From an uncultured Porphyromonadaceae bacterium (lineage in GTDB: Bacteria > Bacteroidota > Bacteroidia > Bacteroidales > Muribaculaceae), in the NCBI GenBank assembly GCA_947176605.1, contig CAMWRH010000001.1, positions 50,598 through 114,597 of the forward strand: 64,000 bases of DNA, in the 5' to 3' direction. Made by a program: the position numbers and the translations under genes. The notes under the pieces are model-generated. The model was not told the origin of the DNA. It saw only the letters and a program-made list of their open reading frames with translations, and did no database searches. Positions 1-64,000 of the stretch are shown here, piece by piece (position 1 is the stretch's first letter; each line of letters starts with the position of its first letter).

Positions 1-828
1 TACGGTGCCGTTGATCACACCTACCTGTGATGTGGTAAGTGCCAGCCCCCCGGCCGGGACTGAATCAAGCAGGAAAGGTGGCACGAGTTTGATGCATAAT
101 GCTTCAGGCAGCCGGTAAAGCAGCATGAATGCAAGTGCGGCCACTATCCCCGGTTTGCGGAAGAAGGTGAAGAATGTGGATATAAAGTCTCTGCCAATCG
201 TAGACACACGCACTCCCGGCATAGGACAATCTGACGCCGGATGTGGCAATATATACAGATGATAGCAGAAGACTGCGACAAAGAATACCGACAGGATGGC
301 GAATGTCACTGCCCATGCGGAGGCGATGTGGCCCATCGATCTCTCAAGATATCCGGCAAGTATCACCAGTCCTCCTTGCCCGACTACGCTTGCGAGCCGA
401 TAGAACGTAGAGCGGACTCCCACATAAGCCGCCTGTTCCTTTTCGCTGAGTGCGAGTATGTAGAATCCATCGGCGGCCACATCGTGGGTGGCTGATGCAA
501 AAGCCATAAGCCAGAATGCCGCCAAAGTGGCCCCGAGCCAAAGTGTGGTGCCAAGTGAGAATGCCACACATCCCATCGAGAGGGCTATGACGGCCTGCAT
601 ACAGATAATCCAGAGACGCTTGGTGCGGAATAAGTCAAGGAATGGACTCCAGAATGGCTTTATGACCCACGGGAGATAGAGCCAACCGGTATAATATGCC
701 ATATCGGCCTTCGGCATCCCCATGTTGGAAAACATAAGGACCGTGAGCACATTGACTGCAAAATAGGGTAGTCCTTCTGCCACATACAGTGTCGGGATCC
801 AGCTCCATGGAGTACGTTGCTTAATCAT
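1..828 (-). CDS. MFS transporter, AmpG/muropeptide-permease-like (3' end beyond left edge)
   Basis: Reverse strand reads MIKQRTPWSWIPTLYVAEGLPYFAVNVLTVLMFSNMGMPKADMAYYTGWLYLPWVIKPFWSPFLD..., a multi-TM MFS/AmpG-like protein; its start overlaps the stop of the DUF4922 gene (821-828). Open to position 1. Confidence 0.8.
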   Translation of the reverse strand, partial: MIKQRTPWSWIPTLYVAEGLPYFAVNVLTVLMFSNMGMPKADMAYYTGWLYLPWVIKPFWSPFLDLFRTKRLWIICMQAVIALSMGCVAFSLGTTLWLGATLAAFWLMAFASATHDVAADGFYILALSEKEQAAYVGVRSTFYRLASVVGQGGLVILAGYLERSMGHIASAWAVTFAILSVFFVAVFCYHLYILPHPASDCPMPGVRVSTIGRDFISTFFTFFRKPGIVAALAFMLLYRLPEALCIKLVPPFLLDSVPAGGLALTTSQVGVINGTV

Positions 829-1729
829 TTTGCTCCGAATCAGAAGAATCATCCACAGGCGGAAGAGCTACCTCAGAATAGACCTTCCGGATATCAGCAT
901 CTGTCATGGCCTTGAAATCGGCAAGCCTTGGCAGTATGATTATCCCGGCCATGTCAATTGCCCCGGGACTTACCATTATCCCCGGCATATCGTCAGACGA
1001 AGTATAACATGACGGACGATGTGCACCCCTCGGCACTATGGCTACCCGCAGGGAGCCGTCGGATCCGAGCCACATGTAGGCATTCACAAGCGAAAGGTCC
1101 TCTGCTCCGGATTTGACATCTTTCCCGCCAATACGGGTCATCACATGCAGGCGTATCATTCCGCTCACATCCGGAGTTATGATATCATAGTACACCTGAA
1201 ATGGCAATGCCGCTATGTCGCCGCCGTCTTCAAGATAGCGCATAAGCGGAAGTTCGGCAGTTCTTACGGCCTGGCAATGCAGATGGTCGGGGGCGGATGC
1301 TCCCGCATGCGCACCGTTGAAAAATACCGTCATACCCGGCAGGCGCTCAGCCATGGATGCCATTTCAATCGGGATATCTCCCTGCGGTACATGCCTGACT
1401 GAGGCTATGGTAAAATGCAGAGGAAAAATAGGGTAGGGATTGACCAGAAAATCCCATCCTGCCACTATTGTCTCAGTGGTCTGCTCAGCCGGACGGTTTG
1501 AACCGCACAGGAAGCACGGGCGCTGCCTGATGGCAGCTGCATCCGTAGGCGCCCCTGTTGATACTTTTCTGGCAGGGTTAAACTGCAAAGCGCCCTCCAG
1601 AGCACCGATTCTGAACGAGCGACGCTCGCTGAATCCAAGCGACTCGTAGTTGGCTCGAGCCAATGGCCAGACTTCAAGCTGGGCATCGCGCAATTCGGCC
1701 AGCTTCTCTATCATTAAAGTTTCATCCAT
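821..1729 (-). CDS. DUF4922 (HIT/GalT-like) domain protein
   Basis: 302 aa; motifs PCFLCGSNRP, LVNPYPIFPLHFTIAS, HLHCQAV typical of the DUF4922 family. Confidence 0.75.
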   Translation of the reverse strand: MDETLMIEKLAELRDAQLEVWPLARANYESLGFSERRSFRIGALEGALQFNPARKVSTGAPTDAAAIRQRPCFLCGSNRPAEQTTETIVAGWDFLVNPYPIFPLHFTIASVRHVPQGDIPIEMASMAERLPGMTVFFNGAHAGASAPDHLHCQAVRTAELPLMRYLEDGGDIAALPFQVYYDIITPDVSGMIRLHVMTRIGGKDVKSGAEDLSLVNAYMWLGSDGSLRVAIVPRGAHRPSCYTSSDDMPGIMVSPGAIDMAGIIILPRLADFKAMTDADIRKVYSEVALPPVDDSSDSEQND

Positions 1730-1741
1730 GATATCGGGGGA

Positions 1742-3130
1742 TTAGACAGAGGATGATTCATTGCCGGTATTCCCTTCGCCTGTAGGGATTCCGGAAGAGT
1801 TGCGCTCATTGCTATGTATGCGGGCTATGAGTTCATTGGTGCGCACAAAGTCTTTGTATGCATTATGCTCATTTACTTTTTCCACAGAGAGAGATGCATC
1901 GGAGTTGCCTGTCCAGCGGCGGCAGTAATAAATGCCGTCAAATATGCGTCCTATTCGGTAATTGCGGCTCAGACGCAGGCACATCGCATAATCTTCGCCA
2001 TAGCTGACATTTGGGAAGAGTATTTCACGCACAACGTCTCTGACATAACCGCGCGGAGCGCCGAATCCGTTGATGCGCAATGCATTATTCGCACCGTTCT
2101 CATCGGTCCACTCCCGATGGTCAATAAGCCCCGGAGGTATCGGATGAAGATTGAAATCCGTCATGAAGTAACTGCCAATGACGGCTGCATACCCTCCTTC
2201 ATAGAACTTGTCGACCATTATCTGCAGTGTATGCTCGGAAGCATAAATATCATCTGAATCAAGCTGAATGGCGAAGAATCCGCACTTGTCGCAAAGCACA
2301 GCCTCATTCCAGCAGCCTCCTATGCCGAGATGCTCGGAGCCGTCAAGGCAGATCAGATGCAGGCGCGGATCGTGAATATTCTCAAGCAATTGACGTGTGC
2401 CGTCGGTCGAAGCATTGTCGACTACGATTACGTTGAACTCAAAATCCGTGATCTGGCTGAGCGCAGATTTCACCGCATCACCGACAGTATCGACACGATT
2501 CCGCACCGGTATCACGACAGAGGCGCGTACGCCGCCTGGCAACTGGCTTTCATGGAATGTGAGCTGAATCTTTTCAGTCGGTGCCAGTGCATCGATTTCA
2601 AAAAGATGCTGATATAGAGCATCCTCCATTTCAGCCTGATAATGGATATTGCGCGGGTCGACGTAATCATGCTGTTTCTCGCCGCTCTTCCGGTAATCCA
2701 CACGTTCTACGGTGTAGAGGTATTCGGGAATCATCTGAAAGAAACGACCCTGACTCAGACGCAACCGCAATGCATACCATCCGCCGTCCATATAGTCGGA
2801 GTCGTCTTCTGAGAAGTCCTCTGTAGCCGTAAGCACATCTGCTGCATTAAGCAGCACAAAGGCTCCGAAATCGAAGTCGTCGCGCACCGAGCCGGGCGTA
2901 TACTGAATCAGCGGATGGTCAAGCAATGATCCATCTGCGTTGATTTCACGATACCATGCATACACCATGGATACATCCGTATCCTCCGCCACCTGGCGGA
3001 GGCGCCGCACTGCGTGCTTCTCCAGATGAATCTCCCGGTCAGTGAATGACACGAGAATATACTGCTCGAGAGGAGTGCGGCATATCTCTTCCCGCAGATT
3101 CTCGACATTTTTAAATCTGTGTATTTTCAT
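1742..3130 (-). CDS. Glycosyltransferase family 2 protein
   Basis: 462 aa; GT2 signature ASVVIPVRNRVDTVGDAVKSALSQ...VIVVDNASTDGT, LDSDD. Confidence 0.85.
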   Translation of the reverse strand: MKIHRFKNVENLREEICRTPLEQYILVSFTDREIHLEKHAVRRLRQVAEDTDVSMVYAWYREINADGSLLDHPLIQYTPGSVRDDFDFGAFVLLNAADVLTATEDFSEDDSDYMDGGWYALRLRLSQGRFFQMIPEYLYTVERVDYRKSGEKQHDYVDPRNIHYQAEMEDALYQHLFEIDALAPTEKIQLTFHESQLPGGVRASVVIPVRNRVDTVGDAVKSALSQITDFEFNVIVVDNASTDGTRQLLENIHDPRLHLICLDGSEHLGIGGCWNEAVLCDKCGFFAIQLDSDDIYASEHTLQIMVDKFYEGGYAAVIGSYFMTDFNLHPIPPGLIDHREWTDENGANNALRINGFGAPRGYVRDVVREILFPNVSYGEDYAMCLRLSRNYRIGRIFDGIYYCRRWTGNSDASLSVEKVNEHNAYKDFVRTNELIARIHSNERNSSGIPTGEGNTGNESSSV

Positions 3131-3190
3131 TTTGTCTGGTCAGTATTTGTCATTATGGAATTTTCAGGATGCCGGGATGCCGGCTTTCCA

Positions 3191-6100
3191 CTACTTGGAA
3201 AGCTGCAGCAATCCCTGCATCAGGCGGCTGCGCTGATCGGCATCCTTTACCGATTCAATCGGCACTGAGAGCACCGTCACATTTCCTTTGCCATAGGTGG
3301 AGTGCACGCCGGCCGCTTCTCCTGTATCAGAGTATGTGATGATTACTTCGCCATCTGGATTCACCGGGAGAAGCACATCCGGATTCTCAACTATATACTG
3401 GTCTTCATTGATCGTATTCGAATAAGGGATAGTCGAATTGCCCAATGCTATGCCATAAGTGGAGATTTTGCCACTGCGCGGACGCGAAGCGCCTGCAGAG
3501 GGGCGCACATTAAGCACCTGCTCCGCGAAACTGCGGTCGGCATTATCGCTTCTGGAGTCATAAAGATCACTTACCACATAGGCTCCGCTCGCAATCAAAG
3601 AGCCTCCCTGCGCCACATAAGAGCGTAATGCCTCTTGAAGCGGTTTTGGGAAAGCGGTATAGCTGACACCGCTCGTGCCGGAGCCTACTGTAGTGCGCTT
3701 CTGTTTGCCAAGAATAAGGTCGACTACCTTATAATCTTCAAGATTCACTTTGCCTGCCTCAACGGCAGCTGCCGAACAGCTCACGAATCCATAACCGGCA
3801 TCGGCGACAGCCTCTCCATGCACGGCGGGGAAATCAAACGTATTTCCGGCCACAACCGTGCCGACATATGATGATGAACTTCTGCCGAAGCTCTCGCCTG
3901 CATTACGCCGGAATTCTGTCTGATAACCGGTGAACGACGCGTCGTTGATGTAGGGCACTCCGAAATCGTCTTCGGATTTAAACCCGGCGTTGCCGTCCTG
4001 TGAAAAATGTCCCGGAGCCGACACTCTGTCAAATCCGTTGACTATCAGGACCGGCTCACCTTCCTTGCTTGCACGCAACGAAAGTATTTCCGAGGGGAAG
4101 GCGAGTCCTCCATCGTTGGCCGCAATCACTTTATAGGAGTGTATCAGATCGTCAGTCACCTTTACATCGAAATGGGTAGACGAGGTATCACCCACTTTGT
4201 GGAATCCGAGGGTGCCCTCGGTACGTTCGAGTATGACATAACGGTTGGGCATAGCTGTAGATTCCAAAGGATCCGGCACAGGCTCCCAGCTTAATCTGAA
4301 ATGTCCGGTCTTGACCGGAGTGATTGCAAACTCCTTTACCGGAAGCGGCTGGATTACCACCTCCCGGTCTTTACGCTCGGAAATGAATCTTGCCATCGCC
4401 TTATATATGGCTCGCGACACGAGGAACCGGAAATTAGGATCAAGGCCATACTGCATGTCCTTGAAGTTCTGATGGCTCAGAATCTCAATGAGGGTAGTGG
4501 GCACTTCGGCCACACGGGCTTCCAGATAGGATTTATCCCACATGGAGCGACGTGTCCAGTTGGGTTCGTAAGTGCGGCGGATGTCGCCGGTAATCTGGCG
4601 CATCAGCATGTCGGTAAGCATTCGCGAGTTGGTACGCGGAGTGCCGTCGGCATATATGTCGCCATTATTGGTATAATAGATGCCGAGGGTGCCTACCGTA
4701 GAGTCATCGGCTCGCTTGCCGGCATCAGAGTGAAGGGCGAATGATATGTCGACAGGGATTCCAAGTCCTTCGCGCCCCGGGAGCACTCTGGAGCCGCCTG
4801 CAAGGTAATTTACCCAATGTCCGCGCGAAGTGTAATCATCCTTATAATCATCCGTGCCATGGAAGGGGGAATACACTTTTTCAGGGAATCCGGCCCAGTG
4901 CATCCAATAACGCGCACCCTCAAGATATCTCGGCAGCCCCGAAGTGGTGAAGACCGGAGTGCGTCCTGATGAAGGAGCGGGCTGAGGCGCGGGAGTTGCC
5001 GGGGCAGGAGAATCTATATCGTCATCTTCTGACACGTCATCATAATCATCATCATAGGCATCCTCATCATCTACGTCATCCTGCGACGGGACAGTAGTTT
5101 GCGCTATCGGCGTCGATGGATCATAGTATATGTCGGAACGTGATGTGGAACGGGCTATGTTGCCCATGCCGCCGCCTATTTTCACAGCATCGGCAGTGAC
5201 TATACGGTCGCCACCCTTATCGGATACATTGGTGAGTGTCACTACCGGCACCGTGGCACTGTATCCTTCTTCCAACGGGAATGTGCCAAGATAGATCCAT
5301 GTGCCACCACCCATAGTCTGATTTACCTTAAATTCCCGGCTGCCACCCGAGTAATTGACGGTATAATGGGCATCCTCTGTAGAATTGGGAAGTGTCTTGT
5401 AGCTGACGTATACCGCATATTCTCCATCTTCGGGGATATCCGCATACCATCCGGCCACGGAAGGCTTGCCGTTGCGGATGGTCTTTACCTGTCGGTATGT
5501 GCCGTTCTCAAACGGATTCTCAGTGTCGCGGAAATCTGGCAAATCATAAATGAAACCTTCCTTGTCGCCGGTCTCCCATTTATTGGAGCCATTTTGCTCC
5601 ATATACGTTGTCTGTGAGAAAAGCATACCCCCGTCGTTGGTATCATTATCCACGATGACTTCATGACGGTTGTAGTCGCGTTCACGGGGCAGCATCACAT
5701 AAGCACCTGCATTCTCAAGCATGGGCACGAGGAATGGCAGGACATAGCCCATCGTATATGTGTCCTCGAGCGACTGAAACAGGAATGACCTCTGCCACTG
5801 CCATCCGCCCCCCTTGAAGTATCGGCCGTGACTATGCCACAACGCTATTATATCCCCCTCCATCCCTTTCTTGGGATGGACATATGGATTAAGAGCCGTC
5901 ACAAACGGCACATTGGCACGATACTGAGCCGGAAGCTTATCGATCTTATTTATATAATAAGCAAGATTACGCGATCCCACATTCAGTGTGATATTGTAGT
6001 CCGCAATCGAATCCGGCAGATTGCGCCGGATCACCTTGGTAAGTTCGTTGATAAGGTCTTTGCTTACCGGCATATAGGTAAAATTCTCATTCAGTGACAC

Positions 6101-6511
6101 TCCGACCGTGCCCTGTGATTTATTGGGAGTGACACGATTCACCCTTAGTCCGCCGGGATTCTGCTCCTTAGGCATCCAGTCGAGAATAGCACTGTTGACC
6201 TTCAGTGTCAGAGGATCATCCGATGGTTTTTCAACGGCGGGCTGCGTGGTCTTGGGTTTGGTTGAGGCGGCCTTGCGCACTCGATTTGAAGACTTCTTGG
6301 AGGAAGTCTTCTTAGCGGTGGTGCGCTTCTTGGAGGAGGAGGAGGTCTTTTTTCTTGCAGTCTGTGTGGTTTTAGCCTTGGTCTTTTTAGTGGCGGCCAC
6401 ACTCTCGACACCGACCATCGATACCGAGGCTACAATCGCCATTACAAGACAACCCACATATCTTGAGAATCGTAGTTTCTTCATAGAATACAGCCGTTTG
6501 AGATACGGCAA
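3191..6511 (-). CDS. Secreted golvesin-domain / N-acetylmuramoyl-L-alanine amidase-like protein (often annotated xanthan lyase)
   Basis: 1106 aa, signal-like N-terminus, Lys/Thr/Ser-rich linker, golvesin-like GWYADIPEDGEYAVYVSYKTLPNSTEDAHYTVNYSGG, amidase-like and Fn3-like segments. Confidence 0.6.
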   Translation of the reverse strand: MPYLKRLYSMKKLRFSRYVGCLVMAIVASVSMVGVESVAATKKTKAKTTQTARKKTSSSSKKRTTAKKTSSKKSSNRVRKAASTKPKTTQPAVEKPSDDPLTLKVNSAILDWMPKEQNPGGLRVNRVTPNKSQGTVGVSLNENFTYMPVSKDLINELTKVIRRNLPDSIADYNITLNVGSRNLAYYINKIDKLPAQYRANVPFVTALNPYVHPKKGMEGDIIALWHSHGRYFKGGGWQWQRSFLFQSLEDTYTMGYVLPFLVPMLENAGAYVMLPRERDYNRHEVIVDNDTNDGGMLFSQTTYMEQNGSNKWETGDKEGFIYDLPDFRDTENPFENGTYRQVKTIRNGKPSVAGWYADIPEDGEYAVYVSYKTLPNSTEDAHYTVNYSGGSREFKVNQTMGGGTWIYLGTFPLEEGYSATVPVVTLTNVSDKGGDRIVTADAVKIGGGMGNIARSTSRSDIYYDPSTPIAQTTVPSQDDVDDEDAYDDDYDDVSEDDDIDSPAPATPAPQPAPSSGRTPVFTTSGLPRYLEGARYWMHWAGFPEKVYSPFHGTDDYKDDYTSRGHWVNYLAGGSRVLPGREGLGIPVDISFALHSDAGKRADDSTVGTLGIYYTNNGDIYADGTPRTNSRMLTDMLMRQITGDIRRTYEPNWTRRSMWDKSYLEARVAEVPTTLIEILSHQNFKDMQYGLDPNFRFLVSRAIYKAMARFISERKDREVVIQPLPVKEFAITPVKTGHFRLSWEPVPDPLESTAMPNRYVILERTEGTLGFHKVGDTSSTHFDVKVTDDLIHSYKVIAANDGGLAFPSEILSLRASKEGEPVLIVNGFDRVSAPGHFSQDGNAGFKSEDDFGVPYINDASFTGYQTEFRRNAGESFGRSSSSYVGTVVAGNTFDFPAVHGEAVADAGYGFVSCSAAAVEAGKVNLEDYKVVDLILGKQKRTTVGSGTSGVSYTAFPKPLQEALRSYVAQGGSLIASGAYVVSDLYDSRSDNADRSFAEQVLNVRPSAGASRPRSGKISTYGIALGNSTIPYSNTINEDQYIVENPDVLLPVNPDGEVIITYSDTGEAAGVHSTYGKGNVTVLSVPIESVKDADQRSRLMQGLLQLSK

Positions 6512-6837
6512 TTTACAAATTTAGCAAAATTTCGGATTATACCTTCTATATAACGGTTTAGAAATGGATTCTCACCGTTAAATTTCTTAAAATACACACA
6601 TCCACATCTGCCGGAAACCAAAATACCTATGCTTATCAATCTGCAGCCTCAGCCGCTCACGCGACGCCCATGTCGTGAAGATTATTTGGCCACCGTCACC
6701 TTCAACAGACCGGATCACACCACAGAATCCGCCTCATACCGGAATATTTCACTTTCCCCAATAAATAACAGGACTGAATATTCCGCCATTTCAAAGATTT
6801 TTATTAACTTCGCAATAGAATCTAAACCAGAAATAAA

Positions 6838-8481
6838 ATGGCAACAAAACCCTTCCATTATCAGGATCCTTTCCCCTTGGGAGAAGATACCACCGAATAT
6901 CAGCTCATCACAAAAGACTACGTGAAAGTTGAGAACTGGAATGGACACGAAATGCTCGTGGTCGATCCCGAAGCCCTCACCCTCCTTGCTAATGTAGCTT
7001 CTCACAACTGCTCATTCATGCTGCGTCGCGAGCATAACGAGATGGTCGCCAAGATACTTAGCGATCCGGAAGCCTCCGACAACGATAAGTTTGTGGCCCT
7101 TACGATGCTGCGCAACGCCGAAGTAGCCAGCAAGGGCGTGCTTCCTTTCTGTCAGGATACTGGCACATCCATCTGCGCCGCCTACAAAGGGCAGCATGTG
7201 TGGACCGGGTGCAATGACGAAGAAAAAATATCACTCGGCGTATACAAGACCTACACCGAGAACAACCTCCGCTACTCGCAGAATGCACCCCTGACAATGT
7301 ACGATGAGGTCAACACCGGCTGCAATCTCCCTGCCCAGATAGAGATCCACGCTACGGAGGATGATGAATACAAGTTCCTGTTTGTGGCAAAAGGAGGCGG
7401 CTCAGCCAACAAGACATACCTCTACCAGGAAACGAAAGCCATACTCAACAAGAAGACTCTCGTACCCTTCCTGATTGAAAAGATGAAGACACTCGGCACT
7501 GCCGCCTGTCCCCCGTATCACATAGCATTCGTAATAGGCGGCACCTCTGCAGAGATGAACCTTGCCACCGTCAAGAAAGCCTCGGTAAAATATTACGATG
7601 CCCTCCCCACGACCGGCAATGAATACGGGCGTGCATTCCGTGATATTGAGCTTGAGAAAGAGCTTCTCGAAGCCGCGCAGAACCTTGGACTCGGAGCTCA
7701 GTTCGGCGGCAAATACTTCGCACACGACATCCGCGTAATACGCCTTCCCCGTCATGGCGCATCCTGCCCGGTAGGTATGGGTGTAAGCTGCTCAGCCGAC
7801 CGCAACATCAAAGCCAAAATCAACCGCGAAGGACTTTGGGTGGAAAAACTTGACGAATTCCCCGGCGAACTGATTCCCCAGGAACTGCGCAATGCCGGAG
7901 AAGGGGAAGTGGTAGAGATAGATCTCAACCGCCCGATGAACGAGATACTTGCCGAACTCGACAAATACCCCGTATCGACACGCCTCTCGCTCAAAGGCAC
8001 CATAATCGTAGGCCGGGATATCGCACACGCCAAAATCAAGGAACGCCTTGATGCCGGCGAGCCGATGCCTGAATATCTCAAAAACCATCCGATCTACTAT
8101 GCGGGCCCGGCAAAGAAGCCCGAAGGGATGCCCTCGGGATCATTCGGTCCCACTACAGCCGGTCGTATGGACAGCTATGTCGACCAGTTCCAGAGCGCAG
8201 GCGGCTCAATGATCATGATAGCGAAAGGCAATCGTTCGCAGCAGGTGACCGATGCATGCAAAAAGCATGGCGGATTCTATCTGGGGTCAATCGGTGGTCC
8301 GGCAGCCATTCTGGCTCAAAACAGCATCAAGAACGTGGAACTTCTTGAATACCCCGAACTCGGAATGGAAGCAATCTGGAAGATAGAAGTCGAAAACTTC
8401 CCGGCATTCATTCTGGTAGACAACAAAGGCAACGATTTCTTTAAGCAGATTAAGCCCCGCTGTCCGATGGACTGCAAATAA
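6838..8481 (+). CDS. Fumarate hydratase, class I (Fe-S)
   Basis: 547 aa; [42 protein letters not shown] motifs. Confidence 0.93.
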
Positions 8482-8598
8482 GGCTCCGGCGTATCGACAT
8501 GCAATATTTTGCATAAACGCCAAAAGCCAACCATGTCCGAGATGCCGCGGAAGTCGTGGGCAATCACGATAGATACTTGACCCACACCTTAATAATAA

Positions 8599-8651
8599 TT
8601 GGCCATATCCCATCGTAATACATCGGCGGGATATGGCCAATAGATTTTTTT
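8599..8651 (+). terminator. Rho-independent terminator downstream of fumarase
   Basis: Perfect 13-bp inverted repeat ttggccatatccc / gggatatggccaa followed by tagatttttttt. Confidence 0.85.
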
Positions 8652-8672
8652 TGACTGTTAAATACGTGACTA

Positions 8673-8704
8673 TTTGGATTGTTAGGATAATTTTATTAAT
8701 TTTG
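8673..8704 (+). promoter_or_regulatory. Bacteroidetes-type promoter for glycogen synthase
   Basis: TTTG (8673-8676), 20-nt spacer, TAATTTTG (8697-8704), fitting the -33/-7 consensus. Confidence 0.65.
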
Positions 8705-8878
8705 CAGTCATGATTGCCGAGTCAAATAGAGTAAATTCAAGGCATTCGTGCCAAGCTCTTTCTGTCCGGCTTACGCGTGAATGTATTCACGCGTGATATG
8801 AAGACTTAAGTATATATCTGGCTTCAATTTACGACAAAGCGCCACATAGCGCTTTTACAGGTAATAAGATTTATCACG

Positions 8879-10531
8879 ATGCATAAAACATCTGACTTTA
8901 AGCAGCCCGACCTTCTGTTTGAGGCCTCGTGGGAGGTCTGCAACAAGATTGGGGGCATATATACCGTACTTTCCACAAAAGCACGCGAACTGAAGAAAAT
9001 CATGGGCGACAACCTGATTTTCATCGGGCCGGATGTGTGGTCAGAACAGAATCCCTCTCCGACATTTCTGGAGCGCAAGACCCTGCTTAAAAACGCAGTA
9101 TCGTCAATGCGCCTCCCCGATGGCATCTCAATCCGCGTAGGACGCTGGGATATTCCGGGCTCACCCATAGTTGTGCTTGTGAAGTTTCAGAGTCTTATGG
9201 GCAATATGAATGCCATATACGGCGAGATGTGGGAGAAATTCAAAGTTGACTCCCTCCACGCATACGGCGATTATGAAGAAGGGTGTTCATTCGCAGTAGC
9301 GGCCGCAAAAGTCATGATAGCCCTTTCAAAACATCTCAATGGCTCTAATACAGTAGCTCACTTCAACGAATGGACTACAGGGATGGGGTTGCTGTATCTG
9401 AAGGCTCATGCGCCTCAGATAGCTACAGTATTCACCACACACGCCACAAGCATCGGCCGCTCGATCTGTGGCAACGGCAAGCCTCTCTACGAATATTTCG
9501 AGCACTACAACGGCGACCAGATGGCCCGCGAGCTCAACATGGAATCCAAACATTCCCTGGAAAAAGCGGCCGCCCACAACGCCGACTGCTTCACAACCGT
9601 AAGTGAAGTCACTGCCCGCGAATGCACTCAGCTCCTTGAGTGCACACCACAGGTGGTGACCCCCAACGGATTCGAGCCGGATTTCCTGCCCGGCAAGCGA
9701 ATTTATGCACAGCAACGCAAGGCAGGCCGCGAACGCCTGCTCCGCATAGCCTCTTTCCTGACAGGAGAGAAATACACCGATGATACATTCATCATCGCGA
9801 CTTCAGGCCGCAACGAATACCGCAACAAAGGACTTGACCTTTACATTGATGCTGTAGAAGCGGCCGGCTCGGCATGTCTGCGAGAGAATGGCAAGATACT
9901 TGCATTGATTCTCGTACCCGCATGGGTAAAGGAACCTGCAGGCGAACTGCTGATTGACCTCAATCACGGCGGCGCAGACCGACCCGAAGTGAGCTATCTG
10001 ACCCATCGCCTCAACAATGAGGGCGAAGACTCCATATGCAGGAGACTGGCGCAGATCCAGGCCGACAGCCGGCAAAGTAATACGCGCATCATATTCGTGC
10101 CATGTTATCTTGACGGTCACGACGGGATAGTCGATATCGCATACTATGACCTGCTTCCGGCTCTGGACATGACCGTATTCGCCTCCTACTACGAACCCTG
10201 GGGATATACGCCTCTTGAGAGCGTGGCATTCGGAGTGCCCACGATCACGACCGATAAGGCCGGATTCGGACAGTGGGTATTGTCAAACTTCAAGAACTCC
10301 CTTTGCGCCACAGGAGCATTCGTAACACCGCGTAATGACAGCAATTATACGGAAAGCACCAATGTAATCGCCTCTCAGATCGCTGAATACATGGCACTTC
10401 CGGCGGCACAGATAAAATCAGCCCGACAGGCCGCTGCCGACACCGCGCGGAAGGCCGACTGGCAATTCTTCATCAAGGATTACGAAAAAGCATTTGACAT
10501 CGCGCTCACCAATGCCGCAATGCGACAGTAA
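8879..10531 (+). CDS. Glycogen/starch synthase (GT3-like)
   Basis: 550 aa; LLFEASWEVCNKIGGIYTVLSTKA, FTTHATSIGRSICGNG, YYEPWGYTPLESVAFGVPTITTDKAGFG. Confidence 0.92.
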   Translation: MHKTSDFKQPDLLFEASWEVCNKIGGIYTVLSTKARELKKIMGDNLIFIGPDVWSEQNPSPTFLERKTLLKNAVSSMRLPDGISIRVGRWDIPGSPIVVLVKFQSLMGNMNAIYGEMWEKFKVDSLHAYGDYEEGCSFAVAAAKVMIALSKHLNGSNTVAHFNEWTTGMGLLYLKAHAPQIATVFTTHATSIGRSICGNGKPLYEYFEHYNGDQMARELNMESKHSLEKAAAHNADCFTTVSEVTARECTQLLECTPQVVTPNGFEPDFLPGKRIYAQQRKAGRERLLRIASFLTGEKYTDDTFIIATSGRNEYRNKGLDLYIDAVEAAGSACLRENGKILALILVPAWVKEPAGELLIDLNHGGADRPEVSYLTHRLNNEGEDSICRRLAQIQADSRQSNTRIIFVPCYLDGHDGIVDIAYYDLLPALDMTVFASYYEPWGYTPLESVAFGVPTITTDKAGFGQWVLSNFKNSLCATGAFVTPRNDSNYTESTNVIASQIAEYMALPAAQIKSARQAAADTARKADWQFFIKDYEKAFDIALTNAAMRQ

Positions 10532-10683
10532 TTCATCCAATTCACAAACATAAGAGTCTGCTAAAGGATAAAAGAATGCAATACTTCTGCAGCAGACTAT
10601 GCTGTGAGAAGCCGGATACGGAGTGACTTCCCGTACGGCTCCACTCAATATTTCAATCAAGAAACATTATCAACAATAATAAT

Positions 10684-13245
10684 ATGAAACTTCAAGTAAG
10701 TAATTCCAATCAGCCCACATGGCACAATCTGACTGTGTCGACTGAGCTTCCCAAGCAACTCAAACCCCTGGAGGAAATGAGTAAGAACCTCTGGTGGGTA
10801 TGGAATAGCGAAGGCAAGAGCCTCTTCCGCGACATCGACAAGGACCTCTGGCGTAAGGTAGGGGAGAACCCCGTGATGCTCCTTCAGCAGATCAGCTATG
10901 AGCGCCTGAAAGAGATTCTTGATGACAAGGCATTCATGGACCGCATCAATCTGGTGTATGCCTCATTCAAAGACTACATGAAGCAGCCTATGCACAGCGA
11001 CATCCCCTCTGTGGCATATTTCTCAATGGAATATGGTCTGTGCAACTGTCTTAAGATATACTCCGGAGGTCTGGGTGTACTGGCCGGTGACTACATCAAG
11101 CAGGCATCCGACAGTCGCGTCAACATGACTGCCGTCGGCTTCCTCTACCGCTTCGGCTACTTCTCTCAGAGCCTCTCGATCAACGGCCAGCAGGTAGCCA
11201 ACTACGAAGCTCAGAACTTCGACCAGCTTCCCATTGACCAGGTGCTCGATGAGAACGGTCAGCCCATGATTCTCGAAGTGCCGTATCCCGGCCGCATCGT
11301 ATATGCTCACGTATGGCGCGTCAATGTGGGCCGCATGAAACTCTATCTGCTCGATACTGACTTCGACCGCAACTCGGAGTTCGACCGCCAGATCACCCAC
11401 AAGCTCTATGGCGGCGACTGGGAGAACCGTATCAAGCAGGAGTATCTGCTCGGTATCGGCGGTGTGCTGATGCTCAACAAGCTCGGCATCAAGACCGACC
11501 TCTACCACTGCAACGAGGGTCATGCCGCTCTGCTCAACCTGCAGCGTCTCGTAGACTACGTGCAGAATGACCACCTCCCCTTCAACGTGGCTCTTGAGAT
11601 GGTGCGCGCCACTTCGCTCTACACCGTACACACCCCCGTACCCGCAGGTCACGACTACTTCGAGGAAAGCCTCTTCGGCAAATACCTCGGAGAATATCCC
11701 GCTAAACTCGGCATCTCCTGGAACGACCTCATCAACATGGGCCGCGAGAACCCCGATACCAACGAGCGTTTCTCCATGAGCGTATTCGCCCTTAACACAT
11801 GCCAGGAAGCCAATGGCGTAAGCTGGCTCCACGGCGAAGTATCAAAGAAGATGTTTGCCGGTATCTGGAAAGGCTACAGCCCGGAGGAATCTCACGTAGG
11901 TTACGTCACCAACGGCGTGCACATGCCCACATGGGCTGCCAGCGAGTGGAAGGCTTTCTATGCAGAGAAACTCGGAGAGCAGGTATTTGAGGACCAGTCG
12001 AATCCCGATGCGTGGAAAGGTATCTTCGAGGTTGGCGACGATGAAATCTGGAACATGCGAATGACGATGAAGAATAAATTCATCAACTTCGTAAAGAAAG
12101 ACTTCAAAGAAAAATGGCTCAAGAACCAGGGCGATCCCTCTGCCGTGGTGAAAATCCTTGATAAGATCAATCCCAATGCACTTATCATCGGGTTCGCACG
12201 CCGCTTCGCTACATACAAGCGTGCACACCTGCTTTTCACGGATCTCGACCGTCTGGCTAAAATCGTCAACAACGACCAGTATCCCGTACAGTTCATCTTC
12301 TCCGGCAAGGCTCACCCCGCCGACGGAGCCGGACAGGGCCTGATACAGCGCATCGTTGAAATCTCAAAGATGCCCCAGTTCCAGGGTAAGATCATCTTCC
12401 TTGAAGACTACAACATGATCGTGGCAAAGCGCCTCGTGACCGGAGTGGATATCTGGCTCAATACTCCCACACGTCCGCTCGAAGCCTCCGGCACATCCGG
12501 CGAGAAGGCTGAGATGAACGGTGTGCTCAACTTCTCCGTACTCGACGGCTGGTGGTATGAAGGCTATAAGCTCGACGAAGAGGCTGGATGGGCTCTCACT
12601 GAGAAAATCACTTACACCGACAATGCCCAGCAGGACCAGCTTGATGCCGCCACAATCTACTCAATGCTGGAGAACCAGATCATCCCGCTCTACTTCAATA
12701 AGAACTACAAGGGATACAGCCCGGAATGGATTCAGTATATCAAGCGTTCCATCGGCCATATCGCTCCCATATTCACCATGAAGCGCCAGCTCGATGACTA
12801 TATCAGCCGCTTCTACCAGCCCGAAGCAAAGCGTGCTCACAAGCTCGCGCTTCACGACTTCGCAAAAGCCCGTGAAATTGTGGCCTGGAAAGAAGAGGTG
12901 GCTTCCAAATGGAATGAAATCCATGTCATAGAAGCTGACTACAACGATAGCCTCAGCAACGCGCTCTCTACAGGTTCCGACCTGGAGGTAAAATGCAAGA
13001 TCGACACCAAAGGTCTGGGCGACTCAATCGGTGTGGAGCTCGTATACTACCGTGAGCATGATGGTGAAAGCACTTTCGCCGGCACTGAGGACCTCAAGAT
13101 TGTCAACAAGGAAGGCACTGTCTACACATATGCCCTCAAGGTGAAAATCAAAGAGGCCGGCATCTTCCGCTATGCCCTTCGCATGTATCCCAAGAACAAG
13201 GAGCTGCCCCACCGTATGGACTTCGCTTACGTACGCTGGATCTGA
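10684..13245 (+). CDS. glgP: Alpha-glucan (glycogen) phosphorylase, GT35
   Basis: 853 aa; [62 protein letters not shown]. Confidence 0.93.
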
Positions 13246-13313
13246 TACTGAATATTTCATGAACTTCCGCTGCAGCCCCTCGGGGCGACCGCAGTAATAT
13301 CATTGATACATTT

Positions 13314-13345
13314 ATCCCCCTTTGTCCCGAAAGGCAAAGGGGGAT
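13314..13345. terminator. Bidirectional terminator between convergent glgP and RND gene
   Basis: atccccctttg / caaagggggat inverted repeat in the convergent intergenic gap. Confidence 0.75.
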
Positions 13346-13383
13346 ATTTATTATATATATGGCGTTATGGAGTGGCCTCATCG

Positions 13384-16300
13384 TCATATGGAAGCCACAC
13401 CGCCGTCAGCCATATCCTTCGGCAAAACGCCGGATTTCTTGGGAAATATCTTTGCCAGATATTTTTCATTAAATCTCTGCAGCAATTCCCAGAACACGGG
13501 CACAAAGACTGTGCCGATCAGGCCGTTGAGAGCCATTCCGAACACTACGGCGCATCCCAACGCCTTACGGCTATTGGCTCCCGCTCCTGTGGCAAACAGC
13601 ATCGGCATTACTCCAAACACAAAGGCACACGCAGTCATCATAATCGGGCGGAAACGCACTACTCCCGCATCATGTGCGGCTTTCCGGATCGGAACTCCCG
13701 CCTTTCGGAAGTCCATGGCATATTCCACTATCAGAATCGCATTTTTTGCCGACATACCTAATAACAGTATCAACCCGATCTGCGTATAAATGCTTATCTC
13801 CTGACTCATGAAAATACATCCCAGCACGGTGCCCATTATTGCAATAGGCATACTGAGCACTACTGCCAGCGGATCGGTCCAGCTTTCATATTGCGCAGCC
13901 AATACAAGCAGTGTCATGATGACTGCAAAGGCGAATACGAAGGTAATCGTAGTATGGGCTTTTGTCTCCTGATATGCTTCTCCTGTCCAGGCATATGAGA
14001 ACTCATCGCCCACAGCTTGCCGGATGATCTCTTCCATTGCCTTTATGGCTTCTGATGAACTGACTCCTTTTGCCGCATTAGCCGTAAGGGAGGCGGTGGT
14101 ATACATGTTATAACGGCTGATTGAACTCTCGCCGATGATCGGAGTGATAGTGGTGAATACGTCAAGCGGCACCATATCTCCGGAGGAATTACGCACGGTG
14201 AGTTTGCGCAAGTCTTCAGTCGTGCGGTTGCTCGAGGCATCTCCCTTGACTATGACCTGGAACGACCGGCCGAATATCGTGAAATCATCCACGTAGCTGC
14301 TCCCAAGATACGACGATATGACACTATATACATCCGACAGATCCAGACCAAGAGATGCGACCCTGTCGCGATCTACCGTAAGCTTATACTGCGGCACACC
14401 TCCCTGATACATGGACGTGACCGAAGCAATGCGTTTGTCAGACTCGGCTGCCTGGCGTATTGCCGTTATCGCTTTCTCAAGTTCTGTCGTCCCGAGACTG
14501 TTGATATCCAGAATCTGCATCTGCAATCCTCCGGATATGCCGAGACCGGGAATCGCGGGAGGATTCACGGAAAATATACTGGCCTCAGGGAAATCACGTG
14601 CCCCGATTTCATCAGTCTTGGCCATCAGACGCTCTACGCTCTCCTTTGCCCCTCTTTTACTCCAGGGCTCAAGTTCAATCATCATGATAGCGAGATTGGA
14701 GCCGGAGCCATTTGCAAGGAACGAAAATCCGGTAATTGACATCACATCCTTTACACCGGGCACCTCTTTACGGATTTGAGCCGAAAGGGCATTGACCACC
14801 TTTTCAGTGCGCTCCATCGAAGCATTATCGGGTAATTCGATACTGGTCATATAGTAACCCATATCCTCTTCAGGAATATAGGAGGAGGGCCAGGAGACAT
14901 ACCCCCATATTCCTATTCCCGACAATACTACGAACACTCCCATCGATAGGAACGGATGGTCAAGCATTAGATTAACGACACGTTCATACAGCGCCTCGCA
15001 ACGACTCCAGAACTTATTGAACCATACGAAGACGAAGAATTTAGCGGGCTTGCGTTTTGTGAGAAACAACGCGCATAATGCCGGCGTGAGCGTCAGGGCA
15101 TTAAAACCGGAGAATGCTGTAGATACGGCTATCGTCAGGGCAAACTGCTTATACAATTCACCTGTAATGCCGGATATGAAGGCCGTAGGTATGAATACCG
15201 ACATCAGCACAAGCACTTCGCCTATCACCGGACCTGTAAGCTCCTGCATCGCCTTTACGGCGGCCTGTTTTGAATTGAGGATCCCTTTGTCGACGATACG
15301 TGAGCAGTCCTCCACTACCACAATGGCATCATCCACCACAATGGCGATTGCCAGCACCAGACCAAACAATGTCAGCGTGTTCAATGAGAAGCCTATCAGC
15401 TTCATCACGGCAAATGTGGCTATGAGTGAGACGGGGATTGTGATCATAGGAATAACCACTGCACGCCAGTTCTGCAGGAATATCATTATCACCAGCATTA
15501 CAATGAGTGTGGTGAGCAGGAATGTGGTAAGCAGATCTGAGAGTGATGACCGCACAAAGTCGGTAGAATTCTGCACTACTTCGTAATGTACTCCTTCAGG
15601 AAAATATTTGCTGAGCTCCTTCATTTCCGCCAACGCGCCATCGGCCACATCAATTGCATTGGCTCCGGGATATTGCTGCACTCCGATTAACGCCACCTGC
15701 CGGTCATTAAGACGCGCCACTTCGGCATACGTCTCACTGCCCAGATCCACCGTCGCCACATCCTTAAGGCGCACTATCCCTGATTCATCAGCCTTCAGTA
15801 CAATATCGGCAAACTGCGAAACCTCCGACAAGCGTCCCTGACTTACCAAAGTATATTGAAAGTCGGTCTTTCCGCTATGGGCATCTCCAACGCTTCCGGC
15901 CGACACTTCCATATTCTGTGATTCGATAGCGGCCTCCACATCTGCCGGCGTAAGCCCGCGTGCGCTCATAAGCTGCGGATTCAGCCATATGCGCATACTG
16001 TATTCACCGCCGCCGAATGCCGATACACCTCCTACACCGTCCACACGCGAGAGAGGATCAAGTATGTGTATCTGAGCATAATTGGTCAGGTACAGTGCAT
16101 CATATCCCGACCCCTCGTCAGCATGCAACGATAGAAACAATACCTGGTTGGAAGAATTCTTGCTTATGGAAAGCCCTTCTTCTTCAACCACACTCGGCAA
16201 CTGGGCTTCAGCCTCATGCACGCGGTTTTGCACTTCTACAGCAGCTTCATCAAGATCAGTGCCGTTCTCAAATGTAATGGTAAGCGAATAACTGCCGTCA

Positions 16301-16554
16301 GAGCCACAGTTGCTGCTCATGTACATCAATCCTTCTATTCCATTAATTTCCTGCTCGATTGGCTCGGCCACTGTCTGTGCCACTGTCTGTGCATCAGCAC
16401 CCGGATACGATGCGCTTACCATCACCGTAGGAGGGGTGATATCCGGATACTGGGCTATTGGAAGCGAGAATACCGTCATCGCACCCGCAAGCACCATAAG
16501 TACAGCAAGCACGGTGGCGAATATAGGCCTATTTATGAAAAATCTTGAAAACAT
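13384..16554 (-). CDS. RND efflux transporter permease (AcrB/MexB family)
   Basis: 1056 aa; MFSRFFINRPIFATVLAVLMVLAGAMTVFSLPIAQYPDITPPTV, full HAE1 architecture. Confidence 0.95.
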   Translation of the reverse strand: MFSRFFINRPIFATVLAVLMVLAGAMTVFSLPIAQYPDITPPTVMVSASYPGADAQTVAQTVAEPIEQEINGIEGLMYMSSNCGSDGSYSLTITFENGTDLDEAAVEVQNRVHEAEAQLPSVVEEEGLSISKNSSNQVLFLSLHADEGSGYDALYLTNYAQIHILDPLSRVDGVGGVSAFGGGEYSMRIWLNPQLMSARGLTPADVEAAIESQNMEVSAGSVGDAHSGKTDFQYTLVSQGRLSEVSQFADIVLKADESGIVRLKDVATVDLGSETYAEVARLNDRQVALIGVQQYPGANAIDVADGALAEMKELSKYFPEGVHYEVVQNSTDFVRSSLSDLLTTFLLTTLIVMLVIMIFLQNWRAVVIPMITIPVSLIATFAVMKLIGFSLNTLTLFGLVLAIAIVVDDAIVVVEDCSRIVDKGILNSKQAAVKAMQELTGPVIGEVLVLMSVFIPTAFISGITGELYKQFALTIAVSTAFSGFNALTLTPALCALFLTKRKPAKFFVFVWFNKFWSRCEALYERVVNLMLDHPFLSMGVFVVLSGIGIWGYVSWPSSYIPEEDMGYYMTSIELPDNASMERTEKVVNALSAQIRKEVPGVKDVMSITGFSFLANGSGSNLAIMMIELEPWSKRGAKESVERLMAKTDEIGARDFPEASIFSVNPPAIPGLGISGGLQMQILDINSLGTTELEKAITAIRQAAESDKRIASVTSMYQGGVPQYKLTVDRDRVASLGLDLSDVYSVISSYLGSSYVDDFTIFGRSFQVIVKGDASSNRTTEDLRKLTVRNSSGDMVPLDVFTTITPIIGESSISRYNMYTTASLTANAAKGVSSSEAIKAMEEIIRQAVGDEFSYAWTGEAYQETKAHTTITFVFAFAVIMTLLVLAAQYESWTDPLAVVLSMPIAIMGTVLGCIFMSQEISIYTQIGLILLLGMSAKNAILIVEYAMDFRKAGVPIRKAAHDAGVVRFRPIMMTACAFVFGVMPMLFATGAGANSRKALGCAVVFGMALNGLIGTVFVPVFWELLQRFNEKYLAKIFPKKSGVLPKDMADGGVASI

Positions 16555-16560
16555 ACCGTC

Positions 16561-17799
16561 TTATTTTCTGCTGTTTCGTGAGTCTACTCGCGTCGACGTG
16601 GATTTATTGTCGGCAGGTGTAGGAATTACTTTCTCTCCGGCACGCACATTAAGCATCGCACGTGTCACATACCGGTCAGTAGCCTTCAGTCCTTTGGTCA
16701 CAAGACGCAATGTATCCTGATAAAGCTGCCCCACCTCAATCGGAGTATACACTATTCTGTCTGAGTCATTGACTACGTAGAGATACTTGCCGCGTTGATC
16801 GGTAGATATTGAGGCATCATTGACCAGAAGCGCATTATCTACGATTCCCGTAGGAAGCATCACGAGCCCGTACATACCGGGACGCAATCTCTTGTCGGAG
16901 GTCAATAAGCGGGCCTTCATCTTTATATTGCCTGAAGACGATTCTACCGATGGAGATTCATAAACCACGGATGCCCTGAATTGAGGAGCAGACGAATCTT
17001 CGGCGTTCCCGATGCTTACCGGTATATTACGGTAAATCGGATTCCTGAAGCCTTCTCCTGCATCTGCTATAGTCACATACTCATGATCAGCAATAGAAAA
17101 ACATGCTTCAAGATTGCCTTCATCATAGATTGTAGCAAGGGTGACAGGCGCATTCTCGCCGGCCACATATGCGCCCACATCGAGAGTGGCAGCCGATATA
17201 CGCCCCGAGACGGGAGCCGTCACGGTACAATATCCAAGCCGGGTAGCGGCTGTGGCCAGTGTGGCTTTGGCCTGATTGACTTCTGCCTGAGCCTCATCAC
17301 GGGCCGACTGAGCCTGGATCACATCCATTTTGGCCACTGCATTATCGGCATACGCCTGCTCAAGTGCACGCAGATGCTTGCTCGCATAATCAAGCTGACT
17401 TTCTGCCGAAGCTACCTGGGCTTTATATTCATTGACCTGAGCAGCATATACTGTCGGTTCGATTGAAAACAATGCCTGACCTTTGCTGACATATGCTCCG
17501 TTTTCAAAATACTTGTGTGTAATCTGGCCGTTCACGCGTGCCACCACATCTGCCTCACTGTCGGATTCAAGAGTAGCGGGATATGATGAATAGACCACGA
17601 CTGAATCCATCTGTATCGGAGATGCGACTTCCACCTTACGTGGCGATGTCGAATCGCGCTCTCTGTCTTTACTGCAGGAGGCGAGAGTGCCGCCTGCCAC
17701 CAGACCGAATGTTAGCACCGTAAGTGCAGATATCCTTGATAATCCCGGAAGAAAATGGCTGTCATGCATTCGGGATAAAGAAGTAACGTGTGTGTCCAT
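16561..17799 (-). CDS. RND efflux periplasmic adaptor (AcrA family)
   Basis: 412 aa; lipoprotein-like N-terminus ending LASCSKD, biotinyl-lipoyl and coiled-coil regions; adjacent to the AcrB-like gene. Confidence 0.93.
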   Translation of the reverse strand: MDTHVTSLSRMHDSHFLPGLSRISALTVLTFGLVAGGTLASCSKDRERDSTSPRKVEVASPIQMDSVVVYSSYPATLESDSEADVVARVNGQITHKYFENGAYVSKGQALFSIEPTVYAAQVNEYKAQVASAESQLDYASKHLRALEQAYADNAVAKMDVIQAQSARDEAQAEVNQAKATLATAATRLGYCTVTAPVSGRISAATLDVGAYVAGENAPVTLATIYDEGNLEACFSIADHEYVTIADAGEGFRNPIYRNIPVSIGNAEDSSAPQFRASVVYESPSVESSSGNIKMKARLLTSDKRLRPGMYGLVMLPTGIVDNALLVNDASISTDQRGKYLYVVNDSDRIVYTPIEVGQLYQDTLRLVTKGLKATDRYVTRAMLNVRAGEKVIPTPADNKSTSTRVDSRNSRK

Positions 17800-17827
17800 A
17801 GTATGTCTTTTTCTTGTTTAACCGATA

Positions 17828-19267
17828 TTACTCACACCATCCGCCACCAAGCGCCTTATATAAATTTACCAATGCATTGAAGCAATTGGCACGTATGGTC
17901 TCGAATGAGGTCTCCGTAGTAAGAAGTGATATCTGTGCGGTAGCCACATCCGAGAAGTCGGTCAGCCCGAGCCTGTAGCGTTCCAGCGAGAGTCGGAGCA
18001 CCTCGCGGCTGTCGGCAATCGCATCATCATACAGCTGCAACTCTGCTACAGCTGAATGATAGGAAGCCAGAGCATTGTTGACTTCCTGTACCGCTGTCAG
18101 CAAAGTCGAATTGTAGGTGTTCATCTCGGCTTCCATTTCGGCCCGCGCCTCAGCTATGCCTGCTTCACGCTGAAATCCGTCAAATATAGTCCAGCTCAGA
18201 CGGGGTGATACAGAATAGGCAAGGCTATTCGATCCAAACAGATGGCCGACAGAATGGGAGGATGTCTCTATTGTGGCATCAAGCGACAAAACCGGCAGCC
18301 AGTCTTTTTTGGCCACACCAAGCTGTGATGCGAGCACTTCTACCTGCTTTTCAGTCTCTGCCACATCCGGCCGGCGACGCACAAGATCTGCCGGCGACCC
18401 GATACCCGGAGGGGGCACGATCCTGAAAACAGTGCTATCGCTTAGTAATGCGTTCAGCTTGTCATCACTTCCCACTCCGCAAAGCGTGAGCAGCGCATTG
18501 CGTGCAGTAGTCATGCCGCTTTCAAGAGAGGGGATAAGCAGCCTCGTCGTATTCATCGTATTCTTGGCTTGGGCCACATCCAGTTTTGATACCAGCCCTG
18601 CGTCATACTGCGCCTGTACAGTCCGAAGCACCTCGGCCTGTGACTCCAGATGACCGCGTGCAATTTCCAGCTGACGCTGATACATACGCAAATCAGCATA
18701 ATCCTGTGCCACCTCTGCAGCTACACTGATCATCAGTCCTTCATACTCCAGCCGCGTCGCACTCAGAGTAGCCTTGCTTCCTTTCGCTTTCTCAGCCACC
18801 CGGCCGAATATATCGATTTCCCAACTTACGGTTGCGCCTATGCTGAAAGCCGAAGATGTCTCACCGGCCGCATCATAAGGTTGTGTGGCACGCCCCGAGA
18901 TCTCACTTCTGTCATAGCCGGCGAACGCTGATAGTGTAGGATAATATCCGGCATAAACGCTTCGCAACATCTGTCGTGATGCATCTATACGCCGCAAGGC
19001 GGCGCGAAGATCATAATTATTGGCTACAGCAGTCTGCACCAATGCTACAAGTGAGGGATCATCGAAAGTTTGCCACCAGGCATCGCAATCGGGGAGAGGC
19101 ATTGATTGCATATCATCGCAGATATAGGCGGAGGGCAAAGAATCGGCAGAGAGCATTATTCCCTGATTCCGGTAGCCGTCGGCCATACATACCTGAGGCG
19201 ACAGCAACGACATCCCAGTCGCAAATGCGAGCCACAGATGAGGTGAAATGTTAAAATATCGATTCAT
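17828..19267 (-). CDS. Outer-membrane efflux protein (NodT/OprM family)
   Basis: 479 aa; WWQTFDDPSLVALVQTAVANNYDLRAALRRIDASRQ, GSPADLVRRRPDVAETE. Confidence 0.93.
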   Translation of the reverse strand: MNRYFNISPHLWLAFATGMSLLSPQVCMADGYRNQGIMLSADSLPSAYICDDMQSMPLPDCDAWWQTFDDPSLVALVQTAVANNYDLRAALRRIDASRQMLRSVYAGYYPTLSAFAGYDRSEISGRATQPYDAAGETSSAFSIGATVSWEIDIFGRVAEKAKGSKATLSATRLEYEGLMISVAAEVAQDYADLRMYQRQLEIARGHLESQAEVLRTVQAQYDAGLVSKLDVAQAKNTMNTTRLLIPSLESGMTTARNALLTLCGVGSDDKLNALLSDSTVFRIVPPPGIGSPADLVRRRPDVAETEKQVEVLASQLGVAKKDWLPVLSLDATIETSSHSVGHLFGSNSLAYSVSPRLSWTIFDGFQREAGIAEARAEMEAEMNTYNSTLLTAVQEVNNALASYHSAVAELQLYDDAIADSREVLRLSLERYRLGLTDFSDVATAQISLLTTETSFETIRANCFNALVNLYKALGGGWCE

Positions 19268-19748
19268 AGTACTAAACTAAAATGCCATATCCCGACCACA
19301 CTTCTATCATAATGCAACCTATATGGAAGACGATACAGCCAATTACACAGTATCATTCCACTGAGTGGAACTGATTTATATACATATAAAAACCTTTTTA
19401 ACAAAAGAAATGTTTACCCAAAGACCATCCGTGACAGGCATTCTTCACAAAAGAAGGATAATCATAAGCCGGATGGGAATTCCCGCCATGCGTAAGCGGT
19501 CTGTATCTAAGGCATATACCGCCAGGGAAGGAGTATCCAACCGCATGCGACAAAGGAAGATATAGAAAAGGATGTTGTAAATTTATGTTACACAACATCT
19601 GCACATCCGATTCATAATTCAAAAAAAATGCTTAAATTGCAACCAAATTCCAAACACGGCTGGCATAGGGCTCTAAAAGGGAGCTTCGGCACGGCTGATT
19701 TGGAATAACCGTACTGAATAAATCTTTAACCCTGAAATCTATACGAAT

Positions 19749-21905
19749 ATGAGGATTTACAATTCAAACGAGATCAAGAATATTGCTCTCCTGGGATCAA
19801 AAGGCTCTGGAAAAACCACACTCGCAGAGGCCATGATCTACGAGTGTGGTGTGATCAGTCGTCGCGGCACAGTAGATGCCGGCAACACAGTGTCCGACTA
19901 CTTCCCTGTGGAGAAAGAGTATGGCTATTCAGTGTTCTCCACTGTCTTCAACGCGGAATTCAACAACAAGAAGCTCAACATCATCGACTGTCCCGGAGCC
20001 GACGACTTCATCGGCAACGCCTATACCGCCCTTGGCGTGACTGACCTCGGACTAATCCTCATAGACTCAGAATATGGAGTAGAGGTGGGCACGGAAAACA
20101 TATTCCGTACCACAGCTGCCCTGAAAAAACCCGTGGTATTCGCTCTCAACCAGATGGACGGAGAAAAGGCCGACTACGACAATGTGATGGAGCAGATGTA
20201 TGACCACTTCGGCAAAAAAGTAATCCCCATACAGTATCCCCTCGAATCCGGCCCCGGTTTCCACAGCATCATCGACGTGCTTATCATGAAGAAACTGGAA
20301 TGGAAACCGGAAGGCGGAGCGCCTGTGATCTCTGAAATTCCAGCCGACCAGATGGAACGCGCCCAGGAAATGAACAAGAACCTGATCGAAGCAGCAGCTG
20401 AAAACGACGAGACGCTGATGGAAAAATTCTTCGACCAGGGGGTGTTGACCGAAGATGAGATGCGCGAAGGAATCCGCAAGGGTCTGGTCGACCGAAGCAT
20501 CTATCCTGTAGTAGTGCTCAGTGCGGCAAAAGATATGGGAGTGCGCCGATTGATGGAGTTCCTCGGCAACGTATGTCCCTTTGTTGACGAAATGCCGGCT
20601 CCCGTCACTACGGCAGGCGAAGAAGTAAAACCCAATGCCGACGGTCCTCTGTCAGTATTCTTCTTCAAGACCAGTGTCGAGCCCCATATCGGCGAAGTAA
20701 GCTACTTCAAGGTAATGAGCGGCACTCTGCGCGCCGGAGAGGATCTTGAAAATGTGTCACGCGGCGGCAAGGAGCGATTGGCGCAGATATATACGGTATG
20801 CGGACAGATCCGCAATTCAATCGACACGCTGAAAGCCGGCGACATCGGTGCGGCTGTCAAACTGAAGGATGTGCGCACCGGCAATACACTCGACCAGAAA
20901 GGGTGCGACTACCAGTTCGACTTCATCAAGTATCCGCAGCCCAAATATCAGCGTGCCATCAAACCCAAGAACGAGGCTGATGCCGAGAAACTTGCCGGCA
21001 TTCTCACCAGAATGCATGAAGAAGACCCCACATGGGTAATCGAGCAAAGCAAGGAGCTCAAACAGACCATCGTCAAAGGACAGGGCGAATTCCATCTGCG
21101 TACCCTCAAATGGAGAATCGAAAACAACGAGAAACTCCCTGTAGAATACGTAGAGTGCCGCATACCCTATCGTGAGACAATCACAAAAGCTGCCCGCGCC
21201 GATTACCGACACAAGAAACAGAGCGGCGGTTCGGGACAGTTCGGAGAGGTACACCTCATCATCGAACCCTATACCGAAGGTATGCCCGAGCCTGACACAT
21301 ACAAGTTCGGCAATCAGGAATTCAAGCTCAATGTGCGCGACAAACAGGAAATCCCGTTGGAATGGGGTGGCAAGCTTATCGTATACAACTGCATCGTAGG
21401 CGGTGCGATCGATGCCAGATTCATCCCGGCAATCGTCAAAGGGCTCATGGACCGAATGGAGCAGGGGCCGCTCACAGGCTCATACGCCCGCGATGTAAGG
21501 GTAATGATCTATGACGGCAAGATGCACCCGGTAGACTCCAACGAAATATCCTTCCGTCTTGCCGGCCGAAACGCATTCTCGGAAGCATTCCGCAATGCCA
21601 ATCCCAAGATACTTGAGCCCGTATACGATGTGGAAGTGCTGACACCCGCCGATTCTATGGGCGACGTGATGAGCGACCTCACAGGAAGAAGAGGCATCAT
21701 AATGGGCACAGAGTCTGAAAACGGCATCGAGAAGCTTAATGCGCGTGTCCCGCTGAAAGAACTCAGCAGCTACAGCACTACACTAAGCTCACTCACAGGC
21801 GGACGCAGCAGCTTCACCATGGAATTCAACAGCTATGAACTCGTGCCATCCGACGTGCAGGAGAAACTGCTGAAGGACTATGCAGCCAACCATAGTGAGG
21901 AATAA
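19749..21905 (+). CDS. fusA2: Elongation factor G-like protein (EF-G2 type)
   Basis: 718 aa EF-G fold; G1 GSKGSGKTT, G3 DCPGADDF (His replaced), G4 NQMD, EF-G domains IV-V. Confidence 0.85.
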   Translation: MRIYNSNEIKNIALLGSKGSGKTTLAEAMIYECGVISRRGTVDAGNTVSDYFPVEKEYGYSVFSTVFNAEFNNKKLNIIDCPGADDFIGNAYTALGVTDLGLILIDSEYGVEVGTENIFRTTAALKKPVVFALNQMDGEKADYDNVMEQMYDHFGKKVIPIQYPLESGPGFHSIIDVLIMKKLEWKPEGGAPVISEIPADQMERAQEMNKNLIEAAAENDETLMEKFFDQGVLTEDEMREGIRKGLVDRSIYPVVVLSAAKDMGVRRLMEFLGNVCPFVDEMPAPVTTAGEEVKPNADGPLSVFFFKTSVEPHIGEVSYFKVMSGTLRAGEDLENVSRGGKERLAQIYTVCGQIRNSIDTLKAGDIGAAVKLKDVRTGNTLDQKGCDYQFDFIKYPQPKYQRAIKPKNEADAEKLAGILTRMHEEDPTWVIEQSKELKQTIVKGQGEFHLRTLKWRIENNEKLPVEYVECRIPYRETITKAARADYRHKKQSGGSGQFGEVHLIIEPYTEGMPEPDTYKFGNQEFKLNVRDKQEIPLEWGGKLIVYNCIVGGAIDARFIPAIVKGLMDRMEQGPLTGSYARDVRVMIYDGKMHPVDSNEISFRLAGRNAFSEAFRNANPKILEPVYDVEVLTPADSMGDVMSDLTGRRGIIMGTESENGIEKLNARVPLKELSSYSTTLSSLTGGRSSFTMEFNSYELVPSDVQEKLLKDYAANHSEE

Positions 21906-21958
21906 TCCTGATTCCAAAGAATATCATACTATCTTTCAACTGACTTAACATTCTGCAA

Positions 21959-21998
21959 GGGCATGAGACTTGACACACAAGTTTCATGCCCGATTTTT
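21959..21998 (+). terminator. Rho-independent terminator after EF-G2
   Basis: gggcatgagacttg / caagtttcatgccc stem followed by gattttt. Confidence 0.8.
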
Positions 21999-22167
21999 AG
22001 AAAATAAACTGTCTCATATGCCAAACATCGTCTGAAAACTTGCCGCAAATGAAAAGATTGGTTATATTTGCAAAGATTATGAGCACAACCGAGAATCAGT
22101 CATGGTGCCCTTGGCCCAAGCCTGATTCAAGATGCCCCTCTAACATTTAATTCATTTTTCAACCGTA

Positions 22168-22911
22168 ATGAATACCCAACAATCATCATACACAATCGAC
22201 GATGCAAAAGAGCCATCGGTAAAATCGCCGGGCATACCGGAAGCCTCCGGAGAGATTCTCGTGCGCTACCGCGGGGCTGACATTGAGCGTGCAGAGCGCC
22301 AGGTGCTCAAAAGTGTGGATTTCACACTGCATAAAGGAGAGTTCTGCTACCTTGTGGGAAGAGTGGGCAGTGGCAAATCATCACTGATGAAGACAATGTA
22401 TGCCGATGTGCCTGTAAAAAACGCCACAGAGGCCACCGTCATGGGCTTCGATCTGCTCAATCTCAGAAAATCGAAAATACCATATCTGCGGCGCAAAATA
22501 GGGATCGTATTCCAGGACTTCCAGCTTCTGCAGGACCGCTCGGTAGCCGCTAATCTCAGATTCGTACTGGAAGCCACAGGATGGAAAAAGAAATCCGAAA
22601 TCGAAGACCGGATTGAGGAAGTGCTCAAAGATGTAGGAATGGCCAACAAAAGCTACAAGATGCCTCACGAGCTAAGCGGAGGCGAACAGCAGCGAATCGT
22701 AATAGCCCGAGCATTGCTCAATAATCCGGAACTCATAATCGCCGACGAACCTACAGGCAACCTTGACCCTCAGACCGGCTATCAGATTGTCAGACTGCTA
22801 CACAGCCTGGCCGCCGCGGGACACGCCGTACTTATGGCCACTCACAATCTGCAGCTCGTGGAAGACTTCCCGGCCCGCACCGTGCGATGCACTGACAAAC
22901 GCCTTGAATAG
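22168..22911 (+). CDS. FtsE-like cell-division/LolD-type ABC ATPase
   Basis: 247 aa; Walker [10 protein letters not shown], signature LSGGEQQR, Walker [13 protein letters not shown]; FtsE-like [16 protein letters not shown]. Confidence 0.85.
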
Positions 22912-23023
22912 CAGCATCAAGGATGGAGCCGCAAGCTTCTCGCACAGAGCTACGCGCCCCGGGAGGACTTATGGATAAAAGTATGTTTGTCAACATATTT
23001 ATAAATTTTTAAATGTAAATAGT

Positions 23024-23053
23024 TTTGTATCTGCACAAAATCTAATAACTTTG
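23024..23053 (+). promoter_or_regulatory. Bacteroidetes-type promoter for the methylmalonyl-CoA mutase operon
   Basis: TTTG (23024-23027) and TAACTTTG (23046-23053), 18-nt spacer, upstream of mutA. Confidence 0.55.
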
Positions 23054-23169
23054 TAGTGAGAAATTCTGGGACATCCCCCTATTCAGGAGTCCCGTCTCTC
23101 CCGGCTGCGACAAGGATTTCTCCGTCAATCTAATACTATACAACATCATTCTATATCAGCTATTTAATT

Positions 23170-25023
23170 ATGGCAAACAACAAAGAGAATCTGTTTGACA
23201 TGTTTCCGCCCATCTCCACCGAAGAGTGGAAGGCGAAAATCAATGTCGACCTTAAGGGCGCCGATTTCGATAAGAAATTAGTGTGGCGCACCAACGAAGG
23301 CTTCAATGTGATGCCGTTCTATCGCAAAGAAGACCTTGAGGGGCTTCCCACACTTGGCACATTGCCCGGTGAATTCCCGTACGTACGCGGTACCCGCGAC
23401 AACAACGACTGGCTCATCCGTCAGCATATCCAGGGCTCTACGGCAGCCGAAGTGCTGGCCAATGCCCGCCATGCCATCGACCGCGGCGTAGAATCAATCG
23501 GCATATGCCTCTGCGGCGACCTTAACCCGGAGCAGCTTCCCGAAATCCTCAATGGTCTCGACCTGAAGAAAATCGAAGTCAATGTAGCATGCTGTCCCAA
23601 TAAGGCAATAGAAGTGGCCGAACTTATGGTGACCGCCATCATCGCCCAGGACGCAGCCGTCGACTTCCGTGGCTCAATCGACTTCAATCCCTTCAAGCGC
23701 CTGCTCAAACGCGGCCTTGAATTCCCCGAAGACATCAAGACAGTTTCTGTCAATCTCTACAATACAGTAAAGGATGTAAAGAATCTGCGCTGCTTCGCAG
23801 TAGATTCCTACATGTTCAACAACGCCGGCGCATATATCTCCCAGGAACTCGGCTATGCTCTCGCATGGGGAGCCGAATGGCTCACTCTTCTTACCGAAGC
23901 CGGTCTTTCTGCCAATGAAGCTGCCGCACGCATCAAATTCAACATGGGCATCTCCAGCAACTACTTCATGGAGCTTGCCAAATTCCGTGCCGCACGCATG
24001 CTTTGGGCTGAAATCGCAAAAGCATATGGTGTTGAGGAAGAATGCTGCAAGATGTGGGTACATGCAGTCACATCGCAGTTCAACATGACAATCTACGATG
24101 CTCATGTAAATCTGCTCCGCTCAATGACAGAGACCATGAGTGCCGCCCTGGCAGGTGTAAACTCAATCGAGACACTTCCCTTCGACCTGCAGTTCAAGAA
24201 TCCCGATGAATTCTCGGAAAGAATAGCACGCAATCAGCAGCTCCTGCTTCGCGAAGAGTCACATCTTGACAAAGTTGTTGACCCGGCAGGCGGCAGCTAC
24301 TATATCGAAGTGCTCACCACCTCGATCGCACGCGAGGCATGGAAGGTATTCAATGACGTTGAAGACAATGGCGGATTCCTCTCGATGCTCAAGAAAGGCG
24401 ATATCCAGGCTAAAGTAAATGAGTCCGGCGTAAAACGCCATATGGACGTGGCTCGTCGCAAAGAAATCCTTCTTGGCACCAACCAGTATCCCAACTTCAA
24501 CGAGATGGCGCTCGACAAAATCCAGAAAGACGGCTGCTCGTGTGGCTGCGGTTGCGCCACTCCCGCTGACGGTGCTGTAGAATCTCTCAACTTTGACCGC
24601 GCCGCCAGCCAGTTTGAGGCACTGCGTCTTGACACCGAGCGTAGCGGTAAACGTCCGAAAGTATTCATGCTCACTATCGGCAATCTCGCAATGCGTCTTG
24701 CCAGGGCACAGTTCTCTGCCAACTTCTTCGGATGCGCCGGATATGAAATCATTGACAATATCGGCTTCAACTCCGTTCAGGAGGGTATCGATGCCGCTAT
24801 GGAGAAGGGTGCCGATGTGGTAGTGCTCTGTTCAAGCGATGACGAATATGCCACATTCGCTCCCGAAGCATTCAAGGCACTCGACGGCCGCGCCGAATTT
24901 GTAGTAGCCGGCGCCCCGGCATGCATGGAGGAACTCAAAGCCCAGGGCATCGAGAACTTTATCCACGTGCGCGTCAATGTACTCGACACACTTATCGGCT
25001 TTAACGCTAAACTCCTCAAATAA
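23170..25023 (+). CDS. mutA: Methylmalonyl-CoA mutase small subunit
   Basis: 617 aa; [39 protein letters not shown]; immediately upstream of mutB. Confidence 0.93.
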
Positions 25024-25033
25024 CCGCGAACCA

Positions 25034-27178
25034 ATGAGACCGAATTTCAAAGAAATCGATATAAACAACATCACAGCTCCCGCCGCCCATCCCGCAGTGA
25101 AAGGGGAGGAGTGGCTCACTGCCGAGCTGATTCCCGTAAAATCAATCTACACCAAAGAGGACCTCGAAGGACTTCAGCATCTCGACTATGCTGCCGGACT
25201 GCCCCCCTTCCTGCGTGGCCCGTACAGCGGCATGTATCCCATGCGCCCCTGGACTATCCGTCAGTATGCCGGATTCTCTACCGCAGCGGAGTCAAACGCG
25301 TTCTATCGCCGCAACCTTGCATCCGGTCAGAAAGGTCTTTCGGTGGCATTCGACCTGCCGACTCACCGTGGCTATGATGCCGATCACGAGCGCGTGGTAG
25401 GTGACGTAGGTAAGGCCGGTGTATCCATCTGCTCGCTCGAAGACATGAAGGTGCTCTTCGACGGCATCCCCTTGAACAAGATGTCGGTGTCAATGACCAT
25501 GAACGGCGCTGTGCTTCCCGTGCTTGCATTCTACATCAATGCAGGTCTCGAACAGGGAGCAAAGCTTGATGAGATGGCCGGCACTATCCAGAACGACATC
25601 CTCAAGGAGTTCATGGTGCGTAACACCTATATCTATCCGCCGGCATTCTCAATGAAGATTATTGCCGACATCTTCGAATACACATCGAAGAACATGCCCA
25701 AATTCAACTCGATCTCAATCTCCGGCTATCACATGCAGGAGGCCGGCGCTACTGCCGACATCGAGCTGGCTTACACTCTTGCCGACGGTCTGGAGTACCT
25801 CCGCGCCGGCGTGAACGCAGGCATGGATATCGATACCTTCGCACCGCGCCTGTCATTCTTCTGGGGCATTTCGATGAATTACTTCATGGAAATCGCAAAA
25901 ATGCGTGCCGCACGTATGCTTTGGGCACGCATCGTGAAGCAGTTCAACCCCAAGAATCCGAAATCGCTTGCCCTCCGTACGCACTCGCAGACATCAGGCT
26001 GGAGTCTCACGGAGCAGGATCCCTTCAACAATGTCGGCCGCACATGCGTAGAAGCAATGGGTGCGGTGCTGGGCCACACACAGTCGCTCCACACCAATGC
26101 ACTCGACGAGGCTATCGCACTTCCTACCGACTTCTCGGCACGTATCGCCCGCAACACACAGATCTATATCCAGGAAGAGACCTACGTGACCAAGCAGGTC
26201 GATCCCTGGGCAGGCTCATACTACGTTGAAGCGCTCACTGATGAAATCGCTCGCAAAGCATGGGCCCATATCGAGGAAATCGAGAAACTGGGAGGCATGG
26301 CCAAGGCCATCGAGACAGGCTTGCCCAAGCTCAAGATCGAGGAAGCGGCCGCCCGCACACAGGCCCGTATCGACTCAGGCAAACAGACTATCGTGGGTAT
26401 CAACAAATACCGCCTCGAGCACGAAGACCCCATCGATATCCTTGAGGTCGACAATACTGAAGTGCGTAAAGAACAGTGTGCCCGCCTCGAAGAGCTCCGC
26501 AAGGACCGCGATGAGGAAGCCGTGAAGAAAGCTCTTGAGGCTATCACGGAGGCCGTAAAGGATCCCTCTAAGGGCAACCTTCTTGACCTCGCCGTTAAAG
26601 CGGCCGGAGTCCGCGCCTCATTGGGCGAGATTTCCGATGCCTGCGAAGCTGTGGTAGGTCGTTATAAAGCTGTAATCAAAACCATTTCCGGCGTGTATTC
26701 AAGTGAAGAAAAGGGTGATCCCGAATTCGAGGAAGCCCGCAAGGCAGTGGCTGATTTCGCAAAACGCGAAGGCCGCCAGCCCCGTATCATGATTGCCAAA
26801 ATGGGTCAGGACGGTCACGACCGCGGTGCAAAGGTCGTAGCTACCGGTTATGCCGACTGCGGTTACGACGTCGACATGGGTCCGCTCTTCCAGACTCCGG
26901 CTGAAGCTGCCCGTCAGGCAGTGGAGAACGACGTGCATATCCTTGGCGTAAGCTCTCTGGCCGCTGGCCACAAGACGCTCATCCCGCAGGTGATCGAAGA
27001 GCTCCGCAAGCTTGGCCGCGAGGATATCCTCGTCACAGCAGGCGGTGTGATTCCCGCTCAGGATTACGACTTCCTCTACAAAGCCGGAGTGGCAGCCATC
27101 TTTGGCCCCGGCACCCGCATCCCCCGCTCGGCTATTGAAATGATACGCCTGCTCAATGAGCAGCGTGCCGCCGAATAA
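25034..27178 (+). CDS. mutB: Methylmalonyl-CoA mutase large subunit
   Basis: [13 protein letters not shown] start (the ORF track extends 57 nt upstream into mutA); [46 protein letters not shown]12 motif [11 protein letters not shown]. Confidence 0.96.
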
Positions 27179-27208
27179 CAGGCTGATACCTATACATTTA
27201 ACCTCAAT

Positions 27209-27251
27209 AATCCGGGACTGTGGCGACAACATCGCGTCACAGCCCCGGATT
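27209..27251 (+). terminator. Strong stem-loop between mutB and YIP1-like gene
   Basis: aatccgggactgtg / cacagccccggatt, 14-bp arms with one mismatch; no T tract, so terminator or attenuator/processing hairpin. Confidence 0.5.
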
Positions 27252-27276
27252 CACGCACAATAAGGATTTATCGTTT

Positions 27277-28047
27277 ATGACCGATTACAACCACTCATCA
27301 CCCGATGAATATGACCTGGATACGGAAGATGTCTTTACAGGCGACAATGATTCCGGATATCCCCGATACACTCCCGATCCTGATTCCTATTCAATAGAAG
27401 ATGATGACGATCAGCAGGACTTCAATGACATGACGGATGATGATGTTGTTGATGCAGATACGGACTCCGAAGCCACGCCTGATGATGAAGTGGCCCATAG
27501 TCAGACTGCTGCGTGGCGTCAGATGCTTGGCATAATGATCAATCCTGTGGAAGGATGGAAAAGCATCCGCCGGACTCGCCGCCCCGTCGACGGTGTAGCC
27601 AAAGACTGCTTCTATCCACTGATAGCCATCGCTTCTGCTTCATGCTATCTTGAATGTCTGTGGAACAGGAGTATCTCGATCAATCAGGCCACCATAGAGG
27701 CAATCACTGTCTTTTCGGCTTTCTTTTTCGGTAATTTCCTGATTCTGATGCTAATCAGATTCCTTTTCCCCGGTAGTCTCAAGGAGATTGCCGATTCGGA
27801 TTACTGCAAGACATACGTGATGTACAACCTTTCGACCCTCGCTCTGTTCTATATCGCATACGAAGCATTTCCGATGGTAAAACCGGTGCTGGTATTCCTG
27901 CCGTTATGGACCATTTACCTGACGCTGCGTGGAGCGCGGTTCTTTATGTTTCCGCAGGAAAAAAGGAGTCTGCTCAACACCCTGCTGTGCATCTTTGTCC
28001 TGGGAGCCCCGATCCTGGTATACTGGATAATGGGGATTTTTCTCTAA
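27277..28047 (+). CDS. YIP1-family membrane protein with acidic N-terminal domain
   Basis: Start at MTDYNHSS; acidic N-terminus then TM helices with [20 protein letters not shown] typical of Yip1-like Bacteroidetes proteins. Confidence 0.7.
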
Positions 28048-28061
28048 ATTCATTGACTGTG

Positions 28062-28514
28062 ATGAAACAAAATCAGATAAATATCAAAAACAAGCGTGCG
28101 CATTTCGACTACGAGATTGGCGATACGTTCACAGCCGGTATCGTGCTTACCGGCACTGAAATCAAATCCATACGCGACAGCAAAGCATCTTTGGCCGACT
28201 CCTACTGTATTGTGGAAAATGGTGAAGTCTGGGTAAAAGGGATGCATATTGCAGAGTACTTTTTCGGCTCATACAACAATCACTCCACCCGACGTGACAG
28301 GAAGCTTCTGCTCAGCAAGAAGGAGATTGCCAAAATATCAAAAGCCACGGACGACAAGGGGTTCACGATTGTGCCAATACGAATGTTCATCTCCGACCGG
28401 GGTTATGCCAAACTCGTAATAGGGATAGGGCGGGGCAAAAAGCAATACGACAAGCGCCAGTCCATCCGGGAGCGTGACGACAAGCGGATGCTCGACAGGA
28501 TGATGAAAAAATAA
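28062..28514 (+). CDS. smpB: SsrA-binding protein
   Basis: [48 protein letters not shown]; upstream ORF extension ignored. Confidence 0.96.
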
Positions 28515-28530
28515 ATCACAGAAATAGTCA

Positions 28531-30327
28531 ATGACACCCCGCAAGATTGAATTGCTCGCACCGGCAGCCAATGCCGATATCGCCATACAGGCAATCCTGC
28601 ATGGCGCGGATGCCGTATACATCGGCCCTTCCTCATTCGGCGCACGCAAGAACGCAGCCAATTCCATTGAAGAAATTAAAAGGGTGGTGGATTTCGCACA
28701 CCCTTTTAGGGTTAAGGTTTATGCGACGGTTAATACAATCGTGTATGATGATGAAATATCAGCCGTAGAACGACTCGTAAGGGATTTGTATATGATTGGT
28801 GTCGATGCTGTGATTGTGCAGGACATGGGGCTATTGCGTATGGATCTTCCCCCGATACAGCTGCATGCCTCGACCCAATGCGATACAAGAGATGCAGCAA
28901 AAGCACGCTTCCTTCAGGAAGCCGGATTCTCCCAGATTGTACTTGCCCGGGAACTCTCCATACCGGAGATAGCTGAGATATGCCGTAATGTCACGGTCCC
29001 GGTAGAGACATTCGTCCATGGCGCGCTCTGTGTCTCATATTCCGGATGCTGCCACGCCTCACAAGCCACGATGGGCCGGAGTGCCAACCGTGGAGAGTGC
29101 GCCCAGATATGCCGTCTTCCCTTTACACTTAAGGATGCTGACGGCAAGACACTTGCTACCGACCGACATCTGCTGTCGCTGAAAGACTTCAATGCATCCC
29201 AACGACTCGGCCAACTTCTTGAAGCCGGAGTATCATCATTCAAGATTGAAGGGAGGCTGAAAGATGCTTCATATGTGAAAAACATCGTGGCATACTATCG
29301 GCAATGTCTTGACAGAATTATCGATAGTTCGGACGGTCGATATATCAGAAGCTCTTGCGGCATAAGTGAGGTGACATTCACTCCGGATCCTGCAAAAAGC
29401 TTCAATCGCGGATTTACACATTATTTTCTCGACACATCCCGCCCTTCCGACATCTCATCTCCGCTTACTCCTAAATCAATGGGAGAAGTCATCAATCATA
29501 TCTCACAGCTTAACAACGGGGATGGGATAAGCTATTTTGACGCCCGGAATGAATACAAGGGGCTTATCGTGAACCGGATTGACCACGGACGGATCATATC
29601 CAACCGCCCGGTCGCAATCCCGAAGGGGACCATAATCCACCGCACCCTTGACGTGCAATGGGAGAAGACAATGAATAAGAATACGGCCCGGCGCACCATG
29701 TGGCTTGACGTGCACATCACGCCTCACAGTCTTCAGGCCCGCGATGAACGTGGTGTGGAAATAACCGTCCCTCTCAATGCCGACTGTCAGCCTGCCGTCA
29801 GGCCGCAGGATTTACGTGGCAGTTTCGATAGATTCGGCAATACAGTCTACCGCCTGCGCAATTTCAGCACATCCTTTACCTCTGACACATTTATCCCGGC
29901 ATCCCAATTGGCCGATGCCCGCAGACGCATGACGGAAGCCCTGGCATTAGCTGCAGAGAGCACCTACCCCTATGCGCTGAGAGACGTCGAACACAAGGAT
30001 TTTCCATTTCCCACAGATAAGCTCGACTTCCATTACAACGTTGCCAACCGCCTTGCCCGAAGATTCTATACCGATCACGGATGTAAAAGCATACAGGATG
30101 CCCTCGAATTGGAGTCCGGTAAAGGCAATATCCGAGAATCTCAGCCTAAACAGGAAATTTCCGTAATGACCACCAGACATTGCATATTGCGCGAGATGGG
30201 ATGCTGTCTAAAGGAATCATCTCATCAGAAACACAGTTTCAGAATGCCGCTTTCCATCCATTCGGGCAATCGGCATTTCAGGTTGTCATTCGACTGTAAG
30301 CGCTGCGAAATGCATCTATGGAAGTGA
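28531..30327 (+). CDS. Peptidase U32 family protein
   Basis: 598 aa; KIELLAPAANADIAIQAILHGADAVYIG, HGALCVSYSGCCHASQATMGRSANRGECAQICR. Confidence 0.92.
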   Translation: MTPRKIELLAPAANADIAIQAILHGADAVYIGPSSFGARKNAANSIEEIKRVVDFAHPFRVKVYATVNTIVYDDEISAVERLVRDLYMIGVDAVIVQDMGLLRMDLPPIQLHASTQCDTRDAAKARFLQEAGFSQIVLARELSIPEIAEICRNVTVPVETFVHGALCVSYSGCCHASQATMGRSANRGECAQICRLPFTLKDADGKTLATDRHLLSLKDFNASQRLGQLLEAGVSSFKIEGRLKDASYVKNIVAYYRQCLDRIIDSSDGRYIRSSCGISEVTFTPDPAKSFNRGFTHYFLDTSRPSDISSPLTPKSMGEVINHISQLNNGDGISYFDARNEYKGLIVNRIDHGRIISNRPVAIPKGTIIHRTLDVQWEKTMNKNTARRTMWLDVHITPHSLQARDERGVEITVPLNADCQPAVRPQDLRGSFDRFGNTVYRLRNFSTSFTSDTFIPASQLADARRRMTEALALAAESTYPYALRDVEHKDFPFPTDKLDFHYNVANRLARRFYTDHGCKSIQDALELESGKGNIRESQPKQEISVMTTRHCILREMGCCLKESSHQKHSFRMPLSIHSGNRHFRLSFDCKRCEMHLWK

Positions 30328-30330
30328 GAT

Positions 30331-30723
30331 CTATTTTGGCAAAGCGGCTGAATCGCCACCGATACTGTCAATCGGGCCCGCTACCTTGGCTGCAAGACCT
30401 TCAAGCCTCCGGTTGCGCCTGACGATCAACGAATCCATAAGCATGGCAATAGTGTCATTCTGAGCCTCGTTCAGATGATAATCGGTATCTGGTAAGGCCT
30501 CATAGTTAATAGCGTCCATACGATCGCCATAACGCTCCATAAGGGCATCTACTGCGGCTGAATCGCCGGCAATGGCCAGACTGTCGGTATAAAGACTTAC
30601 CGCACGACAGATTTTTTCATAAAGCTCATTAGCCTCTGCATTGGTTTCATCCTCATTGTCAGTATGGCATGACGCCGATACAGCAGCCACACTGAGAATA
30701 AGTATCGCAATTTGCGCTTTCAT
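30331..30723 (-). CDS. Putative small lipoprotein
   Basis: 130 aa; signal peptide MKAQIAILILSVAAVSASC with lipobox-like Cys. Confidence 0.6.
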   Translation of the reverse strand: MKAQIAILILSVAAVSASCHTDNEDETNAEANELYEKICRAVSLYTDSLAIAGDSAAVDALMERYGDRMDAINYEALPDTDYHLNEAQNDTIAMLMDSLIVRRNRRLEGLAAKVAGPIDSIGGDSAALPK

Positions 30724-30813
30724 ATCAGATTCATTAAATCAGGTAATATTGAATCACATCTTACGGCTTCTGAAGTATCCCCCCATTGATACTCAGTGGC
30801 CGCAAGATGAATC

Positions 30814-33660
30814 TCAGTCACATAGTTTCTCCTTAAGATAGCGGCCAGTATAGGATTGAGCGCAGGATGCCACAATTTCAGGAGTGCCTTCCACCACAAT
30901 ATTTCCTCCGGCATCCCCACCTTCCGGACCGATATCGATAACCCAGTCGGCACACTTTATCACATCCATGTTGTGCTCTATGATCACCACTGTATGGCCG
31001 GCGGCTATCAGACGCCGCAATGACTTCATAAGTGTCGAGATATCGTGGAAATGAAGGCCGGTAGTCGGTTCATCGAAAATAAACATGGTGTGCGGCTGCT
31101 TGTCCTGTGATATGTAATAAGCGAGCTTCACCCGCTGATTCTCTCCTCCGGAAAGTGTCGACGACGACTGGCCAAGTTTTATATACCCCAGTCCCACCTC
31201 AAGCAAGGGAGTAAGCCGACGCACCACCTTGGCGGCCTGGGTCGAGTCGGCATCCTCCTTGAGGAAGTCAATTGCCTCGGCCACGGTCATTTCAAGAAAG
31301 TCGTAGATGTTTTTACCACGGTATTCCACCTCAAGGACTTCATTCTTGAAACGCCGGCCATGACACACATCGCATGGCACCGTGATATCAGCCATAAACT
31401 GCATCGGGATCGTCACAGTGCCCTCTCCTTTGCATTCATCGCATCTGCCACCATCAGAATTAAACGAAAAATATCCCGGAGTGAAACCCATCTGGCGTGC
31501 AAGCTGCTGGTCGGCAAAAAGCTTACGCAGCTCATCAAATGCCTTCAGATATGTAGCAGGATTTGAGCGCGAGGATGTGCCAATCGGATTCTGGTCTATA
31601 AATTCCACGGCACCAATATCCTTCAGATCGCCTGTAAGACGCTTATGCACACCGGGGGCATCTCCGGACTCTCCGAGTTCGCGCACCAATGCCTTGTAGA
31701 GCACCTCCCTTACGAGGGAGGATTTGCCAGAACCCGATACTCCCGTCACGACAGTCATCACTCCAAGCGGGAATCTGACATCTATGTTTTTCAGGTTATT
31801 GGCCATGGCCCCTTCTACGGTGATGGATTTCTTCCATGGCGCACGCAGCCTGTCATAAGGGATCTCCCTGCGCCCGCTGAGATAATCGAGAGTATATGAG
31901 TCATTGCAGATCTTATCACGGAGAGCATCGTGCAGATTGCCGGAGAATACGATTTCTCCCCCTTTACTGCCGGCATCGCGCCCGACATCGATTATATTGT
32001 CGGCTGCAAGCATGATATCCTCGTCATGTTCTACCACCACGACCGTATTGCCAATCTGCTGAAGACGCCTCAATACACTTATCAGGCGTTGAGTATCGCG
32101 AGAATGCAGTCCGATGGAGGGCTCGTCGAGTATATAAAGCGACCCCACAAGTGAGGATCCCAGCGAAGTGGCGAGATTGATGCGCTGACTTTCACCGCCC
32201 GAGAGAGTGGATGAAAGACGGTCGAGAGTAAGGTATCCCAGTCCCACTTCTTCCAGAAATCCTATCCTGTTGCGTATTTCCATCAACAGACGGGCCGCTA
32301 TAAGTGAGTCTTCGCGGGATAATGAGAGATTGTCGAAGAAGTCCTTCACTTCAGAAATCGACATCCTTACGATTTCGGTGATTGTCCTGCCGCCGATCCT
32401 GACATATTCCACATCCTTCCGGAGGCGGGATCCATGACATACGGGGCACTCCGTCTTCCCTCTATACCGGGCTTTCAGCACTCTGTACTGAATCTTATAC
32501 TGATTCTCATCAACCCATCGGAAAAATCCGTCGATTCCTTCCCATTTTCCTTTACCGTGCCACAGTATGTCTTTATGCTGCCTGCTGAGATCCATATAGG
32601 GTGTATGAATCGGAAATCCTAATCTGACGGCCTGACTGAGCAGCGCGTTTTTCCACTCCGACATTTTTTCTCCACGCCAGCATTGCACTGCACCCTGATA
32701 TACGGAAAGAGTCTTATCAGGCACTACAAGATCTTCACTGATGCCGAGCACCTTCCCAAAGCCTTCACACTTGGGACAAGCTCCATACGGATTGTTGAAA
32801 TTAAACATCAGGTCGGAAGGCTCGCGGAAGTCTATTCCGTCAGCCGAGAAAGAACTTGAGAATTCATGGGTTCTGATTCCTTCCGGAGTCCATATCTTTA
32901 CGATGCAGCGGTTACGCCCCTCGAACATTGCCGTCTCAAGGGAATCTGTAAGACGCGAAATCTCATCCTTATCATCAGATACAGCCAGCCGATCAATCAG
33001 AAGCCTTAATCCGGATGGGTCCTCTCTTTTATCACATGTGTCAAGATACTCTTCGATACTGATAAATTCGTCGCTGCGTTCAAGGCGTGAGAAACCTTCC
33101 TTCATGAATATCTGCAGTTGCTGCTCCAGACTCCGGCCTTCGGGTAATTCCACATCGACGAGCACGGCAATGCGTGTACCCTGAGGATACGCGGTGATGT
33201 CGCGCACGATATCCTCAATACCGTATTTTCTGACTTCGGCTCCGCTTACCGGAGAATACGTATGCCCGACGCGTGCGTAAAGCATGCGCAGATAATCATA
33301 TATTTCAGTGGCAGTGCCTACGGTCGAACGCGGATTACGCGTATTTACCTTCTGCTCTATAGCTATCGCCGGCGGCAGACCTTTGATATAATCACATTCC
33401 GGTTTGGCCATGCGTCCGAGAAACTGCCGGGCATAGCTCGACAGTGACTCCACATACCTTCGCTGACCCTCAGCATAAAGCGTATCAAAGGCCAGACTCG
33501 ATTTGCCGGAACCCGACACTCCCGTCACTACGGTAAAGCTGTTGAGCGGCACCTTTACATCAATCCCCTTAAGATTGTTGACTCTTGCCCCCTTGACTTC
33601 GATTACCCTATGGGTATCAGGTTGAGCGGCACGTTTTGTTTTTGAAGCAATTTCTTTCAT
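30814..33660 (-). CDS. uvrA: Excinuclease ABC subunit A paralog
   Basis: Start at MKEIASKTKR; tandem ABC ATPase, [38 protein letters not shown]; Zn-finger CDECKGEG...CDVCHG. Confidence 0.92.
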   Translation of the reverse strand: MKEIASKTKRAAQPDTHRVIEVKGARVNNLKGIDVKVPLNSFTVVTGVSGSGKSSLAFDTLYAEGQRRYVESLSSYARQFLGRMAKPECDYIKGLPPAIAIEQKVNTRNPRSTVGTATEIYDYLRMLYARVGHTYSPVSGAEVRKYGIEDIVRDITAYPQGTRIAVLVDVELPEGRSLEQQLQIFMKEGFSRLERSDEFISIEEYLDTCDKREDPSGLRLLIDRLAVSDDKDEISRLTDSLETAMFEGRNRCIVKIWTPEGIRTHEFSSSFSADGIDFREPSDLMFNFNNPYGACPKCEGFGKVLGISEDLVVPDKTLSVYQGAVQCWRGEKMSEWKNALLSQAVRLGFPIHTPYMDLSRQHKDILWHGKGKWEGIDGFFRWVDENQYKIQYRVLKARYRGKTECPVCHGSRLRKDVEYVRIGGRTITEIVRMSISEVKDFFDNLSLSREDSLIAARLLMEIRNRIGFLEEVGLGYLTLDRLSSTLSGGESQRINLATSLGSSLVGSLYILDEPSIGLHSRDTQRLISVLRRLQQIGNTVVVVEHDEDIMLAADNIIDVGRDAGSKGGEIVFSGNLHDALRDKICNDSYTLDYLSGRREIPYDRLRAPWKKSITVEGAMANNLKNIDVRFPLGVMTVVTGVSGSGKSSLVREVLYKALVRELGESGDAPGVHKRLTGDLKDIGAVEFIDQNPIGTSSRSNPATYLKAFDELRKLFADQQLARQMGFTPGYFSFNSDGGRCDECKGEGTVTIPMQFMADITVPCDVCHGRRFKNEVLEVEYRGKNIYDFLEMTVAEAIDFLKEDADSTQAAKVVRRLTPLLEVGLGYIKLGQSSSTLSGGENQRVKLAYYISQDKQPHTMFIFDEPTTGLHFHDISTLMKSLRRLIAAGHTVVIIEHNMDVIKCADWVIDIGPEGGDAGGNIVVEGTPEIVASCAQSYTGRYLKEKLCD

Positions 33661-33856
33661 GCGAATCATTGGTTTGATAAGTGAGCGTAATCCGGAAGAT
33701 GATTTCACGAGGCCGACCGAGTGCCCGCAGGTATGCGGGAGCCACACGATTTACGGGGATCCGTGAAACTCGGCATTTCATGTATGCCTATACCGGCAGA
33801 TGCGGCTCTAACCTATACTTACCATAACAAATATAGAGGCGATGAATATTTAGGGC

Positions 33857-34783
33857 CTATGTGGTAATCATAGCAAGCGCGGTCTGATACTTGGCCATGG
33901 TCGAGGCCTTTTTCAATTCCTTCCAGGCTTTACGCCCTATCTCCGGCTCTGCGTATTCCCAGAACGGACTTATTTTTGACAGCACCTGATGATCTCCGCC
34001 AATCAGCGATGACCTGTAATACTCAAGCAACTCTCTGTGGAAGTCAAGCATCCTGCGCTTACGCTCTGATGCTTCAAGCTCTTTGCCGGTGGCAATCTCT
34101 TCGAGCAGAGATGGGCGTCCGAGAGCTCCACGACCTACCATGATGCCATGCAGGTCCGGATACCGTGTCATTATGGCCAATGCATCGGATGGAAGGAGTA
34201 TATCACCATTGTACACCACCGGATTCTCACTCCGGGCATATATAGCGTCAAATGCCTGCATATGCAACTGGCCGGAATACTGGTCGGATGCTGTGCGTGG
34301 ATGTACGCAAAGATGATCAAGCCTCACCGTATTAAGTACCGACAGAAGTGGCTCCCATTCCTCTTCCCGAAAACCGAGACGCATCTTGACGCTGAATGTG
34401 ATATCCTGACGTGACTCCACTATGTCACGCACAGCCGAGGCACATGCCGGATTGCCTACCGTGGCCGCACCACGTCCACGTGCTGTCTGAAGAGGGAACG
34501 GGCAACCCATGTTTATATCAATCCTACGCACACCCTCGGCGTACAGAAGCTCTACGAGGGCATCAAGCTCTTCGGCATTCCTAAAAATCACCTGAGGCAC
34601 TACATCATGCCCGACATTGAGAGGGGAGAGGGCATCGCGAAGGTCTTTCTTACGGATCTCTCCTTTCTCAAGACGAATAAACGGAGTAGTGTATACCACA
34701 CCGGTGGAAGCGTATTCCTTAGCGTGAAAATGCCTGTAAGCGGCATCTGTATGCCCTTGTACGGGCGCAAAAAAGAATTTCAT
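33857..34783 (-). CDS. tRNA-dihydrouridine synthase family protein
   Basis: 308 aa; FAPVQGHTDAAYRHFH, RRIDINMGCPFPLQTARGRGAA, LCVHPRTASDQYSG. Confidence 0.93.
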   Translation of the reverse strand: MKFFFAPVQGHTDAAYRHFHAKEYASTGVVYTTPFIRLEKGEIRKKDLRDALSPLNVGHDVVPQVIFRNAEELDALVELLYAEGVRRIDINMGCPFPLQTARGRGAATVGNPACASAVRDIVESRQDITFSVKMRLGFREEEWEPLLSVLNTVRLDHLCVHPRTASDQYSGQLHMQAFDAIYARSENPVVYNGDILLPSDALAIMTRYPDLHGIMVGRGALGRPSLLEEIATGKELEASERKRRMLDFHRELLEYYRSSLIGGDHQVLSKISPFWEYAEPEIGRKAWKELKKASTMAKYQTALAMITT

Positions 34784-34942
34784 ATCACAAATTTACAATT
34801 TTCCCACGCAATTATTATTATCTTTGCAGATAAATTTAAACTCAACTGAGTTAATTACGCTTAACAACGTGGCAACGACAGCCGCGCCTCGAGAAATCAG
34901 GCCGCAGCAGCCCATCCACATATTAATCAGATTTAGATTCAG

Positions 34943-36139
34943 ATGAACTTACGACAAATTTCACCCGGAATACTCTATTGCGGTGTCAATGACCGGTCAA
35001 CGACTCTTTTCGAAGGGTTGTGGCCTCTGCCCTATGGAGTAAGCTACAATTCATATCTGGTAAAGGGAAATTCCGCCAATGCTCTGATTGACACTGTTGA
35101 AATCGGTCATTCACGTGATTTCCTCAACTCTCTGCGCGATATGGCAGGAATCGGCCATATCGACTACCTCGTCATCAATCATATGGAGCCGGATCATTCG
35201 GGCAGCATTCCGTTGCTTCTTGACATGTTCCCCACGATCAAGATTGTGGGCAATATGAAGACTATCCAGATGATCCGGGGATTCTATCATATCAATGATG
35301 ACTCGCATTTCATAGAGATTAAAGATGGCGACACCCTTTCTTTGGGCGACAGGACTCTGCAGTTCGTAATGACCCCCATGGTGCATTGGCCTGAAACCAT
35401 GATGACATATTGCCCGGAAGAGAAAACTCTCTTCTCAGGAGATGCATTCGGCACTTTCGGAGCTCTCAACGGCGGACTCATCGATGATGAAATGGAGTGT
35501 GGCATGTATATCGAGGAGATGTACCGGTATTATTCCAATATCGTAGGTAAGTACGGTCTGTTTGTCACCAAGGCAATTGCCAAGACCTCAAGCCTCCCTA
35601 TCAGCTATATATGTTCCACTCACGGACCCGTATGGCATGGCCGTATCCAAGAGATAGTGGATATCGTAAAGCGCCTTGCCGCATGGGAGCCGGAGCCTGG
35701 AGTCACGATTGTGTATGGCTCGATGTATGGCAATACGGCGGATGTGGCCGATCTCTTTGCCACCGAACTAAACAGGCTTGGAATCCGTAATATAAAAGTG
35801 CACAATGCCACTGTAGAGAATCTTAGCCATATTATTTCAGATGCCTTCCGGTATGAAGGCCTGATTGTAGGGGCTCCGACTTACTCGAATGAGGTATTCC
35901 CTCCGGTGCAGACCTTCCTAAATGCAATGCGCACACGTGAAATTAAAAATAAAGTGACCGCGGCATTTGGCAATCACGGATGGGCTCCGCTTGCCACCAA
36001 GGCTATTGCATCAGCTCTTGAACAGCTTGGGTGTGCTTTTGCCGGAAGTGTGGCTATGAGACAGTCGATGGATGCACAGACAGCCTCGGAAGTAAAAGAC
36101 GTGGCAAAGCGCTTTGCCTCTATGCTTACAAAGGCCTGA
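34943..36139 (+). CDS. FprA-family A-type flavoprotein (flavodiiron)
   Basis: 398 aa; metallo-beta-lactamase HMEPDHSG plus flavodoxin domain IVYGSMYGNTADVADLF. Confidence 0.93.
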   Translation: MNLRQISPGILYCGVNDRSTTLFEGLWPLPYGVSYNSYLVKGNSANALIDTVEIGHSRDFLNSLRDMAGIGHIDYLVINHMEPDHSGSIPLLLDMFPTIKIVGNMKTIQMIRGFYHINDDSHFIEIKDGDTLSLGDRTLQFVMTPMVHWPETMMTYCPEEKTLFSGDAFGTFGALNGGLIDDEMECGMYIEEMYRYYSNIVGKYGLFVTKAIAKTSSLPISYICSTHGPVWHGRIQEIVDIVKRLAAWEPEPGVTIVYGSMYGNTADVADLFATELNRLGIRNIKVHNATVENLSHIISDAFRYEGLIVGAPTYSNEVFPPVQTFLNAMRTREIKNKVTAAFGNHGWAPLATKAIASALEQLGCAFAGSVAMRQSMDAQTASEVKDVAKRFASMLTKA

Positions 36140-36246
36140 GTATAGCCCTCCGTCGCATATCCGCCACATGCCTCTCTTCCGCACGGAATCCATGATGAGT
36201 GGCGACCTTGAAATGTCGCTACAGTCACTCTAATCCATATATCATT

Positions 36247-36864
36247 ATGACAGATTCAATTACCAACACTCCCAATGCAGCCGAGACTCATCCGCTGCGT
36301 CCGTTCCTGCCCCATGGCGCGCGAATGCTCATGTGTGGCACATTCCCTCCCCAGCGTCACAGATGGAGCATGAATTTCTACTATCCGAATTTTATCAATG
36401 ATATGTGGAGAATATTCGGAATCGTCTTTTTCGACGATAAGGATCACTTTGTGGATTCCATGGCAAAATCATTCTATCTGCCAGAGCTGAAGACATTCCT
36501 GTCAGAAAGGGGGATAGCTCTTAGCGATACCGGCAGGGAAGTGGTGCGCACAGCCGGGAATGCATCCGACAAAGCCCTTGACATACGCCGGCAGATCGAC
36601 CTGCCGGCCATATTGGCCGAAATTCCCGACTGTCATGCCGTAGTATCCACCGGCGAGAAAGCAGCAGGAGTAATCGCAGCAATGACACAGTCGGAACTTC
36701 CGAAAATGGGGGAGTGCGCCGAATGCCATATTTCGGATTCCCTGGGAAATCTGCGCATATTCCGCCACTGGAGAATGCCTTCTTCCTCAAGAGCATATCC
36801 ACTTCCAATTGACAGGAAAGCCCAGTATTACCGCAATATGATGCAACAGGAGGGATTGCTCTGA
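36247..36864 (+). CDS. Uracil-DNA glycosylase superfamily protein
   Basis: MTDSITNTPNA start; HGARMLMCGTFPPQRHRWSMNFYYPNFINDMWRIFG typical of Bacteroidetes UDG-like proteins. Confidence 0.7.
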   Translation: MTDSITNTPNAAETHPLRPFLPHGARMLMCGTFPPQRHRWSMNFYYPNFINDMWRIFGIVFFDDKDHFVDSMAKSFYLPELKTFLSERGIALSDTGREVVRTAGNASDKALDIRRQIDLPAILAEIPDCHAVVSTGEKAAGVIAAMTQSELPKMGECAECHISDSLGNLRIFRHWRMPSSSRAYPLPIDRKAQYYRNMMQQEGLL

Positions 36865-36972
36865 CAGACTGACAGACACAAGTGACCTTTATACTGAAAT
36901 ATGGCAGCACGGAATGCACAGATTTTTGTAGGAAGGTTCTAAGAATAGTCATGATTTACATTATCCATACAA

Positions 36973-37689
36973 ATGCTTGACATGATACCATTGGCGCTCT
37001 TCGACGCCGCGCAGTTCTTCAGTTGGTTTGTTGATAACGCCAACTATTGGTTTGTATTCATATTCATGGTGATCGAAAGTTCCTTTATCCCCTTCCCATC
37101 GGAAGTAATTGTGCCGCCGGCTGCATATCTGGCGTGTACCAATGCCGGAGCCGGCAGCGACATGAATCTGATCATGGTCACTGTCATCGCCACTCTCGGA
37201 GCCCTGACAGGAGCTTTCATCAATTATTATCTCGCATTATGGATCGGACGTCCGGTCGTCTACCGTTTCGCAGACTCTCGCCTCGGCCATGCATGCCTGA
37301 TAAACCGTGAGAAGGTCGACAAGGCTGAACAGTACTTTGACCGCCATGGTGCGGTATCCACGTTCATCGGGCGCCTTATTCCGGCCATACGGCAGCTCAT
37401 ATCGATTCCTGCAGGTATTTCGAAGATGAACGTAGGCAAGTTTGCGATATTCACTTCTCTGGGGGCCCTGGTATGGAATGCCATTCTCAGTGCACTCGGA
37501 TATTGGCTGGCTCAGACGGTGAGTCCTGACCAACTCTTTGAGAAGGTAGAAGAATACAACAAATACCTCACCTGGGCCGGTTATGCACTGGCGCTGATAT
37601 GTGTGGCCTACATATTATGGAATGCGTTCCGTCCGCATGCAAAAAGCGCCGCGACCGTCACTAAGAATGACGGCAGCGTCAACTCCTGA
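36973..37689 (+). CDS. DedA/SNARE-associated family membrane protein
   Basis: 238 aa; VIESSFIPFPSEVIVPPAAYLA, FIGRLIPAIRQLISIPAGISKMNVGKF. Confidence 0.93.
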   Translation: MLDMIPLALFDAAQFFSWFVDNANYWFVFIFMVIESSFIPFPSEVIVPPAAYLACTNAGAGSDMNLIMVTVIATLGALTGAFINYYLALWIGRPVVYRFADSRLGHACLINREKVDKAEQYFDRHGAVSTFIGRLIPAIRQLISIPAGISKMNVGKFAIFTSLGALVWNAILSALGYWLAQTVSPDQLFEKVEEYNKYLTWAGYALALICVAYILWNAFRPHAKSAATVTKNDGSVNS

Positions 37690-37697
37690 ATCCAACA

Positions 37698-37740
37698 GGG
37701 TCCCGCAGCACCTTACGGTGCCACGGGACCCGATTCCTTT
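37698..37740 (+). terminator. Stem-loop terminator between dedA-like gene and rpe
   Basis: gggtcccg..gcacc..ggtgc..cgggaccc followed by gattccttt. Confidence 0.65.
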
Positions 37741-37767
37741 AATATCAACACTGTTTCTTTCTAAAAA

Positions 37768-38412
37768 ATGCAAGTATCTCCATCACTGCTCTCCGCAGAC
37801 TTTGCAAACCTCACTCCGGATCTTGAAATGATCAACGGATCTGAAGCCGATCTGCTGCATCTTGATGTAATGGATGGCGTCTTTGTGCCCAACATTTCGT
37901 TCGGGTTCCCTGTCATGAAGGCTGTGGCAGAAAAATGCACGAAGCCTCTTGACGTGCACCTCATGATCGTAGAGCCTCAGAACTGGATATCGCAGGTACG
38001 CGATCTTAATGCCGAATATATGGTATTTCATCAGGAAGCCTGTACGCATATCCACCGCACCGTACAGGCAATCCATGCCGCCGGTATGAAAGCCGGAGTA
38101 TCTCTATGTCCCGCCACACCGGTGTGTCTGCTTGAAGATATAATCGGCGATCTGGATCAGGTGCTGCTGATGTCGGTAAATCCGGGATTCGGCGGACAGC
38201 CGTTTATCCCTAACGTGGTAAATAAGGTGAAGCAACTTCGCGAAATGATTGACCGCACCGGGTCACATGCACTTATCAACGTAGATGGCGGTGTCAACGC
38301 ATCTACAGGCTCTCTGCTGGCCGAAGCGGGAGCCGACATACTTGTAGCAGGCAGCTACGTTTTCGGGGCCGCAGATCCTTTGGCTGCAATCCATTCGCTC
38401 AAGATTCTCTGA
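37768..38412 (+). CDS. rpe: Ribulose-phosphate 3-epimerase
   Basis: 214 aa; SPSLLSADFANL, HLDVMDGVFVPNISFG, LMSVNPGFGGQPFIP. Confidence 0.97.
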   Translation: MQVSPSLLSADFANLTPDLEMINGSEADLLHLDVMDGVFVPNISFGFPVMKAVAEKCTKPLDVHLMIVEPQNWISQVRDLNAEYMVFHQEACTHIHRTVQAIHAAGMKAGVSLCPATPVCLLEDIIGDLDQVLLMSVNPGFGGQPFIPNVVNKVKQLREMIDRTGSHALINVDGGVNASTGSLLAEAGADILVAGSYVFGAADPLAAIHSLKIL

Positions 38413-38450
38413 AATCAGGACCACGGTAATACAGACTCCACCAATAATAT

Positions 38451-38492
38451 TCAGCCGGCCCTCCCGTCATCGGGGAAGGCCGGCTGATTTTA
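38451..38492. terminator. Bidirectional terminator between rpe and ligA
   Basis: tcagccggcc / ggccggctga inverted repeat followed by ttttac; convergent genes. Confidence 0.8.
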
Positions 38493-38502
38493 CTTATCGC
38501 AA

Positions 38503-40545
38503 TCATTCGATACTGACCGGATCTGAATCTGAGCCGGCACCGATCTTCTTCAGAAATTCCTCTTCAGTGAGGATCGGAATACCGAGTGCCCGGCATTTTT
38601 CGAGTTTGGCAGGGCCCATATTGGCTCCTGCAAGTACAAAACTTGTCTTTTTCGAGATACTCCCTACATTCTTGCCGCCATTACGCTCAATCATGTTCTT
38701 GTATTCATCACGCGAATGGTATGTAAAAGTACCCGATACCACAATTGATTCCCCTTGCAGTGCATTGCCGGCAGGTGCGAGTTTCTCTTCCGACAGACGG
38801 AATTGAAGGCCTGCCTCCTTGAGACGGCGTATATTGTCGATATTGACGGGATCCCTCAGAAAATCATAGATGCACTGACCTATGACAGGACCAATATCGG
38901 AGACCGACGTCAGCTGCTCAACAGTCATAGCTTCCAGCGTCTCCATATCCTTAACTGCCGCAGCAAGCCGTTTGGCAGTGGTTTCACCCACATTCGGTAT
39001 TGAAAGAGCATAGAGCACCCGCTCAAATTCTACGGATTTCGAAGCCTCTATGCCGGCCATTATTTTTTCGGCGCTTTTCTGTCCGATACGGTCAAGACCC
39101 GACAGTTTATCTACCGTCAGATCATACAGATCGGCTATACGCTCCACCAGACCGGAATCAAACAGCAGTTCGGCCGTCTCCTCTCCTATGCCATCTATGT
39201 TCATCATGCGGCGGGCGCAGAAGTGCTCTATCTTCCCCGTTAGCTGCGGACGGCATCCGTAATGGTTGGGGCAGCACCAGGCGGCCTCGCCGTATACACG
39301 GGTAAGGGGAGTGCCACATTCCGGACATTCCTTCACAAACTGCACACGGGCAGCCTCCGGCATACGTTTCTCAACATCGACACCGGTAATCTTCGGTATT
39401 ATCTCACCCCCTTTTTCCACATAGAGGTAATCACCCTGATGGATATCCAGCTCGCGTATTATGTCATCGTTATGGAGCGAGGCTCGCTTTACTATCGTCC
39501 CAGAGAGCAGTACCGGCTCCAGATTTGCCACCGGTGTCACGATTCCCATTCTTCCCGTCTCAAACGATACGAATCTAAGGCGCGTGCATGCTCTTTCGGG
39601 ATTAAACTTGAATGCTATGGCCCATCGCGGAGATTTTGCTGTAAATCCGAGATTGAGCTGCTGGCGTATTGAGTTCACCTTGAATACGAGTCCATCCGTT
39701 GCCACCGGCAGATTGCGTCGCTCCTCATCCCATTTGCCAACGAAGGCATCCACTGCCTCGATAGAGTCAAGAAGCTGCATGTGGTGAGATACTTTGAAAC
39801 CCCACCTGCGGGCAGCTTCCATATTGGCAAAATGATTGTCGGAGGGAAGTTGATCGGAAAGAAGGTAATAGAACCTTGCATCCAGATGACGAGATGCCAC
39901 GATGCGGGGATCCTGCATCTTGAGAGTGCCGGAGGCCGCATTGCGGGGATTGGCAAAAAGGGGTTCCTCATTGTAGGCCCGCTCGGCGTTGAGTTTCTCG
40001 AATACATCCCACGGCATCAGGATCTCACCCCTTATCTCAAATTCTTCCGGCCAGTCGCCAGGAAGGAGCTCAAGAGGAATTGAGCGGATGGTCTTTACAT
40101 TGGCTGTCACATCATCTCCCTGAGTGCCGTCGCCGCGGGTCACGGCCCGTACGAGCCGACCATGCCGATATGTCAGTGATATGGATGTGCCGTCAAACTT
40201 AAGCTCTCCAACTACCTGGAATTTCTCTCCGGCCAGTGATTTGCTCACCCGATCAAACCATTCATCAACTTCCTTTACGGAATAGGAATTTGAAAGCGAC
40301 ATCATTGGGCGCTCATGCCGTATATGTTCAAATCCTTTGGTAAGATCGCTTCCTACCCGCCGGGTGGGAGAGAGGTCGTCGCGGAACTGGGGAAATTCAT
40401 TTTCAATTTGCTCCAGCTCCTTCAGCATCATATCAAACTCGTAGTCTGACACTTCAGGCTGATTGAGCACATAGTATTTATGATTATGGCCGTTGATCTC
40501 CAATCTCAATTGGTCGATACGAGCCTTTGCTTCTTCGGGTGTCAT
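38503..40545 (-). CDS. ligA: NAD-dependent DNA ligase
   Basis: 680 aa; LRLEINGHNHKYYVLNQPEVSDYEFDMM, VGELKFDGTSISLTYRHGRL, C-terminal BRCT. Confidence 0.97.
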   Translation of the reverse strand: MTPEEAKARIDQLRLEINGHNHKYYVLNQPEVSDYEFDMMLKELEQIENEFPQFRDDLSPTRRVGSDLTKGFEHIRHERPMMSLSNSYSVKEVDEWFDRVSKSLAGEKFQVVGELKFDGTSISLTYRHGRLVRAVTRGDGTQGDDVTANVKTIRSIPLELLPGDWPEEFEIRGEILMPWDVFEKLNAERAYNEEPLFANPRNAASGTLKMQDPRIVASRHLDARFYYLLSDQLPSDNHFANMEAARRWGFKVSHHMQLLDSIEAVDAFVGKWDEERRNLPVATDGLVFKVNSIRQQLNLGFTAKSPRWAIAFKFNPERACTRLRFVSFETGRMGIVTPVANLEPVLLSGTIVKRASLHNDDIIRELDIHQGDYLYVEKGGEIIPKITGVDVEKRMPEAARVQFVKECPECGTPLTRVYGEAAWCCPNHYGCRPQLTGKIEHFCARRMMNIDGIGEETAELLFDSGLVERIADLYDLTVDKLSGLDRIGQKSAEKIMAGIEASKSVEFERVLYALSIPNVGETTAKRLAAAVKDMETLEAMTVEQLTSVSDIGPVIGQCIYDFLRDPVNIDNIRRLKEAGLQFRLSEEKLAPAGNALQGESIVVSGTFTYHSRDEYKNMIERNGGKNVGSISKKTSFVLAGANMGPAKLEKCRALGIPILTEEEFLKKIGAGSDSDPVSIE

Positions 40546-40770
40546 TTGTCAACGCTATGGTTTAAGTCTCGTCATATCCGGAACTGCACTGTAAGTTGTG
40601 AATGTTGCCCGAAAGGGATCGCTGGCATTTCAGACAGACACTCATGCCACAGACACGTAACGGATAATCAGGATAACTAAGTGTTCAAATTCAGACTGTC
40701 AGCTACTGTCACTAAACTATAAGCTGCATGTAGTCTGAAAGATTCCTGCTCTTTGTATTTGCCAATCTGA

Positions 40771-41529
40771 TCACTTGCTGATATAAGGATATTTTACATC
40801 CCATAGGAACAGGCCTTGAGGCGGCATGGATGTTCCGGCGGCACATCGGTCGAGGCTGTCGATTATTTGGCGGAAATCTTCGACTGATAGCTTCCCGCGA
40901 CCTACATCCACAAGCGTGCCTACCACGGCCCTTACCATATTGCGCAGGAACCGATCGGCCGTAATTGTGAAAACGATACCGGGGACGCCGTAAATGCTGT
41001 CTGACTCCTCCCACCGGGCATACCGCACGTCGCATATGTTGGTACGCGCATCTGAATGCAGCTTGGCGAATGATGTAAAATCGCTTGTCTCGCAGAGTAA
41101 TGCAGAGGCCTGGTTCATGGCTCCGATATCAAGGACTGTCGGTGAATGCCACGACACATTGCGAAGAAACGGAGACTTCTCATACACTATGAAATACTTA
41201 TAGCTGCGCTCTATGGCATCAAAACGCGCGTGAGCATCTGCAGATACTTCGATTAGCTGCTGGAGTGACACTGCCGGTCCCACAAGCCTATTTAATCCGC
41301 TAAGCAATTTAGCGGGATTATCAATGGGACTGACCGTATCGAAATGCGCATACATTGTGCGTGCATGCACTCCGGTATCCGTGCGTCCGGCCCCGACAAT
41401 AGGTGTCGGGGAGCGGAGCACGGTTGCCAAAGCTTCTTCGATTGTCTGCTGTACGGAGACGGCGTTCGGCTGTGTCTGCCATCCATGGAAGCCGGATCCG
41501 TCGTATGCAAGGCGAAGGAAGTATCTCAT
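40771..41529 (-). CDS. truA: tRNA pseudouridine(38-40) synthase
   Basis: 252 aa; YDGSGFHGWQTQPNAVSVQQTIEEAL, GAGRTDTGVHA. Confidence 0.95.
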   Translation of the reverse strand: MRYFLRLAYDGSGFHGWQTQPNAVSVQQTIEEALATVLRSPTPIVGAGRTDTGVHARTMYAHFDTVSPIDNPAKLLSGLNRLVGPAVSLQQLIEVSADAHARFDAIERSYKYFIVYEKSPFLRNVSWHSPTVLDIGAMNQASALLCETSDFTSFAKLHSDARTNICDVRYARWEESDSIYGVPGIVFTITADRFLRNMVRAVVGTLVDVGRGKLSVEDFRQIIDSLDRCAAGTSMPPQGLFLWDVKYPYISK

Positions 41530-43433
41530 CAGTCGCGTTCTTCAAGATAAGTGATGCCGTAAAGGCCCGAACGGTAGATATTAAGGAACTGTCGCCCTTC
41601 CTCGGGTGAGATTACATGCTCCTTTACTGATTTCGATACCCAGGATTCGAGGTTGCGCACAAGTTTCTTGGTGTTGTACTCCACATAATCGAGCACATCA
41701 GCCACGGGCTCTCCATCAATCACCTGCTCAATCTGATATCCATCTTTGGAGCCTGTGATGTGCACGGCAGCAGTATCGCCGAACAAGTTATGCAGATCGC
41801 CCAATATTTCCTGGTAAGCACCCACAAGGAATACGCCGATATAGTAATGTCCGCCTCGTGTGAACTTATGCACAGGTAATGACGATGACACTCCCTGTGG
41901 AGAGACAAAGCGGTTGATCTTGCCGTCACTGTCGCATGTCACATCCTGAATCGTACACAACTGCGTAGGCTTCTCGTCAAGACGTGAAATAGGCATCACC
42001 GGGAAGAGCTGGTCGATAGCCCATGAATCCGGTAATGACTGAAACAGCGAGAAATTACAGAAATACTTCTCAGGCAACATTCTCGCCACTTTACGCAACT
42101 CTTCCGGCGGATGCTTCATATTCTGGGCGATATCGTTGACATCGCGTGCCACGCTCCAGAAAAGCTTCTCGATCTGCGCCCTTGTGGTAAGGTCGAGCAT
42201 TCCGAGGCTAAACAGTTCCAATGCCTCCTCTCTGATCTGGAGGGCATCATGCCAGTCTTCAAACACACGGGCCGGATTAATCTTATCCCATATGTTGTAA
42301 AGCTCCCGGGTAAGCTCATGAGCGTCGTCATTGAGTTTATCTTTTTCTTCATCCCATTCAGGCAGCTGGGTAGTCTCGAGCACCTCGATGACAAGTACCG
42401 AATGATGTGCCGTCACTGATCTGCCGCTTTCCGTAATGATATTCGGATGAGGCAGATCATTCTTTACACATACATCCACCAGAGCAGCCACCGAATCGTT
42501 GACATACTCCTGGATCGAGTAATTCATGGAGTTCTCACCGGATGCTGACCGAGTCCCGTCGTAGTCCACTCCCAAACCTCCGCCAATATCCACAAACTCT
42601 ACGGCGAATCCCATTTTTGACAGCTGCACATAGAATTGCATTGCCTCGCGCAGGGCATTCTTGATACGGCGGATTTTGGTAATCTGACTTCCGATATGGA
42701 AATGAATCAGTTTTAGACAATCCGTCATATCATTGTTGCGAAGGAATTCAAGCGCCTCAAGCAGTTCGCTTGAGTTAAGGCCGAATTTGCTGACATCGCC
42801 TCCCGACTCTTCCCATTTTCCACTACCGGATGAGGTGATTTTTATCCGTATGCCGATATTGGGTTTTACATCAATCCGGCGTGCCACATCGAGTATCAGT
42901 CGCAATTCATTGAGCTTCTCTACCACGAGATAGATCCGGCGTCCCATCTTCTGGGCCAGAAGCGCCAGCTCTACGTAATCTTCATCCTTGTATCCGTTGC
43001 AGATGATGACGGAATTGCTGTGGGCATTGACTCCAAGTACGGCATGAAGTTCGGGCTTCGAACCTGCTTCGAGCCCGATATTGTATTTATTGCCGTGACT
43101 CACAATCTCTTCCACTACCTGACTCATCTGGTTGACCTTGATAGGGTAGACCACAAAGTTCTGACCCGCATAATTGTATTCTTTAGCGGCTTTGGCAAAA
43201 CAATTGGTAATCTTCTGAATGCGGTCGTCGAGTATGTCGGGGAAACGCAGCAGTACAGGAGCCGAGACATCTCTAAGCCGGAGTTCTTCCATCACCTCTT
43301 TCAGATCAATTGGAGCGTAATCCTGGCGAGGGACTACCTGCACATTTCCCTTCTCATTGATTGAAAAGTATTTCAATCCCCAGCCTCCAATGTTGTAGAT
43401 TTCAGCTGAATCCTCAATACGCCATTTTCTCAT
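41529..43433 (-). CDS. speA: Biosynthetic arginine decarboxylase
   Basis: Start at MRKWRIEDSAEIYNIGGWGLKYF; VYPIKVNQMSQVVEEIV, GLEAGSKPELHAVL; upstream ORF extension ignored. Confidence 0.94.
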   Translation of the reverse strand: MRKWRIEDSAEIYNIGGWGLKYFSINEKGNVQVVPRQDYAPIDLKEVMEELRLRDVSAPVLLRFPDILDDRIQKITNCFAKAAKEYNYAGQNFVVYPIKVNQMSQVVEEIVSHGNKYNIGLEAGSKPELHAVLGVNAHSNSVIICNGYKDEDYVELALLAQKMGRRIYLVVEKLNELRLILDVARRIDVKPNIGIRIKITSSGSGKWEESGGDVSKFGLNSSELLEALEFLRNNDMTDCLKLIHFHIGSQITKIRRIKNALREAMQFYVQLSKMGFAVEFVDIGGGLGVDYDGTRSASGENSMNYSIQEYVNDSVAALVDVCVKNDLPHPNIITESGRSVTAHHSVLVIEVLETTQLPEWDEEKDKLNDDAHELTRELYNIWDKINPARVFEDWHDALQIREEALELFSLGMLDLTTRAQIEKLFWSVARDVNDIAQNMKHPPEELRKVARMLPEKYFCNFSLFQSLPDSWAIDQLFPVMPISRLDEKPTQLCTIQDVTCDSDGKINRFVSPQGVSSSLPVHKFTRGGHYYIGVFLVGAYQEILGDLHNLFGDTAAVHITGSKDGYQIEQVIDGEPVADVLDYVEYNTKKLVRNLESWVSKSVKEHVISPEEGRQFLNIYRSGLYGITYLEERD

Positions 43434-43503
43434 TTTGTTGATATTATAGCTTTCTATTGTTATACTTGGGTTATATACGCATGTATGGGGTGTATCTGTT
43501 ATC

Positions 43504-43854
43504 CTACTGAGTCCGGGGGGCGGACTGGGCAGATGCACCTTGTCCGAGCAACTCAAGATAGACCACTTCGACTTCTGCGACTCTTCGCTTGATTTTGTAG
43601 CGGTCCTCGAATTCACGATAACGCATTTTCCCTTCTACATATACGCGCGAACCCTTTCTGACATAACGCTCTGCCACGACCGCATTGCGACCGGTAAGGA
43701 TACATGTATGCCAGTCTGTGATTTCAACACCCGATGCCCCTTTAGGTTCGCTTGTAGCAAGGGAGAACCGCGCTATTGCAAAATCTTTCTCCGGATATCG
43801 CATTTCGGGGTCATTACCCACATAACCTAAAAGTATGATCTTATTTACCGACAT
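43504..43854 (-). CDS. ssb: Single-stranded DNA-binding protein
   Basis: 116 aa OB fold; MSVNKIILLGYVGNDPEMRY, GSRVYVEGKMRYREFEDR. Confidence 0.9.
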   Translation of the reverse strand: MSVNKIILLGYVGNDPEMRYPEKDFAIARFSLATSEPKGASGVEITDWHTCILTGRNAVVAERYVRKGSRVYVEGKMRYREFEDRYKIKRRVAEVEVVYLELLGQGASAQSAPRTQ

Positions 43855-44803
43855 AATCCTTATCTATCGTGTCGCCATTCTTTGACCATGCGGATGATTT
43901 CAAGTCAAGTCCGGTTTTTTCGTGCAGACTGAACAGCAGGTTCATGATATGCAATGCCTCCCCGGCTCCTCCGCGCATACGCGCATCAGCCACAATCTCA
44001 ATATTGAGCCGTTCTGCCGAGGATTTGCTTACGGATACGATCACTTTATGAGTCCCCTCCACCTCTGCCTGAGAGACCGGATGATGCACCACATACGTAA
44101 AATTATGGTCATCATAGATTGAATCATAAAGCTTCATCACCTCTTCCAGACTTGCGCTTACGGGCAGACTGAATTTCATACGCAGGGTGCGGTCTGATGC
44201 CGAAAGTATTGGTCTGAACTCAATCCGCCCCTGGAAGCTCGTCTGGATGCGTTGCAGCATATCAGAGGTTTCAGCCACTGCCTGCCGTAAGGATGAGTCC
44301 GACAGAAGATCTGCTGAGGTCTCGATGTCTACCCGGATGTCGCCGGAAAGCATCAGATGCCGGGCCAAAGGATATAACGCTATCAGCAGGGGAGAGGCCA
44401 ATGGATTGGGCACTACAGCCACCCGCGCACCGCGCACCAAAGGCTTCCTGTTGATTTCAGACAGGCCATAGACCGGAGCAAAAGCATCAATCATGCCTTC
44501 GCTCAATGCCTGAGGAAAGATGATTAACTTTAACTGCGGTCTGTCGGCCAGCAGTTTTACCCAGTCGCTATCTGAATACAGTCCTTGAATCAGGAATACC
44601 GCATCCAATGCCGTAGCGTCAAGATTGGAGGTAAACAGTATCCGCTCCTCGCCAATAAATCCATGATGGACTGAACTGACGGGCAATCCGGCCTTTTCGG
44701 GGGCATATGCAGTCACAATTTCTACATCAGGATGATGCTGGCAGAGACGAAGCAACTCCCCGGCCACCGGGGTTTCTGCCCCGGATATACCAACTTTTAT
44801 CAT
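43841..44803 (-). CDS. ArgC-like protein (N-acetyl-gamma-glutamyl-phosphate reductase homolog, predicted pseudoenzyme)
   Basis: Start at MIKVGISGAE; co-linear with ArgC (GELLRLCQHHPDVEIV, VYGLSEINRK, LIALYPLARHLML, GGAGEALHIMNLLF), but NPGC(F/Y) reads NPLAS. Confidence 0.8.
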   Translation of the reverse strand: MIKVGISGAETPVAGELLRLCQHHPDVEIVTAYAPEKAGLPVSSVHHGFIGEERILFTSNLDATALDAVFLIQGLYSDSDWVKLLADRPQLKLIIFPQALSEGMIDAFAPVYGLSEINRKPLVRGARVAVVPNPLASPLLIALYPLARHLMLSGDIRVDIETSADLLSDSSLRQAVAETSDMLQRIQTSFQGRIEFRPILSASDRTLRMKFSLPVSASLEEVMKLYDSIYDDHNFTYVVHHPVSQAEVEGTHKVIVSVSKSSAERLNIEIVADARMRGGAGEALHIMNLLFSLHEKTGLDLKSSAWSKNGDTIDKDYVGK

Positions 44804-44906
44804 TGTGTTATCGTATTTGCTAATATAGGCTTGACCGACACGCATCGACCGCTGCTCGATAGCTGCAGTATCAATCTCGGCGGTGTCATACCTGCTACAT
44901 ACTCCT

Positions 44907-45404
44907 TCAGAACGGAGGAATATAGTGCTTCAGTGGCACAAACCGACCCAGCACAGCCATCTTCTCTTCCTCTGTCATACCCTCTCTCAACACGGCCATG
45001 ATTGTATTGCCACCGGCTATGGTGCCGAGTATATCGGGGCAGTTGCTGATATCTATATCATATGCCAGGCCGGATGCATAGCCATTGCGGGTCTTTATGA
45101 CGGCGATATCTCCGGATAATGCCAAGGATATGAAGCCACTCTGATAGTTGGCGTTCATATCGAGCTGACCGGCTGCAAGCAATTTGTCTTTAAGCGAGTT
45201 ACTGTCCGGAAGCACATATACATACGTGCCGCGGTCAGTCGGCACTTTTGTGGTGTGCAGCATCTTGAGGTCTCGGGAGAGTGTGGCCTGTGTCACCTTG
45301 AAGCCTACTTCGGCAAGTTTGCGTGCAAGTTCTTCTTGCGATGAGATACACTGGGTTTTGATGAGTTCCACAATGACCTCGACTCTTTTTCTTCGATTTT
45401 TCAT
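44907..45404 (-). CDS. argR: ArgR-family transcriptional regulator
   Basis: MKNRRKRVEVIVELIKTQCISSQEELARKLAEVGFKVTQATLSRDLKML; C-terminal ILGTIAGGNTIMAVLRE; track ORF starts 14 codons earlier. Confidence 0.92.
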   Translation of the reverse strand: MKNRRKRVEVIVELIKTQCISSQEELARKLAEVGFKVTQATLSRDLKMLHTTKVPTDRGTYVYVLPDSNSLKDKLLAAGQLDMNANYQSGFISLALSGDIAVIKTRNGYASGLAYDIDISNCPDILGTIAGGNTIMAVLREGMTEEEKMAVLGRFVPLKHYIPPF

Positions 45405-45531
45405 TGCTTTCGTATTGATTGGATTATATGTCCACTTGCTTTCCATAGCTTATACCGTCAATTGACAGTATGCATCTGCAAGCGGATAGTTGATTTGATT
45501 TGAAATCTGAACTGGGAAGATTACATTTTAT

Positions 45532-46242
45532 TTATGACTGGCGCCTGCGCAACAGGTTTTTCAGTCGGGCCGCAACCTCATATTTTTCCTCAGCTGCAAA
45601 TTTGCTTATCTGTGTCTCTATTTCTTTATCGGAATAATTCTTGAGGAAATCAAGTATCTCGGCATCCGCATCTTCGGAATTTACGGAAGAGGCGATGAGT
45701 TCCTCTATCCCGGCAAATGATTCAATGGCCGGGTTGCTACGGGATACGGCTTTACGGAGCAATTCCTCTCCCTTGCTGGCCGCATCCGGCATATCTTCCA
45801 CATCCTCTGCAGGCTGTGCTGATTCCTGTTTTGGAGTAAAGCCTGCTTCATCCAGCACTTCTGCTGTAGTGTAAATAGGGGATCCGGTACGCACCGCAAG
45901 TGCCAGAGCATCCGATGAGCGGGCGTCTATTTTGCACAGTTCGCCCTGCGGGCCTTCCATTACAAGATCTGCCGCGAAGACTCCGCTCGGAAGTTTATGG
46001 ATGTCCACACATGACAGTTTGAGATTGAATGTCTCCATCATGTTCTTGATCAGGTCATGGGTCAGCGGACGTGGTGGAGTCACCTGCTGAAGCTTGCATT
46101 CGATCGACTGTGCTTCCGGATATCCAATAATGATCGGAATCCGGCGTAATCCATCCACTTCCTCAAGAATCACCGCATAGACCCCTGATTCTATCTGATT
46201 ATAGGTGATTCCTATCAATCTTAATTGATGTCGTTTCTTCAT
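45532..46242 (-). CDS. Bifunctional nuclease (DUF151) family protein with C-terminal UVR-like motif
   Basis: 236 aa; SGVYAVILEEVDGLRRIPIIIGYPEAQSIECKLQ, IDARSSDALALAVR, C-terminal KYEVAARLKNLLRR. Confidence 0.88.
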   Translation of the reverse strand: MKKRHQLRLIGITYNQIESGVYAVILEEVDGLRRIPIIIGYPEAQSIECKLQQVTPPRPLTHDLIKNMMETFNLKLSCVDIHKLPSGVFAADLVMEGPQGELCKIDARSSDALALAVRTGSPIYTTAEVLDEAGFTPKQESAQPAEDVEDMPDAASKGEELLRKAVSRSNPAIESFAGIEELIASSVNSEDADAEILDFLKNYSDKEIETQISKFAAEEKYEVAARLKNLLRRRQS

Positions 46243-47399
46243 TTATCTACCGGTTTTGATGTCGATAATTGCTTTGTTTTGTTACGTCGGTGATGGGATT
46301 TGCCTGAATGAGGCACACTTATCATCCCCGATCCGAGGCAGAGCCGGCAGTCGGGTGTATAGATCACTGCAAATTGCCCGGGAGCTATCCCCTGCACCTC
46401 TTCAGCTGATTCTATCACATATCCGCCTGCTGAATCGCGTCTCATTACGCCTTGGGTAAAATGTGGCGTATGACGGTTTTTGAATGCTATGGAGCACTGA
46501 CCCTCACTGCCGGCCACTATATCCGGGACTCCTTCTTCAAATGGATCCAACGTGATCCAGTTCATCTCTTCGATGGGAATCGTGCGTCCATACTGGCGTG
46601 GTGTGTCATATCCTTTGCTTACATACACTACATTGTCGCGCACATTCTTACGCACCACATACCATGGGCCGCCGCTTAATCCGAGTCCTTTACGTTGGCC
46701 GATCGTATGGAACCAATATCCCTTATGCGTACCGATTTTTTTACCCGTCTCAATCTCTATTATCGCACCCTCACGCTCTCCAAGGTGACGGCGTATAAAA
46801 TCCGAGTAATCAATCTTGCCCAGGAAGCAGATCCCCTGGGAGTCCTTACGTCTGGCATTCGGAAGACCGGCCTCTTCCGCCATACGCCGCACATCACTTT
46901 TAGGAATGTCGCCGAGCGGAAACATAAGATGACACAACTGAGAGTAGCTGATTTGGGCAAGAAAATCAGTCTGGTCTTTCACCGGATCGGCTGCAGTGGC
47001 AAGAAATCGTTTGCCTTCCACTTCCCTGATACTTGCATAATGTCCGGTAGCTACGGCATCATAATCCTTGCCCCAACGCTCTTCGAAGAAACCGAATTTT
47101 ATCATCTTGTTGCACATCATGTCGGGATGCGGTGTCAACCCTTTCCTGACAGTAGCAAGTGTGTAAGCCATTACATGGTCCCAATACTCCTCATGAAGGG
47201 ATACTTCATGTAAAGGGAGTCCATATTTACGGGCTATGAGATTACACATCTCAAGGTCTTCTTCTGCCGAGCAGTCACCTTCATCATTATCCATTCCTAT
47301 ACGGATATAATAAAGATGCAGTTCATGTTGCTGCCTGTATAAAAGGTCTACAACCACCGCAGAGTCAACACCTCCGGAGACCAATACTGCAATTTTCAT
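46239..47399 (-). CDS. mnmA: tRNA 2-thiouridine(34) synthase
   Basis: 386 aa; MKIAVLVSGGVDSAVV, DAVATGHYA, KDQTDFLAQIS, GICFLG. Confidence 0.94.
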   Translation of the reverse strand: MKIAVLVSGGVDSAVVVDLLYRQQHELHLYYIRIGMDNDEGDCSAEEDLEMCNLIARKYGLPLHEVSLHEEYWDHVMAYTLATVRKGLTPHPDMMCNKMIKFGFFEERWGKDYDAVATGHYASIREVEGKRFLATAADPVKDQTDFLAQISYSQLCHLMFPLGDIPKSDVRRMAEEAGLPNARRKDSQGICFLGKIDYSDFIRRHLGEREGAIIEIETGKKIGTHKGYWFHTIGQRKGLGLSGGPWYVVRKNVRDNVVYVSKGYDTPRQYGRTIPIEEMNWITLDPFEEGVPDIVAGSEGQCSIAFKNRHTPHFTQGVMRRDSAGGYVIESAEEVQGIAPGQFAVIYTPDCRLCLGSGMISVPHSGKSHHRRNKTKQLSTSKPVDK

Positions 47400-47456
47400 A
47401 CTATTGTCGTCAATATTGTATTTTACGGTATAATTGGCTTTCCCACACTTCTCTTA

Positions 47457-47960
47457 TCATACCTCTTCAAGCTCTTCATCCTCACTTTTATCCTCGGAAT
47501 GAATCATATGAAGCGATACGAAGTAATCCACAGATATCTTGCCGGGACCAACAAGAAGTATAAAGAAATATATCCCCAGAAACATTACGGGCAGATACCC
47601 TTGCGATTGCCATGTCAACAGATACGGCGCACTTCCGAGTGTGTCATGAAGCAAATGATATTCGGCTATTATCATGGCCACAAAGGGAGGCAGAGTCATA
47701 AGCCTGGTCAGGAATCCAAACATTATGAATATCGAGCATACCGTCTCGACACAAATCATAAGTATGAGCGAAGCCTCGCTGCTCAGACCGATTACTGCCG
47801 GGAATGTCCCGCATATGTGACTGTATGTCGCAATCTGGCGCACTGCAAACTGTATGAGCATTATACCCACAAACAAGCGGAGAAACAGTCGGCCGAGATT
47901 CGTGTATGAATATCCTGTAGAACGTATATAGAACGTCCTTATAAAACTTCTTATACCCAT
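47457..47960 (-). CDS. DoxX-family membrane protein
   Basis: 167 aa; LGRLFLRLFVGIMLIQFAVRQ... GFLTRLMTLPPFVAMI. Confidence 0.75.
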   Translation of the reverse strand: MGIRSFIRTFYIRSTGYSYTNLGRLFLRLFVGIMLIQFAVRQIATYSHICGTFPAVIGLSSEASLILMICVETVCSIFIMFGFLTRLMTLPPFVAMIIAEYHLLHDTLGSAPYLLTWQSQGYLPVMFLGIYFFILLVGPGKISVDYFVSLHMIHSEDKSEDEELEEV

Positions 47961-47963
47961 ATC

Positions 47964-48950
47964 TTATTTCTTCTTATTGTCAGATTCCTTTATCCTCCTG
48001 ATTTCTGCCACGGCGCGGGTCACATCCATATTCTTGGCTATGATTTTCCTGTCAGGACCGATGAGATAGAAACATGGAGTGCTTCGTATATCAAATATGT
48101 CATCACCGCCGTAACATATTCCGGCCGTCCATGATGCCGGCAATTCCGCGAACTGTTGAAGCAGTTCGGGCTGATCTTCCGGGACGGCATCGGCTACAAT
48201 GAACACCATTTCCAGCTCTTTGGAATCAATCATCTCAGCCACGTCTGCCGCCATTTCAAGTTTTAGACGTGCGAAATGACAGTCATCACATCCGGGATTA
48301 CCGAATTCCACAAGTGTGAGTGGGGCAGTGGGGACAAAATCCGTATGGCGTCCGTTGCGCAATGTCAGGCGTGTATCAGGAAATTTCGCACCGGGAGCAT
48401 TACGTTTCAACATATCCAGCTGCATCCTGTATCGCTGACTGCGCAACTCGGGTATGGCCTTGTCGGTAGTCACTGCCTTGAGAAAGGGGATATAGGCTTC
48501 ATCACTCCATATATCGGCTCTGGGGCCAAACAGGCTTTCTTCAGCCGATTTTGTAAACTGAAGCAACAGCACGGGATTCCCCTTTAATTTCTTGGTTAGA
48601 CCTGAAATTGCCGAAAGGGCTTTGGTTCTGTCGGCATAGCGCATGGCAGTAGTAAATACGGCAAAGGCATCATTCAAGGCATTTTGATCTACTGCTGCCG
48701 TCTGGCTGAAATCGAAATTATCCCAAAAATGCTCCATCAGATAATCCGAACGCTCGGTGAGTCCATCATACTCATCCGGAGGAGTGGGATATTCAAAAAG
48801 AGGCTCTATGATGATCTGATCCTGGGCCAGGACACTATACGGCAGTACTGACATCCCTAATAGAAGAGCAGATGTCATACCTTTTCGCCACAGTGCCATG
48901 ACTTCAAGTCCGGCTGCGATTGATGTATGTTTTTGATTTATATATCTCAT
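47964..48950 (-). CDS. DUF5106/thioredoxin-like secreted protein
   Basis: 328 aa; YLMEHFWDNFDFS, thioredoxin-like LVEFGNPGCDDCHFARLKLE. Confidence 0.75.
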   Translation of the reverse strand: MRYINQKHTSIAAGLEVMALWRKGMTSALLLGMSVLPYSVLAQDQIIIEPLFEYPTPPDEYDGLTERSDYLMEHFWDNFDFSQTAAVDQNALNDAFAVFTTAMRYADRTKALSAISGLTKKLKGNPVLLLQFTKSAEESLFGPRADIWSDEAYIPFLKAVTTDKAIPELRSQRYRMQLDMLKRNAPGAKFPDTRLTLRNGRHTDFVPTAPLTLVEFGNPGCDDCHFARLKLEMAADVAEMIDSKELEMVFIVADAVPEDQPELLQQFAELPASWTAGICYGGDDIFDIRSTPCFYLIGPDRKIIAKNMDVTRAVAEIRRIKESDNKKK

Positions 48951-49726
48951 TACATTTCAAGTTTCTTTACAATTGATATCTGTTTTGCTTCCTGAGAGGC
49001 GGCCGGATCTTCATGTTCAGGAAGCGGCTCTTCCAGTCCTTCTACAAACGGACGCACGGCATCTGTCCATGCCTTATATCCGGCACCTGAGAGATGAAGT
49101 CCATCGGAGGTAAACTCTTTGCGCATCTTGCCTGTATCCGGATCTGCAAGCACCGGCCAAAGATCTACAAATACGGCCCCATTGCTTACCGCCAGATCAC
49201 GCAACCGAATGTTGAGCTCCGGAAGCAGCGTTTCACGTCCATAAAGGCTTTTGTAACGCTTGAAATCATTATTTATCGGCATTATACTCTGTACATAGAG
49301 TTGCGTCTCGGGACTTTTCTGACGGATTGCCTTTATCAGCATCTCGTATTGGTCTGCTATAGAAACTGCCGTATTGCGTGAATCGGCCACATCATTGATT
49401 CCGATTAAAAGAAATATCTTTTTGGGATGGCCTTCGGTAATCTGGTCAATGCGCTTCATTACGCCGGAGATTCTGTCGCTTCGTATGCCTCGGTTGAGTA
49501 CATTTTCCATGCCGAATAACTCCTGAAACTCTCCGCCATCTGTAATGGAATTCCCTAAAAATACAATATCATCGGCTGTGACGGGTAGTTTAGCGAAAAG
49601 ACTTACCCGCTGATACCAATAATCATCCTGGGCTATAGCTGCCGATGGCCATGCCGCACCTGCGAGCATTACGCAAGTTCCGCCTGCCAGCATACAGCAT
49701 CTGTAAATCTTTCTATAATTCGGCAT
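48950..49726 (-). CDS. SGNH/GDSL hydrolase, secreted
   Basis: 258 aa; VFLGNSITDGGEF, IGINDV, DGLHLSGAGYKAW. Confidence 0.88.
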   Translation of the reverse strand: MPNYRKIYRCCMLAGGTCVMLAGAAWPSAAIAQDDYWYQRVSLFAKLPVTADDIVFLGNSITDGGEFQELFGMENVLNRGIRSDRISGVMKRIDQITEGHPKKIFLLIGINDVADSRNTAVSIADQYEMLIKAIRQKSPETQLYVQSIMPINNDFKRYKSLYGRETLLPELNIRLRDLAVSNGAVFVDLWPVLADPDTGKMRKEFTSDGLHLSGAGYKAWTDAVRPFVEGLEEPLPEHEDPAASQEAKQISIVKKLEM

Positions 49727-49737
49727 ACCGGTATAAT

Positions 49738-50595
49738 TTAGATATTAGTAGATTTATGAAAGTCGATCAGCCCCGGCATGGGGGAAGAGGATATGGATGC
49801 AATTGTGAAACCTTGCCGAGAGGCCGCGTCCCTGAGCACGTCAGCAAAATTCCATGCAATCGAGCCGCAAAATGCCAACGGCAGGCTACGTGCCCCGGGA
49901 TACATTGCGATGTTTTTACGGAAGTATTCTGAAATCTCTTCCAATACAAGAGAGTAGATGTAGGGATTCCATAGCCGCTCGCTTAGAAATGGTGCTAACG
50001 AGGCAAGAAATCTATTAGGTGCGGGCTGGCGGTAGGTGCATTCCAATATATCCGATAGCGACATTCCATATGTCTTGACAAACTGCTCGCGCATCTGCAT
50101 TGGGAGATGCCCCTTAAAGGCATCTGACACCAGACGCTTGCCGAGCGCCGCGCCACTTCCTTCATCTCCGAGAATAAAGCCCAATGACGGGATATTCTGA
50201 ATCAGATTTCTCCCATCATATAAGCCTGAATTGGATCCGGTGCCTAATATACCTATTATGCCTGTAGATTTGCCCAGACATCCGCGGGCAGCCCCAAGCA
50301 AGTCGGAATATACGTTGGTGTAGCAGGATTTCCACACCATATTCAGAGCATTCTGAATCTTTGTGCATACTCCTGCATTCGCACATCCCGCACCGTAATA
50401 ATGTATCTCTTGTAATGTCCCGCTGATTGAAAGCTGAGCCGATACGTCATTAAACGCTGCTGCAAGGTCATCAATTTCACTCATCAGAGCGTTCATGCCG
50501 TTTGAAGTGACCCTATTGATCACTTCTCCCGTCTGACCGAGCAATACCCAATCAATTTTAGAGGAGCCGGCATCGGCTATAAGCTTATTTTTCAT
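49738..50595 (-). CDS. BadF/BadG-type ATPase (N-acetylglucosamine kinase-like)
   Basis: 285 aa; LIADAGSSKIDWVLL, GILGTGSNSGLYDG, LGDEGSGAALGKRLV. Confidence 0.88.
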   Translation of the reverse strand: MKNKLIADAGSSKIDWVLLGQTGEVINRVTSNGMNALMSEIDDLAAAFNDVSAQLSISGTLQEIHYYGAGCANAGVCTKIQNALNMVWKSCYTNVYSDLLGAARGCLGKSTGIIGILGTGSNSGLYDGRNLIQNIPSLGFILGDEGSGAALGKRLVSDAFKGHLPMQMREQFVKTYGMSLSDILECTYRQPAPNRFLASLAPFLSERLWNPYIYSLVLEEISEYFRKNIAMYPGARSLPLAFCGSIAWNFADVLRDAASRQGFTIASISSSPMPGLIDFHKSTNI

Positions 50596-50748
50596 ATCAT
50601 AGCAGGATTAACATCACATGAAAGACTTCATTTTACAAATTTAATCAATATATATGGCATATGCAATATTTCAATCCATTTTTCTGTATAAGCGGGCCTT
50701 CATTTTGAAGAGTAGTCCATGCAGATAAGGTCTCGTCATCAACAAGAA

Positions 50749-50778
50749 TCAGGGGCATCCCCGAGAGGATGCCCCTGA
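50749..50778. terminator. Stem-loop between LRR gene and BadF-like gene
   Basis: tcaggggcatcc / ggatgcccctga perfect 12-bp arms, 6-nt loop. Confidence 0.7.
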
Positions 50779-50874
50779 CTACAGTGTAATCTTAATTACT
50801 ATGGCTTTGATATGGCGGATTCCATGGCCACAATGCTTAGCCGTATACTATAAAGTTGGAAGTAGGGGAGTGGA

Positions 50875-51939
50875 TTATTCCCAGCTGTCCCATACTCCGA
50901 CTACCTGACGGAGAGATGTATCACCTTCTGTGCGAAGGTCGGAAAGCATATTGTTACCTGCGAGATTAAGCGACCTCAACATCGGATCAAATGTTACGTC
51001 AAGAGTAACAAGCTGATTGTTGGCTACATTGACTCGCTGCAGGAAGTTCTGGTTGGAAAGGTCGACTGTAGTCAAATCATTCCATGCGAGATTGACATCG
51101 GCGAGATTATTGCAATTTTCAACAGTGAAGGCCGTAAGATCATTGTATGCTGCATAGATATCCAGCAGGTTCGTACAATTTACGGCAGCGAACTGGGTCA
51201 TATGGTTGTCGCTTACAAACACTGTCTGCAATGAGGAGAGATTCTGCAGATACATCTTCTGAAGGCGATTTGAAGTCAGATTCAGGTTTTCCAGAGAGCT
51301 GAGGTCTCCAAGTTCAAGCTGACTGATTTCATTATATCCTGCATAGAGATTCTTGAGATTCTGACACATCGTCACGTCCAATGCCTGAATGTGATTGTCC
51401 ATACAGTTAAGCGTCTTCAGATTTACGGCATTGCTGATATTAAGCTCTGCCATGAAGTTGGATGCCACATTAAGTATGGTAAGTAGGGGAGTGCCTGAGA
51501 GATTGATCGAGCTCAACCGATTGCGGTTAAGACGCAATTCCTGCAGAGCGGCACAGCCGTCAATCTGCACATCAGTCAGATCATTATGAGAAGCATTGAG
51601 CACCACCAGCGACGGATCATTCGACACTACCACTGCGGAAATCTTATTATTGCTCACATCCACTTTCTGCAGATTGGGGAATGCTGAAAGATTCAGCGTG
51701 CCTGCAAGATCGTGACCTTTCCAGTCAATCTCAGTGACATGACCGTTTTCCACTTTTACACCCGGACAGGATGCCGGATTGCTGCCTCTCATTTTCAGAG
51801 CCTCTGCATTGTTACCGCCTTTGGCAGCTGGCATGTTGAGAAATACATTCAGTTCTTTGGCTTCGCTCTTAGATATGGTTTGCGCATATGCACAACCCAT
51901 GCTCAAAGCGAGTACCAATAAGGTTGCAATTTTTTTCAT
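50875..51939 (-). CDS. Secreted leucine-rich repeat protein
   Basis: 354 aa; signal MKKIATLLVLALSMGCAYA then about ten 20-22-residue repeats of the LQELRLNRNRLSSINLSG type. Confidence 0.85.
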   Translation of the reverse strand: MKKIATLLVLALSMGCAYAQTISKSEAKELNVFLNMPAAKGGNNAEALKMRGSNPASCPGVKVENGHVTEIDWKGHDLAGTLNLSAFPNLQKVDVSNNKISAVVVSNDPSLVVLNASHNDLTDVQIDGCAALQELRLNRNRLSSINLSGTPLLTILNVASNFMAELNISNAVNLKTLNCMDNHIQALDVTMCQNLKNLYAGYNEISQLELGDLSSLENLNLTSNRLQKMYLQNLSSLQTVFVSDNHMTQFAAVNCTNLLDIYAAYNDLTAFTVENCNNLADVNLAWNDLTTVDLSNQNFLQRVNVANNQLVTLDVTFDPMLRSLNLAGNNMLSDLRTEGDTSLRQVVGVWDSWE

Positions 51940-52269
51940 AATAAATTAAATTAAGATTATAGTACATTCCGTCATCTCGTAGAAGCAGATTTTTATTTCA
52001 GTTCTACAGGATTTTTATCTATTTAACACCTTCAAATAGGGTTTGGTTGAAAAGATATGCAAAAATATCTTGACCTCCAACCAACGCTGTATATAATATG
52101 TTATACGTATAAGCTCACAGCTACTCATAAATGAGCCAATCGACTCAATGGCGTATCTGGAGAGGATTACAAACAATATGTAGGAAAATAATTTTAATCT
52201 ACCAATGGGGCTCAAGGAGAGGAAATTTTCAATCTAAAGCCCAATTATTTTATAAAAGCAAAACTCAAT

Positions 52270-52536
52270 ATGACTCCATACATATCAATACTCATGATAC
52301 CGCAATATCTGTTTCCAATATTCCGGATAGTTTTGGTATTGCTGATTATACTTGGGATGATTGTAGTGCTATTGGCAATCAATCATCTTACTCACAATGA
52401 TGATCGCCATTCTGAATCATCGACAAATCAACTTAAACATGAAATAAATAAAGATGAGAAGGTAATTACGAGCAATAGTGTATTTCATAAATTTTTGGCG
52501 CGGGATTTCTCGCGAAGAATTAAACAACGGAATTAA
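52270..52536 (+). CDS. Candidate small single-TM membrane protein
   Basis: 88 aa; hydrophobic FRIVLVLLIILGMIVVLLAI then charged tail; stop codon lies in the loop of an intrinsic terminator (52522-52548). Confidence 0.4.
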   Translation: MTPYISILMIPQYLFPIFRIVLVLLIILGMIVVLLAINHLTHNDDRHSESSTNQLKHEINKDEKVITSNSVFHKFLARDFSRRIKQRN

Positions 52537-52548
52537 TCGTTGTTTTTG
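52522..52548 (+). terminator. Intrinsic terminator overlapping stop of the 88-aa ORF
   Basis: aaacaacg (52522-52529) / cgttgttt (52538-52545) ending in a T run. Confidence 0.6.
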
Positions 52549-53000
52549 ACCTCTATTTAACATAATGGCGATTATGTATATTTCAACAATGCCCTATCTT
52601 TCTAATGATTTCTTCATCTGATGCTACAGATTTTATGTCTGTTTAAAATTACTCTTCATTTTTATCATGCTAAGTTACAATACACGATGGTTAATCATTA
52701 CTTATCTGTTGACAGTTTTATTACCTAACGGTTACAATCATGTTCTGGCAGCTATGTAATCAATTCTCTCAAAGATTTCCTGCCGACCTGCTACGCCTTA
52801 AAAACTCGACGTTTTTCGATTTGCTGATTTTCCAATATTTGCGCACAGGACGTCAGGCTGCGTCAAATATTCGATTTTCATTTCAGCCCGTTTTCTCAAT
52901 GTTACAGGCCCGATCGTACCTCCCCAGCATGAAGTCTTACACAATGAATACAGAAAATCCATACTCGCAGGTGAATTGGAGTTCAACTCTGCAAGTATGG

Positions 53001-53034
53001 ATGTAGCAATGATATTAATGTAGCAATGATATTA
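53001..53034. repeat. Perfect 17-bp tandem duplication
   Basis: atgtagcaatgatatta x2, head to tail. Confidence 0.9.
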
Positions 53035-53153
53035 TCTGTGTTAAGCCTATTGCGCCTGTATCATTTAATCCATACATCGCATACACAGTGAGAATTTATG
53101 ATAATACAACACATAAACAGTCAATCCTTATCAATTTCGATTTATATATCAAT

Positions 53154-56072
53154 CTAAGCATCGGCATCACTTAGATGAGGTAAATCTTCCAACTCCATTT
53201 TAAGATAACGTGAAGTCGGTCCGTTAGCGACAACCACCTGCTCTGGCGTACCTTCTACTACGATCTTTCCTCCTCCGCGACCTCCTTCAGGTCCCATGTC
53301 GATGATATAATCAGCACATTTTATAACATCAAGATTATGCTCTATCACAACAACCGTATTCCCTTTGTCAGCAAGACGATTGATTACTCCGAGCAATACC
53401 CTGATATCTTCAAAATGAAGCCCCGTTGTCGGTTCGTCGAGAATGAATAAGGTATTCCCCGTATCCTTCTTCGAGAGTTCGGTGGCAAGCTTTACACGCT
53501 GGTTTTCACCTCCGCTCAGAGTACTTGACGGCTGACCCAGCTTGATGTATCCAAGCCCTATTTCCTGAAGCACCGTGATCTTTTTTAGAATGGAAGGCAC
53601 ATTCTCAAAAAATCTTACAGCTTCATCCACTGTCATGTCAAGCACATCGGAAATCGATTTTCCTTTATACCGCACTTCGAGGGTCTCTCGGTTATATCGC
53701 TTGCCATGGCATTCCTCACATGGCACAAGCACGTCAGGCAAGAAATTCATTTCAATTGCACGGTAACCGTTGCCCTTGCACACTTCACATCTTCCGCCTG
53801 TTACGTTAAAGGAGAATCGGCCGGGTTTATATCCCCTTATTTTTGCCTCTGGCAATTCTACGAAGAGCTTGCGTATATCGGCGAAGACTCCGGTATAGGT
53901 AGCCGGATTTGACCGTGGCGAACGCCCTAAAGGAGATTGGTCTACAGTCACTACCTTATTGATATGCTCAATACCTATCACCTCTTTATACGGCAAAGGA
54001 GCCCGCAATGATCTATAAAGATGCTGGCTCAATATAGGCTGCAGGGTTGAATTGATAAGTGACGACTTGCCACTGCCGCTTACTCCAGTGATACATGTAA
54101 AGCATCCCAATGGTAGACGCAGATCTACTGATTTCAGATTATGTCCGGTAGCTCCTTTAATTTCAAGATACTTTCCATTGCCCGGTCTGCGTTTAGTGGG
54201 GATATCTATCACGCGCCTTCCGTTTAGATAATCGGAAGTCAAGGTATGGGTTTTTCTCATTTCGCGTGGCGTGCCCTGAAACATCACTTCTCCCCCATGG
54301 CATCCTGCTCCGGGCCCGATATCCACAATATAATCAGCCTGCAGCATGATATCGCGGTCATGCTCTACTACTATCACACTGTTGCCTGCGTCACGAAGTG
54401 ATTTAAGGCTATTTATTAGACGCTCATTATCGCGCTGATGCAGTCCGATCGATGGTTCGTCAAGAATATACAGCACATTGACAAGTTGCGATCCTATCTG
54501 TGTGGCAAGGCGTATACGCTGACTTTCTCCACCGCTTAAGGTACTGCTTGCCCTATTTAAAGAGAGGTAATCCAATCCGACCTCAAGAAGAAATCTTAGA
54601 CGGGCCCTGATTTCTTTAAGTACTTCTTCAGCTACGACTCTGCGCGACTGATCTATTTTGTCTTCGAGTGTGAGTGTCCATTCGTATAGCTCCGAAATAT
54701 CCATTGAGGCTACATCGGCGATACTTTTCCCATCTATAAAGTAATGAAGTGAAATGCGGTTCAGACGTTTTCCATTACATTCCGGACAAAGCGCTTCCGA
54801 AAAATACTGGTTACTCCATTTATTGGCTTCAGTGCCGGCATCTTCACTCTGTTGCATTTCAATATACTTCACAAGGCCATCGTATCCGGCATCGATCATA
54901 CCTGTCGACATTGTCGCGTTCTCAAGATGCAGCCGCACATCTACACCTTGCAGGATGTCGTTTATGGCCTCTGAAGGTAATTCAGCTATGGGAGTTTTGA
55001 TATCAGCATTATGAAGTTTTAAAATGGCCTGAATCTGCCAGAACACAAGCGAGTTTTTATACTTTCCCAATGGTGCGATTCCTCCGTCATAGATAGATTT
55101 CGTTTTATCCGGGAAGACCTTGTCTTCATCTACGACGCTTACCACACCGAGACCTTTACACCTGCGGCATGCACCCTGGGGTGAATTAAAAGAAAAGTCG
55201 TGTGGCGCAGGCTCGGGATATGACAGTCCCGTAGCAGGATCCATCAATGACAATGAATAGTGACTTACCGTATCACTCTCCACATCATATACCATTAGTT
55301 GCCGCCCACCCTGACGCAGCGCATTGTCGATAGTCGACCTGAGCCGTTCGATATCTGCAGCCGATACCCGCAATCTGTCGATTACGAGTTCGATGCTGTG
55401 GTTTTTGTATCGGTCGAGCTTCATATCATAGGTAAGATCGCGAAGCTCGCCATCTACGCGGACACGCAGATATCCTTTTTTCATCAGATTCTCGAAAAGG
55501 TCTTTGTAGTGGCCCTTTCTGTTCTTAACAAGAGGGGCAAGAATATACGTCTTCCTTCCATCGTATTTTTTGAGGATAAGGTCTACGATCTTGTCCTTCG
55601 TATATTTCACCATCACTTCACCGCTTAGATAACTTCTGGCTTCTCCAAGACGGGCATACAGAAGTCGGAAGAAATCGTAGATCTCCGTAGTGGTGCCTAT
55701 TGTACTCCGCGGATTACGGTTGGTAGTCTTTTGTTCGATACTGATTACCGGACTCAATCCAGTGATATAGTCGACATCAGGACGTTCCATAGAGCCCATC
55801 ATATTACGGGCATAAGATGAGAATGTCTCAATATATCTCCGCTGTCCTTCTGCAAAGATTGTATCGAATGCAAGCGAAGATTTTCCACATCCGCTAAGTC
55901 CGGTCACAACGGTTAGACTATTGTGCGGCAGAGTGACATTTATATTCTTCAGATTATGCACACGCGCACCCCCGACATCGATGACGTCGGAGTATTCACC
56001 TATGCCACAATCAGTAGTGCCTGTCGCTGATATCTCGGTATCTGATATTGTATTCTTTATATCTGTTTTCAT
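53154..56072 (-). CDS. uvrA: Excinuclease ABC subunit A (canonical-like)
   Basis: 972 aa; [36 protein letters not shown] and [20 protein letters not shown] closely resemble E. coli UvrA. Confidence 0.95.
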
Positions 56073-56128
56073 TGTACGAAGATTAGACAGTAATCAAAAT
56101 GAGTTCGCTACGAATACCGACCCACTCA

Positions 56129-57565
56129 TTACTGAAGAGTGTCTTCATTTCCTGTTCCGCTATTGCTAACACTTCGACGCAAGAGAATGTTGATATCTCC
56201 GCTCTTTTTATATTTCTTTCCATCCGCTCCCGTAGCGGTGATCACGTAATAATATACGCCGGATTTGACGGTCTTACCATTACGCTTCCCATCCCACCCT
56301 GCTGAGGGATCTGTGAAATGAAATATTTGAGACCCATATCGGTCGAATATCCAGCAATCGAAATCTACAATCGATCTGTAGCTTACTTTCCATATGTCAT
56401 TCACGCCATCTCCGTCAGGTGAAAAAGCATTCGGACAAAGTAATTCAGAAGCTCCGATACTCACAACATATGTATCTCCAATAGCTTCACATGTCCCATC
56501 TGAATTGCTGCCGATAAAACGAAGATAAAACGTACCTTCATCCATGAATGTGTAGTCAAGATTCTGTTCCGTGAAACGATAATCTACTGTCTCGAATTCC
56601 GGATCTGTACTAAGCTGCCATTCACAATGCATTACACCTTGTGTAATATATGCATTAAACGAAATCTCGGCCGGAGCAGAACCTCCAAGTGCAGAATCAT
56701 CACCCTTTATGATATTGCTTCCATCAGCATCATCATCGGAATCGGATTCAGTAATATCAGCATCGACTGTACTGTCAGAGCTACCTATATTTGACACGCC
56801 ATTCTGAACGGCTTCCGTCATAACACTGACGGCAGTCGGTGCGATTGTCGGTGTCTCAATTTCAATACCCCAATTCCACTCATTCAGGAATCTATCTCCG
56901 GAGATATGAAATGGCGTATAACAGTATGGTGCGGGAGTAATTCTTATGGATGTATCGAAGTATTCAATTGTGTCTTCTATCTCTTTCTCGATATATTCCA
57001 TGCGGGACGAATCCCATTCCTGAGTAGAATATACGACGTTAATATCGCGACTTAAAATCTTTCTTTGTCCTGTAATCGTATAATAATAGATAGCAGGTGC
57101 GTATCCATCTACATCGATGACTGTCGCATCGCAATCTGACAGATCAGAGGCGCTCGCACTTTGAAGTCGGAATCTATACGGAAGATAATTTACTACCCAA
57201 TAATAATATCGCTTCCCGTTGTCTTCGAAAATATAACCGGTGTCGCCTAAGTCGCCGGACAGAATCACGCCATCCTGTTGACGCTGCACATTGGATATCT
57301 CTTCGGCAAACCCGCCCCCAAGATTCCCGTAGCTGTATACTTTTACTGCATCTGGATTAGAGGATACAAACTTTATAGATACTTCGGAAGTATCGTAAAC
57401 TACATATATCGCATCTATACCGGATGATTTATCAGGAATAATCTCTATCGGATGCAACATTGTATTCTGAAATTGCAGCATTCCAGTAGCTTGAGCGCTC
57501 AAGCCGCACGATATCGCACCGATAGTCAAAAGCGATATTTTTAGACTGGGTTTTATAATTTTCAT
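56129..57565 (-). CDS. Secreted protein with gliding-motility-associated / T9SS type B C-terminal domain
   Basis: 478 aa; signal peptide; C-terminal [40 protein letters not shown]...[39 protein letters not shown]. Confidence 0.88.
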
Positions 57566-57813
57566 ATGTTCGAATTATTTTCATATTCCTCCGGGATATC
57601 TAAATATAAATCACTCGTAGATCTATATCTAAAGATACGCCGGAAGTAGGTCAGCATGAGGGATGAGACTATCCCTTCTATATCAAACGAAATAGCCTCC
57701 CTGCTTATTGCAGGAAGACTATTGTGTAATATTCTGCCCAATGGCATATATCTTATAATCTTTGATACGTGATATTCACTTTGGTATGAAGGTCTCAAAG
57801 GTTGAATCGTCAT
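57562..57813 (-). CDS. Hypothetical 83-aa protein between XRE regulator and T9SS cargo
   Basis: Stop overlaps the T9SS gene start (ATGA overlap) and its 5' end overlaps the XRE gene by 38 bp; no family recognised. Confidence 0.5.
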   Translation of the reverse strand: MTIQPLRPSYQSEYHVSKIIRYMPLGRILHNSLPAISREAISFDIEGIVSSLMLTYFRRIFRYRSTSDLYLDIPEEYENNSNI

Positions 57814-58330
57814 AATATATGGTGATTTGAATAACTTTCCGAGGATTTTGCCGCATATTTTCTATTTGCCTTTGCAAATCAAGGATTTTCAAATCCGACT
57901 CAAACACCTGGTTTTTAGATAGGTTATCTCCATTTGACACACCTCCTAAGCCTGTGAGAATCGGACGTCTGTCTGAATTCGTACCGTTCTCAGGGTTTGT
58001 AGAATTCTGAGGCCCGAAATTCGCTCCTATGGAGTCGGTGCCGGGTGATGGGCCAGATATATTATCGACATTGCTCATGGATCCTCGTTCATGCGACAAC
58101 GAAGAGCCGATCTTAACCGGACCTTCACCAAACATCAACCATAGCACTGACACGTCTGGGAAAGCCTCGTGGATCTGTTTGATCATTCCATCACTGATCT
58201 TCTTATTTCGGCCACTCAGTACTTGTGAGAGGCTCGGGCGAGGGATACCACACGTATCAGCAAACTGCGAAGGGGTGATACCATTTGTCTCAATGAAGAG
58301 TTTTAGACGAGTCGCAAAATTTTCCTCCAT
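57776..58330 (-). CDS. XRE/Cro-type helix-turn-helix regulator
   Basis: MEENFATRLKLFIETNGITPSQFADTCGIPRPSLSQVLSGRNKKISDGMIKQI; C-terminal helix plus VIQITIYYDDSTFETFIPK. Confidence 0.88.
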   Translation of the reverse strand: MEENFATRLKLFIETNGITPSQFADTCGIPRPSLSQVLSGRNKKISDGMIKQIHEAFPDVSVLWLMFGEGPVKIGSSLSHERGSMSNVDNISGPSPGTDSIGANFGPQNSTNPENGTNSDRRPILTGLGGVSNGDNLSKNQVFESDLKILDLQRQIENMRQNPRKVIQITIYYDDSTFETFIPK

Positions 58331-59275
58331 ATAATCTGGATTTTCGGGATTCTGATTTCGATTACAAATGTAATAATAAAATTTGGAATTTGCAACTTCT
58401 ATTTGCAAACTTCAATTTAAATTTACGATTCCCATTTTTAAAATCCTATTTACGTTTATAGATTTTGCAAAATTACATACTTAAATTAAAGGATGAGAAT
58501 AACAGGGTATACCACTATATTTCAGCATTGTAACACCCGGTATTCACCATATCTCACGATTTAAGCTAGATCTGAACCTATTTCCCTCAAATCTACTTTA
58601 GAAATTCGGACTATGTTCCACGTTTTCAGTGTTTTATATTGCAGGTTAATAAATGTGATTTACGTTTGTTTCGAAATTATTTTGTATGCATTTGAATATT
58701 TAACCGCTGTAAATCAGTGATTTCCATTACCATATTATTTGCATTTTACATTTACAAATTAACAACGCAAACTGTTTCACAATTCAAATCCATACATTTT
58801 TACTATTTTGCAAATTTCATTTGCAAACCAATGTTCCACGATTAATCCCTGCAAATTTCAATGCGCACTTTTGACCATTTTGAAAATACCAGGTTAACTC
58901 AGGTATTACCTCATTGTTCTCCGCTGAGACGTCTTTCGTACGAAATCATTGTAGAATCATACACTTCTCAAGGATGTCCAGAATTATTGATTCTCGTGCC
59001 TTTAAAGAATCCGCATTTTAAGCTAATTCACTGTATTCTTGCGACTTATATAATAACCGAGGTCTCCCCTATTTAGCTCAAATTAGCCTTATTATGGCTG
59101 CTTTAGCTATCCGACAAGCTCCGTTGTGACTTCCAACCCCCTCCCAGCTCTTTTAATAGTGGTTTTTGGGCGCGATTTTGTTCTCTAAAATCTTCACACA
59201 GATATTTCGTTTTCAAATTCAAACATCAATGGCGGTTTCAAATTATAAAATCAGCATATAAGACTCTATATACCT

Positions 59276-59455
59276 ATTATCATCCATTGATATATGAAGA
59301 CAACTCACACTCTCCTGAATCTTGATATAATACTCCTGTGTCAATCTGTACCTATCAAGCATACTAAATCGTTTTATCATCCATTTGATTTATGAAGTCG
59401 CCTCTCTACTCTCCTGAAACTTGATATAACATTCCACTTGTCGATCTGTACCCAC
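59276..59455. repeat. Two imperfect direct repeat copies with 97-bp period
   Basis: atcatccattgatatatgaag...actctcctgaatcttgatataa...caatctgtacc versus atcatccatttgatttatgaag...actctcctgaaacttgatataa...cgatctgtacc. Confidence 0.8.
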
Positions 59456-59727
59456 CCAGGCCGCAGTGTATGGTTTCTACCTCATATAGATCAGAATACT
59501 CTAATCAAAATTCGAGGAAATATCAATGTCTTACTCTGTCTCGAAGACAGACCCGTATACTAATAAGAGATATGGAAGAAGTAAGAGACAGTCGTCTCCC
59601 TTCTTCCATATCTCATACATTGAATCTTTATCGTTTACCTGCATCGGACAATTTTCACCACTCAGATTTACACAGTCTCATATATCATTTATTGCCGTAT
59701 GCAGTATTCGAGTTCCTAAATAATCTG

Positions 59728-60759
59728 CTAATCCAACATATACTTGAAATGAACATTTCTGCCTATAAATTTCTCTGGAATCACCGTATTTTTGTCAGAT
59801 TTCATTTTTTGATATTCGCCGGGAAATCCTCGATTCTTGTCAAATATTCGATTCTCAGGGCCTTGGGATTTTGATAAAAATCGCACCATACCATAGGGAC
59901 ATTCGACAGTCTCATAGCTTACATCCATTAAAAGATTGCTCTGCCCTTCTTCAATAGCAATCTCACATAGATTCTTCAATAATCGACTAAGAGAGTCATC
60001 ATCGCCACAGAGAATTTTCAACTCTCCTTCATTAGTGAGGACCACGATTGTCTCAATACTATCCGGTGCGTTCCAGTCTACAATAAGTAGATTATTACTG
60101 ATAAATATATCGCTTAAGATTGCCTCCCAATCTCTACGACTATGACATATTGAAATACCCTCGTCAGCGATAAATTCCGTTTCAATGCATCTGCTTATCA
60201 CCCCGTCAAAATCGCAATTACCACATACCAACGGATTAGATTTACCGTAAATCTTAATAGAAATATCTTGCTTTGACAACTCGGATAGTGACTGCACAAA
60301 CGCAATAAAACCTCCAGTCTGATCCTTTGGTGCACATAAATATCTACGCTTCAATTCACCTGAATTTTCGAATCCAAAGGTGGCATAATATTCGCGAAGA
60401 TGAGAATCCGCAGGTATAAGAAATACGAAATCTACGGCTCCATCAGAGTCAATTTCCTCAATGAAATCGTCCAACATTCTTGACATTATACCCTGCTTTC
60501 TATGATTTTCAGCTGTTGCCAATCCGCATAGATATACTCCAGAATACACACTGTCCGCTGAATGAAATGTATACTTAATACCATATAGTGTCGCTATGAT
60601 ATTACCATTTTTCACTAAAATTCTCTTGTAGGAATCAGAGAAATAATACTGAAAAAATGACCGTATATACTCATCCCCATCGTGAAAAATCTCGCCCCAG
60701 AACGTTTGAAGAGCTCCTTCAAGTTTCGGGCAACTATTTATAGTTACATATTCTGTCTC
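59728..60759 (-). CDS. GNAT-family N-acetyltransferase (Eis-like)
   Basis: METEYVTINSCPKLEGALQTFWGEIFHD..; GNAT core VYLCGLATAENHRKQGIMSRMLDDFIEEI; track ORF starts 20 codons earlier. Confidence 0.8.
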   Translation of the reverse strand, partial: ETEYVTINSCPKLEGALQTFWGEIFHDGDEYIRSFFQYYFSDSYKRILVKNGNIIATLYGIKYTFHSADSVYSGVYLCGLATAENHRKQGIMSRMLDDFIEEIDSDGAVDFVFLIPADSHLREYYATFGFENSGELKRRYLCAPKDQTGGFIAFVQSLSELSKQDISIKIYGKSNPLVCGNCDFDGVISRCIETEFIADEGISICHSRRDWEAILSDIFISNNLLIVDWNAPDSIETIVVLTNEGELKILCGDDDSLSRLLKNLCEIAIEEGQSNLLMDVSYETVECPYGMVRFLSKSQGPENRIFDKNRGFPGEYQKMKSDKNTVIPEKFIGRNVHFKYMLD

Positions 60760-63009
60760 CATGTATTGGTAGAAATTACAGATTGATGTCTCGATAGAAT
60801 TAATCAGAGGATAGTGCAATTGAGCATACCGATATTCATACGTTGAGAGTAAGATTATTCTCTATCTCTCCTAATGAATCTACACCTGTCTACACCATAT
60901 TCTAAATCTTGTGATTGCCGATATTCAAAACGATTGAAGTAGAATTAACTCAAATTAATTCTCAACATCAGCACCTATTACTTACTCACAAAATCCGCCA
61001 TTAGACAAGATCTGATTGGCGTATACATAATGTCATGACACTCCAGACAACGAGTTGTTCATCCGGATAATCGCCACTATCCATATACATATAACGCCGC
61101 AGACCGACATAAAGATATGTCAGCACTGATATAATCCTAAAATCCGCAAATTTTGAGCAATCTTTCTGCGAAACATAATCGTATGGATGAGAGTAATATG
61201 CTTTGAAGATGGTTCCTCTATAATAGGTGTTACCGACAGATAAATACACATAGGAAGATTTCGTATTAAGAACTGATGGCTATAATTATGAGAGGCCGAT
61301 AATATCGGCCAGACACACTTATTAGGAACGAATATTCTACCGTTTTTACAAGTTATCGGCATCAATCTTACAAATCGTGCACCTGACAAGATGATCAGTG
61401 ATGCCTCAATAACGGCATTCGACATTTTATATTTCATTGATGCATCTCACCAATTTACTCAGAAGATACTTATACAGTGATCCTGCTTTATCCTATAATA
61501 AACCGCCCATACACAACAGGAATCGTAACGAAAGATTTATTTGCGAACCATCTACACTTTATAGTCAATTTAGATATCTCATTCCACACGTAGTATAAAG
61601 TAATCTAACTGAGATAATAGGAGCATATAGCATGTAGCATATTCTGTAAAATAAGGGTCTATAAGGAATGTATATCCGGTGATTTTAGGTTGATTTAGCA
61701 AGTTACGAAGAGTATAAATGACAATATTATGACCGATAAAACTCAGGAAAAACAGCCGAAAAAAGTCTCTCTCAAATGTGAATTTATAAAAATCATAATA
61801 ACGTTTGCTCTTCATAGATTCTTAGATTCCTTAATGATCTCACCTTGCGGTTCAACTTCCACACACCCTATCACTGTCTCAATCTAAAAAGCATTTTCAA
61901 TCACTCGATTTAGACGTCTCGCTCTATATATATGATTATGTGATTACTGAATTTTGCGATACTAAATTCGTCTATGGAGTCTGATTCGGGACCGGATTTA
62001 TGTCATTTAAAATTCAGTATTCAAGACCAGATTATCCGTAGTCATATCCATTCATAATGGCAAGATATATCATTGAGCTCACAAGTATTATAAAATGAAT
62101 CTCGACAACTCTAATCTTACACATCGCTATAAATGGAGATATCTAACATCGGAAGCCATCTTTAAATGATCCTTCCCATCATAAACATCGAAAATATATT
62201 ATGGTAATTCCACACCCTATACATCTATATAAAGTCGCACAATTCACGCTCAATACTTCTTTTGAGATTCCAGTACACAACCATGTGCATTATACATCGA
62301 ATAATGCAATATCCACATAGAACATTTACTCAATTTCATCTCTACTTACAAACCCGACAATCCCATCCAGACGAGTAATATATATATATAGTTGGCCACT
62401 TTAAAACCAATGTCAAGTCAAAAACATGACTTATCTCTCTGACATTACAGATCATTATTAACATTGATTTTATACAGTAGATCTACCATATTGAGTATAT
62501 CACATTTCGACATAAAACCCAATTTCACGGTTATGTTTATGTAAATTATCCAACAATTCTCCTCTGATTTGATACCGCCACATCCCGAAATTATCCTTCT
62601 ACGAGCCATCATTAATGCGCACATAAAGCAGCAACACTGCGTTGATTATTCATCAAAATACAGGTATATTATTTGATATAGTTATTACCTATGCTACTAA
62701 TTTCATGGCTCGTATCCCGACCGATATCATAAGTAACTCGCCTTATATTTCGCAATACGATATGAGAAAACAAATCAACACCGGCAAGTCAATATCACAT
62801 AATTTTCATCATTTGTATTATTGTATTTCTGTATTCGCAATCGGGCATGAATTGTATGGGAATGAAGGGCACCGTGTGCCCAAGTTTGACTATACACAAT
62901 CGCTAATTTACATTCTTAGGTGGCTGCTATAATTCTTACTCTCCTGCCCCCCTGATGCGTTCTGAGCGCAGATTCCGTGCGTAACGACAGCCATCGACCA
63001 TTGCTCAAC

Positions 63010-63223
63010 GCCCTTTTGCGAGTCGCAGAGTGCGGAACGAACACTCCGGCTGTCGATCACGCACTTATTTAGTTCGAGGCATTGTCCTCAAGACGCACGT
63101 TGGCCTTCGATCAGCACACTCAGGAATTTCCGGATCCAGCCCATTCGGACAGAGAGTGGAAATGCATGGCATGATATACCATCTTCCAGTTTGGAAATCC
63201 ACGGGAAGCATAGACCAATGACA
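63010..63223 (-). pseudogene. Degenerate IS5-family transposase remnant
   Basis: Reverse-strand frames read CHWSMLPVDF // FPNWKMVYHAMHFHSLSEW (frameshift) and CVIDSRSVRSALCDSQKG, matching IS5-type C-x-W-x-MLPxDFPxWxxVY and IIDSxSV motifs, with stops and frameshifts. Confidence 0.65.
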
Positions 63224-63567
63224 TCAGTTCCTGACCTCATTGGATATTGCGCTGATGATCGCTTCCGGTTTGTATTTTCTCAGTTTTGACAAAGCTTCGC
63301 CAAGGCTCGTATTGTCCACTATACTCCATGACCTGCGAGCCAAATCTGACCAAATCTGCGACCCCGGCGTTTACATTTTATTTGTTCGGAAACAGTCTAA
63401 GAAGCCTGTACAGGCCACACTTGTTATCCGAATATTTTTATGTCTCAATCTGTTTGTCCGATAATTTCATAACACCACTCTATCTACAGCATCTTAAGTC
63501 GCGTCAGACAGGGTGCAGACTGCCGCTGACAGCCCGATTGCAGCCCGTCAAAAGTAAGTGCTTCCAG

Positions 63568-63612
63568 CCCATCACAATTGAGTGCTCCCATGCATCATTC
63601 AATTGTCATGGG
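63568..63612. repeat. 17-bp imperfect inverted repeat
   Basis: cccatcacaattgagtg / cattcaattgtcatggg, 15 of 17 positions paired, 11-nt loop. Confidence 0.8.
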
Positions 63613-64000
63613 TTGCTCAAATTCACCCCGCTTACCTTGATTCAAGACGAACAAGAGTGGAATTTTTATCGGTTTATATTTTACATAATGTTATATCAAT
63701 TGTCAGTACTCAGTATTAACTACATTCCGTGGATTCCCTATCTATTTAACATAATATTTTGCCTTAACATCTTCTTCCTCACATTTACTTTCTCCATGTC
63801 TTATTTTACCGTATTAAAAAATTATATCCAGAAGCAGATGGAGCGATTTCTGCTTCTGGATATTCTTCCCACTGAAAGATATTTAATATACTTAATAATA
63901 TCATCTCAACAAGTCGGGATATTTTAGTTTATTCCAGATATCATATTACAATGATTCGGTAAAATTTGAGGTTGTTCAGCCTTGGCTAAGCCGCTAACTG

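Follow-up and report, generated by a model that had tools for sequence, protein, structure and literature searches.

A Muribaculaceae ArgR without the guanidinium-gripping aspartate, conserved next to an ArgC-like pseudoenzyme

ArgR is the textbook example of a regulator that senses its corepressor, and the aspartate at position 128 (D128) is its best-known contact with the ligand. In the E. coli protein D128 grips the guanidinium group, and the backbone groups of the ligand are contacted by Q106, D113, T124, A126, D128, D129 and T130 (PMC2880562). Some ArgRs without an equivalent of D128 have already been noted in a published analysis (PMC7248756), and therefore the bare absence of this residue is not new. 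In Lactococcus lactis, which carries both ArgR and AhrC, one protein of the family binds DNA and the other senses arginine (PMC6586332).

The ArgR analysed here shares with E. coli ArgR, B. subtilis AhrC and M. tuberculosis ArgR the two-domain layout, the recognition helix, a collinear C-terminal domain and a predicted fold match, but it reads GGNT in place of GDDT and has Asn instead of P102 (E. coli numbering), and neither its locus nor its genome carries a canonical ARG-box signal. It is orthologous to the GDDT ArgRs of other Bacteroidales, with the ancestral argR...argC...ssb order still visible, whereas those proteins keep D128, D129 and P102, most of them have an upstream ARG box, and the active site of the accompanying ArgC is intact. 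It also differs from the L. lactis arrangement, in which a further paralogue of the ArgR family is the partner; this genome has no paralogue, and the neighbour of argR is a dead ArgC.

The gene lies in a stretch of 64,000 nucleotides, the window, from an uncultured bacterium assigned to the Muribaculaceae (Table 1). The open reading frame encodes 165 amino acids beginning MKNRRKR, and its translation agrees with the one given by a sequence-only reading of the same DNA; an upstream ATG at 45446 would give 179 amino acids, but the start at 45404 is favoured by the relatives. The N-terminal winged helix-turn-helix domain scored 84.7 bits against Arg_repressor (PF01316, cut-off 27), the C-terminal oligomerisation and arginine-binding domain scored 59.6 bits against Arg_repressor_C (PF02863, cut-off 25), and the whole protein scored 118.2 bits against the NCBI equivalog TIGR01529, below its cut-off of 130.45. 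In a monomer prediction both domains fit ArgR structures.

Table 1 Features of the argR locus, in window positions.
Feature	Positions	Strand	Evidence
speA, encoding biosynthetic arginine decarboxylase, a downstream neighbour conserved across the genus	41529..43616	-	TIGR01273 787 bits, over cut-off; synteny
ssb, conserved downstream neighbour, overlaps the end of pseudo-argC by 14 bp	43504..43854	-	synteny
pseudo-argC, ArgC-like pseudoenzyme without catalytic Cys and without the catalytic loop of about 20 amino acids	43841..44845	-	TIGR01850 score, predicted fold
argR, ArgR-family regulator, winged helix-turn-helix plus C-terminal oligomerisation/ligand domain, GGNT for GDDT	44907..45404	-	Pfam PF01316 and PF02863
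Codons for G131-G132-N133, aligned with E. coli G127-D128-D129	45006..45014	-	alignment and family survey
Codon for N107, at the position of E. coli P102	45084..45086	-	pocket-position survey
bfn-type gene (bifunctional nuclease domain), immediately upstream of argR in genus loci	45532..46242	-	PF02577, synteny

The sequence-only reading had described an ArgR that has lost the aspartate pair but kept its DNA-binding segment, and the translation, the ungapped alignment and the two Pfam domains bear this out. At the motif the window protein has Gly-Gly-Asn (codons GGT GGC AAT) where the ArgRs of known structure from M. tuberculosis, B. subtilis, B. halodurans and B. stearothermophilus have Gly-Asp-Asp, so the guanidinium-contacting aspartate is absent, while the helix-turn-helix segment VTQATLSRDLK is intact and near-invariant across relatives. 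Two findings that would have spoken against that reading did not materialise: neither the C-domain nor the N-domain model found a second ArgR in the window genome, canonical or otherwise, and no aspartate is supplied by an adjacent segment, the acid of a nearby YDID stretch having been rejected as a substitute, as it is present in GDDT-bearing relatives too.

The survey of relatives covered ArgRs from genomes of the genus, family and order to which this bacterium belongs and from named GTDB genomes, among which Muribaculaceae are prominent. Position 128 was Asp in 0 of 72 Muribaculaceae rows (38 from the genus and 34 from the rest of the family) versus 35 of 36 rows from other Bacteroidales, counts that include some near-duplicate rows, the window's among them. 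The earlier suggestion that the loss is peculiar to this protein thus gave way to a trait of the whole family. The residue found instead is A, S, T or G, with GSDT, GTDT, GANT, GSNT and GGNT occurring in the genus and mostly GADT in the other genera of the family. Since position 128 is never Asp in either set of rows, and since L106, the species closest to the window's in the ArgR tree, has GANT, GGNT is not a chance event or a sequencing error. On that tree, whose deep branches are weak and which served solely to test clustering of the D128 state, this state changed 3 times against a mean of 37 after shuffling; replacement of D129 by Asn is scattered among ArgRs and needs several changes. Elsewhere, Treponema (spirochaete) ArgRs such as L245, L256 and L258 have GDNC or GENC at this motif.

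The rest of the pocket has changed in a consistent way. In the wider set of rows tabulated for the pocket, where some named loci were placed in the family by similarity and not by taxonomy, position 102 is N in 44 of 45 genus rows and mostly N in the Muribaculaceae, whereas all 36 rows of other Bacteroidales have P. In the family, G at position 107 and Y at position 110 are fixed or almost so. The equivalents of D113, T124 and T130 are invariant in the Muribaculaceae and D129 is usually kept; within the genus the mean entropy is 0.40 bits at pocket sites versus 0.76 bits in the domain core. Moreover argR has a dN/dS of 0.014-0.043 in close species pairs, indicating purifying selection. Invariant backbone-contact positions, low pocket entropy and low dN/dS together argue for a constrained pocket that has been re-specified, not for decay. 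Literature searches found no paper on Muribaculaceae ArgR, and to our knowledge a family-wide loss of D128 within a changed pocket is undescribed.

The surroundings of the gene are also conserved. Nearly all genus loci examined have the order doxX, mnmA, bfn, argR, pseudo-argC, ssb, speA, truA and ligA, the real start of speA in the window probably lying near 43433. Because most other genomes of the family and order have argR-GNAT-argG-argC-argD, sometimes with ssb downstream, the stretch from argR through pseudo-argC to ssb looks like a remnant of the native arginine operon. In about half of the genus species no more than 30 bp separate argR from bfn, which leaves scant room for autoregulation. 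Two genus loci, L176 and L178, have no argR and a gap of less than 25 bp between bfn and pseudo-argC, with pseudo-argC, ssb and speA kept.

Arginine synthesis in the window genome is encoded on a different contig, by a complete GNAT-argG-argC-argD-argF'-argB-argE-argH cluster from which argR is absent (L167 7220-15698, contig C5). Both here and in a related species of the genus (L278) this cluster lies inside the ribosomal spc operon, flanked by rpsN and rpsH; its occurrence in two species argues against an assembly error, and its position makes expression together with the ribosomal proteins plausible. Its ArgC nests among non-Muribaculaceae Bacteroidales, as does its ArgG with weaker support, so horizontal transfer is likely. 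Judging from the gene content, the arginine of this organism would be made by this second, argR-less cluster, which was probably transferred. Across the genus, canonical ArgC was found in 10 of 25 genomes and was absent from 15, several of them about 99% complete, and most of these 15 have retained argR and pseudo-argC.

The neighbour of argR had been called an ArgC-like pseudoenzyme, and rightly so. It scores 79.7 bits against TIGR01850, below the cut-off of 233.6, its catalytic Cys is replaced and about 20 residues of the catalytic loop are deleted; it shares with N-acetyl-gamma-glutamyl-phosphate reductase (ArgC) the semialdehyde dehydrogenase fold, as judged from a predicted structure (pLDDT 89.6) for which ArgC structures rank first with a TM of about 0.8. 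In the ArgC tree the protein falls on the native Muribaculaceae side, and its dN/dS of 0.017-0.057 in close species pairs again indicates purifying selection. A Muribaculaceae ArgC in which Cys is replaced by Ser and the catalytic loop is intact (L120 5130-6101) appears from its sequence to be an intermediate toward the pseudoenzyme.

Position and loss of the active site go together. Among 54 named loci, the Cys was absent from all 31 ArgCs encoded directly behind argR and kept in all 23 encoded about 1.3-2.6 kb away. Of 101 genus genomes, 95 carry the pseudoenzyme (42 of 42 good ones) and 84 carry ArgR (38 of 42 good ones); 11 of the 101 have the pseudoenzyme without ArgR and none has ArgR without the pseudoenzyme. 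A tandem also occurs in a Bacteroidaceae MAG (L223 2986-4442), where a GDDT ArgR is directly followed by an ArgC with its catalytic Cys changed to Asn; that ArgC is most closely related to ordinary ArgCs with the Cys from other Bacteroidales, which points to a separate origin. The proposal that the two genes form a regulatory pair therefore gains from the recurrence of the tandem in a separate lineage, which suggests a link between ArgR and the pseudoenzyme, but an obligate pairing is weakened by the 11 genomes that keep the pseudoenzyme alone, which also imply that it has a role of its own.

Canonical ARG boxes precede argR in 12 of 19 other Bacteroidales (p<=0.05); among the family loci 7 of 20 have one, and among those of the genus 1 of 20. 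Among 13 family loci that combine a native operon with a non-Asp pocket, 7 have a box that departs from the motif at one position at most, and in 5 of them the match is exact, the seven box-bearing loci having been inspected because they scored highly in the preceding upstream scan. As these boxes precede native operons, the sister ArgRs without D128 appear to be still wired to arginine synthesis, and the loss of D128 is not by itself an uncoupling from arginine metabolism. In the window genome no ARG box was found at argR, pseudo-argC, speA or the arginine cluster, and there was no excess of such boxes (exact matches, 1 versus 1 in the control; one mismatch, 8 versus 9); nor did the argR-less arginine clusters examined in the genus have a good box upstream. 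With no motif excess and no good box at the clusters, the wiring seems gone or changed in this genus.

Several candidate signals did not hold up. The sole exact match in the window genome (L262) equals the control count, and the adjoining open reading frames listed include no arginine gene. A near-perfect 20-bp palindrome, ATACTGTCAATTGACGGTAT, lies at window positions 45450-45475, just 5' of the first argR ATG, and was not seen in the other genus loci examined, among which no shared operator or dyad upstream of argR was found. An apparent excess of boxes in another genome (G029, 45 versus 10) consists mostly of one repeated sequence; TGCATAAATTTGCA occurs at or near many of its contig ends (positions 131-144), mimics ARG boxes in scans and is probably the end of a mobile element.

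The substitution, its phylogenetic spread, the selection on the gene, the synteny and the absence of ARG boxes are results of computation. At the level of sequence they describe a real and constrained variant of ArgR, with a pocket change that extends over the family and an apparent uncoupling from the arginine genes in this genus. The reading that we prefer, with a probability of about 0.4, is that the window encodes a working, single-copy ArgR of a Muribaculaceae type whose pocket has been re-specified and which probably controls its own unit and not arginine synthesis. Replacement of the gripping D128 by one of the small residues A, S, T and G, with N mostly standing in for P102, G fixed at position 107 and Y at position 110, would have altered the side-chain end of the pocket, and retention of D113, T124, T130 and usually D129 would preserve the part that holds the ligand backbone. 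The ligand would most likely still be an amino acid of arginine metabolism, recognised by a side chain that no carboxylate holds. Citrulline would be the first candidate, an idea that rests on a reported D128N study by Niersbach et al. from 1998. As the genus lost its native arginine operon, argR and the dead argC would have stayed behind, and argR, now within bfn, argR, pseudo-argC, ssb and speA, would probably control this unit and, through speA, arginine decarboxylation.

A possible but less probable account is that the protein still responds to arginine, the loss of D128 being offset at the trimer interface by N102, Y110 or the YDID acid, perhaps with a weaker affinity that suits a high arginine pool. 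The altered pocket may indeed still serve arginine feedback, because sister ArgRs reading GADT stand at the head of native arginine operons, with an ARG box at 7 of the 13 examined; the backbone-contact residues are invariant, and the contacts of the E. coli and B. subtilis proteins largely differ apart from two Asp (PMC7248756). These two Asp are, however, precisely the contacts that both proteins have in common (PMC7248756), the window protein lacks D129 as well, and the pocket positions tabulated hold no new acidic residue that is absent from GDDT relatives. We consider it unlikely that ArgR and the pseudoenzyme act as a two-protein module, in which the non-enzyme would bind a cofactor or metabolite and modulate ArgR, in the manner of a trigger enzyme that has become a dedicated partner. 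The strict association of adjacency with Cys loss, the separate Bacteroidaceae tandem, the selection on the pseudoenzyme with its predicted fold kept, and the finding of ArgR only in genus genomes that have it all agree with this, and there is an analogue in E. coli PepA, which works with ArgR and whose catalysis is dispensable for transcriptional regulation (PMC6245113). Against it, the pseudoenzyme persists without ArgR in 11 of 101 genomes, with bfn and pseudo-argC adjacent in L176 and L178, and common ancestry in one operon accounts for the adjacency without any interaction.

Two further accounts do away with the ligand or with the function. The sequence-only reading had suggested a constitutive regulator, and E. 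coli ArgR mutants that fail to bind arginine still bind their sites, according to Burke et al. 1994 as cited in PMC9241672. Ligand-free binding of this kind would fit the loss of D128 across the family, the loss of D129 in the window protein and an unchanged DNA-binding helix, but a pocket without a ligand should drift, and few parts of this domain are as conserved as the pocket is, which makes this account improbable. That the gene is a decaying relic of the lost arginine operon we regard as hardly credible: argR and pseudo-argC do look like leftovers of argR-GNAT-argG-argC-argD, and argR is missing from some genus genomes, yet where it occurs, in 84 of 101, it is intact and under purifying selection, with helix-turn-helix and pocket conserved.

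The re-specified Muribaculaceae ArgR that we favour would make an abundant family of gut bacteria, without D128 but with the rest of the pocket under selection, a natural experiment on how a ligand pocket is re-specified. The repeated survival of ArgR with a dead ArgC raises the broader question of whether an enzyme can outlive its biosynthetic pathway by serving as a partner in regulation. The boldest form of the proposal, which we hold to be doubtful, is that ArgR and a dead ArgC are a recurring regulatory module: having lost arginine synthesis, separate Bacteroidales lineages would each have kept ArgR with a catalytically inactive ArgC as its partner, and in the Muribaculaceae the ArgR pocket would have been re-specified to a new ligand. 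If true, what was once a repressor of biosynthesis would there regulate other processes, for example the synthesis of polyamines.
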